Below are positions 1-60,952 of a stretch of 60,952 bases of DNA, in pieces. Source of the DNA: Geobacteraceae bacterium (GTDB lineage Bacteria > Desulfobacterota > Desulfuromonadia > Desulfuromonadales > BM103); the NCBI GenBank assembly GCA_024641085.1, contig JAHEDT010000013.1, forward strand, positions 1-60,952. The letters are read 5' to 3'. The notes below the pieces were generated by a model. It ran no database searches. It was not told the DNA's origin and was given only the letters and a program-made list of their open reading frames with translations. Every line of letters starts with the position of its first letter. Position 1 is the first letter of the stretch. The position numbers were made by a program, and so were the translations under genes.

Positions 1-125
1 AAGTATGGATTTGTGCCTGATGGTTAGTATAGTCAAAGGAGCGCCAAGTGTTCCTATTTATCCTCTCACATTAGGCTGAGGGTAAAAATAGGTAATTCAT
101 AGCGAGGTCTTACAACCCCTGATTT

Positions 126-368
126 CTAGGACACCTTGTAGATAACGACAGCGGTGGATGCTAGGAATATCCAGTTTAAATACTCAATTCCTTTCCTCTT
201 CCTTTTTGGCAATCGCGAGTAATACAAGAGGGCGAATGGTGGACAGCACAGATAAAAAAGAGCCTCAAGGCCTTTAGCTCTTACACCATTTCTCACAATA
301 ATCGCCATCCAGACGTGAGTGGAAACCATAACCATTACAGCGAGGAAAGTAATTAGGTCTTCAATCAT
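126..368 (-). CDS. small membrane protein, unknown function
   Basis: An 80-residue protein with a hydrophobic N-terminal segment (about residues 5-24), a short hydrophobic middle segment (about 35-50), a basic stretch RLPKRKRKG and a C-terminal hydrophobic segment (about 63-78). This suggests two to three membrane passes with a positive cytoplasmic loop. I do not recognise a family. It starts about 40 bases downstream of another small membrane-protein ORF on the same strand (408-563), so the two may form a transcript. The ribosome binding site is weak, and the surrounding DNA is AT-richer than the rest of the window. It could be a spurious ORF, but composition and pairing favour a real gene. 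Confidence 0.5.
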   Translation of the reverse strand: MIEDLITFLAVMVMVSTHVWMAIIVRNGVRAKGLEALFYLCCPPFALLYYSRLPKRKRKGIEYLNWIFLASTAVVIYKVS

Positions 369-407
369 TTGAATGTGCTCAGAACAACACTGAATTTTCG
401 ATCGTCA

Positions 408-563
408 CTACCTTTTACCATGTCGCGAAAAAACATAAGCAATGATCAGCAAAGGATAAACGAAAAGGGCTTCAACGAATTTTCCCTGGAAAAGGGCGAA
501 TGTGCTGAACAGAAAACCAACTATTATTAGGACTATAAGCAGTATCGCAATCGGACGGTTCAT
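408..563 (-). CDS. 51-residue membrane protein, unknown function
   Basis: An ORF of 52 codons begins with ATG at 561-563 and ends with TAG at 408-410. The product starts MNRPIAILLIVLIIVGFLF and has a second hydrophobic segment (about residues 31-45, ending near PLLIIAYVF) followed by a basic end, SRHGKR. The pattern is a two-pass hairpin with positive residues at both ends. It is on the same strand as the small membrane protein at 126-368 and just upstream of it. No family is recognised. The ORF is short and its ribosome binding site is weak, so the call rests on hydrophobic pattern and pairing. Confidence 0.4.
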   Translation of the reverse strand: MNRPIAILLIVLIIVGFLFSTFALFQGKFVEALFVYPLLIIAYVFSRHGKR

Positions 564-619
564 GATTTTTCTCGCTTTGATAATCTCGAATCTGGAATCT
601 GTGTGTAAACCTTCCTATT

Positions 620-767
620 TTAGTACCGCAGATTATGAAACAAATCCAGTCGTTGGTTAACGGCTAGATATTCCATCGGGGTGAGGTTTCCCAGCGACTC
701 ATGGGGTCGTTCTTCGTTGAATTGTTTGACCCAGTTTTCCGTGATCTCCTCAACCTCTTTATAAATG
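620..767 (-). pseudogene. IS3-family transposase remnant (C-terminal end of OrfB)
   Basis: The minus strand encodes a fragment with WVKQFNEERPHESLGNLTP followed by MEYL, the typical C-terminus of the IS3-family DDE transposase OrfB (the YN..RPH.SLG..TP..Y pattern). Only about 45 residues of the homology are present. The catalytic core, OrfA and inverted repeats are absent. The open frame continues to 997, but translation beyond about 767 looks unrelated and passes through a hairpin repeat (768-812). This is a decayed insertion sequence with no expected function, and it marks the area as a site of past transposition. Confidence 0.75.
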
Positions 768-812
768 CTGCAATCTAAGGGAAAGCTCCCTATCCGAAGA
801 TCGAGGGCTTTC
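768..812. repeat. dispersed hairpin repeat, copy 1 of 3
   Basis: Begins CTGCAATCTAAG and continues with an imperfect stem-loop (AAAGCTCCC ... GAGGGCTTT) containing CCGAAGATCGAGGGC. The same start and layout recur at 3014-3057 and 8119-8165. This copy abuts the IS3 remnant. Confidence 0.55.
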
Positions 813-902
813 GCGTTTGCTAAATGGTGATTAAAAGTATTGGTCGGATGCCCGACAACTCTACCCTTGCCGATGCGATATGCAAGCTGTAATAATGATC
901 CC

Positions 903-1226
903 ATGAATATTAACGACCCTTTTGGACGATTACAGTCCAAACGCCAGAAAGAATATGAATCTCTACGTGATTCATTAAAAAAACTTGGCCTTAACAACCT
1001 TGATGGTGCTCATGCACTGCTGGGAAAACTGCAAAGGCGTGGCATCTGGGGGTTGGCTATAATCGTTCCAGTCACCCTACTCCTTGCGTTGGTTTTGCCG
1101 GGGCTGCGTACCTTCATCATGATATGTGGTGCATTAGCCGTCTTCTGGTTACTCAAAACAACCCAGAAGAGCCGAGAATATGTTAAACGTTATATTCAGG
1201 AGGAGTTGGTCAATCATAACGAGTAA
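903..1226 (+). CDS. predicted two-pass membrane protein, unknown function
   Basis: A 107-residue protein starting MNINDPFGRLQSKRQKEY. It has a charged N-terminal helix (residues 1-45), two adjacent hydrophobic segments (about 48-66 and 69-86) forming a hairpin, and a charged C-terminus ending QEELVNHNE. An in-frame ATG at 840 would add 21 residues, but those overlap IS/repeat-derived sequence, so I chose the ATG at 903. No clear Shine-Dalgarno sequence is visible for either. No family is recognised. It stands alone in a low-density stretch. Confidence 0.5.
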   Translation: MNINDPFGRLQSKRQKEYESLRDSLKKLGLNNLDGAHALLGKLQRRGIWGLAIIVPVTLLLALVLPGLRTFIMICGALAVFWLLKTTQKSREYVKRYIQEELVNHNE

Positions 1227-1327
1227 TCATAATTGATGAGGGGCCTATTTTGAGTGTCCCCTGCATTATGTCGACTATTTTTAGCACTTACCTTTCACTA
1301 CTCACAAACACTGACAAACAACAAAAA

Positions 1328-1355
1328 GTCACCCGTTTCCAGGTGGCCATTTTTG
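1328..1355 (+). terminator. terminator-like hairpin, family copy 1
   Basis: GTCACC pairs with GGTGGC around the loop CGTTTCCA, followed by CATTTTTGTG. It could end transcription of the gene at 903-1226. One of four hairpins with TGGYCAYC/GGTGGCCA arms between 1328 and 2340. Confidence 0.5.
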
Positions 1356-1432
1356 TGTGTATTAAAAAGCCTTTCAAATATCTCTATCAATAATAAGCCG
1401 ATTTTCTTCTCGTAACCCGTGACAAATAATAA

Positions 1433-1463
1433 TTGGCCACCAGGACTCAGTCCAAGTGGCCAC
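1433..1463. repeat. hairpin repeat, family copy 2
   Basis: TGGCCAC and GTGGCCA form the outer stem. GGACT and AGTCC form an inner stem. No T-run follows on either strand, so it is not an obvious terminator. Confidence 0.5.
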
Positions 1464-1556
1464 AATGATGAATAAAGAGTTCTTTCTCTAAAGCCAGTCC
1501 CTCACAAGGTTGGAACCATTTTGAATGAATGGCTAAAGACGACCGGTTCGCCTTTT

Positions 1557-1904
1557 TTAACAGTTCTGGGTGCAGATCACCACTCGGTTTACAGGCCCAA
1601 TGGAATCAATTTCTGTGCTGGTAAATGTCATGGAATCGCCAAAGTTTGCTGCGTTATCAGTCACATATATGGAAGAGCCCATGGAGGAGATACGGTCAAT
1701 TTCTTCACTGGTAAATTTCATGGAGTCACCGACTTCTGTGGCATTTACGGTCACATACATGGGTGAGACCATGGAGGAAGCGACGTTAATTTCTGCATTG
1801 GTAAATTTCATGGAATGGTCGAAATCTGTAGCCATAACGGCTCCAGCAAAACCGAGGAAAAAGAAGGAGGCTAATACGCATATAAAAATCTTTTTAATGC
1901 ACAT
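1557..1904 (-). CDS. small secreted protein with three tandem 30-residue repeats
   Basis: 115 residues. The start ATG at 1902-1904 is preceded by GGAG at good spacing; an upstream extension to 1988 lacks this support. Residues 1-25 (MCIKKIFICVLASFFFLGFA and onward to VMA) form a signal peptide with a probable cleavage site after AVMA. The mature part is three degenerate copies of about 30 residues, each with (D/H)SM(K/T)FT..EI(D/N) followed, in the first two, by SSM.S..YVT.NA. The third copy diverges into a C-terminal CTQNC. Repeats and length suggest a small exported structural or surface protein. No family is recognised. It stands alone, with a 570-base gene-free region upstream. Confidence 0.65.
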   Translation of the reverse strand: MCIKKIFICVLASFFFLGFAGAVMATDFDHSMKFTNAEINVASSMVSPMYVTVNATEVGDSMKFTSEEIDRISSMGSSIYVTDNAANFGDSMTFTSTEIDSIGPVNRVVICTQNC

Positions 1905-2192
1905 GATTTGACTCCATTTTCTGGTAGGGATTTGAGAAATGTCCGATCCTCCGAGAGTCGGCACCGTATGATCCTTTCTACTGATCAATAATACTGACCC
2001 TATTGATTACTTAATTACTCATGCATTATTCGTGCTAATTTCTCATTATTTATTAAGTGGTTGGAATGTGTATGGTTTGTAAAAAATGTTCTGTCCTATA
2101 AAGTAAGTGCTTGTGTAGCATAGTAGACAATTCCGAAGTTGACCGTTGAATAGTCAACTATTAGTCAGTTCGGAACCTGCAAAATTAAAGAG

Positions 2193-2220
2193 GGCCACCT
2201 GCTTTCAGGTGGCCTTCTTT
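2193..2220 (+). terminator. terminator-like hairpin, family copy 3
   Basis: A perfect 9-bp stem, GGCCACCTG (2193-2201) with CAGGTGGCC (2206-2214), loop CTTT, then TTCTTTTTG. It has the form of a strong intrinsic terminator, but no plus-strand gene lies upstream of it between 1227 and 2192. Confidence 0.6.
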
Positions 2221-2314
2221 TTGTGGTTTAATCCTATTTACATTCTTACATTGTTCGAGTGTTGCTTAGATTGGCAAAAATGCAGAATTACTACTACCTC
2301 TGACAAGTGATAAA

Positions 2315-2347
2315 TGGTCATCCGGCGATCGAGGTGGCCATGCTTTT
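2315..2347 (+). terminator. terminator-like hairpin, family copy 4
   Basis: TGGTCATC (2315-2322) pairs with GGTGGCCA (2333-2340) allowing G-T pairs, followed by TGCTTTTTAG. Fourth member of the local hairpin family. Confidence 0.45.
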
Positions 2348-2473
2348 TAGCGCCGCCCTCTATAACGACAGAGGGCTGGGGGAGTATTCATTCGATAGTT
2401 CTTTCAACGATATTGTTCTTCTCTGCTAAAATTCAAACACTTGTTACTTTAATCTAAGAAGAAGGGTCATATT

Positions 2474-2890
2474 ATGCGCAAACTCTTATGGATTGGCCTG
2501 CTGGCTGGAACAGCGTTGTCACTGCCGTCGATGGCTCCAGCAGCCGTAATGATTAAACCCGGGCTGTGGGAAATCACGACCACCATGGAGATGCCCGGGA
2601 TGCCATTTCAATCGCCACCGCAGACGATGCGACATTGCGTCACCCCGCAGGAAGCTAAAGATCCTGAAAAATCTCTGCCGATTGACAAAGACTGTAAGAT
2701 CATCGACCTCAGGTCATCTGCGAACAATATCAACTGGAAAGTGGAGTGCATCGGACAGATAGCAGGAACGGGCGAAGGGGAAATCGCATACAAGGGTGAT
2801 ACCTCCTACGAAGGGAAAACTAAGATTCAGAGCCAAGGGATGACCTTTAACATGAATCACAAAGGGAGGCGGGTCGGGGAATGCCCCTAG
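2474..2890 (+). CDS. DUF3617-like periplasmic protein
   Basis: 138 residues with a signal peptide (MRKLLWIGLLAGTALSLPSM to about residue 24). The mature part opens IKPGLWEITTTMEMPGMP and continues with PPQTMRHCVTPQEAKDP. This matches the DUF3617 family (KPGLWE start, conserved Cys in the .C.T..D/E region). Two later Cys (DKDCK and VECIG) are consistent with a disulfide. The family is exported and of unknown function. The start is supported by an AGAAGAAGGG ribosome site. The protein ends RVGECP, slightly shorter than many relatives. Isolated gene. Confidence 0.7.
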   Translation: MRKLLWIGLLAGTALSLPSMAPAAVMIKPGLWEITTTMEMPGMPFQSPPQTMRHCVTPQEAKDPEKSLPIDKDCKIIDLRSSANNINWKVECIGQIAGTGEGEIAYKGDTSYEGKTKIQSQGMTFNMNHKGRRVGECP

Positions 2891-3013
2891 TAGGCTTACA
2901 GATTATTTCTAGCCGTGAATTAGGGGGTAAAGAACGGCCATCTCTGTGTTAGAAGTTCTGTCACAACCGTCGCATCAGGTCTTCAGTACGACCATGACGT
3001 GTTATTAAATCTC

Positions 3014-3057
3014 CTGCAATCTAAGAAAGCCCCCAGTCCGAAGATCGAGGGCGTTAG
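3014..3057. repeat. dispersed hairpin repeat, copy 2 of 3
   Basis: CTGCAATCTAAG followed by an imperfect stem-loop (AAAGCCCCC ... CGAGGGCGTT) sharing CCGAAGATCGAGGGC with the copy at 768-812. Confidence 0.55.
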
Positions 3058-3081
3058 TGATTATAAGTGGTCACACTTTGA

Positions 3082-3124
3082 GAAAAAAGCCCGGAACAGC
3101 GAAAGAATGTGCTGCACCGGGCTT
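3082..3124 (-). terminator. terminator of the VWA-OmpA gene
   Basis: AAGCCCGG (3087-3094) and CCGGGCTT (3117-3124) pair, with further pairing of GCTG/CAGC inside. On the minus strand the stem is followed by a T-run, as expected after the gene ending at 3180. Confidence 0.75.
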
Positions 3125-3179
3125 CCATTGAGAGACTTAAACTCTCATTATGATTATTTATTCTCAGTAAATGGTCTAA

Positions 3180-4253
3180 CTACTTGGACTGCATCTCCAC
3201 ACGACGGTTGAGCTTGCGGCCTTCCTTGGTGTTGTTGTCATACTTCGCCTGGGTCTCACCATAGCCTACGGCCTCCAGGCGAGTTTCCGGGATGCCGTTG
3301 CTGACCAGCCAGTTTTTCACCGAAGCGGCACGACGCTCGGAGAGTCCCTGATTGTAGTTCTCAGGACCGGTTGCATCGGTGTGACCGGACACCACGAAAT
3401 TGACGTTGGCATCCTCTTCCAGGATCATCTTGGCTTGTTCAAGGACGGGGATCATGTCGTCGGTGATCGCCGACTTGTCAAAACCGAACAGCAGGTTGAA
3501 GGTCACCACTTGCTTGGCAACCGGAACGGGTGCGGGCTTGGGAGCCGGAGCAGGCATGGGAGCAGGCACAGGAGCAGGAGCCGGAGGCTGAACCTCGTCA
3601 TAAAGCACGGCTTTGGCAAACTGGGCCATGGCGGCATCACTTGCGAGTGATTTGGCATCGGCCGCCACACTGCACCCTGAGAGTGCACGGATTCCGTCGA
3701 TGACCTGCTGCCCTTTGGGCGTGTCGGCATAGCTGACCACATGAATGCAGAGGTTGTCGCCGTGCTTGCTGTAAAGTGATTTTGCGGTCGCGACAGCATC
3801 GGGTCCTTCATTGGCTGCGCCATCGGTGTACATGATCAAGGCAGTCTTGCCAGGCAGCTGGCCGATGACAGAATCAATTTTCATCAGACCATCACCTATG
3901 TTGGTAAACTCGTTGAAAGGCGGCACGACACTGTTCGCCGCGGTGCTGAGCGATCCAGCCTTGTAGACAGCTGGAGTACTGACGACTTTATAGGTTGAGA
4001 ACATGGCAACGGAACTTTTATAGCCAAGTTCGGGAACGGCCTTGTCGAGGCGGTTGACGTCTTTGATCGCCTGGTCAAGTTTCTGATACCCGGCCATGAC
4101 ATTGGCCTGGGCCATCGAACCGGACTGGTCCATGAAGACGATGAAGTTATCGACCTTCTTGACCAGTTCCGCTGATGCGGACAGCGGGAGGGCAAGGCTC
4201 ATAGAAAGGACAATGGCCGTTGCGGCTAATGCAGCTTTACAATTTTTTTTCAT
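3180..4253 (-). CDS. VWA domain-OmpA domain fusion protein
   Basis: 357 residues, likely anchored to peptidoglycan and exposed to the periplasm or surface. Residues 1-28 are a signal peptide (ends LPLSASA). Residues about 35-215 form a von Willebrand A domain with the metal site DQSGS and a later YTDGAAN. Residues about 226-250 are a Pro-Ala-rich linker. Residues about 255-357 are an OmpA C-terminal domain (FGFDKSAI, VSGHTDATG, LSERRAASVKNWL, NRRVEMQ), the peptidoglycan-binding type. The ATG at 4253 has GGAG eight bases upstream; the GTG at 4262 overlaps that site and is rejected. A terminator follows at 3082-3124. The ligand of the VWA part is unknown. Confidence 0.85.
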   Translation of the reverse strand: MKKNCKAALAATAIVLSMSLALPLSASAELVKKVDNFIVFMDQSGSMAQANVMAGYQKLDQAIKDVNRLDKAVPELGYKSSVAMFSTYKVVSTPAVYKAGSLSTAANSVVPPFNEFTNIGDGLMKIDSVIGQLPGKTALIMYTDGAANEGPDAVATAKSLYSKHGDNLCIHVVSYADTPKGQQVIDGIRALSGCSVAADAKSLASDAAMAQFAKAVLYDEVQPPAPAPVPAPMPAPAPKPAPVPVAKQVVTFNLLFGFDKSAITDDMIPVLEQAKMILEEDANVNFVVSGHTDATGPENYNQGLSERRAASVKNWLVSNGIPETRLEAVGYGETQAKYDNNTKEGRKLNRRVEMQSK

Positions 4254-4713
4254 CGTGATCACTCCTCTTTCCTTTTCTTTTTACTCAAGTTAGATCCTCG
4301 AGGAATCATTAGGTTTTAATATGAATGCGCAAATGTTTGCGGCGGCCAAATATATGACTTATTTAGTCACGCTTTGTCAATAGAATAATTACACTCTAAA
4401 ATTTAATTTTTGTTGTTATGATTTTGATATGTTGGATGACATATGAAGAGTATGCCACTGGGCAGTTGAGAACCGGATGACCTCACGCATGAAGTGTCTT
4501 AGAAGGTGTGCCACAGAAATTGGCCGAAGTCGGCAGTTCGAGTCAAGGCCCATTCCTGACTTCCCTGATTTTTTAGGTACATAGACTCGTATATTGTAAT
4601 GGCAGGCTTGCACTTATTTATAAAGCTTGGTTGCAGCATGGTTGAATGTTGATAAAAAGTTTCCTGAAATTTCCTTAGCTAATAAAGAAAACCGAGTGGC
4701 CATAATCAAAAGG
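4254..4713. other. intergenic region, no gene seen
   Basis: AT-rich at 4280-4440, which should hold the promoter of the minus-strand VWA-OmpA gene. No coding sequence is supported in 4440-4713. A short tRNA-like T-loop sequence near 4535 does not fold into a tRNA. GGCCATAA at 4698-4705 faces TTATGACGGCC at 4714-4724, a possible terminator stem overlapping the end of the TRAP gene. Confidence 0.5.
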
Positions 4714-5247
4714 TTATGACGGCCTGTCAGTGCCAGCCCTTTTCCTTTGCTGACAGAAGGCATCAACCTCCTGCCAGATATTCTTAATCGAGTAGACAAC
4801 CATGATCAGTCCAGAAATCGGCATACACACGTAGAGATAACGCCGCGACACGTTGAATACCGGCGTCCAGTCGCGGGCCAGCGTGGTCAAACGAAGAGCT
4901 TCGTAGAAAAAGATCGCAACAAAGAGCAGCGAAACGATCTCAATGAAGATGGAAAAAAGGTGGCCGGCGGCAGTCCCTTTAATTTTCTCATGGATCCATT
5001 CCAGTCGGAAATGGTCGTTGCGTGCCCAAAGTGCCGCCGCTCCCAAAAAAACCATCCAGGCGAACATCCACTCGACCACCTCGTCGAACCAGTAAAATGC
5101 CGCGACCGGCACGTAGCGGACAAACACGTTGCCAGTCAGCAGGAGCAGCAGCAGAATGAAGCAGCATACGCATATCGACCGCAGGGTGTAGACCAGGACA
5201 CGGTCCAGGGTCGAAAACATAGCGGCTATTTTTACGGACTGACTCAC
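4714..5247 (-). CDS. TRAP transporter small permease subunit (DctQ family)
   Basis: 177 residues with four hydrophobic segments (about residues 20-40, 48-68, 88-108 and 130-150), the DctQ layout. The motif WFDEVVEWMFAWMVFLGAA matches the conserved E..R/W...W..FLG region after helix 2, and ARNDHFRLEWI matches the A...H....D/E region. It pairs with DctM to move substrate with Na+ or H+. The GTG at 5247 is chosen because GAGGTG lies about seven bases upstream; a GTG at 5256 overlaps that site. The start follows the DctM stop (5258) within about ten bases. Substrate unknown. Confidence 0.82.
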   Translation of the reverse strand: MSQSVKIAAMFSTLDRVLVYTLRSICVCCFILLLLLLTGNVFVRYVPVAAFYWFDEVVEWMFAWMVFLGAAALWARNDHFRLEWIHEKIKGTAAGHLFSIFIEIVSLLFVAIFFYEALRLTTLARDWTPVFNVSRRYLYVCMPISGLIMVVYSIKNIWQEVDAFCQQRKRAGTDRPS

Positions 5248-5257
5248 AATTGACACC

Positions 5258-6553
5258 TCACTCGGCTATTTTGCCCATGACCAGGTCTGGCAGCCACAAG
5301 GAAATGGCAGGGATAAAGGCAACGGCCAGCAGCACGAAAAAGATGCCGAGTAGATAGGGCCACATCTCCCGGCTCAACTCGCCAATGGAGAGCTTCGTAA
5401 TACTGGAAACGGCATACAGGCACATGCCCACCGGCGGGGTCAGGAGGCCGATCATCGAAGCCAGGGTCATGACGACTCCGAACTGCACCGGATCGATTGC
5501 GTAATGGATAATGATCTTTTGAAAGATCGGGATGGTAATAAGTAAAACGGCGATCCCTTCGAGAAAACACCCGAAAATAATTAGAACCGCAATGATGATC
5601 AGCATGACAATTGACGGGTTGTCACTCAGCGTTGTCACCCCCGCAATCACTTCCACCGGGATCCGTTGCAGGATCAGCAGCCATCCGAAGAAACCAGCGG
5701 CGGCGATGATAAACATGATTCGCACCGTATGGGTGAGCGTGTCCCAGAAAATGGCGGGCAGATCTCGAAAGCGAATACTGCGGTAAACAACAAGGCCGAG
5801 AAAAAGAGCATAGAGACAGGCGATCACTGAGGCTTCGGTCGGGGTGAACTGGCCGCTCAGAATGCCGCCGACAATAAGCACCGGGGTCATCAAAGGCAAG
5901 AAAGCGGCTTTGCCGCTGAGAATCAGTTCTTTCAACGGGGCCCGCGAATCTTTTGGGTAGTTACGTTTCTTCGACACGAAGTAAACGGTGATCATCAGTG
6001 CCAGCCCCATCAGTACTCCCGGTATGACACCGGCCAGGAACAGCCGGCTTACCGAAACCTCGGTAAGATAGCCATAGATGACCAGGGGAATACTCGGTGG
6101 AATGACCGGTCCGATGGTCGATGATGCCGCCGTGATCGCCGCCGAGAATCGCCAGTCGTAACCATTGTCCTTCATGGCTTTCATTTCGATCATGCCGAGC
6201 CCCGCCGCGTCGGCAACTGCCGCCCCGGACATCCCTGAAAATATCATGCTGGCGATCACGTTGACCTGTCCAAGGCCACCCCAGATATGACCGACCAGCG
6301 CTCTGGCAAAACGGAAGATCCGTTCGGTGATCCCCCCTGTGTTCATCAGGTTTCCGGCCAGGATAAAAAAAGGAATGGCAAGCAGGGTAAAGGAGGTGGT
6401 CGAGGCGTACATCCTCTGCGCCACCATGGTCAGGATATCGGCTTGGCCCATGATTAAAAAGGCTGCCACAGCCGTCAGGCCCATGCTGACGGCGACGGGA
6501 ACCCCTAGCAGAATCAGGGCCACCAGTGATGTAAAGAGGATCAGGGTGGTCAT
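5258..6553 (-). CDS. TRAP transporter large permease subunit (DctM family)
   Basis: 431 residues, about 12 hydrophobic segments. DctM signatures include LAIPFFILAGNLMNTGGITERI, MSGAAVADAAGLGMIEMKAM, ASSTIGPVIPPSIPLVIYG and LTPPVGMCLYAV. It forms the transport channel of the tripartite ATP-independent periplasmic system. The ATG at 6553 gives the usual MTTLILFTSL start; an upstream TTG at 6589 would add 12 polar residues and is less likely. It is the second gene of a P-M-Q operon (7640 to 4714), whereas P-Q-M is the commoner order. A stem-loop at 6590-6631 separates it from the binding-protein gene. Confidence 0.88.
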   Translation of the reverse strand: MTTLILFTSLVALILLGVPVAVSMGLTAVAAFLIMGQADILTMVAQRMYASTTSFTLLAIPFFILAGNLMNTGGITERIFRFARALVGHIWGGLGQVNVIASMIFSGMSGAAVADAAGLGMIEMKAMKDNGYDWRFSAAITAASSTIGPVIPPSIPLVIYGYLTEVSVSRLFLAGVIPGVLMGLALMITVYFVSKKRNYPKDSRAPLKELILSGKAAFLPLMTPVLIVGGILSGQFTPTEASVIACLYALFLGLVVYRSIRFRDLPAIFWDTLTHTVRIMFIIAAAGFFGWLLILQRIPVEVIAGVTTLSDNPSIVMLIIIAVLIIFGCFLEGIAVLLITIPIFQKIIIHYAIDPVQFGVVMTLASMIGLLTPPVGMCLYAVSSITKLSIGELSREMWPYLLGIFFVLLAVAFIPAISLWLPDLVMGKIAE

Positions 6554-6589
6554 GCTGGCTCGGTTATCATCGTCGGGTACATTTTGCAA

Positions 6590-6631
6590 CGCCGCTCACA
6601 CCGTTGCCGGGGCAGCGGTTAATGAGCGGCG
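6590..6631 (-). other. intercistronic stem-loop after dctP
   Basis: CGCCGCTCA (6590-6598) and TGAGCGGCG (6623-6631) form a perfect 9-bp stem, and the interior can pair further (CCG-t-TGCC / GGCA-g-CGG). No T-run follows, so it is more likely an mRNA-stabilising or attenuating structure than a full terminator. Confidence 0.6.
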
Positions 6632-6656
6632 TGCTTTCCTGCAAACGGCACCCTGT

Positions 6657-7640
6657 TTATTTTGCCTGTTCGACAATCTTCAGGAAATAATCAAGGTTTT
6701 CTGCACCGACAGACGCTTTCATGCGTTCGTAAGCAGGGCCCATTTTGGCTTTAAAAAGAGCAACATTCGGCCTGGTGACCGCCATGCCCAGTCCCTCGAG
6801 CTTCTTGATCTGGTCACCTTCTGCATTGCGCAGGGTCGCACGCATGAAATCGCCGGCCTTTTTGCTCTCTTCCTTGACGATCTTCTGCTGTTCAGGGGTC
6901 AGCTTACTCCAGGTCTTCTTGCTCATGACATGGACCATGGAGTTGTAGGTATGTCCGGTCATGGCGAGATATTTCTGGGTCTCGTAAATTTTGAACGCGT
7001 AGATCACGCTGACCGGGTTTTCCTGGCCGTCGACCACACCCTGCTTGAGCGCCATGGGCAATTCCGAGAACTGGATGGTCTGAACGGTCGCTCCAAGGGC
7101 TTCCATCGCCGCCTGGTTGGGTAATTCGGGCGGGGTCCTTATTTTCAGACCCTTGACGTCATCAGGGGTATTGATTGGCCGCACGCTGTTGGTCAGGTTT
7201 CGGAACCCCCATTCCCAATTGGAAAGAAAGATCAAGCCGGCATCATCGAGATCTTTGCCTGCCCAGGCAATAAACGGGCCGTCGAGCACCCGGTAGGCGT
7301 GGTCATAACCATCAAAGGCGAAAGGCAGCATGACACAGCCGAACTTCTTGGAATACTTGGCCAGCTGTCCCTGGGTCGGCAGGCTCATGTCAATGACGCC
7401 GAGAACATTCTGCTCAAGAACCTCCGGTGGGTTGCCAAGCTCGTTGTTGGGGTAAATTTCAACCTTTATCTCACCGTTGGTTCTTTTGGAGACACCCTCA
7501 GCAAACATTTGTGCGGCTTTGTTGCCGGCGTGATCAGCATTGGCGTAATGACCCAGTTTGAGGACCATGGCGGCATGCGCACTCATCCCCATGCTCAACC
7601 CCAGCAGCAGACAACACAACGCAACGAACGTCTTTTTCAT
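6657..7640 (-). CDS. TRAP transporter substrate-binding protein (DctP family)
   Basis: 327 residues. Signal peptide at 1-23 (MKKTFVALCCLLLGLSMGMS, then AHAA). The mature part has the DctP fold signatures GHYANADHAGNKAAQMFAEG, KVEIYPNNELG, LKIRTPPELPNQAAMEALGA and QGVVDGQENPV, including the conserved Arg that usually contacts a substrate carboxylate. The ATG at 7638-7640 follows GAGGAAGATC; the upstream extension to 7787 is rejected. It is the first gene of the P-M-Q operon. The substrate is probably an organic acid, but nothing nearby identifies it. Confidence 0.88.
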   Translation of the reverse strand: MKKTFVALCCLLLGLSMGMSAHAAMVLKLGHYANADHAGNKAAQMFAEGVSKRTNGEIKVEIYPNNELGNPPEVLEQNVLGVIDMSLPTQGQLAKYSKKFGCVMLPFAFDGYDHAYRVLDGPFIAWAGKDLDDAGLIFLSNWEWGFRNLTNSVRPINTPDDVKGLKIRTPPELPNQAAMEALGATVQTIQFSELPMALKQGVVDGQENPVSVIYAFKIYETQKYLAMTGHTYNSMVHVMSKKTWSKLTPEQQKIVKEESKKAGDFMRATLRNAEGDQIKKLEGLGMAVTRPNVALFKAKMGPAYERMKASVGAENLDYFLKIVEQAK

Positions 7641-8218
7641 GATCTTCCTCCCTTCTTCTTGGTGATAGTTGAGCAACGACTTCGACAGTCTTTCGTGCGA
7701 CTGTTCCAACGACACATCAACGTTAATCCCCAAAATGGCCAAGTGATGCAAATAAATAAAATTCCATAATATAAAACTACGTTTCAAAATAATGTCAAGC
7801 GGCCTTAAGAATTTTTTGAGAATCTCACTTGAGAAGTGTGCGGATTAATTTTATAAATATCTATTATTAAATAAATAAATTATATATAAAAGATTTTCTT
7901 GCACTTTTTAATTTCTGCTACTTACTATTAAATACATGCAGAAACATAAATTGTTTGTTTCACAATACAAAACTTTTTGCCATGATTTCGATATTATTAA
8001 TCTTGGACTCTAGGAGCGGGAGGTCTGTCATTTTCGAGAGATTTTGTGATTTGCTATAAGCTCTCCTCATGCTTTTGTTACTCAGAAATTCAAAAATTAG
8101 GGCGATGCATTAAAAATGCTGTAATCTAAAAAAACCCCCGGACATTGAATCGGGGGCTTTTCGTTTGATGGATGTTAATTTATTTGGGTTACGATGATCA
8201 ACAAGTGCCATTACGTGG
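7641..8218. other. AT-rich intergenic region
   Basis: No supported ORF. 7650-7800 should contain the promoter of the dctP operon, but I could not settle on boxes. It is very AT-rich at 7840-7990. The right part contains the terminator-type repeat at 8119-8165. Confidence 0.5.
8119..8165 (-). terminator. terminator of the dapB-like gene; dispersed repeat copy 3 of 3
   Basis: CCCCCG (8135-8140) and CGGGGG (8151-8156) form the stem. On the minus strand it is followed by a run of eight T, fitting termination after the gene ending at 8219. The plus strand also has CTTTTCG. The left flank CTGTAATCTAA matches copies at 768 and 3014. Confidence 0.75.
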
Positions 8219-9019
8219 CTACAGATCAAGCACAGAATCCAAGCCACGGTGGACACCAATCAGCGTCGAGACCTTGCGGATAGCCAGCAGCGCGCCATCA
8301 ACATAAGGGCGTGCACTGCTTCCTGAATCATGGCGAATTGTCAGTTTTTGATCTTGCATCCCGAAAATGACCTCGGCACTGATCACGTAGCCAGGCAGCC
8401 GAATGGAGTGAACCTGTGACCCCAACAAGGTGGCCCCACGAGCATCCCGCCGGCCTACTGTGCGATCGACCGGGATCGTAGGCTCTGGGCAGCGTATTTT
8501 CGACAATTTAGTCGCTAGTTCACGGGCGGTTCCGCTTGGGGCATCGATTTTATCATCATGCGCGTAGTCAATAATCTCCCACTGCGGAATAAGTTTGGCT
8601 GCCGTTTCGGCAAACTTCTGCAGCAATACGACTGTTAATGCAAAGTTGCCACAAGCAAGGACTCCCCTGTTTTTCTCGCGGGCAAATACATCGATCTCAG
8701 TGAAATCGTCCTCTGTGAGGCCTGAAGTCCCCACCACCACATGTGCGCCTCTGTCGAGCGCAGTCAGAATGTTGGCCTTGGCACTGTCTGGCTTCGTGTA
8801 TTCGACGAAGACGTCACAGGGGCATGTAAGAGCCTCTTCGGCTGAACAATAAATGGGAGTTTCAAGGCTTGGCTCACCGAGCACCTCACCCAGGATCTGC
8901 CCGGCGTGCTGACGCGAAACAGCAGCGACAAGAGTGAGGTCCGGAACCTTCCCGATTGAACGTGAAAGTTCGGACCCGGCCCAACCGGTCGCGCCCGCCA
9001 CACATACTTTGATGGCCAT
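8219..9019 (-). CDS. dapB: dihydrodipicolinate reductase-like protein (variant DapB)
   Basis: 266 residues, the usual DapB length. The N-terminus has the Rossmann motif VAGATGWAGSEL (GxxGxxG), and the catalytic and substrate region reads YAHDDKIDAPSGTARELA. DapB reduces hydroxy-tetrahydrodipicolinate in lysine and diaminopimelate synthesis. Compared with the E. coli region EAHHRHKVDAPSGTA, the Lys and the DAPSGT substrate loop are kept, but the first His of the pair, the proposed acid-base residue, aligns with Ala. The GWAG motif also differs from the usual GRMG. The gene is alone, not in a dapA-dapB-dapL cluster, so it may be a paralogue with an altered substrate. Start supported by AAAAGGTAAGC before ATG. 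Confidence 0.72.
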   Translation of the reverse strand: MAIKVCVAGATGWAGSELSRSIGKVPDLTLVAAVSRQHAGQILGEVLGEPSLETPIYCSAEEALTCPCDVFVEYTKPDSAKANILTALDRGAHVVVGTSGLTEDDFTEIDVFAREKNRGVLACGNFALTVVLLQKFAETAAKLIPQWEIIDYAHDDKIDAPSGTARELATKLSKIRCPEPTIPVDRTVGRRDARGATLLGSQVHSIRLPGYVISAEVIFGMQDQKLTIRHDSGSSARPYVDGALLAIRKVSTLIGVHRGLDSVLDL

Positions 9020-9323
9020 ATTGCTTACCTTTTAATAGCGATTCTGTGATCAATGGTGTCAAGAACCAGTCATTCGCAAGTGTCCTTGGAAGTTATATCA
9101 GATTTCTCTCGCAGGGTTTAATGTCAAATATCAGTAATTCTCGAATCCACCGACATACAGAAAAAAAGCCCCACAGTCAGGAGAGTGACTGTGGGGCAAC
9201 GGGTTCTATGGGTTTTTCTTTAGGAGGGTAGAACATGAAGAAGTATGTTCTGGTTAATATCTTACTGTTTTAGTCAGATATGTCAAGCAGAAAAATATTA
9301 ACGATAAAAAAGCTGCCTGCGCA
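9020..9323. other. intergenic region with terminator and a 12-residue orphan ORF
   Basis: Holds the promoter region of the dapB-like gene (minus), a strong terminator at 9161-9197, and a short plus-strand ORF at 9235-9273 with a strong ribosome site. Nothing else is seen. Confidence 0.6.
9161..9197 (-). terminator. terminator after the aminotransferase gene
   Basis: GCCCCACAGTCA (9168-9179) and TGACTGTGGGGC (9186-9197) form a perfect 12-bp stem with a 6-base loop. On the minus strand a run of seven T follows, so it ends the TAXI-TRAP/aminotransferase operon, 127 bases after the last stop. Confidence 0.8.
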
Positions 9324-10616
9324 CTAACCTTTCACCCAATCGACCATTCTCTCCAACGCCGTGATCACCTTGTCACAGTTGCGATGCATGAATTCCTCGC
9401 CTATGAGCTGGTCGTTCGGCACCTGCTCGGCAGCGGCCAGAGCCCGGGAGCCATCGAAATCGACATAGGCGAGCCGGGCGGTCAACTCATGCTCCGGACG
9501 GCCGAAGCAGGTTCCAGGCAAGATGGCGACTCCGGTCTCCTCGAGCATCCGGGTGCAGAGTTGGGTGCTGCTGGCGATGCCCCGGGCAGAAAGCTGGGCA
9601 CGCAACGGGCTGAAATCGGGAAAAGCGTAAAAACCGCCATCAAGGGGGGCCATGTTCAGGCCGAGCCCCGAGAACATGGTATGGACACGGTTACCAAGCG
9701 CTTTGAGCACCCTGCGCGACTGCCAGAGGTAGCGCTCGATCGTCACTCCGCCGTTGAAGGCGCGCACTGCGGCATACTGGATCGGGGCGCTGGTGGACGT
9801 AAAGGTCTCTGACGCGACCGTCGCCATCCCCTTGACCAGCCATTCAAGCTCCTTCGGTGCCGCAAAGATGCCGAGACGCCAACCGCCGGCGCCGCACCAC
9901 TTGCTCATGCCGCCACTGATGATCGTTCCTTCAGGGTAGTGGCGGGCGATCGAGCGATGGCCACCGTCGAACTGCAGCTCACCATAAATTTCATCGGAGA
10001 GCATGATGATCTTGTACTTGCGGGCAACAGCAGCCAGCGCCTTGAGTTGCTCATCACTGTAACTGTAACCGGTCGGGTTGTTCGGGTAGTTGAGAATGAC
10101 GATGCGCGGCTTGCTCGGGTCGTCGGCGCAGACCCGTTCCAGTTCATCGGCAGTGAGCAGCCATTTGTTCTCGGCGCTGGTCGGCACCCACCGCACATGG
10201 CGGCCGATGATATGTGCCTGGGGAGCGTAGGAGACCCAACTCGGGGTCGGGATAACCAGGTCGCCGTAGTAGACCAGTTGCAGGACGAACATCAACTCCT
10301 TGGAACCGGGGCCAACCAGCACGTGCTGCGGCAGGAAAGCGAGGTTCTGAGTTCTCTGGAAGTAATTGACCACGGCCTGCTGAAGGGCAGGCAGGCCACG
10401 CACCGGCAGATAATCCTTCTGATGTGCGTTGACCTTCAGTTCTTCAACCACGACTTGCGGAACCGGGAACGGCGACTGGCCCAGGCCGAGCTTGTAAACC
10501 TGCTTACCCGCGGCGATCATCTCATTGGACAGTTCATTGATCTGCAACGTCGCCGATAGCGGCAGGCCGCGCACATTGAGGTTGAGGTGCTTTTCGTGAA
10601 TACCGTTGGGGGTCAT
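9324..10616 (-). CDS. class I/II pyridoxal-phosphate aminotransferase
   Basis: 430 residues, fold-type I. The cofactor Lys is in SGGMSKWCGAGGWRLG, NYPNNPTGYSYS carries the conserved Asn, LSDEIYGELQF the Asp/Tyr pair, and the C-terminal part AYVDFDG the region where the substrate-binding Arg usually lies (LARLAYV). The family transfers amino groups between an amino acid and a 2-oxo acid in the cytoplasm. Aspartate or aromatic-type activity is possible but not determined. A SD sequence AAGGAGG sits just before two adjacent ATGs; the second (10616) has the better spacing. It is the last gene of an operon with a TAXI-TRAP transporter and a UspA protein, suggesting that the imported compound is an amino acid or oxo acid. 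Confidence 0.82.
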   Translation of the reverse strand: MTPNGIHEKHLNLNVRGLPLSATLQINELSNEMIAAGKQVYKLGLGQSPFPVPQVVVEELKVNAHQKDYLPVRGLPALQQAVVNYFQRTQNLAFLPQHVLVGPGSKELMFVLQLVYYGDLVIPTPSWVSYAPQAHIIGRHVRWVPTSAENKWLLTADELERVCADDPSKPRIVILNYPNNPTGYSYSDEQLKALAAVARKYKIIMLSDEIYGELQFDGGHRSIARHYPEGTIISGGMSKWCGAGGWRLGIFAAPKELEWLVKGMATVASETFTSTSAPIQYAAVRAFNGGVTIERYLWQSRRVLKALGNRVHTMFSGLGLNMAPLDGGFYAFPDFSPLRAQLSARGIASSTQLCTRMLEETGVAILPGTCFGRPEHELTARLAYVDFDGSRALAAAEQVPNDQLIGEEFMHRNCDKVITALERMVDWVKG

Positions 10617-10726
10617 CATGCCTCCTTGCAGTTAGCCCGGGACCTACCAGGAGCAACGGCGCCCGTTGCAGTGGATGGAACGATTATGTGGGCCGGCACG
10701 GCAGATAGCCGACCACAGCGCAGCCA

Positions 10727-11221
10727 TTAATCATTCCCGTCCAACGGCACGACCAGCATCGGCCGTTGGCTCTTGCGCAGGACCTTTTCGGCGACACTGC
10801 CGAGGAACGCGTACTTGAGCGCCCCCTTGCCATGACTGCCCAACACGATCATGTCCACGTCGAGAGCGTCGGAGTGCTGCAGGATGTGGGCGACCGGGTT
10901 GCCGTAATGGACCTCGATATCGGCGATCCTTTCAGCATCCTCCGGATGATCGATGAGCTCCTCATTGGCGAAACGGTGCAGCCGGCGGCGAATCTCATCC
11001 TTGATTTCCGCTTTGTGTTCAAGCTCTAAACCAGCCAGTTTCTCCTCACCCATCACCGTTGCAACGTAATTCATGGTCGACGAATCCACCTCGGGGAGGA
11101 TGTGCAGCAGGGTGATTTTGGCATTGTAGCGCCTGGCCAGGCTGATGGCGTGCTTGAATGCATGCGCAGAGTTGACCGAGAGATCTGTTGCATACAGGAT
11201 TTTCTTGTACTCCGGAATCAT
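10727..11221 (-). CDS. universal stress protein (UspA family)
   Basis: 164 residues. ILYATDLS at residues 7-14 is the usual beta-1 start, and the C-terminal motif GSHGKGALKYAFLGSVAEKV fits the ATP-binding G-2x-G-9x-G(S/T) pattern. ATG at 11221 follows GAGGAGAACGTC. The gene begins 10 bases after the stop of the fused TRAP permease and precedes the aminotransferase. UspA proteins are repeatedly found inside TRAP operons (TeaD in the ectoine system regulates its transporter), so a nucleotide-dependent role in transporter control is likely here. Confidence 0.88.
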   Translation of the reverse strand: MIPEYKKILYATDLSVNSAHAFKHAISLARRYNAKITLLHILPEVDSSTMNYVATVMGEEKLAGLELEHKAEIKDEIRRRLHRFANEELIDHPEDAERIADIEVHYGNPVAHILQHSDALDVDMIVLGSHGKGALKYAFLGSVAEKVLRKSQRPMLVVPLDGND

Positions 11222-11231
11222 GACGTTCTCC

Positions 11232-13313
11232 TCACGCTGCCGACGGGGCAGCGGTTCTGGTGCGCATCTTCTGCAGCAGGTAGAGGGCGACGAACAGGCC
11301 TGCACCAAGCAGATAGGCGAGATGGTGCTCCTCGACCCCGAGCAGCCCGGCAAAGAAATAAGGGCGGAACATGAAGCCGCAGACCACGAACAGGCCGATC
11401 AGCTCATACCAGCGGTTTCTGATGATGAACCAGTTCTGAGTTGCAGCGGCAAAGGCACAGGTGCCGATACAGGTCATGATGAAGATGAAGATCGCCTCGA
11501 AGAAGTTGTTGATACCGACCAGCAGGATGTCGGTATTGAAGATAAACATAAAAGGCAGTGCCGCGGTACGGATATCGTAAAGGAAGCCCTGCACCCCGGT
11601 CGGGATCGGATCGCTCTTGGCAATGGCCGCTGCCGCGTAGGCTGCCAAACCGACCGGCGGCGTGTCATCGGCGAGGATGCCGAAGTAGAAGCAGTAGAGG
11701 TGTGCGGCGATCAAGGGCACGGCAAAGCCGTTGAGATCGGCCAGGGTCACCAGCGCCGGCGCTGTCAGGCTGGCCATGACGATATAGTTGGCGGTGGTCG
11801 GCAGGCCCATGCCCAGGATCAGGCTGCAGATCGCAACGATACCGAGCATCATGTAGAGGTTGCCCATGCTCAAGGTGTCGATGATATCGGTCACCAGGCC
11901 GCCGAGGCCCATGGTCACAACACCCACGACAATCCCGGCCGCTGCGGTGGCAACACCGACGCTGACCATGTTGCGGGCACCGGCCACCATCCCTTCGTAG
12001 ATGTCGACAATGCCCTTCCAGAACCCCTGGCCGATCGAGGTGTTTTCTTTCCTGGCGCGGACCGCGTGCTGAAATAGCATCAACAGCAGCAGCAGCATGG
12101 TCGCCCGGAAGGCGGCCATATCGGGAGAATGCCGGGGAATGATCAGTTCGTAGAGCAGGAAGAGGATCGGCACCAGGTAGTGAAACCCGTTGAAAAGGAC
12201 CTGGAAAAAAATCGGCAGCTCAGCCTTGGGCAGCCCGCGCATACCCAGCTTGGAGGCCTCGATGTGAGTCAGGAAAAAGAGCGCCACATAAGAGGCGAAA
12301 GCCGGAATCGCCGCAGCCTTGCAGACTTCCAGGTACGGCAGATTGACGTACTCGGCGATAATGAAGGCGGCCGCCCCCATGACCGGCGGCATCAACTGGC
12401 CGTTGGTGGAAACCGCCACCTCGATCGCCGCGGCCTTCTTGGCAGGATAGCCGACCTTTTTCATGAGCGGAATGGTGAAGGTGCCAGTGGTCACGACATT
12501 GGCAATCGAGGATCCGGAGATCAGGCCGGTCAGGCCGGAAGAGAGCACGGCGGCCTTGGCCGGGCCGCCCTTGTAGCGCCCCAGCAGACTCATGGCCAGA
12601 TCGATGAAGAAGCGCCCGGCGCCGGCCTTCTCGAGCAGTGCGCCGAACAGCACGTAGAGAAAGACGATCTTGGCCGACACGTAGATCGGGACGCCGAAAA
12701 TCCCCTCGGTGGTCAACGAGATCTGGCCGATGAAGCGATTGATGCTGACCCCCTTGAAAGCCAGGAAATCGGGCATATAGGGGCCGAAGAACGCATAGAG
12801 CGTAAAGAAGATGCCGATGATCGACAGGGCCGGCCCGACCACGCGGCGCGCGGCCTCCCAGAGGAACAGGATCAGCAGCGTGCCGAGGATCTTGTCGCGG
12901 GCATTAAGCAGACCCACACGACTGGCAATGCCCTCGAAATCGATGACGATATAGAGCGCCAGGAAAGCGGCGAAGAGTGCCAGGACCAGGTCCATGACAG
13001 GGATGCGGTCAGTCGCCGAGAGCCAACGCAGTCCCGGAATGTTGATTGGGCGCTTGAAGGTCGGGAAGGAAACATAGATCAGGAAGAGTGCGAACGCCAG
13101 GTGAATCGAGCGCACATAGGTTGAGTCGAGCAGCAGCCAGCTCGAAAGAGAGAGCTGGAACAGTGACCAGCTCAGGGCCACAATCGGCACCAGGAAGCGT
13201 TGCCAACCCGAGACGTGGCGTAGCCCCATCTCCTCTTCTTCGACCATGCGCCGAGCCTTCTCGAGGCCCTCATCACTTTCATCGACCTGCAGCTTAACTT
13301 GCTCTTTGCTCAT
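11232..13313 (-). CDS. TRAP transporter fused permease, TAXI-associated (DctQ-DctM fusion)
   Basis: 693 residues with about 16-18 hydrophobic segments. The N-terminal part (about 35-210) corresponds to a DctQ-like unit. The rest is DctM-like, with GLISGSSIANVVTTGTFTIP, STNGQLMPPVMGAAAFIIAE, MGLPTTANYIVMASLTAPAL and DDTPPVGLAAYAAAAIAKSD, typical of TAXI-system fused permeases. The cytoplasmic N-terminus (1-35) is acidic. ATG at 13313 follows GAGGAG. It lies between the TAXI binding-protein gene and uspA on one transcript. Substrate unknown; some TAXI systems transport glutamate or other dicarboxylates. Confidence 0.9.
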   Translation of the reverse strand: MSKEQVKLQVDESDEGLEKARRMVEEEEMGLRHVSGWQRFLVPIVALSWSLFQLSLSSWLLLDSTYVRSIHLAFALFLIYVSFPTFKRPINIPGLRWLSATDRIPVMDLVLALFAAFLALYIVIDFEGIASRVGLLNARDKILGTLLILFLWEAARRVVGPALSIIGIFFTLYAFFGPYMPDFLAFKGVSINRFIGQISLTTEGIFGVPIYVSAKIVFLYVLFGALLEKAGAGRFFIDLAMSLLGRYKGGPAKAAVLSSGLTGLISGSSIANVVTTGTFTIPLMKKVGYPAKKAAAIEVAVSTNGQLMPPVMGAAAFIIAEYVNLPYLEVCKAAAIPAFASYVALFFLTHIEASKLGMRGLPKAELPIFFQVLFNGFHYLVPILFLLYELIIPRHSPDMAAFRATMLLLLLMLFQHAVRARKENTSIGQGFWKGIVDIYEGMVAGARNMVSVGVATAAAGIVVGVVTMGLGGLVTDIIDTLSMGNLYMMLGIVAICSLILGMGLPTTANYIVMASLTAPALVTLADLNGFAVPLIAAHLYCFYFGILADDTPPVGLAAYAAAAIAKSDPIPTGVQGFLYDIRTAALPFMFIFNTDILLVGINNFFEAIFIFIMTCIGTCAFAAATQNWFIIRNRWYELIGLFVVCGFMFRPYFFAGLLGVEEHHLAYLLGAGLFVALYLLQKMRTRTAAPSAA

Positions 13314-13355
13314 CGCAGCACTCCTCGACTCTGAAAAAGCTGGAACTCAGAAAGC

Positions 13356-13379
13356 CGGGGGCACGCTGCCGTGCCCCCG
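13356..13379 (-). other. intercistronic stem-loop after the TAXI gene
   Basis: GGGGGCAC (13357-13364) and GTGCCCCC (13371-13378) form an 8-bp stem, extended by one C-G pair, with a 6-base loop. No T-run follows. Similar hairpins follow the binding-protein genes of the other two TRAP systems here. Confidence 0.65.
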
Positions 13380-13392
13380 CTCATATCATGCC

Positions 13393-14364
13393 TTATTTCA
13401 TCAGGCCGACTTCCTTGTAGTACTTCATGGCGCCCGGGTGAATCGGCGCCGACAGACCGGTCAGCATGCTTTCCTTGGTCAGGTGGGCAAAGGCCGGGTG
13501 GAGAGACTTGAACTCGTCGAAGTTTTCGAAAACTTCCTTGGTGATGGCATAGACCACCTCGTCGGCGAGGTCGGCGCTGGTGCAGAAAGTGGCCTTGACG
13601 CCGAAGGTCGGCACGTCAGCGGTATTGGCCACTCCGGCGTACTCGGCGACCGGGATGCTCGCAGCAGCATAGTAGGGAAATTTATCAGTCAGCTTCTTGA
13701 CGATATCGTCGGGAACAGCAACGAAGTTGACCTTGGTCGCACCGGCCACGGCTTCCTTGACCGAGCCGTTCGGGTGACCGACGGTGTAGAAAAACACGTC
13801 GATGCGGCCGTCCTGCAGCATACTGGCGGACTCAGCAGCCTTCATGCCTTCGGCTTTGAGGTCCTTGTCGGGGTCGATCCCGGCTGCGGCCAGCAGGTCC
13901 TCAGCGTTGCCGCGCTGCCCCGAACCTGGGTTGCCGATATTGACCACTTTGCCCTTGAGGTCGGCGACGGTGTTGATGTTCTTGCTGGCGTTGGCAACGA
14001 TGGTCACCGATTCCGGATGAATCGAGAAGACCGCGCGGAGTTTCTTGACCGGCTTGCCTTCCCAGTCGGCCGTACCGTTGTAGGCCTGGTACTGGCGGTC
14101 GGATTGGATCACGCCGAACTCGAGGTCGCCGGCGTCGATGGCGTTGACGTTGAACACCGAGCCGCCGGTCGACTCGACCGTGGCCCGCAGGTTGTATTCC
14201 TTGCGCTTTTTGTTGACCATTTTGGCGATCGCGCCGCCGGTCGGGTAGTAGACACCGGTAACGCCACCGGTACCGATAGTCACATACTGGGTCGCCGCCA
14301 GGAGGTCGCCGGCGCCGAACACCACGACTGCTGCTGTCAGAATCAAGATGCTGAATTTCTTCAT
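13393..14364 (-). CDS. TAXI family TRAP transporter solute-binding protein
   Basis: 323 residues. Signal peptide 1-23 (ends DLLAA). The mature part has the TAXI signatures YVTIGTGGVTGVYYPTGGAI, VESTGGSVFNVNAIDAGDLE, FGVIQSDRQYQAYNG and VVNIGNPGSGQRGNAEDLL. This periplasmic receptor delivers ligand to the fused permease encoded downstream. ATG at 14364 follows AAAAAGGAGAAAC. It is the first gene of the operon TAXI-permease-uspA-aminotransferase, which spans 14364 down to 9324. Confidence 0.92.
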   Translation of the reverse strand: MKKFSILILTAAVVVFGAGDLLAATQYVTIGTGGVTGVYYPTGGAIAKMVNKKRKEYNLRATVESTGGSVFNVNAIDAGDLEFGVIQSDRQYQAYNGTADWEGKPVKKLRAVFSIHPESVTIVANASKNINTVADLKGKVVNIGNPGSGQRGNAEDLLAAAGIDPDKDLKAEGMKAAESASMLQDGRIDVFFYTVGHPNGSVKEAVAGATKVNFVAVPDDIVKKLTDKFPYYAAASIPVAEYAGVANTADVPTFGVKATFCTSADLADEVVYAITKEVFENFDEFKSLHPAFAHLTKESMLTGLSAPIHPGAMKYYKEVGLMK

Positions 14365-14692
14365 TTCTGTTTCTCCTTTTTATTGAAGGTTTCAGGATAA
14401 TCCTTGCCTGAAGCAAGGTGCTGAACATTGTAAAACTGCTGAATGGTTGGGATATCCGGAAACGGAATCACACACCAGGCATAGCATGTAACAGTAGGGC
14501 AAGGACCGTACCATGCCGGCCTGGAAAATTCAAGCCATTGAAAAGATTAACATTATTTTTTACAAATGCCAGCTTTGGGAGGGAAAAAGTGTCATAACCA
14601 GGGTTACAAATAATCGTGGAAAGTGCTTTTTATAAGAATATCAGCTAACTGAGCCGCCATGAGCGGGATACGCAACTTCGCCGCCAGGCGGT
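14365..14692. other. intergenic region upstream of the TAXI operon
   Basis: Both flanking genes are on the minus strand, so this holds the promoter of the TAXI operon and the end of the LOG-family transcript. AT-rich at 14530-14650. No ORF or clear terminator was identified. Confidence 0.45.
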
Positions 14693-15721
14693 TCAAAATG
14701 AATTCAGCCGCCGCAGGAAGGCCTTGAGCAAACCGTAGTTCCGCTTGTTGAAGCGGAACACCAGACGCGGCAGATCGAGCAGATCCGGCTGGTCCTGTTC
14801 TTCCGGCAGGGCGCTGGTCAGGGCGAGATGACTGCCTGTCTGGAGAATTTCACTGAATTCCTCTTCAAGGGTCACCAGGTCCTCAGCATGCAAGGGCTTG
14901 TTCAGACGAATGACCAGGGTTGGCCCAACCCATCGGCTGGAGTGGTAGACCCGGTAGAAGTCATGGATGATCTGTGCGGCCTCGAAGGGATCGCGGGTTA
15001 TGGTGAAAAGGCTGAAGTCCTCACCTGAGATCAGGCCGCGCTTGAGCATGACGTTCTTCATGTAGTCGAGCCAGGGTTCCCAGTAACTGCCATCGTCGTC
15101 GTCAATTAAAACCAGTGGGATCGGCTGGTTTTTCCCGGTCTGCACCAGGGTCAGGGTTTCCATCGCCTCGTCCATTGTGCCGAAACCTCCGGGGAACAGG
15201 GCAACGGCATCCGCCTCTTTGAGGAAGGCTACTTTGCGGTTGAAAAAGTACCGGTAGGTAATGGAATGGCCACTGTTCTCCATGACCGGGTTGGTCTCCT
15301 GCTCAAAGGGGAGGCGGATATTTACGGCAAAGGAGTTCTCGGCACCGGCCCCCTCGTTGCCGGCCTGCATGATGCCAGGGCCGCCACCGGTGATCACCAT
15401 GTAGCCGAGCCGCACCAGCTGGCGGGAGAAGGTGATGCACTTCTGGTAAATTGCCTCGCTCGGTTCGGTCCGCGCCGAACCGAAGATCGTCACCTTTTTG
15501 CGGTGGCGATAAGGGCCGAACATCTTGCTGGTGTAGCGCATTTCCTTCATGGTTGCGCGCAGCATCTTCAGATCGGCGAGATAATCGTTTTCCTGGCCGG
15601 TCTTCAGAGCACTGAGCACCATCTCGCGGATGATTTCCGGATGGTGGACCTCGGCCATCGCCAGGAGTTCATCGATCAACTCGTCGAGGGGACCGTTGGT
15701 CTTTTTAAAGCTGATGTCCAT
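14693..15721 (-). CDS. LOG-family (TIGR00730-like) Rossmann-fold protein
   Basis: 342 residues. The central domain (about 75-255) has VTIFGSARTEPSEAIYQ, VITGGGPGIMQAGNEGA and PGGFGTMDEAMETLTLVQTG. The last contains the PGGxGTxxE signature of LOG phosphoribohydrolases (cytokinin riboside monophosphate hydrolases; related proteins bind or split nucleotide monophosphates). The N-terminal 70 residues and C-terminal 85 residues are extra compared with minimal LOG proteins (about 190 residues). The start follows AGAGGG. It probably shares a transcript with the cysteine-cluster gene just upstream (30-base gap). The real substrate is not shown by the sequence. Confidence 0.85.
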   Translation of the reverse strand: MDISFKKTNGPLDELIDELLAMAEVHHPEIIREMVLSALKTGQENDYLADLKMLRATMKEMRYTSKMFGPYRHRKKVTIFGSARTEPSEAIYQKCITFSRQLVRLGYMVITGGGPGIMQAGNEGAGAENSFAVNIRLPFEQETNPVMENSGHSITYRYFFNRKVAFLKEADAVALFPGGFGTMDEAMETLTLVQTGKNQPIPLVLIDDDDGSYWEPWLDYMKNVMLKRGLISGEDFSLFTITRDPFEAAQIIHDFYRVYHSSRWVGPTLVIRLNKPLHAEDLVTLEEEFSEILQTGSHLALTSALPEEQDQPDLLDLPRLVFRFNKRNYGLLKAFLRRLNSF

Positions 15722-15750
15722 AACAAAACCCTCTTAAGTGGTGATAGAAG

Positions 15751-16311
15751 TTATTTTAACACGTCTTGATCCGGTGAGGACAGCAAATGCCCTCCGCGGG
15801 CACGCTCCAGGGCAATCCAGAGGCCGCGCAGGCTCGCGACCGGATAGCGCTCTGCAACACGCTGGTACGCTTGGCGCAGCTGGCGGTCGAGGCGGCGCAA
15901 ATGCTCGCGCTCACCGTGGTCGAGTCGCTCCTCAAGGGTTTCACAGAAGAAAGTAATGCAGTTGTAGGGCCGCCGGGTGACCGGCAGGCGGCAGCCCTTT
16001 TCTGAGAGAAACGGGCAGGTGCTGCTGAAATCGGGCGCAGGAGGGATTTCGTCGGCCAGCAGATAGGCCAGCAGGTTGGTCAGGGTGAGATGATGTCGGC
16101 CGCAGCCGCAGCAGGTGTCAACGCAGGCAGCGCAGGTCGCCGGGCCTCCGGACGAACGGAACAAAGCGTCCAGGTCCGCCTGGAGCGCTCCGACCTCCGC
16201 AACCTGGCGCACGAGCCAGAGCCGTGCACCATCCTCAAGAGTGGACAGTTCGCTGTGCAACGCGGTCAGCAGCACATGCCAGTCAACAGGTGCAGGGGTC
16301 TGATCAGTCAT
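15751..16311 (-). CDS. cysteine-cluster protein (YkgJ-like)
   Basis: 186 residues. Two cysteine clusters are visible: CAACVDTCCGCGRHH (about residues 60-74) and CPFLSEKGCRLPVTRRPYNC followed by ITFFC (about 97-121). A C..C...CC.C...C......C..........C pattern of this sort is typical of YkgJ-type putative metal or Fe-S binding proteins. The rest is helical and charged. The start is uncertain: ATG at 16311 lacks a good ribosome site, and a GTG at 16362 would add 17 residues. It is immediately upstream of the LOG-family gene. The function of the family is not established. Confidence 0.65.
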   Translation of the reverse strand: MTDQTPAPVDWHVLLTALHSELSTLEDGARLWLVRQVAEVGALQADLDALFRSSGGPATCAACVDTCCGCGRHHLTLTNLLAYLLADEIPPAPDFSSTCPFLSEKGCRLPVTRRPYNCITFFCETLEERLDHGEREHLRRLDRQLRQAYQRVAERYPVASLRGLWIALERARGGHLLSSPDQDVLK

Positions 16312-16757
16312 GGAGGCAATGGGGCTCGGAACCCAGGCGCAGGATAAAGTGCAGGATTTCACTGTTCATGGTTTGACATAACCGGGCAGGCGATCTTCCC
16401 TATTCTGCGGTCGCTCGCCCGTCGATCATCGCTTCTGCCTTCTACCGCATGCCTCTGAACATGTCAAACCAAAACCTGGCAAGACGAATCGTTCAACCCT
16501 TGCATTTCGACGCAAACCTCAAGTTTGGTGTGCAGCGTGGTGCTTGCCGTCCGGTCCTAAGCCCTGCCCAGTGATTATGGAACATAGAGTCCCGAGTCAT
16601 CAGCAACCGCTTCCCTGGCCAAGATTTCAGTCCTGATTGGCACGCTGCCGTAACGTGCTAGAACCCGATGGCCCTAACCGGGATATCCACTTGAGTAGTC
16701 GCCAAAAGCTGTTAAATAGTAAGAAAACGCTAATTTTCCATCAAAGGAGCAGGCGCC
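16312..16757. other. divergent intergenic region
   Basis: Between the minus-strand cysteine-cluster gene and the plus-strand FNT channel gene, so it should contain both promoters. I found no convincing sigma-54 site or riboswitch, and no supported ORF. Confidence 0.45.
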
Positions 16758-17582
16758 ATGTCAGAGCTTTTCGGGTTCGATGCCTTTTCACCAAAAGAGA
16801 TCGCGCAACGGGTCGAAACAATTGGGGTCGTTAAGGCGCGCCTGCCCCTGCTCTCGATGGTCATGCTCGGCATTCTGGCCGGAGCCTTCATCGGCCTGGG
16901 TGCTCTCTACTACGTACTGGTCGTCTCCGATCCGGCCCTGGGCTTCGCCGCCAAGCGGGTGCTCGGAGGGGTCGCTTTTTCCCTGGGATTGATCCTGGTC
17001 ATCGTCGCCGGTGCAGAGCTGTTCACTGGCAACAACCTGCTGGTGATGGCATGGGCCGACCACCAGATCACCACCCGGGAGCTGCTCCGCAACTGGCTGG
17101 TCATCTGCGGTGCCAACTTTCTTGGTGCGGTGGGGATTGCTGCACTGGTCTGTCTCTCCGGCCACCCGGCCATGAACGACGGACTGGTTGCCGAGCAGTA
17201 TCTGCAGATCGCCGCCTCAAAATGCGCCCTGCCTTTTTGGAGCGCTTTCTTCCGGGGGATTCTCTGCAACATCCTGGTCTGCATCGCCGTCTGGATGGCG
17301 CTGGCGGGGCGAAGCGTCATCGATCGGGCCGTGGCGATCATTTTCCCGATCTCAGCCTTCGTCGCAGCCGGCTTCGAGCACAGCGTCGCCAACATGTTCT
17401 TCATCCCGATGGGGTTGATGCTCAAGGCAGCAGGTCACCAGGTCGACCAATCCCTGTCGCTGACCTGGTTCGGCTTATGGCACAACCTGATCCCGGTGAT
17501 CCTCGGCAACGTGGTCGGCGGAAGCGTGCTCGTCGGCCTGGTCTACCATGTCATCTACCGGCGCGGTACAACGGATAAATGA
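16758..17582 (+). CDS. formate/nitrite transporter family channel
   Basis: 274 residues with six hydrophobic segments. FNT signatures are GAFIGLGALYYVLV in helix 1, GGVAFSLGLILVIVAGAELF followed by TGNN (the conserved AELFTGN loop), NWLVICGANFLGAVG, and GFEHSVANMFFIPMGL (conserved HSVANM with the central-pore His). Such channels carry formate, nitrite, hydrosulfide or related monovalent anions across the inner membrane. The start follows AAAGGAGCAGGCGCC. No pyruvate-formate lyase, nitrite reductase or sulfite reductase gene is adjacent, so the ion is undetermined. It stands alone. Confidence 0.9.
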   Translation: MSELFGFDAFSPKEIAQRVETIGVVKARLPLLSMVMLGILAGAFIGLGALYYVLVVSDPALGFAAKRVLGGVAFSLGLILVIVAGAELFTGNNLLVMAWADHQITTRELLRNWLVICGANFLGAVGIAALVCLSGHPAMNDGLVAEQYLQIAASKCALPFWSAFFRGILCNILVCIAVWMALAGRSVIDRAVAIIFPISAFVAAGFEHSVANMFFIPMGLMLKAAGHQVDQSLSLTWFGLWHNLIPVILGNVVGGSVLVGLVYHVIYRRGTTDK

Positions 17583-17966
17583 ATCGTTCTTCCTGGTAAG
17601 AGGTTTGCCTTCAGCGGTGGGCATGGGGACTCTAGCGACCCGCGGGAAATCAAAGCTTTTGTTGCAGGACTCCTTCGCATGCCGATCCGCCAAGGGGCTT
17701 AAATCGTTTTAACCTATTGAAAAATAGACATATTTTTTATATTCCTATTGACTTTCCCCTAAAGATCGAGAGATAGTAATATGCATATAAAGAATGACTC
17801 GGGCCATACATCCCTTGGAAAATGGCCAACCCATTATCGCCGGCAATGAATATCGCAGGTCGCGTGAGTCTCTAGGGTGAGGAATATCGGGTCTCAACTT
17901 TCCCTCCCGGAACCATGGCAACCCCTTCGAGAAAAACCCCGAGAGTCTGGTCACGAAATTATTCAG
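17583..17966. other. intergenic region, no gene seen
   Basis: AT-rich at 17700-17780. No convincing ORF or riboswitch. It should contain the promoter of the following plus-strand secreted-protein gene. Confidence 0.4.
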
Positions 17967-18905
17967 ATGCTTTTTCCCGGTTTTCCAACATTACTGCGCG
18001 TGCGCTATATCTGGCTGATCATGTTCTGCGGCTTCTGGTTGCTCAGTGGAGCTTCTCTCCAGGCGGCTGAAGTGACAGACGCGGCACTGTCCCCCGCTGC
18101 GCAGACCGCTTTTCCGGAACAACTCGGAACGATCGTCTATCAAACCGAACCTGAGGCATCTTCGCGAATATACATCATCGCCAATGGCCATCGAAGCGCC
18201 ATCAGCGGGGCCAATTCGACCGATACGGTGCAAGCTCAGATTGAAACTTTCCGCATCGGGGAATGGCTGATCAAACAGAATCGCATCGAGTTGTTGTTGC
18301 CGGAAGGTTTTTTTGGAGAGAGGGGGCGACCGAGGGCTATTGATCCGGACAAAATCCCACTCGACAATCAGACCCTCCGGGAGACCCTTGCCGATACCTC
18401 GCATTTCATCAACGCCGAGCTGCTGCTGCACGAACAATACGGCATCGGCCTGGGGCAGGTCGAGAATCGCCAGCTTTACCGGGACATACGAGACCGGCTT
18501 CGTTCCCGCCTCAAGGCTGGAGGCGAATTCTCATTTTCGCTCAACAGTGAACTCGCTCACCTGCAAAAGCTTAGAACTGCTTACCTGCTTCAGGCTGCAC
18601 CCGCGGTCACAGCAGCAACCTATCAGCAGGGACGGATTACGGCCCCCAATGCCATGATGACGATCGGTCTGTCTCATTTGAAGGACATCATCTCCTTCCT
18701 TGAAACAGGCAAGATCGACTTTGGTCAGCAAACAGAAGGGAGCGCCTCCCCCCTCCAGGATACAGGCCTCAAACGAATCAAGGAACAGGTCGGCATCACG
18801 ATTGTTGTCCCCCGGGCCCTGATGGCCAACGATTTTACGTTGGTAACGGCCTCCGCTTTGGCAAACCATCAGCCGTCACCAGATAATCAAGAAAAAACCT
18901 TTTAG
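17967..18905 (+). CDS. secreted protein of unknown function, weak TraB/PrgY-like pattern
   Basis: 312 residues if started at ATG 17967, which places a signal peptide at residues 1-33 (hydrophobic IWLIMFCGFWLL, cleavage near LQAAEV). An in-frame ATG at 17877 would add 30 residues. The conserved-looking block RIYIIANGHRSAISG, then FRIGEWLIKQNRIELLLPEG, has an IxxNGH and a later E/LLPEG pattern that recalls TraB/PrgY/ChaN-like proteins (GT.H ... E), but I cannot assign it. The middle is rich in charged helices. The ribosome site is weak. The next gene (19145) is also secreted, but 239 bases away. Confidence 0.55.
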   Translation: MLFPGFPTLLRVRYIWLIMFCGFWLLSGASLQAAEVTDAALSPAAQTAFPEQLGTIVYQTEPEASSRIYIIANGHRSAISGANSTDTVQAQIETFRIGEWLIKQNRIELLLPEGFFGERGRPRAIDPDKIPLDNQTLRETLADTSHFINAELLLHEQYGIGLGQVENRQLYRDIRDRLRSRLKAGGEFSFSLNSELAHLQKLRTAYLLQAAPAVTAATYQQGRITAPNAMMTIGLSHLKDIISFLETGKIDFGQQTEGSASPLQDTGLKRIKEQVGITIVVPRALMANDFTLVTASALANHQPSPDNQEKTF

Positions 18906-19144
18906 CCTGATCCAGCAAGCCCTGAAGATCACAACGAATCCCATCAATCAACTACCTAAACATTTAATTTATAGACGTTTTCTTTGTTGACAAAGCTTTC
19001 CTGACTGCTATAAGTATATTAAGAGAAATTAATGCCCTGCGCCTCGCAAAGGGTGTTGCAATGGTGCTTCTGCCTGAAGGAAGAGTCGACGCTCTGAGTG
19101 ACTGTGGTTCCCCCTGGGACCCCCTAGAGCAAAGGAGAACCGCC

Positions 19145-19654
19145 ATGAGATACTTTACTCTGACACTCCCACTTGTGATATTGGGCGGCCTGCTGATGTT
19201 CAGCCAGGCCCAGGCTATTTCCGGTGAGCAGCTCCATCAATGGCAGCAAATTCAAGCGCAGCTGGATGCCGAGCATCAAATGCAGACGCAGCAACTCGCC
19301 ACAGAGCAGGCCAGAGAAATGCAGCTGCTGCTGGCCGTGCGTGGTTACGATCTCGGCTTGCAGCAACTCACCACAGAGCAGATCAGAGAAATGCAGCTGC
19401 TGTTGGCCGTGCGTGGTTACGATCTCGGCTTCGATCTCAGCAATGATCTAGTCGGCACAATGAGTGGTGTCCTGGATGAGAACACGAAAGCGGCCATCCG
19501 CCACTTTCAGCAGGATCAAGGTCTAGCCATCACCAGTGTGCCTGATGTTGAGACCCTACGCGCTTTGGTGCCGGGCAGTGATCAACAGGAGTTTTTCGGC
19601 CTGTCTCCGGAATTTGGCAGCGCGGATTATACCAATGATAACTGCTGTCCATAG
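19145..19654 (+). CDS. secreted peptidoglycan-binding-like protein with internal duplication
   Basis: 169 residues. Signal peptide 1-23 (MRYFTLTLPLVILGGLLMFS, then QAQA). Residues 49-72 and 73-96 are near-identical 24-residue repeats (QQL.TEQ.REMQLLLAVRGYD then LG). The C-terminal half (about 80-145: LLLAVRGYDLG, SGVLDENTKAAIRHFQQDQ, DVETLRAL) resembles a PG_binding_1 domain, in which the repeated LLLAVRGYDLG is the first helix-turn. AAGGAG precedes the ATG at 19145; the upstream ATG at 19061 is rejected. The protein ends NDNCCP. A terminator follows at 19785. Likely cell-wall associated; no partner is evident. Confidence 0.65.
   Translation: MRYFTLTLPLVILGGLLMFSQAQAISGEQLHQWQQIQAQLDAEHQMQTQQLATEQAREMQLLLAVRGYDLGLQQLTTEQIREMQLLLAVRGYDLGFDLSNDLVGTMSGVLDENTKAAIRHFQQDQGLAITSVPDVETLRALVPGSDQQEFFGLSPEFGSADYTNDNCCP
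19289..19432 (+). repeat. two tandem 72-bp direct repeats
   Basis: 19289-19360 and 19361-19432 differ at only a few positions (for example CTCGCC/CTCACC, GCAGGCC/GCAGATC, CTGCTG/CTGTTG) and keep the reading frame. This is a recent-looking 24-codon duplication inside the secreted-protein gene. Confidence 0.9.
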
Positions 19655-19784
19655 GCAGCAGCACCGGAGGCCTGGAGCTTTTCTGTCTCTCTCAGAAAGA
19701 GAGCCAGTGATAGCGAAATTCTCCAGCATGCCAGTTACGAAACCAACAACCTCAACCCCGGGAACCAGGGGGCACACAGTCAAT

Positions 19785-19807
19785 CGGGAGAAATCCCGTT
19801 TTTTTTT
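19785..19807 (+). terminator. intrinsic terminator of the 19145 gene
   Basis: CGGGA (19785-19789) and TCCCG (19794-19798) flank the loop GAAA and are followed by nine T. Confidence 0.85.
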
Positions 19808-19881
19808 GCATAGTGATATCGTGTGCACAGCGAAGCACCTTCCCCCGTTGATCAACAGACAGACCACAAATCGATCTTGCA

Positions 19882-19914
19882 AATAAAACGGCACCGGCCA
19901 TCAAGCCGGTGCCG
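19882..19914 (-). terminator. terminator of rnpB
   Basis: GGCACCGGC (19890-19898) and GCCGGTGCC (19905-19913) form a 9-bp stem, extended by one pair. On the minus strand GTTTTATTTGC follows, just after the RNase P RNA 3' end. Confidence 0.85.
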
Positions 19915-19921
19915 CAGTCAG

Positions 19922-20339
19922 ATGTGGTTGGAGAAAACCGTAAGCCGGGTTCTGTTCCCTGCAGCGGTTGCCCCCTGCCGGGCGACGATCATTCCTCTAG
20001 GACCGCCGTTGCCGACGGCCTCAAGCGGCCTGACCCGGGAGTTTCGGACGGGCCGTCCTCAAACACCCCCCTATTTGGCCTTGCTCCGGATGGGGTTTAC
20101 CGAGCTGCCGGCGTCACCGCCGGCACTGGTGAGCTCTTACCTCACCCTTTCACCCTTACCCGCCGAAGCTGCCACATCGTGGCAGCGAAGGAGGGCGGTC
20201 TTCTCTCTGTGGCACTTTCCCTGGGGTCGCCCCCGGTCCCCGTTAAGGACCATCCTGCCCTGTGGAGCCCGGACTTTCCTCCCCCCACTTTCGCACGAGG
20301 CTCCAGCGGGCGGCGATCGTCTGGTCGTCTCCAACCACG
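19922..20339 (-). ncRNA. rnpB: RNase P RNA, bacterial type A
   Basis: The minus strand contains the conserved 5' elements GACCAGACGATCGCCGC and GGGGAGGAAAGTCCGGGCTC, the internal CAGGGCAGGATGG and the 3' element AGAACCCGGCTTACGG. Ends are set by helix P1: GTGGTTGGAGA at the 5' side pairs with TCTCCAACCAC at the 3' side. Length is about 415 bases. This ribozyme cuts the 5' leader from tRNA precursors. It lies about 16 bases after the stop of the zinc-ribbon gene on the same strand and has its own terminator. Confidence 0.95.
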
Positions 20340-20355
20340 TCAGTGCATGGAACTA

Positions 20356-21066
20356 TCAGTCCGGTGTCGTAACGTAAAGCAGCCGGTTGCAATGCGGACA
20401 GGACTGAATTTCATTCACTATGAACAAGCTGTTGAACATCTGTGGCGGCAGGTGCATATGGCAGCCGAGACAGGCTCCGCCGCTGGCCTCGACCACAGCC
20501 ACACCGGCGCGCCGGGACATCAGCAGTTCATAGCGCTTGCGCAGGCTTTTCGGCAGATCCTCCAACAGGATGTCGCGCTGACGCTGCATCTCGGCCAGCT
20601 TATCGTTGACCGATACCAGGGAGGCATCGATCTCGGTACAGCGCGACTCGGCCTGCTCGCTGCTTTTTGCCAGTTCTTCGTCCTTCTCTGACTTGTCGGC
20701 AGTCAGGGAGGTCAGGGCGTCGTTCTTGGCATCAATTTTCAGCTGCAATTCCTTGGCAAGCTTCTTGGCCGTGTCGACCTCCTTGAGCACTGCGACATAC
20801 TCTTTCTGCGTCTTGATCTGGGGTAGTCGACCCTCGGAGCGCTCGATGTTCTGTTTTTCCAGGGCCATGGCATTGACCAGTTCGGTTTTTTCAGCGTCCA
20901 GCTTGCCGATCTCGCCGGCGAGACTGTCAACCATCTGCTGCTGACGGTCCAGCTCTGACTTGAGAACCTGCTGTTCATTGAGACCTGCCTGACGCTTTTT
21001 CTCGACGCTCTTCTTTTCCGTGTCCAACACCTGCAAATCCCGCAGTAACTGCAACTGCTTTAGCAC
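20356..21066 (-). CDS. coiled-coil protein with C4 zinc ribbon (DUF164/CdsZ-like)
   Basis: 236 residues. Residues 1-175 are a long heptad-rich coiled coil (LKQLQLLRDLQVLDTEKKSV and onward). The C-terminus has a C4 zinc ribbon: ACLGCHMHLPP ... SCPHCNRLLYV. This is the zf-RING_7/DUF164 family, whose members in other bacteria act as adaptor or nucleic-acid binding proteins (CdsZ in Chlamydia, FlgZ-like proteins). The GTG at 21066 is chosen as start because GGGAGG lies eight bases upstream and the family begins with the coiled coil; the frame is open to 21231 but would overlap the NIF3 gene. It precedes rnpB, an arrangement common in this order. Confidence 0.85.
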   Translation of the reverse strand: MLKQLQLLRDLQVLDTEKKSVEKKRQAGLNEQQVLKSELDRQQQMVDSLAGEIGKLDAEKTELVNAMALEKQNIERSEGRLPQIKTQKEYVAVLKEVDTAKKLAKELQLKIDAKNDALTSLTADKSEKDEELAKSSEQAESRCTEIDASLVSVNDKLAEMQRQRDILLEDLPKSLRKRYELLMSRRAGVAVVEASGGACLGCHMHLPPQMFNSLFIVNEIQSCPHCNRLLYVTTPD

Positions 21067-21127
21067 GATAAATGCCTCCCTTTGTCTGTAATCTTCTTGT
21101 ATCGACTGAAGATGCAGTCGAGGTTGT

Positions 21128-22252
21128 TCAGTAAAACCGGAAAGGATCCTGCTCCCCGGCATAGGTTTCAAACAGAATCTCCCAGTGGTGCTGACGAGCC
21201 GCGCTACGCAACGCCTCGGCAACCTTTTCAATCATCAATTTTTCCGTGGCGAAATGGCCGGCGTCAACCAGGGCGATGCCAAGCTCTTCGGCCTGTCGGG
21301 CATCATGGTACTTGACGTCACCTGTGACCAGCACGTCCGCGCCCTGGCGATGTGCGGTCTGCACCAGCCCGGCGCCGCTACCGCCACAGAGAGCTATCTT
21401 CTGAATGGTTCGGCCGCCCTCCCCGATCAGGCGGAGATGGGAACAGTGCAAGGACTCCTTGACCCGGTCGGCAAAGGCCTCCAGGGTCAGGGGCTGCTCC
21501 AGCCTGCCGATTCGACCCAAACCGGCACCCGGGACCTGATTCTGCAACGGCACAAGGTCGTAGGCCACCTCTTCGTAGGGATGTGCCTGCTGCATCTTGT
21601 CCAGGACACGCGGCAGCTTACGCCTGTGGACGACCGTCTCGAGGCGAAACTCCGTAACCTCTTCCTGACGCCCGATCTCCCCTATGAAAGGAGCAGTCCC
21701 CTCACCGGCACGAAAGGTCCCTGTCCCCATGCCGCGGAAGGAACATTGATCATAGGCGCCAATCTTGCCGGCGCCGGCCGAGAAGAGGGCCTCGGCCAGA
21801 CCTTGTTCATGCCCCGCCGGGACGAACACAACCAGCTTCAGATAATCGCCGGCCGACGGCTGCAAAGGCTTGCTCTGCTGTACACCCAGTTGGGCCGCGA
21901 GCCAGCTGTTGAGTCCGTCCACGGCACAGTCCAGGTTGGTGTGGGCACAGATGACGGCCACACTCGAACGTACTGCGGTCCAGAGGACCTTGCCGATGGC
22001 ATCGTCGGGGGTCACGCGCTTGAGCGGGCGGAACAGCAGCGGGTGATGGGTGACCAGGGCCTGGGCCCCGGCATCGCGGGCCGCTTCCAGGGCAGAGAGG
22101 CAGGGGTCCAGGGCCACCAGGACCCGGTCCAGTGGCGCCCCCGGGTCGCCGACCTGCAAGCCGACATTATCCCAGTCCTCGGCCAGCTCTGGATCATAAA
22201 GCTTGTGAACCAGACCAACCAGGTCCTGTATGCGATGCTGCTGTTTTGCCAT
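21128..22252 (-). CDS. NIF3-like dinuclear metal centre protein
   Basis: 374 residues, the long NIF3 form with a central inserted PII/CutA-like domain (about residues 130-235). Metal ligand motifs are THHPLLF (about 68), AHTNLD (about 103), GDVKYHD and VDAGHFATE near the C-terminus. The N-terminal AEDWDNVGLQVGDP is the family signature. The family is related to GTP cyclohydrolase I type 2 by annotation, but its role is unclear. ATG at 22252 has a modest AGGA site; an upstream in-frame extension to 22315 overlaps the tRNA terminator and is rejected. It sits between the tRNA and the zinc-ribbon gene. Confidence 0.88.
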   Translation of the reverse strand: MAKQQHRIQDLVGLVHKLYDPELAEDWDNVGLQVGDPGAPLDRVLVALDPCLSALEAARDAGAQALVTHHPLLFRPLKRVTPDDAIGKVLWTAVRSSVAVICAHTNLDCAVDGLNSWLAAQLGVQQSKPLQPSAGDYLKLVVFVPAGHEQGLAEALFSAGAGKIGAYDQCSFRGMGTGTFRAGEGTAPFIGEIGRQEEVTEFRLETVVHRRKLPRVLDKMQQAHPYEEVAYDLVPLQNQVPGAGLGRIGRLEQPLTLEAFADRVKESLHCSHLRLIGEGGRTIQKIALCGGSGAGLVQTAHRQGADVLVTGDVKYHDARQAEELGIALVDAGHFATEKLMIEKVAEALRSAARQHHWEILFETYAGEQDPFRFY

Positions 22253-22282
22253 CGGTCCTGTCTGTTTTGCCTTCGTCCTGAT

Positions 22283-22318
22283 GTAAAAAGAGTGCAACCT
22301 GGTTTTCGGCTGCACTCT
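22283..22318 (-). terminator. terminator after tRNA(CAT)
   Basis: AGAGTGCA (22289-22296) pairs with TGCACTCT (22311-22318). On the minus strand CTTTTTAC follows. It lies between the tRNA 3' end and the NIF3 gene. Confidence 0.7.
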
Positions 22319-22376
22319 CTATTCCCTGCGAATCTCTATGTTAACCGGTACATATCAATCATGGCGTTAAGGCGGG

Positions 22377-22452
22377 TGGTGGGCCCACCAGGGTTCGAAC
22401 CTGGGACCGACCGGTTATGAGCCGGTGGCTCTTCCAACTGAGCTATGGGCCC
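22377..22452 (-). tRNA. tRNA with CAT anticodon (Met elongator, or Ile2)
   Basis: Complete cloverleaf of 76 bases on the minus strand: acceptor GGGCCCA/TGGGCCC, D stem GCTC/GAGC, anticodon stem ACCGG/CCGGT with loop CTCATAA, T arm CCAGG-TTCGAAC-CCTGG, discriminator A and encoded CCA. The lack of an unpaired first position excludes the initiator. A CAT anticodon cannot by itself separate elongator tRNA-Met from lysidine-modified tRNA-Ile2. Confidence 0.95.
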
Positions 22453-22572
22453 GCAAAAGTTCAAAGCAAAAGTGTATGTTGCGCCAACAGGTCTGTCAAT
22501 CACTTTCCAGTGCCCGACTTCTTTCCTGAATGAAATCATAACCGAGCAGGGCCAGTCGAGGCCCGTAGTCGA

Positions 22573-24336
<1,764 letters not shown>

Positions 24337-24423
24337 CAATACTCCCCTCGAGGAATGCTTGTCAAAGTCAAGCACTGGCAATTTTTAGGCAAGCTACGGA
24401 TTATATGGTCAAACCGTTATTTT

Positions 24424-26211
24424 TCAAAGCTTTTTTTTGAGTTTCTGGTTAATTTCCGTGCGTTCACGCAAATACTGCATCAGGGCCGCGTCATCATTGT
24501 TGTGCTGCGCTTCCTCCTCAAGCCGGCGGATCTCTCTCAGGCGCTGTTTCAACACAGAGTTGCTCACAGACCGGCGGCAGTCCGTGAAAATTTTTTCCGG
24601 GTTGTCCGCCCAGTCCTGGTCTTCCTGCAAAACCAGGCTGGCCAGCAATGACTGCTGGGTTTCATCAAGGGATGCATCGATCAGGTCGGCGGGCAGCCGA
24701 CCCTCTTCATCTTCACAGCTTAGCAGGTAATCGGCCAGGCTGCGGAAAAACTCATCGAAGAAAAGCGTTGACGTCCCCTCTTCACGCACCCGGCGCCGCT
24801 GCCGATCATCCACCAGCATCAAGCGTAGCAGGTATTTCTGGGTTTGTCCTGTTTCCTGGACGTGCGGACGCACCGTTGAGGGCGAGGACGTGCCGCGGCG
24901 AACCGGTTGCGGCACGACACTTCCGCCGCGCACCTTCGACTGCAACAGTTCCACGTCGAGGCCGGTCAGGGCCGCCAGGCGTTTCAGGTAAAGACTGCGC
25001 TCGAGATCGCCGGGCAAGAGTCGAATTCGTTCGAGAACCTGCTCAGCGGCCCGTGCCCGCCCCTCGACGCTTTGGTCATTGTGGTCCAGCCGGTCTTCGA
25101 TGAACGCCTCCAGGACCGGGCGCGCAGCAGCAAGGCATTTGCGAAAGCCCTCTTCGCCCCTGGCTTTGAGGAGGGAATCCGGGTCCTCCCCGGCGGGCAG
25201 TGCAACCACGCTGACCGCCAGGCCGACCGGCAGCAGGGCGTCCATGGCTCGGAAGGTCGCCTGCCTTCCGGCGGCGTCTTCATCGAAGATCAACAACACC
25301 TTGTCGGCATAGCGTTTGAGCAGGCGGGCATGATCGGCCGTCAGGGCGGTACCACAGGTCGCCACGGCACCGGCGAAACCGGCCCGGTGCAAGGCCAGCA
25401 CATCGAAATAACCCTCGACGACCAGCGCTTCGCCGTTGTGCCGCATGGCGTCACGCGCCTGGTACAGACCATACAGGACCTGCCCCTTATGATAGACCTC
25501 GGTTTCCGGAGAATTAATGTACTTGGGCAGGCTGTCATCGAGAACCCGGCCGCCGAAAGCGACCATCCGCCCCTGCAGATCATGAATCGGGAAGAGCAGG
25601 CGATTACGAAACAGGTCGTAATCACCCCGGCCCTGTTTGCCGGGGCGGACCAGGCCGGCCAGACGCACCTCCTCGGCGGAGAAGTTTTCCCCGGACAGGT
25701 GGTTTGCCAGGGACTCCCAGCCCTCCGGCGCGAAACCGAGATGAAAGGCGCGCACGGTCTCCCCGGCATAGCTCCGCTGGCGCAGGTAGCGCCGCCCGGA
25801 GGCTCCGGCCTCATCCTCGAGCAGCAGCTGATGGTAAAAGGCCCCAGCCGCTTCGTTGACTTTCAACAGGCGCTCCCGGACCTCACGACGACGAATCTCC
25901 GCGGGCGAGACAGCCTCTTCTTCAACTTCGATACCAACCTTTTCACCGAGCCGCCGGACCGCGTCCGGAAAGCTCAAACCCTCCATGCGCATCACAAAGG
26001 AGAAGACGTTGCCACCCACCCCGCAACCGAAGCAGTGGAAGATCTGTCGAGAGGCATTGACGTTGAACGAAGGTGACTTCTCCTGGTGAAATGGGCACAG
26101 GCCCTGGTGGTTGACACCAGAGCGCTTGAGCGGCAGGTAGCCGGCGACCACCTCGACAATGTCGACGCGATCGCGAATCTCCTGGATTTTCTCTTCGGCT
26201 ATGCGTCCCAT
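24424..26211 (-). CDS. dnaG: DNA primase
   Basis: 595 residues. N-terminal zinc-binding domain with CPFHQEKSPSF and FHCFGCGVGGNVF (CHC2). TOPRIM core with LVVEGYFDVLALHRAGF and VLLIFDEDAAGRQATFRAMD. The C-terminal domain for helicase contact (about 440-595) is less conserved. It makes RNA primers at the replication fork. The ATG overlaps the mutS2 stop (TGATG), so translation is probably coupled. rpoD follows after an 87-base gap. Confidence 0.96.
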   Translation of the reverse strand: MGRIAEEKIQEIRDRVDIVEVVAGYLPLKRSGVNHQGLCPFHQEKSPSFNVNASRQIFHCFGCGVGGNVFSFVMRMEGLSFPDAVRRLGEKVGIEVEEEAVSPAEIRRREVRERLLKVNEAAGAFYHQLLLEDEAGASGRRYLRQRSYAGETVRAFHLGFAPEGWESLANHLSGENFSAEEVRLAGLVRPGKQGRGDYDLFRNRLLFPIHDLQGRMVAFGGRVLDDSLPKYINSPETEVYHKGQVLYGLYQARDAMRHNGEALVVEGYFDVLALHRAGFAGAVATCGTALTADHARLLKRYADKVLLIFDEDAAGRQATFRAMDALLPVGLAVSVVALPAGEDPDSLLKARGEEGFRKCLAAARPVLEAFIEDRLDHNDQSVEGRARAAEQVLERIRLLPGDLERSLYLKRLAALTGLDVELLQSKVRGGSVVPQPVRRGTSSPSTVRPHVQETGQTQKYLLRLMLVDDRQRRRVREEGTSTLFFDEFFRSLADYLLSCEDEEGRLPADLIDASLDETQQSLLASLVLQEDQDWADNPEKIFTDCRRSVSNSVLKQRLREIRRLEEEAQHNNDDAALMQYLRERTEINQKLKKKL

Positions 26212-28604
26212 CAGTGTCGCAACTCCACCACGGTTATGTTATCACCGCCCTGCTCGGCCGGAGCCGCCTGGAACTGAACTACGTCACGGCGGCCGGCAAG
26301 ACATTGCCTGATGGCATTGCGCAGAATGCCCTGACCGGCACCATGGACAATTTCCAGCTGCATTTCGCCGTGCAACAGTGCTTCGTCCAGGAAACGCTCG
26401 AGCAGGTCCTGAGCCTCCTCAACCCGCTTTCCGACCAGAACCAGGCGCGGCAGGAAAGCCCTGCGCTCGACCCGGTCGCGAATCCGCGGCGCCGGGCGGT
26501 GCTGTTCGGCAAAACGGCGCGGCTGGAACTGACGCAGGGCGGAGCGCGCCTGCTTCAGCTTCTTGCCGCCGGCCAGCAATTCAAGCCGATCGCCTTCGAT
26601 GCGGGTGACTTCCGCTTCGATGCCCAGAGCCGGCACGTAGAGGATTTCCGTGACGGCAACCTCTGCCGCGACCTGCTGCGGCCCTTGCGGCAGCGACTCA
26701 GGCAACAGGTCATGCAGCTCCCGGAGCGTCCCCGTCAAGGCGGCGCGCTGCCGAGAAGGCACCGACCCTGCCGGGACCTCGCGGAACAAAGCCTGCAGCT
26801 TCTCTTCAGCGACAGCCAACATGTCTATCCCCCGCTGCCGAGCCTCCTCGAGAATCCCCTGGCGCCGGGCGTCCACGTCCCGGCGCTCCTGGTGGGCATG
26901 CCGCCGGTCCTCCTCGGCAGAGGCACGCAAGCGCTGGACGTTGAGCAGTTCTTCGTCGAGTTTCGCCCGCAAGCTTTGCAACCGCTCGATAATCGCCACG
27001 CCTTCGCGTTCGCCCAGGCCGAGATAATCTTCTGCAGCGGCCAGGACATTGTCCGGCAGGCCGATGCGCCGGGCGATGGTGAACGCATGACTGGCACCGG
27101 GGATCCCATAATGCAGACGATAGGTCGGTTGCAGCGATTCGGCATCGAACTCTACCGCCGCATTTTCCACCTGTGCCTCGAGCTGAGCATAACCCTTGAC
27201 GACATGCAGGTGCGTGGTCGCCATGACCCGAGCCCCGCTCTTGCGCAGGCAGTCAACCGCGGCCAGGGCCAGGGCCGAGCCCTCACCGGGATCAGTGCCG
27301 GTGCCCAGTTCATCCATCAGCACCAGAGTTTCGCTGTCGGCCCGCTCCAGGATATTGCGCAGTCGCAGCAGATGTCCGGAAAAAGTCGAAAGGCTCTGCT
27401 CGATGCTCTGCTCATCGCCAATATCCGCCATGACCGGGGCGAAGGGAAACAGCCGGCTGCCCGGTGCGCAGGGCACCGGCAGGCCGGCACGCACCATGAG
27501 CACCAGCAGGCCGGCCGTTTTGAGAGCCACGGTCTTGCCACCGGTGTTCGGACCGCTGATGATCAGGCTGTGACATTCTGCCGGCAGGCGCAGGTCAATC
27601 GGCACCACCACCGAGGCCCCCGGCCTGGTGTGTGACGCAGCGACCAGCAGGGGGTGACGAGCCTCCCGCAGAGCCAGAGACGGCTCATCGGCCAGTTCGG
27701 GGACCACGCCGTCCAGTTCGGCGGTCAACCGTGCAATCGCCTGACGCAAGTCCAGCCGTGCCAGAATCGCCTGGTTGTCGGACAGCTTCTGCCGTACTTT
27801 ACGTACGGCAGCGGTCAGGCGCGCCAGGATCCGCTCCTCTTCACGGGCGATCTTGTGCACCAGGGTCTGGACGCGGTTGTTGCTTTCCAGGGCAGCCGCC
27901 GGTTCGATATAAAGCGTCTGGCCGCTGGCAGAGATGTCGTGGACAAAGCCTTTCAGGCGGCCGCTGTGGTCGGCGCGCACCGGCAGGACGTAACGCCCGT
28001 TGCGGTCGGTAATCAAGTTTTCCTGAAAGACGCCCTGCAGACGGTCATCCTGCAGGAGCCCTTCGAGCTGACGTTTGACTCGGGAGCGTTCCCCTTTGAG
28101 GCTGTCACGCAGGTCGGCCAGCTCAAAGGAGGCTGAGTCAAGAATTTCCGCCCGCGGGCCGATGCTGCTGCGAATCTCTGCGGCCAGTTCCGGCAGCGCA
28201 ACCAACCGTTGCGCAAAGGCCTGCAGTCTAGGGGCGATCTCGCTCTTCAGCAGCTGCTGCCGGCATGCTGCAGCAGCTTCCAGGGCGGCCTGCACATCGC
28301 GCAGGACGTCCGGGGCCAGGCTGAGCCCCTCGGTCTGCAGCCGCTCCAGGTGGAGCAGCAGATCAATGCCGGAGCCAAGCGGCAGGGGACCGTCCTCCTC
28401 AAGCAGCAGGCCAGCCTCCTGCGCCTCCTGCAGCGCTTCTTCAATGCGGGGCCGCTCGCCAAAGGGCACCAGGGCCGCAGCCAGCGCGCGCCCGTAGGGA
28501 GTCTGGGTTTTGCCGACTACCAGATCGACAACCTTGGCGTATTCAAGCTGGACCAGGCTGTCAGCCGTTATTTTGCGTGCTAGCCCGTTATTGTCCGAGG
28601 TCAT
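26211..28604 (-). CDS. mutS2: MutS2 family ATPase/endonuclease with degenerate Smr motif
   Basis: 797 residues. Coiled core, Walker A SGPNTGGKTVALKTAGLL, Walker B region LVLMDELGTGTDPGEGSALA, ATTHLH, a long coiled coil (about 520-640) and a C-terminal Smr domain (about 715-797) with HGAGQGILR and GGDNITVVEL. MutS2 acts on recombination intermediates and, in Bacillus, on collided ribosomes. The usual LDLRG motif at the start of Smr reads LVLVGKRVEEA here, losing the Asp and Arg linked to nuclease action. The ATG overlaps the cvpA stop (ATGA), and the stop overlaps dnaG, forming a coupled block. Confidence 0.93.
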   Translation of the reverse strand: MTSDNNGLARKITADSLVQLEYAKVVDLVVGKTQTPYGRALAAALVPFGERPRIEEALQEAQEAGLLLEEDGPLPLGSGIDLLLHLERLQTEGLSLAPDVLRDVQAALEAAAACRQQLLKSEIAPRLQAFAQRLVALPELAAEIRSSIGPRAEILDSASFELADLRDSLKGERSRVKRQLEGLLQDDRLQGVFQENLITDRNGRYVLPVRADHSGRLKGFVHDISASGQTLYIEPAAALESNNRVQTLVHKIAREEERILARLTAAVRKVRQKLSDNQAILARLDLRQAIARLTAELDGVVPELADEPSLALREARHPLLVAASHTRPGASVVVPIDLRLPAECHSLIISGPNTGGKTVALKTAGLLVLMVRAGLPVPCAPGSRLFPFAPVMADIGDEQSIEQSLSTFSGHLLRLRNILERADSETLVLMDELGTGTDPGEGSALALAAVDCLRKSGARVMATTHLHVVKGYAQLEAQVENAAVEFDAESLQPTYRLHYGIPGASHAFTIARRIGLPDNVLAAAEDYLGLGEREGVAIIERLQSLRAKLDEELLNVQRLRASAEEDRRHAHQERRDVDARRQGILEEARQRGIDMLAVAEEKLQALFREVPAGSVPSRQRAALTGTLRELHDLLPESLPQGPQQVAAEVAVTEILYVPALGIEAEVTRIEGDRLELLAGGKKLKQARSALRQFQPRRFAEQHRPAPRIRDRVERRAFLPRLVLVGKRVEEAQDLLERFLDEALLHGEMQLEIVHGAGQGILRNAIRQCLAGRRDVVQFQAAPAEQGGDNITVVELRH

Positions 28605-29083
28605 TTCAGAATGCGCCGGCTGCCCTCCAGGATCGCCTCGCCAAGTTCAACGAAAGGCGGGGTCAGATAGGCCTCCTTCATGATTTTGTCCATGCCCCAC
28701 GGCAAAGGACGCAGAGAAAGTGCAAAAAGCACCACCGCCAGCAACAGAATGCCCTGGAAGAGGCCGAACAGTCCGCCGACCAGACGGTTGAAACCACCCA
28801 AAAACAGCAGCTTCACAAATCGTGACAAGAGGAAACCGAGCACCATGAAAAAAATGATAGTCGCCAAAAACAACACCGTAAAGGTGATGGCCACAGCAAT
28901 CTGGGCGGGCAGGTCAACCTGTTCCAACAGGGCCTCGGCCAGAGGGCCGTGGTAACGGAACGCCAGAAAGGCCCCGATGAAAAGGCCCGCCAGGGAACAG
29001 ACTTCCTTGAGCAGGCCGCGCAGCACCCCCTTCAGCAGGAAGGCGCAGAGGATAATAATGATGGCGATGTCGATGCCGTTCAT
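28601..29083 (-). CDS. cvpA: CvpA family membrane protein
   Basis: 160 residues with four hydrophobic segments and the CvpA pattern: MNGIDIAIIIILCAFLLKGV, RGLLKEVCSLAGLFIG, and FNRLVGGLFGLFQGILLL. CvpA is an inner-membrane protein named for colicin V production and linked to envelope stress tolerance. The gene overlaps mutS2 by four bases. A GGAG site lies about 12 bases before the ATG. It heads the cvpA-mutS2-dnaG-rpoD group, though yqeY on the same strand lies 178 bases upstream. Confidence 0.88.
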   Translation of the reverse strand: MNGIDIAIIIILCAFLLKGVLRGLLKEVCSLAGLFIGAFLAFRYHGPLAEALLEQVDLPAQIAVAITFTVLFLATIIFFMVLGFLLSRFVKLLFLGGFNRLVGGLFGLFQGILLLAVVLFALSLRPLPWGMDKIMKEAYLTPPFVELGEAILEGSRRILK

Positions 29084-29260
29084 GGGCGGGCGATCTCTCC
29101 TGGGACATCCCGGATGGCAAGGGTGAAGAACTTCATCACATAAAAAATGTATTTAAACACGCGAGGCCCCGGCGCGCAATCAGATTGCCGGTAACCCGCG
29201 GGACCACGGGGTCTTCCTGGCGGGCGACGAGGGCCATTGATAACGAGTGAGTCGCACGGG

Positions 29261-29704
29261 TCACCCTGCCAGCTGTTTTCGGACCAGGTCGCTGACCAGC
29301 CTGCCGTCGGCGCGGCCGGTGGTCTGCGGTGTAACCAGCTTCATGACAGCGCCCATATCTTTCATGGAGTTCGCGCCGCTTGCGGCAATCGCCTCGGTGA
29401 TCAGCCTCTGAAGCTCTGCCTGATCCAGCTGTGCAGGCAGGAACTCCTGCAACACGGCCAGTTCCAGTTCCTCTTTCTCGGCCAGTTCCGGCCGGGTTGC
29501 CCGATAGGCATCGGCCGCTTCACGCCGCTGTTTGACCAGGGTGGACAGCACCTTGATTACCGCCGCCTCGTCCAGTTCCTGACGTGCTTCGATTTCAGAA
29601 TTCTTGATTGCTGTGCGGGCCATGCGGATGGCGTTCAGGCGCAGGCTGTCCTTGGCCTTCATCGCCGCCTTCATCGCTTCGGTCAGTTGGTTCTGGATAC
29701 TCAT
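29261..29704 (-). CDS. GatB/YqeY domain protein
   Basis: 147 residues, matching the YqeY family: MSIQNQLTEAMKAAMKAKDS, LRLNAIRMARTAIKNSEIE, EEELELAVLQEFLPAQLD-type region and a C-terminal GRADGRLVSDLVRKQL. The family shares the tail domain of the GatB amidotransferase subunit that binds tRNA; its own role is not settled. Start supported by AAGGAGATGG. It is close to the end of the his operon (hisE stop at 29731, 26 bases) and so is probably cotranscribed with it. Confidence 0.9.
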   Translation of the reverse strand: MSIQNQLTEAMKAAMKAKDSLRLNAIRMARTAIKNSEIEARQELDEAAVIKVLSTLVKQRREAADAYRATRPELAEKEELELAVLQEFLPAQLDQAELQRLITEAIAASGANSMKDMGAVMKLVTPQTTGRADGRLVSDLVRKQLAG

Positions 29705-29730
29705 ATGCGGACCATCTCCTTAAATCTTTA

Positions 29731-30060
29731 TCAGCCGGGACGGCTGGCTTTTTCCTCGAGCCCGGACCTGCCGAAACGACGCCGCAGCTCTGCATAAATC
29801 CGCTCCGGGGGCAGATCGTAATAGCTGAGCAGGACCAAGGTATGGAACCAGAGATCCGCCACCTCACAGATCACCTCCTCGGGCTTCCCGCCCTTTCCGG
29901 CAACGGCGACTTCCGTGGCTTCCTCGCCGATCTTGCCGAGCACCTTGTCGAGGCCTTTGGCGTAGAGCGAAGCGACATAGGACATTTCCGTCGGGTTCTG
30001 CTTGCGCGCCTGGACCACCTCGTAAATGGCCGTCAGAAGATCGTTATCGTTTTTCATCAT
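29731..30060 (-). CDS. hisE: phosphoribosyl-ATP pyrophosphohydrolase
   Basis: 109 residues, all-alpha MazG-like fold. Key block KIGEEATEVAVAGKGG with the metal-binding Glu residues, and EEVICEVADLWFHTLVLLSY. It catalyses the second step of histidine synthesis, releasing pyrophosphate from phosphoribosyl-ATP. Two adjacent ATGs (30060, 30057) follow GAGGTTGAA. HisI is not fused here and is not in the window. It is the last his gene of the cluster. Confidence 0.93.
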   Translation of the reverse strand: MMKNDNDLLTAIYEVVQARKQNPTEMSYVASLYAKGLDKVLGKIGEEATEVAVAGKGGKPEEVICEVADLWFHTLVLLSYYDLPPERIYAELRRRFGRSGLEEKASRPG

Positions 30061-30180
30061 TTCAACCTCAGTCAACTCGAAAGCGCCCCCGGCCACCAGA
30101 AGACCGAACCGGTCGAATCCCGGTGATTGCTCTTCTGCCTTCGGGAACTTGTGACAGCATGACGATCTTTAACAAAAGCC

Positions 30181-30948
30181 TCAAACCCGCACCGGCACCC
30201 CATGCTCGCGCAGGTATTCCTTGCATTCACCGATCGTATATTCGCGAAAGTGAAAGATGCTGGCCGCCAGGGCCGCACTCGCACCACCTTCCACCAGGCC
30301 TTCCCGGATATGCTCGAGATTGCCGACACCGCCTGACGCGATCACCGGAATCTCGACCCGGTCGCTGACGGCACGGGTCAGCTCGATATCGTAACCATCC
30401 TTGGTACCGTCACAGTCCATTGAGGTCAGCAGGATCTCGCCGGCCCCGTAGCCTTCCATGCGTTCGGCCCATTCCAGGGCATCGATCCCGGTCGGGTTGC
30501 GGCCGCCATGGGTATAGACCTCCCAGGCCAAAGGGTCTTTGCCCGGCACACGCCGCGCATCGATGGCGACCACGATGCACTGGGAACCGAACCGCTCGGC
30601 CGCTTCGCGGACGAATTCCGGACGGTGCACGGCAGCAGTGTTGATCGACACCTTATCGGCTCCGGCATTGAGCAGGTTGCGGATGTCCGCGATCTCGCGC
30701 ACTCCGCCGCCGACCGTGAGCGGCATGAAGACCCGCTCGGCCGTGCGCGCCACCACATCGAGGATGATGCCGCGCTTGTCGCTGGAGGCCGTAATGTCGA
30801 GGAACGTCAATTCGTCCGCGCCCTGGGCATCATAAGCCTCGGCGGCTTCAACCGGATCGCCGGCATCACGCAACTCGACGAATTGCACGCCTTTGACCAC
30901 GCGCCCGTCCTTGACATCGAGACAGGGGATGATTCGTTTTGTCAGCAT
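30181..30948 (-). CDS. hisF: imidazole glycerol phosphate synthase, cyclase subunit
   Basis: 255 residues, TIM barrel. Catalytic Asp residues lie in [17 protein letters not shown] and [13 protein letters not shown]. Phosphate-binding loops are [10 protein letters not shown] and ASIFHF. With HisH it closes the imidazole ring and releases AICAR. The Shine-Dalgarno sequence is weak; the start is fixed by the conserved [12 protein letters not shown] degenerate palindrome occupies the gap to hisA. Confidence 0.97.
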
Positions 30949-30957
30949 AATTTCAAT

Positions 30958-31028
30958 TGGCCACTAAGGCTCAAAGACACCAAGGAAACCATTCCAGAGT
31001 ATTCGTGTCTTGGGGTCTTCGTGGCGAT
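30958..31028. repeat. degenerate inverted repeat in the hisF-hisA gap
   Basis: CCACTAAGGCTCAAAGACAC on the left faces a right arm whose complement reads CCACGAAGACCCCAAGACAC. This resembles the CCACGAAGACACGAAG-type intergenic repeats known from many bacterial genomes. It fills almost the whole gap. Confidence 0.65.
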
Positions 31029-31031
31029 TCC

Positions 31032-31760
31032 TCAAGAATTTTTTGTTAAAGCCACTGCTTCGCGCAGGTTGATGGCGCCGGAATAGATCGCCTTGCCGGT
31101 GATGACTCCGGTCACACCGGAAGACTCAATCGCCATCAAACGTCGGATATCTTCAAGAGACGAGAGACCACCCGAAGCGATGACCGGAATCTGAATCGAC
31201 TCGGCCAGCTTTTTTGTCGCTTCGAGATTCGGGCCCTGCATCATGCCGTCGCGGGAGATGTCAGTGTAGATAATCGCGGCCACACCGAAACCTTCCATCT
31301 CCCTGGCCAGGTCAACGGCCAGCTTGTTGGTCACCTCGGCCCAGCCGCGCACCGCCACCTGGCCGTCTTTGGCATCGATACCGACCACGATCCGGCCGGG
31401 GAACCTGCGGCACGCTTCAGCGACTAACGCCGGGTTCTCCTTGGCCACGGTACCGAGGATAACCCGGTCGATGCCAAGCTCCAGGTAGGCTTCGATCGTC
31501 TCCAGGTCGCGGATGCCGCCACCCAGTTCCGTGGGGATTTCCACGGCAGCAACGATCGCCTGAATCGCTGCGCGATTTTTCGGTACTCCGGCAAAAGCGC
31601 CGTCCAGATCAACCAGGTGCAGCAGTTCACCACCCTCGTCCTGCCAGTGCCGGGCCATGGCCGCCGGGTCATCGGAGTAAACCGTGTCCTTTTCCATCAG
31701 GCCCTGTTCCAGCCGAACGCACTGACCGCCTTTGAGATCAATTGCAGGGATGACAATCAT
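31032..31760 (-). CDS. hisA: phosphoribosylformimino-AICAR-phosphate isomerase
   Basis: 242 residues, TIM barrel. [18 protein letters not shown] carries the catalytic Asp, and [16 protein letters not shown] the second Asp. [12 protein letters not shown] and [13 protein letters not shown] form the phosphate sites. It performs the Amadori isomerisation that feeds HisF/HisH. Start supported by AAAGG before ATG. Lies between hisH and hisF. Confidence 0.97.
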
Positions 31761-31847
31761 TTTCAGCCTTTAAATCGAAGAGGGGATTAATTCCTCGCAG
31801 CTTACCTCGAACAGTTAATAACTTTTAGTTTAAATAACCGAAAAATG

Positions 31848-31950
31848 GTTCACGCAGAGGCGCAAAGGTCGCAGAGGGGAAACTCAAACCTCTTGAGAAA
31901 ATATCACGACCTTGGCATTGCTTTCTGCGACTTCGCGTTAGTCAATCGCT
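31848..31950. repeat. degenerate inverted repeat in the hisA-hisH gap
   Basis: ACGCAGAGGCGCAAAGGTCG on the left faces TTTCTGCGACTTCGCGTTAG on the right, in inverted orientation. This resembles the TTCACGCAGAGGCGCAAAG intergenic repeat seen in many genomes. The rest of this 376-base gap is AT-rich with no ORF. Confidence 0.6.
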
Positions 31951-32027
31951 TAAGTTTTTATCGTGGCTTTGATTGGGTTTTAGATCCGTTTTTTTGAGCT
32001 GAGCACTTTATGCCGCGCTGCTTTCGT

Positions 32028-32651
32028 TTAAAGTTTTCCGAACTGGTCAAAGATCTTCAGACCCACCGCCTGGCTCTTCTCCGGATGAAATTGGGTCGCC
32101 ATGAGATTACCGCGCCAGACCGCCGCACAGAACTCGATGTCTCCGTAACGGCAGGTTGCGGCAACGTCGTCCTGGTTTTCCGCCAGGCAGTAATAGGAAT
32201 GCACGAAGTAGACAAAGCTGCCGTCCTCCGTTGCCTGGAAAATTGGTGCCGGCCGGCGTATCTGCAGATTGTTCCAACCCATGTGCGGGACCTTGAGCCG
32301 CTCGCCGCCTTCCTTCATCCCGGCCGGGAAGCGGACCACCCGGCCCGGCACCAGACCCAAGCCCCGGTGGCGGCCGAACTCTTCGCTCTCGTCGAACAGC
32401 ATCTGCATGCCGACGCAGATTCCGAGCAGCGGCTTGCCGGACGCGACATGCTGCAGCAGCGGCGCGACAAATCCGCCGGCGTGCAGGTTGCTGATGCAAT
32501 CGCGGAAAGCACCGACCCCGGGCAGCACGATCTTGTCCGTGGTCAGAAGGTCCCCGGGGTCGCTGCTGACCCTGACCGCGTAACCGAGCTTCTCGAAAGC
32601 CTTGGCGACGCTGCGCAGGTTGCCCATTTCATAATCGATAATGGTGATCAT
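32028..32651 (-). CDS. hisH: imidazole glycerol phosphate synthase, glutaminase subunit
   Basis: 207 residues, class I glutamine amidotransferase. Nucleophile Cys in GKPLLGICVGMQMLF, His and Glu in ATQFHPEKSQ, N-terminal ITIIDYEMGNLRSV. It makes ammonia for HisF. ATG at 32651 gives the conserved MITIIDY start; the upstream frame to 32666 adds only five residues. Gap to hisB contains another degenerate palindrome. Confidence 0.96.
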   Translation of the reverse strand: MITIIDYEMGNLRSVAKAFEKLGYAVRVSSDPGDLLTTDKIVLPGVGAFRDCISNLHAGGFVAPLLQHVASGKPLLGICVGMQMLFDESEEFGRHRGLGLVPGRVVRFPAGMKEGGERLKVPHMGWNNLQIRRPAPIFQATEDGSFVYFVHSYYCLAENQDDVAATCRYGDIEFCAAVWRGNLMATQFHPEKSQAVGLKIFDQFGKL

Positions 32652-32667
32652 TAAGATTCCCGGCAAA

Positions 32668-32715
32668 CAGAAGACCGCAGACAGAAGGAGCCCCCCTTCT
32701 GGCCTCTGGGTTCTG
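32668..32715. repeat. degenerate inverted repeat in the hisH-hisB gap
   Basis: CAGAAGACCGCAGACAGAAG (32668-32687) faces CTTCTGGCCTCTGGGTTCTG (32696-32715); 14 of 20 positions can pair. This resembles CAGAAGACAGAAG-type intergenic repeats. Confidence 0.55.
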
Positions 32716-32737
32716 AAATCTACTCTGTCAATGTCGA

Positions 32738-33328
32738 CTATTCCAGCGTGCCTTTCGAGGAGAGAACACCCTCCACGCGCGAGTCAAGCTGAGTGGCCTC
32801 ATCAAGGGCACGGGCAAAGGCCTTGAACACCGCCTCGACAATGTGATGCAGGTTGTCGCCATAGGCGAGGTTCACATGCACATTGGCCCCGGCATGGTTG
32901 CAGAACGCGGTGAAGAACTCCTCGACCAGTTCCAGATCGAAGCTGCCCACCTGGGCTTTCGGCAGGGGGACGTTGTAGACCAGAAAGGGCCGCCCGGAAA
33001 AATCGAGCACCACCGCGGCAAGGGCTTCATGCATCGGCATGGTGCCGCGCCCGTAACGGCGGACCCCGACCTTGTCGCCAAGCGCTTTTTTGAACGCCTC
33101 ACCGAGACAGATGCCGAGATCTTCCACCGTGTGGTGCGCGTCGATCTCCAGGTCACCCCGGGCGCTGATCTGCAGGTCGAAGAAACCATGGCGTGCGATC
33201 TGGGTCATCATGTGGTCGAAGAAAGGCACCCCGGATTCAATCTGGTGTTCACCGCGGCCATCCAGGTTGAGCGTCAGGTTGATCTGGGTCTCTTTGGTGG
33301 TGCGGTCAATCGTGGCGATCCGTGTCAT
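32738..33328 (-). CDS. hisB: imidazoleglycerol-phosphate dehydratase
   Basis: 196 residues, monofunctional form (no phosphatase domain). Metal ligands: [32 protein letters not shown], and [17 protein letters not shown]. It removes water from imidazole glycerol phosphate. ATG at 33328 follows GGAGG; the GTG/ATG at 33340 overlaps that site. Sits between hisD and hisH. Confidence 0.96.
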
Positions 33329-33440
33329 GGCAGCCTCCATTAACTAAGCAGTGATGACAATGCAAGATTCTAAATGACTTTCAGATTCCATCACCAATAA
33401 AAAGGTTATTGAGCCAAGCTCTGGATGTATTAAAAGTCCG

Positions 33441-34736
33441 TTATTTTTTACCCAGGCGGATCGCCACCGAACGGGCGTGGGCCTGCAGCCCTTCGAGCTC
33501 GGCAATTTTGATGATACTGCCACCCAGGCGCTCCAGCCCCTCGGCACTCAAGGAAATCAGGCTCGACTTTTTGACAAAATCCCCGGTGCCAAGCGGCGAG
33601 AAGAACCGTGCGGTGCCGCCGGTCGGCAGAGTGTGATTGGGGCCGGCCAGGTAATCACCGGCAGCTTCCGGCGTATGATGGCCAAGGAAAACCGCGCCCG
33701 CATGGCGAATCTGCGGCAACAACTCAAAGGGCTCGGCCACCGCCAGCTCAAGGTGCTCGGGGGCGATCAGGTTGCTGAAGCTGGCGGCGGCGACCAGATC
33801 CGGGGCGAGGATGATCGCGCCATAGTTGTCGATTGACTGACGGGCAATAGCGGCTCGCGGCAGCTCGGCAAGCTGCGACTCCAACTCGACGGCCACCTTG
33901 CGGCCGAAAGCCTCGTCCGTAGTGATCAAAATCGCTGCAGCAAGTTCGTCGTGCTCGGCCTGGGAGAGCAGGTCGGCCGCGATGTGCGCCGGGTCACCGC
34001 TGCCATCGCTGATGACCAGGATTTCACTCGGTCCGGCAATCATGTCGATATCGACCGAGCCAAACACCAGGCGCTTGGCTGTGGCGACAAAGATATTGCC
34101 GGGGCCGGTAATCTTGTCAACCCGGGGGACTGTTTCCGTACCGTAGGCCAGGGCGGCCACTGCCTGGGCGCCGCCGATCTTGAAAATCCGGTCGACGCCG
34201 GCGATCCGGGCCGCGGCCAGCACGTAGGGGTTGGCCACGCCATCCGGCATCGGCACCACCATAATGATTTCGCCGACCCCGGCCACCTTGGCCGGAACCG
34301 CGTTCATCAGCACCGATGACGGATACGCCGCTTTGCCGCCCGGCACGTAGATACCAACCCGATCCAGGGGAGTGACCATCTGGCCGAGCTGGATGCCGGG
34401 TTCATCATCGGAGAGCCAGGTGTTTTCCTTCTGCTTGGTGTGGAACGCGGCAATTCGATCGGCAGCCAACTGCAGCGTGTCCAGGGTGTCACTGTCAACC
34501 GCAGCCAGAGCCTGCTCCCACTCTGCATCAGAGACCTGGAGAGTGCCGGACTCAAGCTCCAGGCGATCAAAGAGCCCGGTATATTCGCAAAGCGCCGCAT
34601 CGCCCCGTTCACGGACAGCAGACAGGATTTCCTGAACAGTCTCAAGCACCCCTTCAGGGACGGTCTCGCCGCGCTCGCTGATCAGACGAAAGTTGGCGGC
34701 AAAGCCAGCGTCTGAAAAGCTCAGGAACCGAATCAT
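33441..34736 (-). CDS. hisD: histidinol dehydrogenase
   Basis: 431 residues. Signatures: IYVPGGKAAYPSSVLMNAVP, KITGPGNIFVATAKRLVFG, DMIAGPSEILVISDGSGDP, QAEHDELAAAILITTD, and NHTLPTGGTARFFSPLGTGD. It performs the last two NAD-dependent oxidations to histidine and uses Zn bound by Gln/His/Asp/His residues in these blocks. Start supported by AGGAGGAGAAGACC. hisG lies 12 bases upstream. Confidence 0.97.
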   Translation of the reverse strand: MIRFLSFSDAGFAANFRLISERGETVPEGVLETVQEILSAVRERGDAALCEYTGLFDRLELESGTLQVSDAEWEQALAAVDSDTLDTLQLAADRIAAFHTKQKENTWLSDDEPGIQLGQMVTPLDRVGIYVPGGKAAYPSSVLMNAVPAKVAGVGEIIMVVPMPDGVANPYVLAAARIAGVDRIFKIGGAQAVAALAYGTETVPRVDKITGPGNIFVATAKRLVFGSVDIDMIAGPSEILVISDGSGDPAHIAADLLSQAEHDELAAAILITTDEAFGRKVAVELESQLAELPRAAIARQSIDNYGAIILAPDLVAAASFSNLIAPEHLELAVAEPFELLPQIRHAGAVFLGHHTPEAAGDYLAGPNHTLPTGGTARFFSPLGTGDFVKKSSLISLSAEGLERLGGSIIKIAELEGLQAHARSVAIRLGKK

Positions 34737-34748
34737 GGTCTTCTCCTC

Positions 34749-35411
34749 CTAGCCGGAAATCCGCGGGCCATGCTCGATAATCTGTTCCAGGTCCTCGATC
34801 AGCCGGATGATACGACGGTGCTTGGTCTTGAGGCTGGCGCGGTTGATGATCAGGCGACTGGTGATCTCGGCGATTGTTTCCACTTCGACCAGGCCGTTTT
34901 CGCGCATGGTGCCGCCGGTCGAAACCAGATCGACGATCCGTTCCGCAAGACCGACCAAGGGAGCAAGCTCGATCGATCCGTACAACTTGATGACTTCGAC
35001 TTGCACACCCTTGGCGGCAAAGTACTTTTCCGTGACATTGGGGTACTTGGTGGCTACGCGGATATTCGACCAGCCGGCTGGATCGTCCTCCTGGCGAAGT
35101 TCTTTCGGCTCGGCCACCACCAGGCGGCAGTAGCCGAACTGCAGGTCGAGCGGTTCATAAAGGTCTTTGTCCTGCTCCAGCAGGGTGTCCTTGCCGACCA
35201 CTCCGATATCGGCGCAGCCATGTTCGACATAGGTCGGCACATCCTGTGATCGCACGGCCATGAAGCGCAGTTTGTCGGCGCGGTTCTCGAAGACCAGCTT
35301 GCGACCGGGATCGTCCATTTCCGGACAGGTAATGCCGATCCTGGCAAACAGGTCCATGGAATCCTGCATGATGCGTCCCTTGGGAAGGGCAAAAGTCAGA
35401 TAATCACTCAT
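34749..35411 (-). CDS. hisG: ATP phosphoribosyltransferase, short form
   Basis: 220 residues, so it lacks the C-terminal regulatory ACT-like domain of the long form (about 290-300). Motifs: LTFALPKGRIMQDSMDLF, GCADIGVVGKDTLLEQ, and ERIVDLVSTGGTMRENGLVE for PRPP binding. Short HisG needs the HisZ regulatory subunit, which is not in this window. It catalyses the first and feedback-controlled step of histidine synthesis. An in-frame upstream extension to 35765 overlaps murA and is rejected. murA is immediately upstream. Confidence 0.95.
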   Translation of the reverse strand: MSDYLTFALPKGRIMQDSMDLFARIGITCPEMDDPGRKLVFENRADKLRFMAVRSQDVPTYVEHGCADIGVVGKDTLLEQDKDLYEPLDLQFGYCRLVVAEPKELRQEDDPAGWSNIRVATKYPNVTEKYFAAKGVQVEVIKLYGSIELAPLVGLAERIVDLVSTGGTMRENGLVEVETIAEITSRLIINRASLKTKHRRIIRLIEDLEQIIEHGPRISG

Positions 35412-35424
35412 TGGTAAACCCGTG

Positions 35425-35499
35425 GCTGGGGGCTGGGGGCTGGGGACCGGCAAGCCCATCCGTTGAGCTGGCAGTGTAACCAGTCCCCAGCCTCCAGTC
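35425..35499. repeat. degenerate inverted repeat in the murA-hisG gap
   Basis: GGCTGGGGGCTGGGGACCGG (35431-35450) faces CCAGTCCCCAGCCTCCAGTC on the right in inverted orientation. This resembles GGGGACTGGGGAC-type intergenic repeats. Confidence 0.6.
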
Positions 35500-35508
35500 A
35501 CTGATTTT

Positions 35509-36762
35509 TTAAGCCGGCACGCGCTCGATGTCAGCACCGAGGCTGCGGAACTTCTCTTCCAGCTTTTCATAGCCGCGATCGAGGTGGTAGATGCGGCTGA
35601 TCTCGGTGGTGTTGTCCGCCGCCAGGCCGGCCAGCACCAGGCTGGCGCTGGCGCGCAGGTCGGTGGCCATGACCGGCGCACCAAGCAGGCCGGCGACCCC
35701 CTTGACTGTGGCCGTGTGGCCTTCGATGGAAATGTCGGCACCCATGCGCTGCAGTTCGCAAACATGCATGAAACGATTCTCGAAAACAGCTTCGGTAATC
35801 ATGCTGGTCCCCTTGCCAAGGGCCATCAACGCCATGAACTGGGCCTGCATATCGGTGGGAAAACCGGGATGCGGCTGGGTCTTGATGTTGACCGAGTTGA
35901 TCTCTTCAGGCCCCGTAACCCAGAGGGTCTGGGCTTCCGTCGCAACGGTCGCGCCGACTTCCTCGAGCTTGCTGAGCAGCGCCTCCATGTGTTCGGAACA
36001 GCCGCCCTTGACACCGACCCGACCTGCAGTCATGGCGGCCGCCACCAGAAAGGTGCCGGCCTCGATCCGGTCGGGCATGACCAGGTAATCCATCGGCGCC
36101 AGCTCTTCGACCCCCTCGATGCTGATCGTGTCAGTCCCGGCACCCTCGATTCGCGCCCCCATCCCCAGAAGGGCTTTGGCCAGATCGACGATCTCCGGCT
36201 CACGGGCCGCATTTTCCAGAACCGTTACGCCCTTGGCAAGAGTCGCCGCCATCATCAGGTTCTCGGTGCCTCCGACCGTCGGAATGTCCAAATAGATCCG
36301 GGCGCCTTGCAAACGTGTGGCGCGAGCCTCCACATAGCCATGGTCGAGATGAATCTCCGCGCCCATGGCCTCCAGCCCCTTAAGGTGGAGGTTGATCGGC
36401 CGGGCGCCAATGGCGCATCCTCCCGGCAGGCTGACCCGGGCTCTGCCGTAGCGGGCCAGCAGTGGGCCCAGGACCAGGACCGACGCTCGCATGGTGCGCA
36501 CCAGATCATAAGGCGCCTCCATACTGTTGATCTGCGCGGTCGCCACGCGCACGCTGCCGTTGCTGCTCTCGACTTCGGCACCCAGTTCCGCCAGCAGACG
36601 CTCCGCAGTGGAGATGTCGCGCAAGCGCGGCAGGTTGCCGATCCGATGCGGTCCAGGAGCCAGCAGAGTGGCGAAAAGCAGCGGCAAGGCCGCGTTCTTG
36701 GCCCCGCTGACGGTCACTTCTCCTGCCAGCCGGCGGCCTCCATGTATGATCAGTTTATCCAA
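35509..36762 (-). CDS. murA: UDP-N-acetylglucosamine 1-carboxyvinyltransferase
   Basis: 417 residues. Active-site Cys in [21 protein letters not shown]-terminal [20 protein letters not shown] with the catalytic Lys-Asn, and [20 protein letters not shown]. It commits UDP-GlcNAc to peptidoglycan synthesis and is the fosfomycin target; the Cys indicates the sensitive form. The start is a TTG at 36762, supported by the conserved MDKLIIHGG and AAAGGGGC upstream. Located between prmC and hisG. Confidence 0.97.
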
Positions 36763-36783
36763 TTCGACGTGCCCCTTTTCAGC

Positions 36784-37662
36784 CTATGGCTTGAAGTCTA
36801 ATGCTTTAGTTTTGCCCATCACCACCCGGGGGATCCGGGCGTAGTCATCACGCTGGTTGATTTCGATCAGCCCCCCGGCCTTGAACAGGGCGCTGACATC
36901 CTTCGCCTGGCCGATGCCGACCTCGACCAGCAGCCAGCCGCCCGGGGCCAGGATGCGGCCAGCCTGGCGCGCAAGGTGCCGATAAGCCTCCAAGCCGTCC
37001 TCGCCACCATCAAGGGCCAGCCGCGGCTCATGGTCGCGTACTTCGGGCATCAGTTTTTCCCAATCCCTCGCGGGGATATAGGGCGGATTGCTGACCACCA
37101 TGTCGAAGGGCCCCGGCGGCAAGGCTGCCAGTTCGCCAGCCAGGCAGTTGACACGGTCCGCCACGCCATTACGCACGGCATTGCGACGGGCGACTTCGAG
37201 CGCCGGCAGGCTGCAGTCCAGCGCCGTCATCAGGATCTCGGGTTTTTCATGCGCCAGAGCTACGGCAATCGCCCCGCTGCCGGTACCGACATCAAGCACC
37301 CGGGACGCACCCTCAATCCGCGCCAGAGCCTCTTCGACGAGGACTTCGGTATCCCCACGCGGCACCAGGACGGCAGGGCTGACGTGAAATCTGAGCGACC
37401 AGAATTCGGTCTCCCCCAGGATGTACTGCACCGGTTCGCGTCGGGCGCGCCGCTGGACCCGTTCCCGGAAGGCCGCCAGTTCAGTCGGGTCGAGCGGGCG
37501 CTCAAAATTAACGTACAGGCCGACCCGGTCCATGCCGAGGGTTGCGGCAAGCAGCAGTTCGGCCTCGAGGCGTGCCGCTTCGATCTGGCGGGCAGAAAAG
37601 TAATCCGCTGTCCACTGCAGGAGCTTGAGAACCGTCCAACGCTCGGCAACGTTAGTTGTCAT
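36784..37662 (-). CDS. prmC: release factor glutamine methyltransferase
   Basis: 292 residues. SAM motif [15 protein letters not shown] and the NPPY motif [16 protein letters not shown], with an N-terminal helical domain that recognises release factors ([19 protein letters not shown]). It methylates the Gln of the GGQ loop in RF1 and RF2. The ATG overlaps the end of prfA by 11 bases, so the enzyme and its substrate are translationally linked. Confidence 0.96.
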
Positions 37663-38719
37663 GGCCCGCCAACTGCTCGGCCTGATAATGCGTCGTCAGG
37701 GTATCGATGATTTCATCCAGATCGCCCTGCATAATGGCCTCGAGCTTGTACAGGGTCAAGCCGACCCGATGATCGGTGCAGCGGCCCTGTGGGAAATTAT
37801 AGGTGCGGATGCGCTCGGAGCGGTCACCGCTGCCGACCTGGCTTTTGCGGTTTGCGGCGGTCTTCGCGTCCTGCTCGGCCTGCAAGGCGTCGAGCAGGCG
37901 CGACTGCAGAACCTTCATCGCCTTGGCCTTGTTCTTGTGCTGGGACTTTTCGTCCTGGCAGGAGACCACGACACCGGTCGGGATGTGGGTGATCCGTACC
38001 GCGGACTCGGTCTTGTTGACATGCTGGCCGCCGGCGCCGGACGCCCGGAACAGGTCGATGCGCAGGTCGGACGGGTCGATGTCGATCTCGACATCCTCGG
38101 CTTCGGGCAGCACGGCAACCGTGCAGGCAGAGGTATGAATGCGCCCCTGGGCCTCGGTTTCCGGGACCCGCTGGACCCGGTGGGTGCCGCTCTCAAATTT
38201 CAACCTCGAAAAGACCCCTTTGCCGCTGATCAGGGCAATGACTTCCTTGTAGCCACCGACCTCGGCCTCTGCTGTACTGAGCAACTCGACTTTCCACCCC
38301 TGGCGGTCAGCATAGCGGCAGTACATGCGGAAGAGATCGCCGGCAAAGAGTGCCGCCTCGTCGCCACCAGTCCCGGCGCGCACTTCGATGATGACATTGC
38401 GCAGGGCGTTCGGGTCCTTGGGCAGCAGCATCACTTTGAGCTGAGCCTCGAGATCGGCCAGTTCAGCTTCGAGTTCAGCCACTTCGGCCTGGGCCATCTC
38501 GCGGACGTCCAGGTCAGGGTCCTTGAAAAGTTCCTGGCTGCCGGCGATTTCAGTCTTGACCCGGCAATATTTCTCATAGCCCGTGACCACGTCGACCAAG
38601 TCGGCATGCTCCTTGGTCAGCGCCCGATAGCGGGACTGGTCCTTGACCACACCGGGATCGGCAAGCAGGCCTTCGACCTCGCGAAACCGGTCAGCAACTT
38701 CTTCGAGTTTGTTCAGCAT
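37652..38719 (-). CDS. prfA: peptide chain release factor 1
   Basis: 355 residues. GGQ loop in [20 protein letters not shown], codon-recognition tripeptide of RF1 type in [20 protein letters not shown] (PET in the PxT position), and an N-terminal helical domain. It releases peptides at UAA and UAG. The ribosome site is weak; the start is fixed by [12 protein letters not shown]. Follows thyX and overlaps prmC. Confidence 0.97.
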
Positions 38720-38838
38720 GAAGATTTATCAGCAGTCTGTGTTGGAGTTAAAGTTGATGCTTTCGCAAGTAAGCAAAATTGCCGAGCGTTGCGGCGTACT
38801 GACGTACGACGCAGCAGCTGGTGCGTTAGTGCAACGCA

Positions 38839-39525
38839 TCAAAGTTCAGCATACTCAGCGCGAACTTCCTTGATCGCACCGCAGGTCATGGCGCCCTCCG
38901 GGCATGGACCGTTCAGGCAGCCCGGGCCGGCCCCGGCAAAAAGCCGCGGGGCAGCCTGCCTGGCGAGTCGCAGCATCTCCATGGCCATGGCCCGGATCTC
39001 CCACTGTGCCCGGCGGCAGCAGCGCAAGACGAAAAAGTGATGCAGTTCGCGGGCATTCATGGTCATGACCAACTTGGTGGAGGCGGCATTGGGCAGCACG
39101 AAGCGCGCATCCTCCGCAGGCACACCGGCCGTCATGAGATCCCGGTACAGTTCATGGGAGGCCTGCATGTGCGTCTCGAAGCGTTCCAGCAATCCCCGCT
39201 GCGCGCCTATGCTCCCGGGAACAACCGCTGCGAAGGGCTGCTCATGCGACACATAACGCTGGCTCTGCTGGGAGAAAGAAGCAATCCGATGGCGCACCAG
39301 CTGGTGGGAGCAGGCACGGCTGATTCCTTCGATACCGAAAGAAAAGGAAGCGTGCTCGAGTACCGAGAAATGGCCCAGGTCAAGAACCTTCTCCAACAGC
39401 CTGGCGGCCTGCATCGGCGACTGGCCAAGCAGATGCTCGATGGACGCATCGGCGTAGCAGAGCCGCGCAGCAGCCGCAACCACCTGTTCTGGATTGGGAG
39501 TGTAGGTCAGAAGTTGGACGAGCAT
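38839..39525 (-). CDS. thyX: flavin-dependent thymidylate synthase
   Basis: 228 residues. The ThyX motif is present as VRHRIASFSQQSQRYVSHEQ (RHR..S...QSQRY), with SFSFGIEGISRACSHQLVRH before it and NARELHHFFVLRCCRRAQWE later. It makes dTMP from dUMP using FAD and methylene-tetrahydrofolate. A C-terminal Cys-rich tail (GCLNGPCPEGAMTC) is present. ATG at 39525 is preferred over the TTG at 39540. Part of the rho-rpmE-thyX-prfA run. Confidence 0.95.
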   Translation of the reverse strand: MLVQLLTYTPNPEQVVAAAARLCYADASIEHLLGQSPMQAARLLEKVLDLGHFSVLEHASFSFGIEGISRACSHQLVRHRIASFSQQSQRYVSHEQPFAAVVPGSIGAQRGLLERFETHMQASHELYRDLMTAGVPAEDARFVLPNAASTKLVMTMNARELHHFFVLRCCRRAQWEIRAMAMEMLRLARQAAPRLFAGAGPGCLNGPCPEGAMTCGAIKEVRAEYAEL

Positions 39526-39632
39526 GGCCTTCGTTTCCAATATGGACCGCGCCGTCCGGGGGACCGGGCCGTGTCCCGGAACGGGACGCGGGAGAACTCG
39601 ATGATGGCTTTGCTGCCAGGGAGACCGGCATC

Positions 39633-39662
39633 AAAAAAGGGACGGCCCAGCAGGGCCGTCCC
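39633..39662 (-). terminator. terminator after rpmE
   Basis: GGGACGGCCC (39639-39648) and GGGCCGTCCC (39653-39662) form a perfect 10-bp stem, followed on the minus strand by six T. It lies between rpmE and thyX, so thyX-prfA probably has its own promoter or depends on readthrough. Confidence 0.88.
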
Positions 39663-39669
39663 CAGGGCT

Positions 39670-39876
39670 CTACTGGTTTTTTTCGTATTTCTTGCGGAAA
39701 CGCTCGATCCGGCCGGCGGTGTCGATCAACTTCTGCTTGCCGGTATAGAAGGGGTGACATGCGGAACAGATTTCCGTTGTAATCTCACCCTTCTTGGTTG
39801 AGCGGGTCTCGAAGACGGAGCCACAGTGACACTTGACCGTGGTTGCCTCGTATTTAGGATGGATACCTTCTTTCAT
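39670..39876 (-). CDS. rpmE: 50S ribosomal protein L31 (zinc-binding form)
   Basis: 68 residues. Four Cys in VKCHCGSVF and [16 protein letters not shown] show the zinc-containing C+ form. ATG at 39876 follows GAGGAGACG; the in-frame upstream start at 39891 adds five residues without support. Downstream of rho, followed by a terminator. Confidence 0.97.
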
Positions 39877-39995
39877 CGTTCGTCTCCTCAATGACCTGGC
39901 CGTGTACAGGTCGCGGATTTATTGGGCCTATAAGGGCTAAAAGAGTGATTTGATATCACTATTTAGAGGCAAATGCAACCTTTTCCGTTGCGGGG

Positions 39996-41243
39996 CTAGC
40001 GATTCATGCTGTCGAGGAATTCCTGGTTGGTTTTGGCATCACCGAGTTTGTCGAGCAGGAACTCCATGCTGTCGACTACGTTCATCGACGAAAGCACCTT
40101 GCGCAACAGCCAGATACGCTGCAGGCTGACCTCATCGGTCAGGAGTTCCTCGCGGCGGGTTCCGGATTTATTGATGTCGATTGCCGGGAAAGTTCGCTTG
40201 TCGACCAGCCGGCGGTCGAGGTGCAGTTCCATGTTGCCGGTGCCCTTGAACTCCTCGAAGATCACCTCGTCCATCTTGCTGCCGGTATCGACCAGGGCGG
40301 TGGCGATGATCGTCAGGCTGCCCCCCTCCTCGATATTGCGGGCGGCACCGAAGAAGCGCTTCGGTTTGTGCAGAGCATTGGAATCGACCCCGCCGGAAAG
40401 AATCTTGCCGGAAGGCGGCACCACGGTGTTGTAGGCGCGGGCCAGACGGGTGATGGAGTCGAGCAGGATCACGACATCACGTTTGTGCTCGACCAGGCGT
40501 TTGGCCTTTTCGATGACCATTTCAGCAACCTGAACGTGGCGGGTGGCCGGTTCGTCGAAAGTCGAGGAGATGACTTCACCGTTGACCGTGCGCTGCATGT
40601 CGGTCACTTCCTCGGGCCGTTCGTCAATCAGCAGGACGATCAGGTAAACTTCCGGATGGTTGGCGGTAATCGAGTTGGCGATATTCTGCAGCAGGATCGT
40701 CTTGCCGGTCCGTGGCGGGGCAACGATCAGGGCACGCTGGCCCTTGCCGACCGGCGCCGCCAGGTCGATAACCCTCGTTGAGAGGTTGGACGGGTCGCTT
40801 TCCAGAATCAAACGCTGATCGGGATAGAGAGGCGTCAGGTTGTCGAACAGGGTCTTCTCGCGGGCAACGGCCGGGTTCTCGAAGTTGACCTCGGCGACCT
40901 TGAGCAGGGCAAAGTAGCGCTCTCCTTCTTTCGGCGGCCGAATCTGACCCGAAACCGTATCACCGGTTTTCAAGTTGAATCGCCTGATTTGCGAAGGAGA
41001 CACGTAGATGTCGTCGGGGCCGGGCAGGTAGTTGGCATCCGGGGCCCGCAGGAAACCGAAACCATCAGGGAGGATTTCAAGAACCCCTTCGCCGAAAATT
41101 GCTCCGTTCTTGGCGGAAGTCGCGTTTAGAATGGCGAAGATCAGGTCCTGCTTGCGCATACCCGAGGCACCTTCGACACCAAGTTCCTTGGCGATCGACG
41201 AAAGCTCGGTAATCTTCTTCTCCTTCAATTCCTTCAGGTTCAT
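39996..41243 (-). CDS. rho: transcription termination factor Rho
   Basis: 415 residues. N-terminal Rho domain ([20 protein letters not shown]), cold-shock-like RNA-binding domain with [19 protein letters not shown], Walker [10 protein letters not shown], Walker [21 protein letters not shown], and Q/R-loop region [10 protein letters not shown]. This hexameric helicase ends transcription at C-rich unstructured RNA. Start supported by AAGGAGAACTG. The 358-base upstream gap holds its promoter and leader. Confidence 0.98.
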
Positions 41244-41601
41244 CAGTTCTCCTTAAAAGTCTGCCGGTTCAAGATAGGACACGTTGCACCGCAGCAATGT
41301 CTTGCAGCAACTGCAGAAACAGTCATCGTGAATATCGGGGGCTTTTTTCTCCGGGTTTTCGTAATCCGAAATAGTTTGGTGTTTTGGAAGGTCAGCCTTG
41401 CAGAACGTAAATCCAGTACATTCCGCACGTATATATCAAGAATGTCTTCAGGTCGAGGTCTGTCCGTGCTCTGATTGGAAGCTATCTGAAAGGAAAAATT
41501 ATTTTTTCAGGGACGATAGGCAGGTACAACTCACTTATCATTGGAACCTATTTACCGACTTTTAACAAGCCTGTCAATGGGCATTCGTGTTTTTTTTACT
41601 G
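41244..41601. other. rho leader/promoter region
   Basis: Between rho and the end of gluQRS (both minus). No supported ORF. It should hold the rho promoter and an autoregulated leader, but I cannot fix the boxes. Confidence 0.45.
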
Positions 41602-42522
41602 TCACAAGGAGAAATCATCAACGATTAAGCCGTCGACAGCCGTTGGAATGGCTATCTGATCAAAGTTCAAAACCGCCCATGAGAGAAGTTCCGCCGGAGC
41701 AGCCCCCAGCAGACCGGCCGGCACGTTCTGTCCCAAAAACTGCAGCGCCTGAGAGAGCAGTCGTGAACCGCAGGGTTCATGCTCAAGCTTGTCAGGATCA
41801 TTCCGCTTGCTGACCTTTTTACCATCACGACCCAACACCATTGGCAGGTGCACATAGGCCGGGATCGGTGTGCCGAGGCAGGCATGCAAGAAAATCTGCC
41901 GGGGCGTTGAAGAGAGCAGGTCGGCGCCGCGCACGACCTGGTTGACACCCGCAGCGGCATCATCAACCACCACGGCAAGTTGGTATGCAAAGAGCCCGTC
42001 TGCCCTGCGCAGCACAAAATCTCCGACCGCTTCCGCAAGGACTTGCTGGAGGGGGCCGAACACGCCATCGCGAAAACACACCTGTTCCTGGGGCACCACA
42101 ATGCGCAGCGCACGCGGCTTGCGGCCGGGACGCAAGCCGGCACGACACGTCCCTGGATAGATGGGCCCCTCCTCACCCGGATGGGGCGCACTCAAGAGAA
42201 TCTCTCTGCGGGAGCAGGCGCACTCGTACACCAGGCCCTTGTCACGCAGCCTTGCCAAGGCCTCGACATAGGCCTCGGTTTGCTGGCTCTGCCAGACGAT
42301 TGCGCCATCCCAGTGCAATCCCAGATGATCCAGGGTCGCCAGAATCTCATCTGCGGCACCCGGTACCACGCGCGGGGGATCTAGGTCCTCCATACGCAGC
42401 AGCCATGTGCCACCGGCACGACGCGCCAGGCAATAGCTGCCAACCGCGGCGACCAGGGAGCCAAAATGCAGGGGGCCGGTAGGGCTCGGGGCAAAACGTC
42501 CGACAACCGGTGCGAAGGGCAT
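41602..42522 (-). CDS. gluQ: glutamyl-Q tRNA(Asp) synthetase
   Basis: 306 residues, shorter than GluRS because the anticodon-binding domain is missing. HIGH-type motif in GRFAPSPTGPLHFGSLVAAV, KMSKS-type motif in GRDGKKVSKRND, zinc-type Cys in VYECACSRRE and YPGTCRAG. It attaches glutamate to queuosine at position 34 of tRNA-Asp. ATG at 42522 is taken as start; a GTG at 42531 with AAAGGA upstream is an alternative. Upstream of rho but far from it. Confidence 0.92.
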   Translation of the reverse strand: MPFAPVVGRFAPSPTGPLHFGSLVAAVGSYCLARRAGGTWLLRMEDLDPPRVVPGAADEILATLDHLGLHWDGAIVWQSQQTEAYVEALARLRDKGLVYECACSRREILLSAPHPGEEGPIYPGTCRAGLRPGRKPRALRIVVPQEQVCFRDGVFGPLQQVLAEAVGDFVLRRADGLFAYQLAVVVDDAAAGVNQVVRGADLLSSTPRQIFLHACLGTPIPAYVHLPMVLGRDGKKVSKRNDPDKLEHEPCGSRLLSQALQFLGQNVPAGLLGAAPAELLSWAVLNFDQIAIPTAVDGLIVDDFSL

Positions 42523-42729
42523 TGGGGGCACAGGTCCTTTCAAGAAATTCAGCAAAGCTATAATGCCCCTGCGGCAAAGAGACTGTCAATCCACAGCAAA
42601 AGGGCTCGATCTCCCGCACCTAAGTGACAGAGTCGGGATTAAATGGCCTCGGATAAATATTGACATAATCGTTCAAGACAATTATTTTTATTACGAATCT
42701 TGTCAACTATACCGGGAAAGGGCAGGCCT

Positions 42730-43173
42730 TTGATAATCACCCGAGCCACAGAATACGCGATCCGCGCCATCCTCTATATGTCCCGCCAACCGGTCGGGGA
42801 GATTATTTACAAAAAGGATATCTGCAAGGCGCAGGATATCACACCGGCGTTTTTGACCAAAATCTTCCAGCCGCTGATCAAGGAAGGGATTGTTGGTTCC
42901 CAGCGTGGCGTTGGCGGAGGCTTTTATCTGGCCAAGAACCCGGTAGAGATCACCCTGCTTGACATCATAAATTCTCAGGAAGGGCCAGTTTACCTCAACC
43001 AGTGCCTGATCGCAGAAGGTTCTTGTGAGCGTGAGTTCTTCTGCCCGACACATGGCGCCTGGGCAGAAATCCGCAACGAGTTTATGACCACCCTGTCCCG
43101 CTACAACTTTGCCAGCCTGGCCGCCAAACAGGGCAGGCTCGAGGCCAAGTCTCCCTCAGCCTCCATCAAGTAG
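42730..43173 (+). CDS. Rrf2 family transcription regulator with three conserved Cys
   Basis: 147 residues if started at the TTG at 42730, giving the typical ITRATEYAIRAILYMSRQP Rrf2 opening; a TTG at 42700 would add ten residues. Winged helix with ITPAFLTKIFQPLIKEGIVG and SQRGVGGGFYLA. The effector part has NQCLIAEGSCEREFFCPTHG, a C-x6-C-x5-C arrangement like the Fe-S sensing Rrf2 proteins IscR, NsrR and RsrR. It is therefore likely an Fe-S redox, NO or iron sensor. The target is unknown. No isc or suf genes are adjacent; metX with its riboswitch follows. Confidence 0.87.
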   Translation: MIITRATEYAIRAILYMSRQPVGEIIYKKDICKAQDITPAFLTKIFQPLIKEGIVGSQRGVGGGFYLAKNPVEITLLDIINSQEGPVYLNQCLIAEGSCEREFFCPTHGAWAEIRNEFMTTLSRYNFASLAAKQGRLEAKSPSASIK

Positions 43174-43364
43174 ACAGTCACAGACAAAAAAACCCTGGAG
43201 ACCAGGAGGGCAAGTCTGCCAGGGCGAATCGGGAAGCTGCCTCCAGCTCCCCGGATAATTTTGAAGTCTTTTCAATTACATTATACCCCCATCCAGGAAA
43301 ACGGCCAGGCTTGCTGGCGTGTTTGTTATATTAACTTAACTTTCAATAACTTAGCGCAAACAGT

Positions 43365-43393
43365 TTGACAAGAAAGACAGTTTTCGTTAGAGT
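43365..43393 (+). promoter_or_regulatory. sigma-70 promoter of metX
   Basis: TTGACA (43365-43370), 17-base spacer, TAGAGT (43388-43393), about 20 bases before the riboswitch aptamer. Confidence 0.65.
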
Positions 43394-43413
43394 TTCGCCT
43401 ACATAGCAATGCG

Positions 43414-43544
43414 TCTTTATCAAGAGTGGTGGAGGGACAGGCCCTTTGAAGCCACAGCAACCGACCTGTCGAAGCTTTATGCAAAGGCAGGTGCCAGGTG
43501 CTAAATCCAACCTGCCGACCAAGCGTCAGCGGGGGAGATGAGGA
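43414..43544 (+). promoter_or_regulatory. SAM-I (S-box) riboswitch
   Basis: Conserved blocks CAAGAGTGGTGGAGGGACAG, GCCCTTTGAAGCCACAGCAA (consensus GCCC.aTGAAgCCcgGCAACC) and GGTGCTAAATCC. Helix P1 pairs TCTTTATC (43414-43421) with GATGAGGA (43537-43544). Binding S-adenosylmethionine favours the downstream terminator and turns off metX. Confidence 0.93.
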
Positions 43545-43578
43545 CGGAGCCTGCGATACCACAGTCGATGTATCCGCC

Positions 43579-43617
43579 GGCCCCTTCTCATTTTTGTGGG
43601 AAGGGGCCTTGTTGTTT
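43579..43617 (+). terminator. riboswitch-controlled terminator before metX
   Basis: GGCCCCTTC (43579-43587) and GAAGGGGCC (43600-43608) form the stem, followed by TTGTTGTTT. This is the expression platform of the SAM riboswitch. Confidence 0.85.
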
Positions 43618-43638
43618 AACGCGGCCGGGATTTAACTG

Positions 43639-44754
43639 ATGAGCGAACTGGGCATCATCAAAACTCAACATATCGACTTCAACGTCGAACTGCAGTTGGA
43701 AAGCGGGCGTTTGCTTGGTCCGCTGACCATCGCCTTTGAAACCTACGGCTCGCTGAACAACAACCGGAACAACGCCATCCTGGTCGCGCATGCCTGGACT
43801 GGAGACGCCCACGCTGCGGGTCGCAACGCGCCGGAGGATCGCAAGCCTGGCTGGTGGGACGATATGATCGGCCCGGGCAAGGTGCTCGACACCGACCGCT
43901 ATTTTGTCATCTGTTCGAACGTGATCGGCTCCTGCTTCGGTTCGACCGGGCCAACCAGCACCAACCCCAGAACCGGCAGGCCTTACAATCTGCAGTTCCC
44001 GGTCGTGATGGTCCGCGACATGGTGCGCGCCCAGGTGATGCTCCTTGACCATCTGCGCATCAGTCAGCTGCTCACCGTCATCGGTGGCAGTATGGGAGCG
44101 ATGCAGGCGCTCGAGTGGGGGATTCATTACCCGCAGCGCGTTTGCTCCGTCATCCCCATCGCCGGCACCGGTCGTCCAGGACCGATGGCGATTGCGCTGA
44201 ACGCCCTTGCTCGTCAGGCCGTCTACAACGACCCAATGTGGCGCAAGGGCAACTACAAACCCGAACACCCGCCGGCAGACGGCCTGGCACTGGCTCGCGC
44301 CGTCGGGCATATCTCGTTTTTGTCCGACCCGTCTATGAACCTCAAGTTCGGACGCAGGTTCTCGGCCCGCGATGGCCAATTTGATTTCTTCGGCCAGTTT
44401 GAGATCGAGCGTTACCTGAGCTACAACGGGCGCAACTTCGTCGACCGCTTTGATACCAACAGCTTCCTCTACCTGGCCAAGGCGCTTGATCTATACGATG
44501 TCTCCTGGGGATTCGAGGGGCTTGAAGATGCCCTGAGCCATCTTGTCTGCCCCTCGCTCTGGTTTGCGTTTACTTCGGACTGGCTCTACCCGCCCTACCA
44601 GACGGAAGAACTGGTCGAGGTCCTGCACAGGCAGGGGAAACCGGTCGAGTATCACCTGGTGGACTCCGACTACGGCCACGATTCGTTCCTGGTGGAGCCG
44701 GAGAAGTTCACCCCGAGGATCGTCGAGTTCCTCGATCGGTTGGCGGTTGATTAG
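43639..44754 (+). CDS. metX: homoserine O-acetyltransferase
   Basis: 371 residues, alpha/beta hydrolase fold. Nucleophile elbow [15 protein letters not shown], Asp in [13 protein letters not shown] and His in SDYGHDSFL complete the triad. [14 protein letters not shown] is the family block. It acetylates homoserine (some relatives use succinyl-CoA) in methionine synthesis. The SAM-I riboswitch directly upstream supports the methionine role. Ribosome site weak (GGGATTTAACTG). Confidence 0.95.
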
Positions 44755-44776
44755 CAGGACTGGATCACCATAACGA

Positions 44777-44807
44777 CAGGGCAATAGATGGCCAATCTGT
44801 TGCCCTG
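44777..44807 (+). terminator. metX terminator; left copy of a 31-bp palindrome
   Basis: CAGGGCAA (44777-44784) pairs with TTGCCCTG (44800-44807), with extra internal pairing. It is the inverted near-copy (30 of 31 bases) of 45614-45644. A weak T/C-rich stretch follows. Confidence 0.65.
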
Positions 44808-44895
44808 ATGACTTTCCCCTTTGCTTGTGATTTTTCCTTTTCACACTTCGCGCCACCTGTCACGTGCTACCCACCACGTGCTACCCGATGTTAAA

Positions 44896-44992
44896 ACCGG
44901 CGGGTCGCGTCCCGTCAGACGCCATACTTTTGCCCGGCAGCAAAAGTATGCAAAAGTGCCGTCACCTCGCGGTGGGCATGTCTTGCGCCGTC
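44896..44992. repeat. left arm of a large imperfect inverted repeat
   Basis: Starts ACCGGCGGGTCGCGTCCCG and includes a hairpin CATACTTTTGC/GCAAAAGTATG, then GGGCATGTCTTGCG. The same order of elements appears inverted at 45402-45505. Confidence 0.7.
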
Positions 44993-45304
44993 ATTCTACG
45001 GATCAATCCACAACACAGCCAACGACTACGTCATTTCCATTAGCAGCACTACGGGGCCCTATTTTACCGGGCCACCGGGGTCTCCGAACGTAATGTCGCC
45101 AATGAGGTCAACCTTTCAGCCAATATCAAGGTACGCAGACCGAGGAACCAAAAACTGTCTGAATCGACCTTTTAATCAGGTTTTGACTGGTTTCCCTCGC
45201 GCCTTGAACCTCATACCTCCGGTACTAAATTTGTGAAATGTGTAGACCTGACCCCACTCACTCGTCGCATGTAGCGTGTCCCGGGTTCTATCGTGCAACC
45301 CGCA

Positions 45305-45347
45305 GACCACCCGGGGGCCAAACAGGAGGGCCCCCGCCAGGGTGGTC
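45305..45347. repeat. GC-rich hairpin
   Basis: GACCACCC (45305-45312) pairs with GGGTGGTC (45340-45347), and inside GGGGGCC with GGCCCCC. No T-run. Confidence 0.6.
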
Positions 45348-45401
45348 GAAGCGTAGACGGTAAGTTCTCCTGCCGTGCGGGCGCTCGGTGCCAATCGATT
45401 A

Positions 45402-45505
45402 CGCGTAAGACATGCCAAGCGCCGCGTCAGGCCCTTTTCTGCGTACTCTTTTGGGCCAGCAAAAGAGTACGGCGTCCGGCGGGACGCGACCCGCCGATTT
45501 TGGTT
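45402..45505. repeat. right arm of the large imperfect inverted repeat
   Basis: Read on the minus strand it gives CGGCGGGTCGCGTCCCG, a hairpin GTACTCTTTTG/CAAAAGAGTAC and GGCATGTCTTACGCG, matching the left arm at 44896-44992. Confidence 0.7.
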
Positions 45506-45613
45506 TGGTTGAATTTTATTTGCTTGTGGTCTATCCGGCACCGCAACTGCAGGTGGACTCGAAAGCTGTTTTGGGAAGGTCAGGTCAACCTTAACGAGCA
45601 TCACCAAATAAAA

Positions 45614-45644
45614 CAGGGCAACAGATTGGCCATCTGTTGCCCTG
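45614..45644 (-). terminator. lut operon terminator; right copy of the 31-bp palindrome
   Basis: CAGGGCAACAGAT (45614-45626) and ATCTGTTGCCCTG (45632-45644) form a perfect 13-bp stem. On the minus strand TTTTATTTGG follows, as expected after the gene ending at 45671. Confidence 0.85.
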
Positions 45645-45670
45645 TCGATATGGTCATGCTTGCGGTCTGA

Positions 45671-47818
45671 CTATTTCAAACTCTCGGCCAAAAGCTCAAT
45701 CGTGTGCTTCGCCCTGACCGGCTTCTCCTGCTTCTCCAGCCCACCCCGAATCTGCATGATGCATCCCGGGCAGTCCATGGCCACGCAGGAGGCTCCGGTC
45801 GCTTCGATATCCTTGACCTTGTCATTGAGAATATGCTTGGCAATGTCCGGGTGACTGGTGAACGAGTAGGACCCGCCGAATCCACAGCAGCGGTCGCTGT
45901 GGGCCATTTCAACCACCTCTCGGCCGGATCCTGCCAACAGGGTCCGCGGCTGCTCCCAGACACCGGCGCCTCGCTTGAGATGGCAGGAATCGTGGTAGGT
46001 AACCTTCTCGCCGACCGGGTCTTCGGCAAAGACGGTCTTACCGTCGAGTTTGTCGACGATGAAGCGTGAGACATCGATGGTGATTTCGGCTAATTGACGG
46101 GCTTTTTCGGCCCAGACCGGGTTGTCCTTGAGCAGTTCGATGAAATCGCGCTGCAGCGACATGGTGCAGGTCGGGCAGGTGGTGACCACGAAATCCGGCT
46201 GATCGGCCAGCATGGCCGTTATATTCTGTTCGGCCAGAGCCACCGCCGTTTCGCGGTCTCCCGAATAGAGGGCCGGCACTCCGCAACAGTTCTGCTCCTT
46301 GGGGAACAGGACCTCGACGTCGAGTCGATTGAGGACCTTGACCAGATCATTGCCCATCTCGGGATAGACGAAGTCGTTAAGACAACCCGCGAAAAAAGCC
46401 ACCCGGTAGCGAGGACTCTGCACCTTTTGCGGCAGCGACTTCCAGCTGTCGCGCAGCGGCTTATCGGCAATCGCCGGCAGGGTCCGCCACTCGGTCAGCG
46501 ATGAGAAAAACAGCGGCAGGTGGCGGATACTGCGTTCACCGCGGGTTACCGGCTTCTGCAGCAGGCTGGCGGCACGGATCATGGAATGGAACAGCTTGCG
46601 GTTACGCATGATGTGCTTGAAGACCAGCGCCTTGCCGGCTCCGACCCCCTCCTCTTCTCCGAGCACCTCGCGCAGGTGCAGGATGATCCCTTCCAGGTCG
46701 ATGTCGCTCGGGCAGACCGCGACGCAGGCGCGGCAGCCGATGCAGGCCTTGACCAGGTCGGCGGCATTCTCCAGGCCGTGAAAGAATGCTGTCAGGATGA
46801 CGCCGATGGCGCTGATATAGATATGACCGAAAACGTGGCCGCCGACGGTCTGGTAGACCGGGCAGACATTGGCACAAGCCCCGCACTTGATACAGCGCAG
46901 GGCATCACGGCATTGAGGAGACTCGGCCAGTGCACTGCGGCCATTGTCGAGCAGGATGATATGCAGTTCCTTGTCGTCCTCGCCGCACGGTACGGCTCCA
47001 CGGATCCAGGTCACGTATGAAGTAAGCAGCTGCCCGGTCGCATTGCGTGGCAGAATGCGCATAACCTTGGTGGCGTCCTCCAGGGTCGGCACCAGTTTTT
47101 CCAGGCCGACCAGGGCAACGTGCACCTTCGGCAGGGTGGTTGCCAGGCGGGCATTGCCTTCGTTGGTGATCAGGGCAATGCCACCCGTTTCGGCGATAGC
47201 CATGTTGGCGCCGCTGATCCCCATCTCAGCCTCGAAGTAACCCTGGCGCAGCTGCTCACGGGCGACCTTGACCAGATGCGGGATATCATCGGCCTCAGGC
47301 TGGCCGGTCACCTTGCTGAAAAGAGTGGCGACCTCATCGCGGAACATGTGGATGGCGGGCATGACCATGTGACTCGGGCGCTGTCCGGCCAGTTGGATAA
47401 TCCATTCGCCGAGGTCTGTTTCCAGGGTTTCGATCCCGGAGGCCTCGAGGGTGCGGTTGAGATGCGTCTCTTCGCTGGCCATGCTCTTGCTCTTGACCAC
47501 CTTTTTGACGCCCTGCGCCGCCGCCAGTTCGGCGATGTAGCGATTGGCCTCATCGGCGGTTCGCGCCAGGAAGACCTTGGCACCGGCAGCCTCGGCATTA
47601 CGGGTGAACTCGGCGACCAGCTCATGACGCTGCTCACGGACCCGGTCCTTCATGGAGCCGATTTCACTGCGCATCGCCTCGAAATCGAGACCGGCGAAAG
47701 CGTTCTGGCGGGCGACCACGTAGGCGTCACCGAAGCTGTGCAGCGCCTGCTGCAGGCGAGGTGAGGCCAGGGCCTCGTCAACCCGCTGGCGGTAGTTGCG
47801 ATTACGTTCTCGACTCAT
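45671..47818 (-). CDS. L-lactate oxidation Fe-S protein, LutB-LutA fusion
   Basis: 715 residues. The N-terminal LUD domain (about 60-290: KSKSMASEETHLNRTLEASG, GISGANMAIAETGGIALITN) and two ferredoxin motifs (CIKCGACANVCPVYQTVGGH, CIGCRACVAVCPSDIDLEG) correspond to LutB. The C-terminal part (about 475-715) has two CCG domains (NCCGVPALYSGD, CPTCTMS, HDSCHLKRGAG, CCGFGGSYSF), corresponding to LutA. Lut complexes oxidise L-lactate to pyruvate in the cytoplasm and pass electrons onward. In Bacillus LutA and LutB are separate proteins. ATG at 47818 follows AAGGA. lutC is upstream on the same transcript. Confidence 0.88.
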   Translation of the reverse strand: MSRERNRNYRQRVDEALASPRLQQALHSFGDAYVVARQNAFAGLDFEAMRSEIGSMKDRVREQRHELVAEFTRNAEAAGAKVFLARTADEANRYIAELAAAQGVKKVVKSKSMASEETHLNRTLEASGIETLETDLGEWIIQLAGQRPSHMVMPAIHMFRDEVATLFSKVTGQPEADDIPHLVKVAREQLRQGYFEAEMGISGANMAIAETGGIALITNEGNARLATTLPKVHVALVGLEKLVPTLEDATKVMRILPRNATGQLLTSYVTWIRGAVPCGEDDKELHIILLDNGRSALAESPQCRDALRCIKCGACANVCPVYQTVGGHVFGHIYISAIGVILTAFFHGLENAADLVKACIGCRACVAVCPSDIDLEGIILHLREVLGEEEGVGAGKALVFKHIMRNRKLFHSMIRAASLLQKPVTRGERSIRHLPLFFSSLTEWRTLPAIADKPLRDSWKSLPQKVQSPRYRVAFFAGCLNDFVYPEMGNDLVKVLNRLDVEVLFPKEQNCCGVPALYSGDRETAVALAEQNITAMLADQPDFVVTTCPTCTMSLQRDFIELLKDNPVWAEKARQLAEITIDVSRFIVDKLDGKTVFAEDPVGEKVTYHDSCHLKRGAGVWEQPRTLLAGSGREVVEMAHSDRCCGFGGSYSFTSHPDIAKHILNDKVKDIEATGASCVAMDCPGCIMQIRGGLEKQEKPVRAKHTIELLAESLK

Positions 47819-47971
47819 CAGCGTGATTTCCTTTTGTGCTCTTTGCAAGCGTGGTGGTTAGGCAACATCAAAAGCTCAGGCCAGCAAGGCGCAAACTCTC
47901 CAAAACGTATAGATTCAATTGATCAGCTTGGGGCCTTGGCACCATGGTGGCTGGTCTTCTTTCCCAGCGCA

Positions 47972-48520
47972 TCACAGTTCGTAATAGTCTGTGCTCAACC
48001 CCGGCAACAGCAAAACATGCAGCTGGCGCGGGCCGTGGACCCCGATCGTCAGCACACGTTCGATATCGGCCGTCCTGCTCGGCCCGGTGATGTAGGCCAG
48101 GTAGTTGCGCGGGGCGCGTTCATGGAAGCCGCGCAGGTAGGGGATGGCGGCCAGGCTGTCCACGAGAATCTTGCCCGGGTCGAGGAGAGCGAAGTGCAGT
48201 TCGGGCAGGGTCGTCGCCAGGCGCACGGCTTCTACGGTACTGTCGAGCACCACGGTGCCCGTATCGGCCAGGGCAAAGTTGACCCCGGTCACACCGGCGT
48301 TGGCGGAAGCGGCGTGTTCGCGCCAGGATTCCTTGATCACCTTCACCCCTGCCGTTTCCAGCTCTACGGCAAGTGCGACCCGTTCAAGGCTCGGCTGGGA
48401 GGGCAGCAGCAGCGTACCGGTGACATGCCCGGCGATATAAGCGGCTGCTTCACGAACGGTCGCCACTTCGGCCGCCTGCCCACCGACCTTGCCCAAGGCC
48501 TCGATAAATTGTTTCAACAT
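47972..48520 (-). CDS. lutC: lactate utilization protein C
   Basis: 182 residues, LUD domain with SANAGVTGVNFALADTGTVV, RLATTLPELHFALLDPGKIL and a C-terminal GPSRTADIERVLTIGVHGP, the LutC signature. It is the small subunit of the L-lactate oxidising complex. ATG at 48520 follows AAGGGGACGCC. It is the first gene of the lut transcript, behind an operator-controlled promoter at 48542-48587. Confidence 0.92.
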   Translation of the reverse strand: MLKQFIEALGKVGGQAAEVATVREAAAYIAGHVTGTLLLPSQPSLERVALAVELETAGVKVIKESWREHAASANAGVTGVNFALADTGTVVLDSTVEAVRLATTLPELHFALLDPGKILVDSLAAIPYLRGFHERAPRNYLAYITGPSRTADIERVLTIGVHGPRQLHVLLLPGLSTDYYEL

Positions 48521-48541
48521 GGCGTCCCCTTGTATGACCTA

Positions 48542-48560
48542 AAATTGGTCTTACCAATTT
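48542..48560 (-). promoter_or_regulatory. GntR/FadR-type operator of lutC
   Basis: Perfect inverted repeat AAATTGGT-CTT-ACCAATTT. The TTGGT-N3-ACCAA core matches operators of lactate/pyruvate GntR-family regulators (LldR, PdhR). It lies directly after and partly overlaps the -10 box, so bound repressor would block transcription. Confidence 0.8.
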
Positions 48561-48587
48561 ATTACCCCATGTCTTTCGGCATGTCAA
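48559..48587 (-). promoter_or_regulatory. sigma-70 promoter of lutC
   Basis: On the minus strand TTGACA (48582-48587), 17-base spacer, TAATAA (48559-48564). Near-consensus. Confidence 0.8.
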
Positions 48588-48635
48588 GGCGCATATAAAA
48601 CAGCGTCTCTTAATTTCTTGACCCACGTATTATTT

Positions 48636-48660
48636 GAGTTATAAATGAATCATTTGACTC
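48636..48660. promoter_or_regulatory. possible activator site upstream of the sigma-54 promoter
   Basis: AAATGA-A-TCATTT (48643-48655) is a perfect palindrome, with GAGT and ACTC outside it. It lies about 150 bases upstream of the sigma-54 promoter, a usual distance for enhancer-binding proteins. The assignment is by position only. Confidence 0.4.
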
Positions 48661-48802
48661 GAAGTTGAATCGGTGGACATATCCGCCTTGTGCGCTACAC
48701 TGAACCAAGCCAGACGCTAAGGCCTGATACAGATTTGCATCAAAATATCCTGCTCCGCCTGTCTGCTCAGCGCAACCCGCTGGAACTTAACGTTTATTTG
48801 TT

Positions 48803-48818
48803 TGGCACAGGCCTTGCT
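48803..48818 (+). promoter_or_regulatory. sigma-54 promoter of the thiolase operon
   Basis: TGGCACAGGCCTTGCT: GG at 48804-48805 and GC at 48816-48817, ten bases between, matching TGGCAC-N5-TTGC. It lies 53 bases before the thiolase ATG. Confidence 0.85.
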
Positions 48819-48870
48819 CAACTGTTCATACACGCAAAGTTCAAACCGCCCCACCATCAGGAGACAATCC

Positions 48871-50046
48871 ATGAACGAAGTTTTTCTTGTTGAAGCCCGA
48901 CGCACACCCTTTGGCTCTTTCGGCGGCGCCCTGAGCGACATTCCCGCCCCGGAACTGGCCAGCCAGGTCCTGCGCGACATCCTCCAGCGGCAGGCGGTCC
49001 CGGCCGCAGAAATCGACGAAGTCATCATCGGCCAAGTTCTCCAGGGAGGCTGCGGTCAGGCTCCGGGCCGCCAGGCAATGCGCAAGGCCGGCCTGCCGGA
49101 CAGTGTCCACGCCATGACCATCAACAAGGTCTGCGGCAGTGGTCTCAAGTCGATCATGCTCGCTGCCGATGCCATTCGCCTCGGCGACGCACACACCGTG
49201 ATTGCCGGCGGGATGGAAAACATGTCGCTCGCCCCCTACCTGATAGCCAAGGCCCGCTACGGTTATCGCCTGGGCAATGGGCAACTGCTCGACCTGATGA
49301 TCCTGGACGGCCTGCAGGATCCCGACAGCGGTCGTCACATGGGTGAACTCACGGAGGTGTGGATCAAGCGCCACGGTCTGAGCCGCGAGGAACAGGATGA
49401 GTACGCAGCCCGCTCCTACCGCCTGGCCCAGGCGGCCGTTGCGGCGGGAACCTTTGCCGGCGAGCTGACCCCGTTCGTCAAGAGCAGCCGCAAGGGCGAC
49501 GTCACCATCGACTGCGACGAAGAACCCGGCCGCGGCGCGATCGACAAGCTGTCCGGCCTGCGCCCGGCCTTCAGTAAAGAAGGGACGATCACCGCGGGCA
49601 ACGCCTCGACCATCAACGACGGCGCCGCTTTCGCCATGGTCTGCTCCGGGGACGCCATCCAGCGTTACAATCTCAAGCCGCTCGCCCGCCTGGTCGCCGC
49701 GGCAACTAACAGCATCGCTCCGGACGATTTCGCCGAAGCACCGGTCGGAGCCGTGAACCGGGCCGTCGCACGGGCCGGCTTGAAAATGGCCGACATCGAC
49801 CTGTTCGAGATCAACGAAGCCTTTGCCGCCGTGCCGCTGGTCGCCATCCGGGAACTCGGTATCGACCAGGAGAAGGTCAATGTCAACGGCGGTGCCGTCG
49901 CCATCGGTCACCCGATTGGCGCGAGCGGCGCCCGCCTGGCGGCAACCCTGGTCCGTGAACTCCAGGCCCGCCGGCAGCGCTACGGTGTTGCCAGCCTGTG
50001 CATCGGCGGCGGAGAAGCCGTCGCTGCGGTTTTTGAACGCTGCTAA
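48871..50046 (+). CDS. acetyl-CoA acetyltransferase (thiolase)
   Basis: 391 residues. Catalytic Cys in INKVCGSGLKSIMLAADAI, NEAFA, His in GGAVAIGHPIGASGARL and second Cys in SLCIGGGEAVA. It cleaves acetoacetyl-CoA into two acetyl-CoA. The upstream CoA transferase and dehydrogenase partners point to degradation rather than synthesis. ATG at 48871 follows CAGGAGACAATCC. First gene of an operon with a sigma-54 promoter. Confidence 0.94.
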   Translation: MNEVFLVEARRTPFGSFGGALSDIPAPELASQVLRDILQRQAVPAAEIDEVIIGQVLQGGCGQAPGRQAMRKAGLPDSVHAMTINKVCGSGLKSIMLAADAIRLGDAHTVIAGGMENMSLAPYLIAKARYGYRLGNGQLLDLMILDGLQDPDSGRHMGELTEVWIKRHGLSREEQDEYAARSYRLAQAAVAAGTFAGELTPFVKSSRKGDVTIDCDEEPGRGAIDKLSGLRPAFSKEGTITAGNASTINDGAAFAMVCSGDAIQRYNLKPLARLVAAATNSIAPDDFAEAPVGAVNRAVARAGLKMADIDLFEINEAFAAVPLVAIRELGIDQEKVNVNGGAVAIGHPIGASGARLAATLVRELQARRQRYGVASLCIGGGEAVAAVFERC

Positions 50047-50068
50047 CTTCAACCTGCAAGGAGAGCCC

Positions 50069-51439
50069 ATGAAACCGATCTACACCGACGCCAGGACCGC
50101 CCTCGAGGGCCTGGTCACCGACAACATCACGATCGCCGCCGGCGGCTTCGGTCTCTGCGGCATACCGGAGAAGTTGATCCTCGCCCTGCGTGACTCCGGT
50201 GCCAAGCAGCTGACCCTGATCAGCAACAACGCCGGCATCGACAATTTCGGACTCGGCCTGCTCTTGCAGACCCGGCAGATCCGCAAGATGATCTCCTCTT
50301 ATGTGGGTGAGAACGCTCTCTTCGAAAAACAGTTTCTCGACGGCGAGCTGGAACTGGAACTGACCCCGCAAGGCACCCTGGCCGAAAAGCTGCGTGCCGG
50401 CGGGGCTGGCATCCCCGGCTTCTACACCCGCACCGGCTACGGCACTCTTCTTACCGAGAAAAAAGAGACCCGTGAGTTCGACGGGGTCGGCTACGTCCTC
50501 GAGGAAAGCATCCGCGCCGACCTGGCGATCGTCAAGGCCTGGAAGGCCGACAAGGCGGGCAACCTGATCCTCAACAAGACCGCCAACAATTTCAACGTCG
50601 CCTGCGCCAAGTCAGGGCGCGTCACCGTTGCGGAAGTCGAGGAAATCGTGGAAATCGGCGAACTCGACCCGCACCAGATTCACGTGCCGGGCGTCTACAT
50701 CGACCGCCTGGTGCTCGGCAGCAACTACGAAAAGCCGATCGAGCAGCGCACCGTGTCCGGGGCCGGCATCACGGCCAAGGGATTCAACCCGCAGCGCGAG
50801 TGGATGGCAAAGCGGGTTGCCCAGGAGCTGTCCGACGGCGACTATGTCAATCTCGGCATCGGCATGCCGACCCTGGTCGCCAACTTCATCCCCGCAGGAA
50901 TCCAGATCACCCTGCAATCGGAGAACGGCCTGCTCGGCATCGGGCCCTTCCCTGCCGAGGACCAGGTCGACCCCGACCTGATCAATGCCGGCAAACAGAC
51001 GATCACCGCCCTGCCCGGCGCCAGCTACTTCGACTCCTCGGAGTCCTTTGCCATGATCCGCGGCGGGCACATCGACCTGTCGGTGCTCGGCGGCATGCAG
51101 GTCAGCAGGACCGGCAATCTGGCCAACTGGATGATCCCCGGCAAGATGGTCAAGGGGCCGGGCGGCGCCATGGATCTGGTATCCGGCGTCAAGAAGGTGG
51201 TGGTCATGATGGAGCACTGTGCCAAGGACGGCACCCCCAAGATCCTCGACGACTGCGACCTGCCGATCACCGGCCAGAACGTGGTCGACCTGCTGGTGAC
51301 CGAGAAAGCGGTCTTCTCCGTTGACGCAGAAATTGGCCTGACCCTGCTCGAGATCTCGCCCTTCTCGAACCTCGAGGACGTGCGCTCGTCAACCGGATGT
51401 ACCTTCCTGGTCGCTGACAACCTGAAAATTAACGGCTGA
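50069..51439 (+). CDS. 3-oxoacid CoA-transferase, fused alpha-beta (SCOT-like)
   Basis: 456 residues. The alpha-like half (about 1-225) has TIAAGGFGLCGIPEKLILAL and SNNAGIDNFGLGLLLQTRQI. The beta-like half (about 240-456) has YVNLGIGMPTLVANFIP and the catalytic Glu in LQSENGLLGIGPFP, then HIDLSVLGGMQVSRTGNLAN. It activates acetoacetate using succinyl-CoA or acetyl-CoA. Many bacteria encode two subunits (ScoA/ScoB, AtoD/AtoA); here one polypeptide, as in the mitochondrial enzyme. ATG at 50069 follows AAGGAGAGCCC. Confidence 0.93.
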   Translation: MKPIYTDARTALEGLVTDNITIAAGGFGLCGIPEKLILALRDSGAKQLTLISNNAGIDNFGLGLLLQTRQIRKMISSYVGENALFEKQFLDGELELELTPQGTLAEKLRAGGAGIPGFYTRTGYGTLLTEKKETREFDGVGYVLEESIRADLAIVKAWKADKAGNLILNKTANNFNVACAKSGRVTVAEVEEIVEIGELDPHQIHVPGVYIDRLVLGSNYEKPIEQRTVSGAGITAKGFNPQREWMAKRVAQELSDGDYVNLGIGMPTLVANFIPAGIQITLQSENGLLGIGPFPAEDQVDPDLINAGKQTITALPGASYFDSSESFAMIRGGHIDLSVLGGMQVSRTGNLANWMIPGKMVKGPGGAMDLVSGVKKVVVMMEHCAKDGTPKILDDCDLPITGQNVVDLLVTEKAVFSVDAEIGLTLLEISPFSNLEDVRSSTGCTFLVADNLKING

Positions 51440-51460
51440 TTTACCATAAGGAGAACCTGC

Positions 51461-52219
51461 ATGTCACAGAGAGTAGCTGTTGTCACCGGTGCCGCCAGCG
51501 GCATCGGCCTGGCCGTTGCCGAAGCCCTGGCCGGCGAGGGCTATCGCCTGGTTATGGCCGACGTCAATGCCGAGGCCGGAAAACGCGAAGCAGACAGGCT
51601 CGGCGCACACTTCGTCCTTGCCGATCTCGCCGACCGTGCTGCCTGCAAGGCCCTGGTCGACGCCACCGTCGCCAAGTACGGGTCGATCGCCGTGCTGGTG
51701 AACAACGCCGGCATCCAGCATGTCAGCCCGGTGGAGGACTTCCCCGAAGACAAGTGGGATTTCATGATTCGACTCATGCTGACCGCCCCCTTTCTGCTCA
51801 CCAAATATGCCTGGCCGCACATGAAAGAGGCCGGCTGGGGCCGGATCATCAACATCAGTTCGGTACATGGCTTACGCGCCAGCGAATTCAAGTCGGCCTA
51901 CATCAGCGCCAAGCACGGCATCATGGGGCTGACCAAGACCACGGCCCTGGAAGGCGGCCCGCACGGCATCACGGTCAATGCCGTCTGCCCGGGCTACGTG
52001 CGCACCCCCCTGGTCGACAACCAGATCGACGCCCAGGCCGCCACTCACGGCATTCCAAGGGATGAGGTCATTGGCAGCATCATGCTCAAGAAGGCGGCCA
52101 TCAAGAAAATGATCGAGCCCCACGAGATCGGGGCTGCCGTGCTCTACCTCTGCTCCGACGCTGCCGGCTGCATGACCGGCACCGACTTCACCATCGACTG
52201 CGGCTGGACCGCCTGCTGA
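51461..52219 (+). CDS. 3-hydroxybutyrate dehydrogenase
   Basis: 252 residues, short-chain dehydrogenase. TGAASGIG cofactor loop, NNAGIQHVSPVEDFPEDKWD, catalytic Ser in NISSVHGLRASEFKSAYISA, then Tyr-x3-Lys. The QHVSPVEDFP segment is typical of D-3-hydroxybutyrate dehydrogenase. It oxidises 3-hydroxybutyrate to acetoacetate with NAD. Start supported by AAGGAG. Lies between the CoA transferase and the regulator. Confidence 0.92.
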   Translation: MSQRVAVVTGAASGIGLAVAEALAGEGYRLVMADVNAEAGKREADRLGAHFVLADLADRAACKALVDATVAKYGSIAVLVNNAGIQHVSPVEDFPEDKWDFMIRLMLTAPFLLTKYAWPHMKEAGWGRIINISSVHGLRASEFKSAYISAKHGIMGLTKTTALEGGPHGITVNAVCPGYVRTPLVDNQIDAQAATHGIPRDEVIGSIMLKKAAIKKMIEPHEIGAAVLYLCSDAAGCMTGTDFTIDCGWTAC

Positions 52220-52232
52220 ACGGGGAAGAGGC

Positions 52233-53576
52233 GTGACTGCGACAACCGACCTCGACAAGGAACTCCTCGAACTGGTCTTCGACAACGTTGACAACGGCAT
52301 CTACCTGGTGGACGGCCAGGGTGTGACGATCCGCGTCAACCGGACCTACGAGGAGATGTCCGGCTTTACCAACGCCGAGTTGGTCGGTCGCAACCTCAAA
52401 GACCTGGTTGGCCCGGACAACTACTTCACCGGTTCGGCCAGCCTGCTGGTCATGGAACGCAAGACGCCGGTCACCGCGACCTACTCCACCAAGAGCGGGC
52501 GCAAGCTGCTGGTCAAAGGAAAGCCGATTTTCGGCCCCAAGGGGGAGATTCGTTACATCCTCAACACCATCTGGGACCTCACGGTCGTCCAGTACAGCAA
52601 GTTTATCGATGCCGACACCGCCCGCAGCCAGATGCTCAACGAGGAGGACATGATCACCTCTTCGGAACGCATGACCAGCATCATCGACCTGGCCCTGCGC
52701 GTTGCCAAAACCGATTCGACCATCCTGCTGTCTGGCGAATCAGGAGTCGGCAAGGGGCTGCTGGCCAGGCTCGTGCACCGTGCCAGCGACCGCAAACAAC
52801 ATTCTCTGCTGCAGATCAACTGCGCGGCGATCCCGGAGAACCTGCTCGAGGCCGAACTGTTCGGCTATGAACCGGGGGCGTTCACCGGGGCCGACCGCAA
52901 AGGCAAAGAAGGACTGCTGCAGCATGCCGACGGCGGCACCCTGTTTCTGGACGAGATCGGCGAGCTGCCGCTGCACCTCCAGGCCAAGCTGCTCAACGTC
53001 CTGCATGATCAAACATTTTACAAAATCGGTGGACGTGACCCGCACACGGTGAATGTGCGCCTGATCGCCGCGTCCAATCGTGACCTGGCAGCACTGGTCG
53101 CTACCGGCGGCTTTCGCGAGGACCTCTACTATCGACTCAACGTCGTACCGATCCACCTGCCGCCCCTGCGTGAACGTCGCGAAGACATTCCTTTGCTGAT
53201 CGACTACTTCGTCGATCACTACAACCGCAAGTACCAGAGCTACAAGCGCATCAGCCGCCGGGTCCTGCAGCAGATGAGCATGCTCCCCTGGAAAGGCAAC
53301 ATCAGGGAACTGGAAAACACCGTGGAACGTTTGATCGTCACTTCGCGCAGCGACGTCATCGACAACCTGGACAGCCAGATTCGCCCCGGGATGCAGCTCG
53401 ACGGCGAAACGCGCCGGCTGCCGGAGATGCTGCAGAATTTCGAGCATGAAATCCTGCTCAATGCCCTGCAGCGCCTGGGCACCACCCGCAAGGTCGCCAG
53501 TGCGCTAGGCATCAGCCAGGCCACAGCATCACGTAAGCTCAAGGAGCTGCGTAAACATATCGGCCGCCCACGATAA
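52233..53576 (+). CDS. PAS domain sigma-54-dependent activator
   Basis: 447 residues. N-terminal PAS domain (about 8-125: [20 protein letters not shown]). AAA+ domain (about 140-370) with Walker [21 protein letters not shown], the sigma-54 contact loop GAFTGA, Walker [20 protein letters not shown] and R-finger region [11 protein letters not shown]-terminal helix-turn-helix (about 400-440: [20 protein letters not shown]). It starts at a GTG 14 bases after the dehydrogenase stop, with GGAAGAGG upstream. It probably senses a ligand by PAS and drives its own operon from 48803. Confidence 0.93.
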
Positions 53577-53673
53577 GGACCCACATGCAAACAGTCCCTG
53601 TGGAGCACGGATCAACCTCCGCCCAGGGCGCAGACGACTAAATGCAATCTAAAAACAGTGTTTTGTTTTTTTC

Positions 53674-53702
53674 TTGACGTTGGCATGGCCCTGGATTATG
53701 GT
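53674..53702 (+). promoter_or_regulatory. sigma-70 promoter of the TRAP-glcDF operon
   Basis: TTGACG (53674-53679), 17-base spacer, TATGGT (53697-53702). Confidence 0.7.
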
Positions 53703-53708
53703 TGGCTT

Positions 53709-53736
53709 AATTGGTCATACCATTTATTGGTCATGT
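53709..53736 (+). promoter_or_regulatory. GntR/FadR-type operator of the TRAP-glcDF operon
   Basis: AATTGGT-CAT-ACCATTT (53709-53725) is a near-perfect inverted repeat of the same form as the lutC operator, placed just after the -10 box. A further half site ATTGGTCAT follows at 53726. Confidence 0.75.
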
Positions 53737-53807
53737 CGCTTAGCGGGTTGACGGCGCAATAACCGTGAGACCCATTCTATTCACACCCTGATGAAAGAGG
53801 AGGCAAC

Positions 53808-54968
53808 ATGTTAAAAAGATTGAAATTGTTGGTTGGTCTATTGGTTGTGGCCAGCCTGGTGATGGCCCCTGCAGCCTTCGCCGCCAAGCGCGAGAAGTTC
53901 GGCGCCGACAAGCGCCACGAGGAAGTCAAGAAGGAGCTGCGGACCATCAAACCCTCGACGGCAGAATTCAAGTGGAAGATGGTCATGCCCTGGTCCAAAG
54001 GCCTGCTGTTCTACGACCTGGCCCAGCATTTTGCCGATTCCGTGGCCCTGGCCTCGGGTGGTCGCCTCGAAATCAAACTGTTCTCAGCCGGAGAACTGGT
54101 CGGTGCCATGGAGAGCTTCGATGCGGTCAGCAAGGGCCAGGCCGACATCGGCCATGACTGGCCGGGTTACTGGAAAGGCAAGAATGAGGCTTTTGTCGCC
54201 TTTGCTTCGGTTCCCTTCGGGCTGGACACTGAAGGCTACAATATCTGGCTGTATGAGCGTGGCGGCCTGGAGATGATGCAGGAACTGTACGGCCGCTACA
54301 ACCTGTTCGCACTCCCCGGCGGCAACGTCGGCCAGGAGCTGGGACTCTTTTCCAACAAAAGAGCGACCAAAATGGAAGACTTCAAGGGCATGCGCGTGAG
54401 AACCCCGGGCTGGTACATGGATATCATGACCAAGCTAGGCGCCAGCGTTTCCCCTCTCCCCGGCGGTGAAGTCTATCTCGCTCTGGAGCGTGGTGTCATC
54501 GATGCGGCTGAATTCAGCACACCTGCCATCGACTACCCGATGGGCTTTGACGACATTACCAAGTACGTTATCCAGCCGGGCGTTCATCAGCCCTCCTGTC
54601 AGAGCGCCTTCTTCATCAACAAGGATTCCTGGGACAAATTGCCTGCGGACCTGAAATGGATCGTTAAAATTGCGTCCACGGAAACCCAGCTCTGGTCGAC
54701 GGCCTGGCAGGAGAACCTCAATGCCGAAGCGGTCAAGCTGTTCAAAAAGAAGGTCGAATTCGTACGCATGGATGAGGCAACGATGAATGAGTTCGCCAAA
54801 GCGTCCCATGATTATATCGAAGAGCTGAAAGCCAAGTTCCCTGACGTGAAAAAAGTCATGGACTCACAGGATCAGTTCAAGGCCGATTTCGCCGACTGGC
54901 GTGAAGAGCGCAGCGGCATCGCCCCCTGGCCTTACGAGCAGTATGTAAAAGGCAAGCACCTGCATTAA
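53808..54968 (+). CDS. TRAP transporter substrate-binding protein, 2-oxo/hydroxy acid type
   Basis: 386 residues, longer than typical DctP (about 330). Signal peptide 1-26 (ends PAAFAA). Signatures: EFKWKMVMPWSKGLLFYDLA, FKGMRVRTPGWYMDIMTKLG, and RGVIDAAEFSTPAIDYPMGF followed by KYVIQPGVHQP. The DAAEF...D.PMGF...KYVI.PG.HQP pattern is that of the TakP/TTHA0766 group, known to bind 2-oxo acids or calcium lactate. Combined with the lactate-type operator and GlcDF downstream, lactate is the likely ligand. Start follows AGAGGAGGCAAC. Confidence 0.92.
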   Translation: MLKRLKLLVGLLVVASLVMAPAAFAAKREKFGADKRHEEVKKELRTIKPSTAEFKWKMVMPWSKGLLFYDLAQHFADSVALASGGRLEIKLFSAGELVGAMESFDAVSKGQADIGHDWPGYWKGKNEAFVAFASVPFGLDTEGYNIWLYERGGLEMMQELYGRYNLFALPGGNVGQELGLFSNKRATKMEDFKGMRVRTPGWYMDIMTKLGASVSPLPGGEVYLALERGVIDAAEFSTPAIDYPMGFDDITKYVIQPGVHQPSCQSAFFINKDSWDKLPADLKWIVKIASTETQLWSTAWQENLNAEAVKLFKKKVEFVRMDEATMNEFAKASHDYIEELKAKFPDVKKVMDSQDQFKADFADWREERSGIAPWPYEQYVKGKHLH

Positions 54969-54978
54969 GCGACAACCA

Positions 54979-55000
54979 GCGGGGGCCGACAGGCCCCCGC
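54979..55000 (+). other. intercistronic stem-loop after dctP
   Basis: GCGGGGGCC (54979-54987) and GGCCCCCGC (54992-55000) form a perfect 9-bp stem with loop GACA and no T-run. It is placed ten bases after the dctP stop, like the hairpins at 6590 and 13356 in the other TRAP operons. Confidence 0.7.
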
Positions 55001-55051
55001 ATCCTGCAAACCCGAGCCGCACAAGCATACTTTTTCCGACATGGGGTTTTT

Positions 55052-55549
55052 ATGTTCAAGCTTGATAAAGCGATCGACACTCTTAATGAAAAGTTTGGTT
55101 TTTATGCCTCGTATCTGATCTTGCCGCTGATTGCGGTAATCGTCTGGGAGGTCTTTATGCGTTACGGCCTCAACGCACCAACCTCCTGGGCCTTTGAACT
55201 GACTGTGTTCCTATACGGCCTGCATTTCTGCTTTGCCCTCGCATTTGCACACAAACACGACACCCACGTGTCCATAGATGTCTTTGAAGCCAGGCTATCG
55301 ACCAGATCGCGGACCATCCTGCGCATTCTCACCAACGCGGTCCTGTTCCTGCCGACGGTCGGTCTGCTGACCGCTTATATCTGTGTCTTGGCCGTCAATT
55401 CATGGCAGCAGTGGGAACATGCTTCCAGTTCCTGGGCACCGGCCATTTATCCGTTCAAAACCCTTATGGCGATCGGCTTCATCCTCTTCTTCCTGCAAGG
55501 TCTCGCGAAGCTGATCCAAGATGTCCGTGCCCTGAAAGAGACCCCATAG
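55052..55549 (+). CDS. TRAP transporter small permease subunit (DctQ family)
   Basis: 165 residues with four hydrophobic segments (about 17-35, 48-66, 87-110, 132-152). YGLNAPTSWAFELTVFLYGL and AFAHKHDTHVSIDVFEARLS match the DctQ E....F.G....H...D pattern. It forms the membrane complex with the DctM that follows. Ribosome site is poor (GGGG before a T-run). Confidence 0.88.
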   Translation: MFKLDKAIDTLNEKFGFYASYLILPLIAVIVWEVFMRYGLNAPTSWAFELTVFLYGLHFCFALAFAHKHDTHVSIDVFEARLSTRSRTILRILTNAVLFLPTVGLLTAYICVLAVNSWQQWEHASSSWAPAIYPFKTLMAIGFILFFLQGLAKLIQDVRALKETP

Positions 55550-55591
55550 CATTTCAATACTTAATTTTATTAAGCCTGGAGAAAGTTCCCA

Positions 55592-56932
55592 ATGAGCATA
55601 GAAGTCCTGACCATACTCATGTTTACGACCCTGATGGCCTCCATCGCCATGGGGCATCCTCTTGCTGTAACGCTGGCTGCAGTCGCCACACTCTTCGGCT
55701 TGCTCGACAACGGCTTCGATATCTCTGCCCTGATGGGACTCTTTGCCAACAACACTTGGGGGATTTTTCTCAATTACACCCTGGTTGCCATCCCACTGTT
55801 TATTTTCATGGCACAGATCCTTGACCGGTCCAAGGTTTCCGAAGGACTTTTCGACGCCCTCTACCAGGTCCTCGGAGGATTGCGCGGCGGTCTGGGAATG
55901 GCGGTCATCGTTGTCTCGACGGTGTTTGCCGCAACCACCGGCATCGTCGGAGCATCAGTGGTTGCCATGGGGCTGATGGCCGGACCGGCCCTTCTGCGGC
56001 GTGGCTACGACAAGGCTCTCTCCGCTGGAATCATCTGCTCCTCGGGGACTCTCGGCATCCTGATCCCGCCGTCGATCATGCTCGTCGTCTATGGCGGCCT
56101 GACCGGTCAGAAGGAAACCTCGGTCGGCAACCTGTTCGCCGCCGCCATCCTGCCGGGGCTGCTGCTGTCGGGCCTGTACCTGCTTTACGTCGGCGTGCGC
56201 TGCTATTTGAACCCCAAGATGGGCCCGCCGATCCCCAAAGCAGACCGCACCGCAAGCCTCATGCAGAAATTTTCCATGACCATGAAGAATTTCGTCCCGC
56301 CCTTCGGCTTGATTCTCACCGTCATGGGGACGATTCTCGCCGGCATTGCCACACCCACTGAAGCGGCGGCTTTGGGATGCATCGGCGCCCTGTTCCTGGC
56401 CCTGGTAACGCGCAAGCTCGACTGGAAGGTCATTACCGAAGCCAGCATCTCCACCGCCCGCACGACAGCGATGATCATGGCCCTGTTCATCGGCGGCAAA
56501 TTCTTTTCCGTGGTCTTTTTGAGCATGGGCGGCGGCGACGTCGTGGCAGATGTCCTGCTCGGGATGGAAGTCAGCCCCTACGTGGTCTTAGCTATCATGA
56601 TGTCGGTGGTCTTCTTCATGGGGATGTTTATCGACTGGGCGGCAATCCTGCTGGTTGTGGTGCCGATTTTCACGCCGATCGCCATGGACCTCGACTTCAA
56701 CCCGCTCTGGTTCGCCATGATGGTCTGCATCAACCTGCAGACGTCTTTCCTGACGCCGCCTTTCGGGTATTCGCTCTTTTATTTCAAAGGGGTGGCCCCA
56801 CCGGAATATACCATGAGCGACATCTATCGAGGGATCATCCCCTTTGTCGCCCTCCAGGTCATTGCCCTCGTGACCCTGGTGGTCTTTCCAGAGATAATCA
56901 CGTACCTTCCTGAGGTTTTCTTCGGCAGATAG
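55592..56932 (+). CDS. TRAP transporter large permease subunit (DctM family)
   Basis: 446 residues, about 12 hydrophobic segments. IPLFIFMAQILDRSKVSEGL, GASVVAMGLMAGPALLRRGY, SSGTLGILIPPSIMLVVYGG and LTPPFGYSLFYFKGVAPPEY are DctM signatures; the LTPPFGYSLFYFKG form is common in the large-DctM group that pairs with TakP-like receptors. Start follows GGAGAAAGTTCCC. Third gene of the operon. Confidence 0.93.
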   Translation: MSIEVLTILMFTTLMASIAMGHPLAVTLAAVATLFGLLDNGFDISALMGLFANNTWGIFLNYTLVAIPLFIFMAQILDRSKVSEGLFDALYQVLGGLRGGLGMAVIVVSTVFAATTGIVGASVVAMGLMAGPALLRRGYDKALSAGIICSSGTLGILIPPSIMLVVYGGLTGQKETSVGNLFAAAILPGLLLSGLYLLYVGVRCYLNPKMGPPIPKADRTASLMQKFSMTMKNFVPPFGLILTVMGTILAGIATPTEAAALGCIGALFLALVTRKLDWKVITEASISTARTTAMIMALFIGGKFFSVVFLSMGGGDVVADVLLGMEVSPYVVLAIMMSVVFFMGMFIDWAAILLVVVPIFTPIAMDLDFNPLWFAMMVCINLQTSFLTPPFGYSLFYFKGVAPPEYTMSDIYRGIIPFVALQVIALVTLVVFPEIITYLPEVFFGR

Positions 56933-56955
56933 TAAATCGCAAAGGAGATTTCGAG

Positions 56956-57465
56956 ATGCTTCCTAAAATCAGCAAGATACTCTATGCCACGGGCATCGGG
57001 GCGGGCGCGCCGTACGTATTCCGTTACGCTCTCGCCATGGCCAATCAGCATGACGCCCAGATCATCGCCGTCTCGGCGCTCGAGCCCCTGTCGACCTTTG
57101 CCCGGAGCATGGTGGAACTGCACATTTCCCATGAAAAGCTGGAGAAACTCCACCAGACGGCGCAAATGGAGACTAAGGAACGGCTCAGGGAACGCATCAA
57201 CCGCCTGTGCGAAAAGGAGTGTGCTTCTGACACGCAGTACCGGCAACGAGTCAGTGAAATCCGCATCGAAGAGGGGCTGCCGGATCAGGTTATCCTGGCG
57301 GCCGCCAGGGAATACGCTGTCGACCTGATCATCATGGGTTCGCACCGCCACACCGTGCTGGGTGATGCGCTGCTCGGTTCCACCACCCACAAGGTCCTGC
57401 ACGGCGCCGCCCAGCCGGTTCTGGTCGTGCGCATTCCCCACGGATTCCATGAAGAGGGCTTCTGA
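56956..57465 (+). CDS. universal stress protein (UspA family)
   Basis: 169 residues. ILYATGIGAGAPYVFRYALA at the start and GSHRHTVLGDALLGSTTHKV at the end, the ATP-binding G-2x-G-9x-G(S/T) type with His in place of the second Gly (GSHRHT). Start follows AAAGGAGATTTCGAG. It sits 23 bases after dctM, the second TRAP operon in this window with a UspA gene. Confidence 0.87.
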   Translation: MLPKISKILYATGIGAGAPYVFRYALAMANQHDAQIIAVSALEPLSTFARSMVELHISHEKLEKLHQTAQMETKERLRERINRLCEKECASDTQYRQRVSEIRIEEGLPDQVILAAAREYAVDLIIMGSHRHTVLGDALLGSTTHKVLHGAAQPVLVVRIPHGFHEEGF

Positions 57466-57545
57466 CCATCGGAGCACCCGGCTTGGGCAGCGCTCCGGTG
57501 CAGCAGCTCGGACCTGTCTGCGCTTGAATATTCAAGGACAACGCC

Positions 57546-58979
57546 ATGATTTCAAAAACCGCCACTCAGCACCTGATCGATAAACTGGGCGCAGCGAACG
57601 TCGCCTGCGAAAAGGAGGACCTCCTGGTCCTGGGTTACGATTCCACCCCCGGCATCCACCATCTCCCCGAAGTTGCCGTCTTCCCGACCACCACCGAGGG
57701 AGTTCTGGCCGCCATGGAGATCGCCCAGCATGAAGGACTGCCAATCGTTCCGCGCGGTTCGGGAACCGGCCTTTCCGGCGGCAGCGTGCCGGTCAAGGGC
57801 GGCATGGTCCTCTGCCTCAACCGGATGAACCGGATCCGGGAAATCGACGAGGAGAATCTCACCGCCACGGTAGAAGCCGGCGTGGTCACCCTCGACCTGT
57901 TCAACGCCGTGGCCGGCAAGGGGCTGTTCTATCCCCCCGACCCGGGTTCGCAGAAGATTTCCACCCTCGGCGGCAACGTCATGGAAGACGCCGGCGGCCT
58001 GCGCGGCCTTAAGTACGGCGTGACCCGCGACTACGTCATGGCCCTCGAGTGCGTATTGCCTGACGGCAGCATCCTGACCACCGGCGGCAAAAGCGTCAAG
58101 GATGTTGCCGGCTACTCTTTCAAGGATCTCCTGGTCGGCTCAGAAGGGACGCTCGGCATCATCACCGAAATCACCGTCAAGCTGATCCCGCCGCCCAAAG
58201 ACAAGCGCACCTTCCTGGCCTACTTCAATGACGTCCGCACTGCCGGGGAGGCCGTCTCGAAGATCATTGCCGCCAAGATCATCCCCTCGACCATGGAGAT
58301 CATGGACAAGGCCACCATCAACTGTGTCGAAGATTACGTCAAGATCGGCCTGCCGCGCCAGATGGCGGCCCTGCTGCTGATCGAGGTCGACGGCCACCCG
58401 GCAATGGTCGAGGAGGAGGCTTTAGGCGTCAAGACGATTCTCGAGCAGGTCAAGGCGGCAGAGATTCACGTCGCCAAGAGCGCCGAGGAGGCTGGCAGCC
58501 TGGCCGCGGCCAGGCGTACGGCTCTGTCCGCCCTGGCCAGGGTGAGACCGACCACTCTGCTCGAGGATGCCACCGTGCCGCGTTCGCGTCTCGCCGAGAC
58601 CTTTGCCGAGATCGAGCGACTTACCGCCAAATACGGCCTCACGGTCGGCACCTTTGGCCATGCCGGTGACGGCAACCTGCACCCGACCGTGCTCTGCGAT
58701 GAACGCAACAGCGATGAAATGCACCGGGCCCATGCCTTCTACGACGATCTCTACGACCAGGTCCTGGCCTGGGGAGGCACCGTTTCGGGTGAGCATGGCA
58801 TCGGCCTGGCCAAGAAGGAGTACCTGGCCCGGCAGATTGGCGCCGGCGGCGTCAAGGTGATGAAGCGCATCAAGAGAGCCTTCGACCCCAAGGGAATTCT
58901 CAACCCCGGCAAGATTTTCGTGGACGACGATCCCTGCACCGAGGCGCACATCGAGGAGGGCTTTCGTGTCTCACACTGA
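57546..58979 (+). CDS. glcD: FAD-linked D-lactate/glycolate dehydrogenase, GlcD family
   Basis: 477 residues. FAD-binding PCMH fold with IVPRGSGTGLSGGSVPVKGG, PPDPGSQKISTLGGNVMEDA, GGKSVKDVAGYSFKDLLVGS and EGTLGIITEITVKLIPP. C-terminal cap domain with GTFGHAGDGNLHPTVL and SGEHGIGLAKKEYL. It oxidises a D-2-hydroxy acid and passes electrons to GlcF. Glycolate and D-lactate enzymes of this family are hard to separate; the shared operator with lut favours D-lactate. Start follows CAAGGACAACGCC. Confidence 0.92.
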   Translation: MISKTATQHLIDKLGAANVACEKEDLLVLGYDSTPGIHHLPEVAVFPTTTEGVLAAMEIAQHEGLPIVPRGSGTGLSGGSVPVKGGMVLCLNRMNRIREIDEENLTATVEAGVVTLDLFNAVAGKGLFYPPDPGSQKISTLGGNVMEDAGGLRGLKYGVTRDYVMALECVLPDGSILTTGGKSVKDVAGYSFKDLLVGSEGTLGIITEITVKLIPPPKDKRTFLAYFNDVRTAGEAVSKIIAAKIIPSTMEIMDKATINCVEDYVKIGLPRQMAALLLIEVDGHPAMVEEEALGVKTILEQVKAAEIHVAKSAEEAGSLAAARRTALSALARVRPTTLLEDATVPRSRLAETFAEIERLTAKYGLTVGTFGHAGDGNLHPTVLCDERNSDEMHRAHAFYDDLYDQVLAWGGTVSGEHGIGLAKKEYLARQIGAGGVKVMKRIKRAFDPKGILNPGKIFVDDDPCTEAHIEEGFRVSH

Positions 58980-60267
58980 CAAGCTCGGCAATTTCACAAG
59001 CGAGGACGCACCCGACTACGGCGATGTACTGCAGTGCATGCGCTGCGGCTTCTGTCTGCCGACCTGTCCGACCTTCGCCCTGACCGGCCGCGAGCGCTCC
59101 AGCCCCCGCGGCCGCGTCGCCCTGGCCCGGGCGGTCGCCGAACAAAAACTCGAATTCACCGAATCGGTCAGGGAAGAGGCGTTTTTCTGTCTCGACTGCC
59201 GGGCCTGTACCACCGCCTGTCCCTCCGGAGTGCGGGCCGGCGAGGTTATGGAAGTCTGCCGCAGCCAGGCACACCAGTTCTTTCCCCCAAAGCATGTCGG
59301 CAAGACGTTCCGCGCGTTCATCCTGCAGAAAATGCTGACCAATCCCGACCTGCTCGAAACCTCGATGCTGCCGGCGCGGCTTTACCAGAAGCTCGGCATC
59401 CAGTGGCTGGTACGTCACTCGCAGCTGCTCAAACTGGGCCCGGAATGGGTGGCCAAGGCCGAGGGGATGATGCCTGAACTTTACCCACCGCTGCGCCCGC
59501 AGTTACCGGATGTCGTGCCGGCGGTCGGTGAGCAGCGCGGCCGGGTGGCCTTTTTTCTCGGCTGCATCATGACCCTGATGTACCCGGAGGTATCGCGGCA
59601 GACGGTGCGCGCACTGACCCACCAGGGCTTCGAAGTGGTCACGCCGAAAGAGCAGAAATGCTGCGGAGCGCCGCATTTGACCGAGGGCGACCGTAGTACC
59701 ACCCGCAGCCTGGCGCAACACAATCTCGACCTGTTCATGGCACTCGATGTCGACGCGATCGTCACCGATTGTGCCGGCTGCGGCGCGGCCCTGAAAGAGT
59801 ACGAGGAACTCCTCGAAGAGGCGGGCAAACACGACCAGCTGGCGGCTTTCAGGGGGAAGATCAAGGATGTCAGCGAATTCCTGGCGGAACAGGGTTTGAG
59901 AACAGACGGGCTGCAGCCGGTCGAGAAGGTCGTCACCTACCACGAACCCTGCCATCTTTGCCACGCCCAGGGGGTCAGCAAGCAGCCGCGTGATCTGATC
60001 AGGGCGATCCCCGGAATCGATTACCGTGAATTGAACGAGGCCAGCTGGTGCTGCGGCAGCGCCGCGACCTTCAGTCTCAAGTACACCGGCGAGAGTCAGC
60101 AGATCCTCGACCGCAAGCTGGACAACGTCAAGGCAACCGGCGCCGAGCTGCTGGTCACCGCCAACCCAGGCTGCCACCTGCAACTGGCCTGGGGATTGAA
60201 GCAGGCCGGAATGACACAGCGGGTGGTGCACATCACCGAGCTGCTGGGGATGGCGACACCGGACTGA
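58966..60267 (+). CDS. glcF: Fe-S subunit of glycolate/D-lactate dehydrogenase, GlcF family
   Basis: 433 residues. Two ferredoxin motifs (CMRCGFCLPTCPTFALTG, CLDCRACTTACPSGVRAG) and two CCG domains (KCCGAPHLTEGD, CAGCGAALKEYE, HEPCHLCHAQGV, WCCGSAATFS). It accepts electrons from GlcD and likely passes them to quinone or a membrane carrier. The GTG start at 58966 lies within the last codons of glcD (14-base overlap) behind GAGGAGG, so the two are translationally coupled. Confidence 0.93.
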   Translation: MSHTDKLGNFTSEDAPDYGDVLQCMRCGFCLPTCPTFALTGRERSSPRGRVALARAVAEQKLEFTESVREEAFFCLDCRACTTACPSGVRAGEVMEVCRSQAHQFFPPKHVGKTFRAFILQKMLTNPDLLETSMLPARLYQKLGIQWLVRHSQLLKLGPEWVAKAEGMMPELYPPLRPQLPDVVPAVGEQRGRVAFFLGCIMTLMYPEVSRQTVRALTHQGFEVVTPKEQKCCGAPHLTEGDRSTTRSLAQHNLDLFMALDVDAIVTDCAGCGAALKEYEELLEEAGKHDQLAAFRGKIKDVSEFLAEQGLRTDGLQPVEKVVTYHEPCHLCHAQGVSKQPRDLIRAIPGIDYRELNEASWCCGSAATFSLKYTGESQQILDRKLDNVKATGAELLVTANPGCHLQLAWGLKQAGMTQRVVHITELLGMATPD

Positions 60268-60359
60268 CGGGAAGCTGGCTCCACTAGGGGCCGGGCCCCT
60301 TTCCCGTGACGTGGTCCGTGAAAATCAAACCATGCAACATTCACCGACCAGGGAATGGG

Positions 60360-60389
60360 AACGGGGCCAGAATTTCTTCTGGCCCCGTT
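60360..60389. terminator. bidirectional terminator between glcF and the FadR-family gene
   Basis: AACGGGGCCAGAA (60360-60372) and TTCTGGCCCCGTT (60377-60389) form a perfect 13-bp stem with loop TTTC, between convergent genes. T-runs on both sides are weak. Confidence 0.7.
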
Positions 60390-60428
60390 CGTCGTGTTCG
60401 CTTCAGTTGTCCGGCCCCGCACTCCCCG

Positions 60429-60952
60429 TTACGAGCTTTTCTCGCTGAGGAGTTGTGCCATCTTCTCCTCGACCATCGTCAGATGCTCCATCATTTTCTG
60501 CCGGGCCAGTTCGGGCTGTCGATCGGCAATGGCTTCCATGACCTCCCGATGATGGGCCAGAAGCAGCTGAATGTGGCCCCGCTGCTGGTAGAACTCCATC
60601 AGGGCCACCTGGATGGTGGCGCTGAAGATAGAGTGTATGGAATCGAGCACATGCATCTGCAGGCTGTTGTGGCTGGCCGCAGTGATCGCAAAATGGAATT
60701 CTGCATCAACCTCGGGATTCCAGCCGCCCCTGGCGGCCTGTTTCTCCATGATTGCATAGAGCCGGCGCAGTTCAGCAATGTCTTCCGCTGTGGCCCGCTT
60801 CGCGGCCAAGTAGGCCGACCAGCTCTCCAGACCCATACGGACCTCGGCGAGCGCCCGCAGCAGTTCCGGATCGCGCTGTTCCACCAGTTTGGCGAGAGGG
60901 TCCATGATGCTCCCCTCGGTGAGCGCCTTGACAAAGGTCCCACCGCCCTGCC
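60429..60952 (-). CDS. FadR-family (GntR) transcription regulator, cut by the window end
   Basis: The C-terminal part of the gene; the frame stays open to the window edge. The 15 codons before the internal ATG at 60905 read QGGGTFVKALTEGSI, the end of a GntR winged helix, so that ATG is not the start. Then comes an FCD ligand-binding domain: LLRALAEVRMGLESWSAYLA, DAEFHFAITAASHNSLQMHV with metal-type Asp/His, and HHREVMEAIADRQPELARQK. FCD regulators of this kind respond to lactate, glycolate or pyruvate. It faces the glcDF operon and is the obvious candidate to bind the operators at 48542 and 53709. Confidence 0.92.
   Translation of the reverse strand, partial: QGGGTFVKALTEGSIMDPLAKLVEQRDPELLRALAEVRMGLESWSAYLAAKRATAEDIAELRRLYAIMEKQAARGGWNPEVDAEFHFAITAASHNSLQMHVLDSIHSIFSATIQVALMEFYQQRGHIQLLLAHHREVMEAIADRQPELARQKMMEHLTMVEEKMAQLLSEKSS

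What the first reader, a model, noticed from the sequence alone, without database searches (positions are those of the whole stretch)
44777..45644. 868-base gene-free element bounded by inverted 31-bp palindromes
44777-44807 and 45614-45644 are inverted near-copies (30 of 31 bases) and each is itself a hairpin. Between them lie two arms of a large imperfect inverted repeat (44896-44992, 45402-45505), each with its own hairpin, and a GC-rich hairpin at 45305-45347. No transposase is present. It could be a non-autonomous mobile element, a relic, or a structured RNA region that grew between two convergent operons.
Basis: seen in the sequence. Interest (0 to 1): 0.5.

Follow-up and report, generated by a model that had tools for sequence, protein, structure and literature searches.

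The report
Mobile noncoding hairpin element between genes
The gene-free stretch is one copy of a scattered, gene-less element whose two mirror-image ends fold into the same knotted hairpins; copies differ in place between related species and tend to sit at the ends of genes, and look-alikes occur in other groups of bacteria.

Summary
Confirmed and explained. The inverted palindromes, two inverted arms and GC-rich hairpin are real. The region is one of 11 copies found with both arms in its own genome, besides fragments; it matches in 47 of 58 genomes of its order. Each arm is a module: hairpin H1, then H2 whose loop pairs with flanking bases (a pseudoknot). Compensatory changes exceed shuffled and slid controls. 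In congeners, sites filled in one species are empty, reduced to one hairpin, or internally deleted in others; two sites have exchanged flanks; some copies form tandem arrays. Copies favour gene 3' ends. Overlapping ORFs have no Pfam match; RAYT transposase genes do not track the element. I read it as a non-autonomous mobile element of nested inverted repeats; how it jumps is inferred. The arm design recurs in Beta- and Gammaproteobacteria, perhaps in a fusobacterium, where it meets Rfam families TwoAYGGAY and Bp1_684. Boldest reading: one widespread, undescribed class of structured mobile element.

The parts
44764..44807 (.). left outer inverted repeat; 44777-44807 is a self-complementary terminator-like hairpin just after metX
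   Evidence: 93% complementary to 45614-45657; 20 sites of this palindrome in the genome, 0 of the reversed control
44893..44990 (+). left arm module: H1 44899-44916, H2 44923-44950, H2 loop 44935-44939 pairing with 44957-44961 (pseudoknot), H3 about 44963-44974
45055..45073 (+). inner GC-rich hairpin 1 (GGCCC/GGGCC), conserved among own-genome copies
45215..45256 (+). separately dispersed short motif inside the element (...TGTAGACCTGACCCC...); missing from copy C78a
45305..45347 (+). inner GC-rich hairpin 2
45403..45501 (+). right arm module, inverted relative to the left arm: pseudoknot strand 45430-45434 pairing with H2' loop 45453-45457, H2' 45442-45471, H1' 45478-45495
45614..45657 (.). 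right outer inverted repeat; hairpin just after the lut gene, which lies on the minus strand

Best explanation
This is a non-autonomous mobile element with no gene of its own, built of nested inverted repeats. SHOWN: two inverted ~100-bp arms, each a chain of hairpins with a loop-to-flank pseudoknot, enclose about 400 bp with two GC-rich hairpins; a part of the copies carry a further pair of inverted terminator-like palindromes outside the arms; copies are dispersed, polymorphic between species, more often at gene 3' ends than expected, sometimes in tandem arrays, and have exchanged flanks with each other. INFERRED: a host or mobile-element nuclease acting in trans recognises the folded arms in single-stranded or cruciform DNA (or an RNA copy) and moves the unit into the short spaces behind genes, often at terminators, where insertion does little harm and the outer palindromes can serve as terminators. 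Loss appears to occur by deletion between short repeats at the base of the hairpins, leaving a single hairpin or an emptied pair.
For: Own genome: 103 BLAST matches, counting the query itself, arm-to-arm cross matches and short fragments; 11 copies with both arms. Relatives: matches in 47 of 58 genomes. Polymorphism: at one G005 site the flanks adjoin in G020 and G014, each with a single hairpin. At seven more G005 sites (7 of the 13; sequences read by eye): G020 lacks it at E2 and E4 and has a deleted core at E11 and E3; G014 has one hairpin at E9, E11, E13; no such hairpin or arm seen in G012, G016, G017 at E11 or in G015, G018 at E9; filled also in G021 (E6, E11) and G019 (E6). Structure: R arm 97 cells changed on both sides against 23.3 in shuffles and at most 23 when slid; L arm 80 against 28.1 and at most 18. 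Context: 24 convergent, 23 tandem, 4 divergent of 51 classified clusters (20 more unclassified), against 19, 54, 20 of 93 control gene pairs. Flanks of E2 and E3 exchanged in G014 with arm matches between. No Pfam match in four ORFs overlapping the region.
Against: No transposase has been tied to it: none among the Pfam matches of 20 ORFs near arrays (20 of 35 listed; 8 of the 20 had no match at all), and RAYT genes do not track it. No simple target duplication was seen; at E4 and E2 the empty site differs by more than the element. Polymorphism could partly be loss, not gain. Many G genomes are fragmented and break at the repeats, and several rows were left unresolved. The strand fold test is inconclusive. 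On the L arm two of five measures, the counts of pairs and of pair types, are within shuffles (69 and 85 of 500).
Confidence: 0.78

Rival explanations
1. A multicopy structured noncoding RNA gene family: the arms and inner hairpins act as RNA, and the copies are paralogous RNA genes or 3'-end RNA modules. This does not exclude mobility.
For: Pseudoknots with compensatory changes; in other bacteria similar arms lie beside or under Rfam families TwoAYGGAY and Bp1_684 (above threshold in L249, L250, L252; below it in L244, L253). Khoo et al. 2012 (PMC3521395; passages and section 17 read) discuss Bp1_Cand684 among their Burkholderia sRNAs and suggest a trans-acting role.
Against: Variable position, tandem arrays, emptied and single-hairpin sites and flank exchange are mobile-element behaviour; neither strand is clearly favoured (minus strand more stable in 50 of 67, copies not independent); no Rfam family reaches threshold in the element of the window or in the 12 relatives' loci searched with it.
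Confidence: 0.3
2. A large BIME/REPIN-type repeat moved by a RAYT (Y1) transposase.
For: Inverted palindromic modules at gene 3' ends and mosaic composition, as in BIMEs (recalled); the own genome has 2 Y1-transposase matches.
Against: In the 40 genomes shared: both 25, element match only 7, RAYT only 7, neither 1: no association, though some genomes are incomplete and some element matches weak. The arms are ~100 bp with a pseudoknot, not 20-40-bp REPs.
Confidence: 0.12
3. Spread and homogenisation by recombination only: old intergenic repeats that exchange sequence by gene conversion, with no transposition.
For: Mosaic units in arrays and flank exchange in G014.
Against: G012, G016, G017 (E11) and G015, G018 (E9) show an ordinary terminator-like hairpin and no arm or palindrome of this type at sites filled in G005 (by eye), which needs insertion or complete loss in several lineages.
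Confidence: 0.2
4. Ordinary: two unrelated terminators of two convergent genes with filler between.
For: The palindromes do look like terminators; single such hairpins follow metX in G005, G008, G009, G014 and G015.
Against: The core recurs at many other sites; palindromes of one locus match each other better as inverted copies in 13 of 14 loci.
Confidence: 0.02

Closest known systems
BIMEs / REPINs (REP-based mosaic intergenic repeats)
   Same: noncoding, inverted palindromic modules, gene 3' ends, mosaic composition (family traits recalled)
   Different: 400-650 bp with ~100-bp pseudoknotted arms; no association with RAYT genes over 40 genomes
MITEs
   Same: short, gene-free, inverted ends, many copies, polymorphic sites
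   Different: no parent transposase found in the little that was searched and no simple target duplication; nested arms with pseudoknots
Rfam RF01731 TwoAYGGAY (typed Cis-reg by Rfam; in Weinberg et al. 2010, PMC2864571, two passages seen, a table row lists it as probably an RNA and probably not cis-regulatory)
   Same: on a Pseudoalteromonas replicon 5 of 5 matches (3 over the cut-off) lie within about 400 bp of an arm-type hairpin; at one place two inverted copies lie between two arms
   Different: no match in the window or the relatives' loci searched; covers the interior, not the arms; 3 of the 5 matches are one cluster
Rfam RF02421 Bp1_684 (Burkholderia sRNA; Khoo et al. 2012, PMC3521395, passages and section 17 read)
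   Same: overlaps the outer part of arms in Burkholderia and Caballeronia
   Different: no match in the window; the two Burkholderia arms with the best scores lack the pseudoknot
Geobacter 'multicopy nucleotide sequences', some in pairs on opposite strands (Aklujkar et al. 2009, PMC2700814, sections 14 and 22 read; the 2010 and 2012 companion papers, passages; supplements with the sequences not available)
   Same: dispersed intergenic repeats, several of them palindromic, in Geobacter and Pelobacter
   Different: the consensus repeats in the captions (e.g. GTTGCTYN, TCTCCGTS, CCYTC) do not obviously describe these arms; as I could not see the alignments, the element may be among them

Membership tests
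MITE | short, noncoding, inverted terminal repeats, many copies | tested here: met
MITE | target-site duplication of fixed length | tested here: inconclusive
   flank overlap of 35 bp (G020) and 52 bp (G014) is the hairpin itself; no simple duplication at E2, E4
MITE | ends shared with an autonomous transposon | tested here: inconclusive
   no transposase among Pfam matches of 20 ORFs near arrays; whole genomes were screened for Y1 transposases only
BIME/REPIN | 20-40-bp REP hairpins with GTAG/CGTC tag | not tested
   arms are ~100 bp; the tag was not scanned for; definition from title and abstract start of PMC3733652 (listing)
BIME/REPIN | repeat presence tracks RAYT genes across genomes | tested here: not met
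   7 of 32 genomes with an element match have no RAYT match, 7 of 32 RAYT genomes have no element match; four of the RAYT-less carriers are 59-87% complete, and the own genome has 2 RAYTs
Rfam TwoAYGGAY RF01731 | match at or above gathering score | tested here: not met
   window and 12 relatives' loci; met on the Pseudoalteromonas replicon only
Rfam Bp1_684 RF02421 | match at or above gathering score | tested here: not met
   window and 12 relatives' loci; met in L249 and L252 and L250
intrinsic terminator | GC-rich hairpin followed by a T-rich run | tested here: met
   outer palindromes only: hairpins, T-rich inner flanks read; termination itself not tested

The most novel reading that the evidence does not exclude
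The Desulfuromonadales-type element, the TwoAYGGAY RNA of Gammaproteobacteria and the Bp1_684 sRNA of Burkholderia are parts of one ancient, widespread class of gene-less mobile element. It is defined by mirror-image arms (H1, then H2 with a loop-to-flank pseudoknot) about 400-650 bp apart, settles behind genes, and uses folded single-stranded DNA or RNA ends as its signature for an unidentified trans-acting enzyme.
Probability: 0.45. Interest if true: 0.85.

Novelty: new variant of a known kind. Interest (0 to 1): 0.62.

Why it matters
It gives a position, structure and mobility record to a repeat that annotation leaves blank, offers a possible common home for two Rfam families whose function I know of no account of (recalled), and makes a testable question of what enzyme moves pseudoknotted, gene-less elements. 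Such elements can hand out terminators, break assemblies (many own-genome fragments lie at contig ends) and drive rearrangement.

Tried and rejected
RAYT as driver: no association. Rfam: only sub-threshold hits to unrelated families in the region; none above threshold in the element. Plasmid and phage collections with the core: no match. Empty site at metX-lut: among ten metX loci, lut follows metX only in the own genome; in G001 the contig ends inside the element, and in the other eight no lut end lies in the ~1.5 kb held, so the window's own site has no clean empty counterpart. Strand test by folding: inconclusive. G.T against A.C counts: 59 against 29 on the + strand, judged inconclusive because 13 of the G.T cells look like an alignment artefact. 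First version of the descriptor scan was too strict and missed the window's own arms (mended); the mended one still misses many true arms (for example most of those in L084) and gave 1 hit in six shuffles of one foreign 50-kb piece. Papers: no title or abstract listed by searches describes this element; that covers only the held library, and the supplements of the Geobacter papers could not be seen.

Full report
WHAT IS THERE. Direct reading and repeat search give outer inverted repeats 44764-44807/45614-45657 (44 nt, 93%), arms 44893-44946/45448-45501 (78%) and 44969-44988/45403-45422 (85%). The palindrome pattern occurs twice in the window and never in 100 shuffles.

IT IS DISPERSED. The own genome (3.5 Mb, 151 contigs, completeness 99.5) gives 103 BLAST matches, which include the query itself, left-right cross matches, palindromes and short fragments. 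Eleven copies have both arms, counting the window's; one of them (C78a) has a divergent right arm; further fragments lie at many contig ends. The complete copies share the arm-to-arm core. The outer palindrome (up to 3 mismatches) has 20 sites in the genome and the reversed control has none; I count 13 beside an arm or in an arm-bearing locus, 6 at contig ends and 1 elsewhere. In the 14 loci of three genomes where both palindromes were listed, the pair fits better as inverted copies in 13, three of these by a single base; C142 is the exception. Of 58 genomes of the same order (the own included) 47 match the region; the rows listed are nearly all arm matches, but the list is cut and a few genomes have one weak match only. 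With a left-arm model 6 of 297 genomes drawn from the phylum match at E 1e-4, five of them of the same order, the own included (stricter filters, and the number of order members in the draw was not told).

STRUCTURE. In 45 left arms and 43 right arms the same plan holds: H1, H2, and an H2 loop that pairs with bases downstream (left) or upstream (right, mirrored). Counting named pairs: right arm 96.4% of cells paired, 97 cells changed on both sides (shuffled mean 23.3, none of 500 as high; slid versions at most 23), pseudoknot helix 4 of 5 pairs with two-sided changes. Left arm 92.6%, 80 cells (28.1; none of 500; slid at most 18), but the numbers of pairs and of pair types alone are within shuffles (69 and 85 of 500), and the two outer pseudoknot pairs hold in 70% of cells only. 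The structure was read off these sequences, the copies are related, and H3 competes with the pseudoknot in the left arm. A simple descriptor (stem plus 5-nt pseudoknot) finds just the two arms in the 61-kb window and none in five shuffled windows, but it misses many true arms elsewhere. Whether DNA or RNA folds is open: the minus strand is more stable in 50 of 67 elements, many of them related.

MOBILITY. In congeners of G005: at the site of L090 the flanks adjoin in G020 and G014, each with a single hairpin, while G005 has the element between two inverted hairpins. I then took seven of 13 G005 sites and read the relatives' sequences by eye. G020 has neither element nor such hairpin at E2 and E4; at E2 another hairpin of terminator type stands. 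At E11 it keeps both hairpins but has lost the core, and at E3 the core is deleted. G014 has single hairpins at E9, E11, E13 and a reduced copy at E6. G012, G016, G017 (E11) and G015, G018 (E9) have other terminator-like hairpins and nothing of this type. G021 is filled at E6 and E11, G019 at E6. Other rows (contig ends, larger gaps) were not resolved. In G014 the left flank of E3 is joined to the right flank of E2, and the left of E2 to the right of E3, with arm matches between, which I read as recombination between copies. Eleven tandem-array units of G025 (period about 508) are mosaics, 70-91% alike. At the window's own site the relative G001 also has the element; G005, G008, G009, G014 and G015 have a single hairpin of this type after metX; G012 and G025 show none and G007 a different one. 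I cannot tell there whether the hairpin was an older terminator or is a scar.

CONTEXT. Of 71 arm clusters, 51 could be classed: 24 convergent, 23 tandem, 4 divergent. The same crude gene caller on 93 neighbouring pairs without arms gave 19, 54 and 20 (Fisher p 0.001 for convergent; 0.01 against the 43 pairs with gaps of 100 bp or more). Clusters are not independent.

BEYOND THE ORDER. Distant BLAST with a divergent own-genome copy led to a Variovorax megaplasmid element of the same plan, between convergent genes, with nothing annotated inside. From there arms were found in Burkholderiales, Chitinibacteraceae and Pasteurella, and similar hairpins in Pseudoalteromonas and Ilyobacter. Of 15 such arms in the loci that I fetched, 9 have a loop-to-flank match of at least 5 nt (shuffled mean 3.0; 1 of 2000 shuffles as high), 4 only a 4-nt match, and 2 Burkholderia arms none; in Pseudoalteromonas the 5-nt match is on the side opposite to the expected one. 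Mirror-paired arms with H2 starts 470-630 bp apart are seen in Variovorax (1) and Caballeronia (4). Rfam Bp1_684 overlaps the outer arm in Burkholderia and Caballeronia, above threshold in L249, L250 and L252, below it in L244 and L253. On the Pseudoalteromonas replicon 5 TwoAYGGAY matches were found, 3 over the cut-off; all 5 lie within about 400 bp of an arm-type hairpin, but 3 of them are one cluster; the second record searched, Ilyobacter, has none. Common descent of these with the window's element is not proven; the stems are low in complexity.

MECHANISM. No candidate enzyme emerged, though the search was narrow. I commit to trans mobilisation through the folded arms, with loss by deletion at the hairpin bases, as the likeliest account; the first step is inferred only.

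Noticed in passing
43414-43544 (+): SAM riboswitch upstream of metX.
   Followed up: no
45215-45256: A short motif (...TGTAGACCTGACCCC...) is dispersed on its own in the genome and sits inside most complete element copies; copy C78a lacks it, like an empty site.
   Followed up: partly
G014 contigs C56 and C99 (L237, L238): Flanks of two G005 element sites are exchanged, with arm matches between: rearrangement between copies.
   Followed up: partly
L147 (G048:C4), 4036-13272: Cluster of 15 arms in both orientations, with a hipA-like gene between and a flagellin gene beside.
   Followed up: partly
L058 (own genome C26), 958-1555: A divergent element inside its own pair of palindromes: a right arm by BLAST followed by a left-type hairpin read by eye, the reverse of the usual order.
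   Followed up: partly
L164 (G005:C3): The gene left of this G005 element reads like the lut 3' end (by eye), beside a different neighbour.
   Followed up: no
19926-20332 (-) and 22380-22452 (-): RNase P RNA and a tRNA gene.
   Followed up: no
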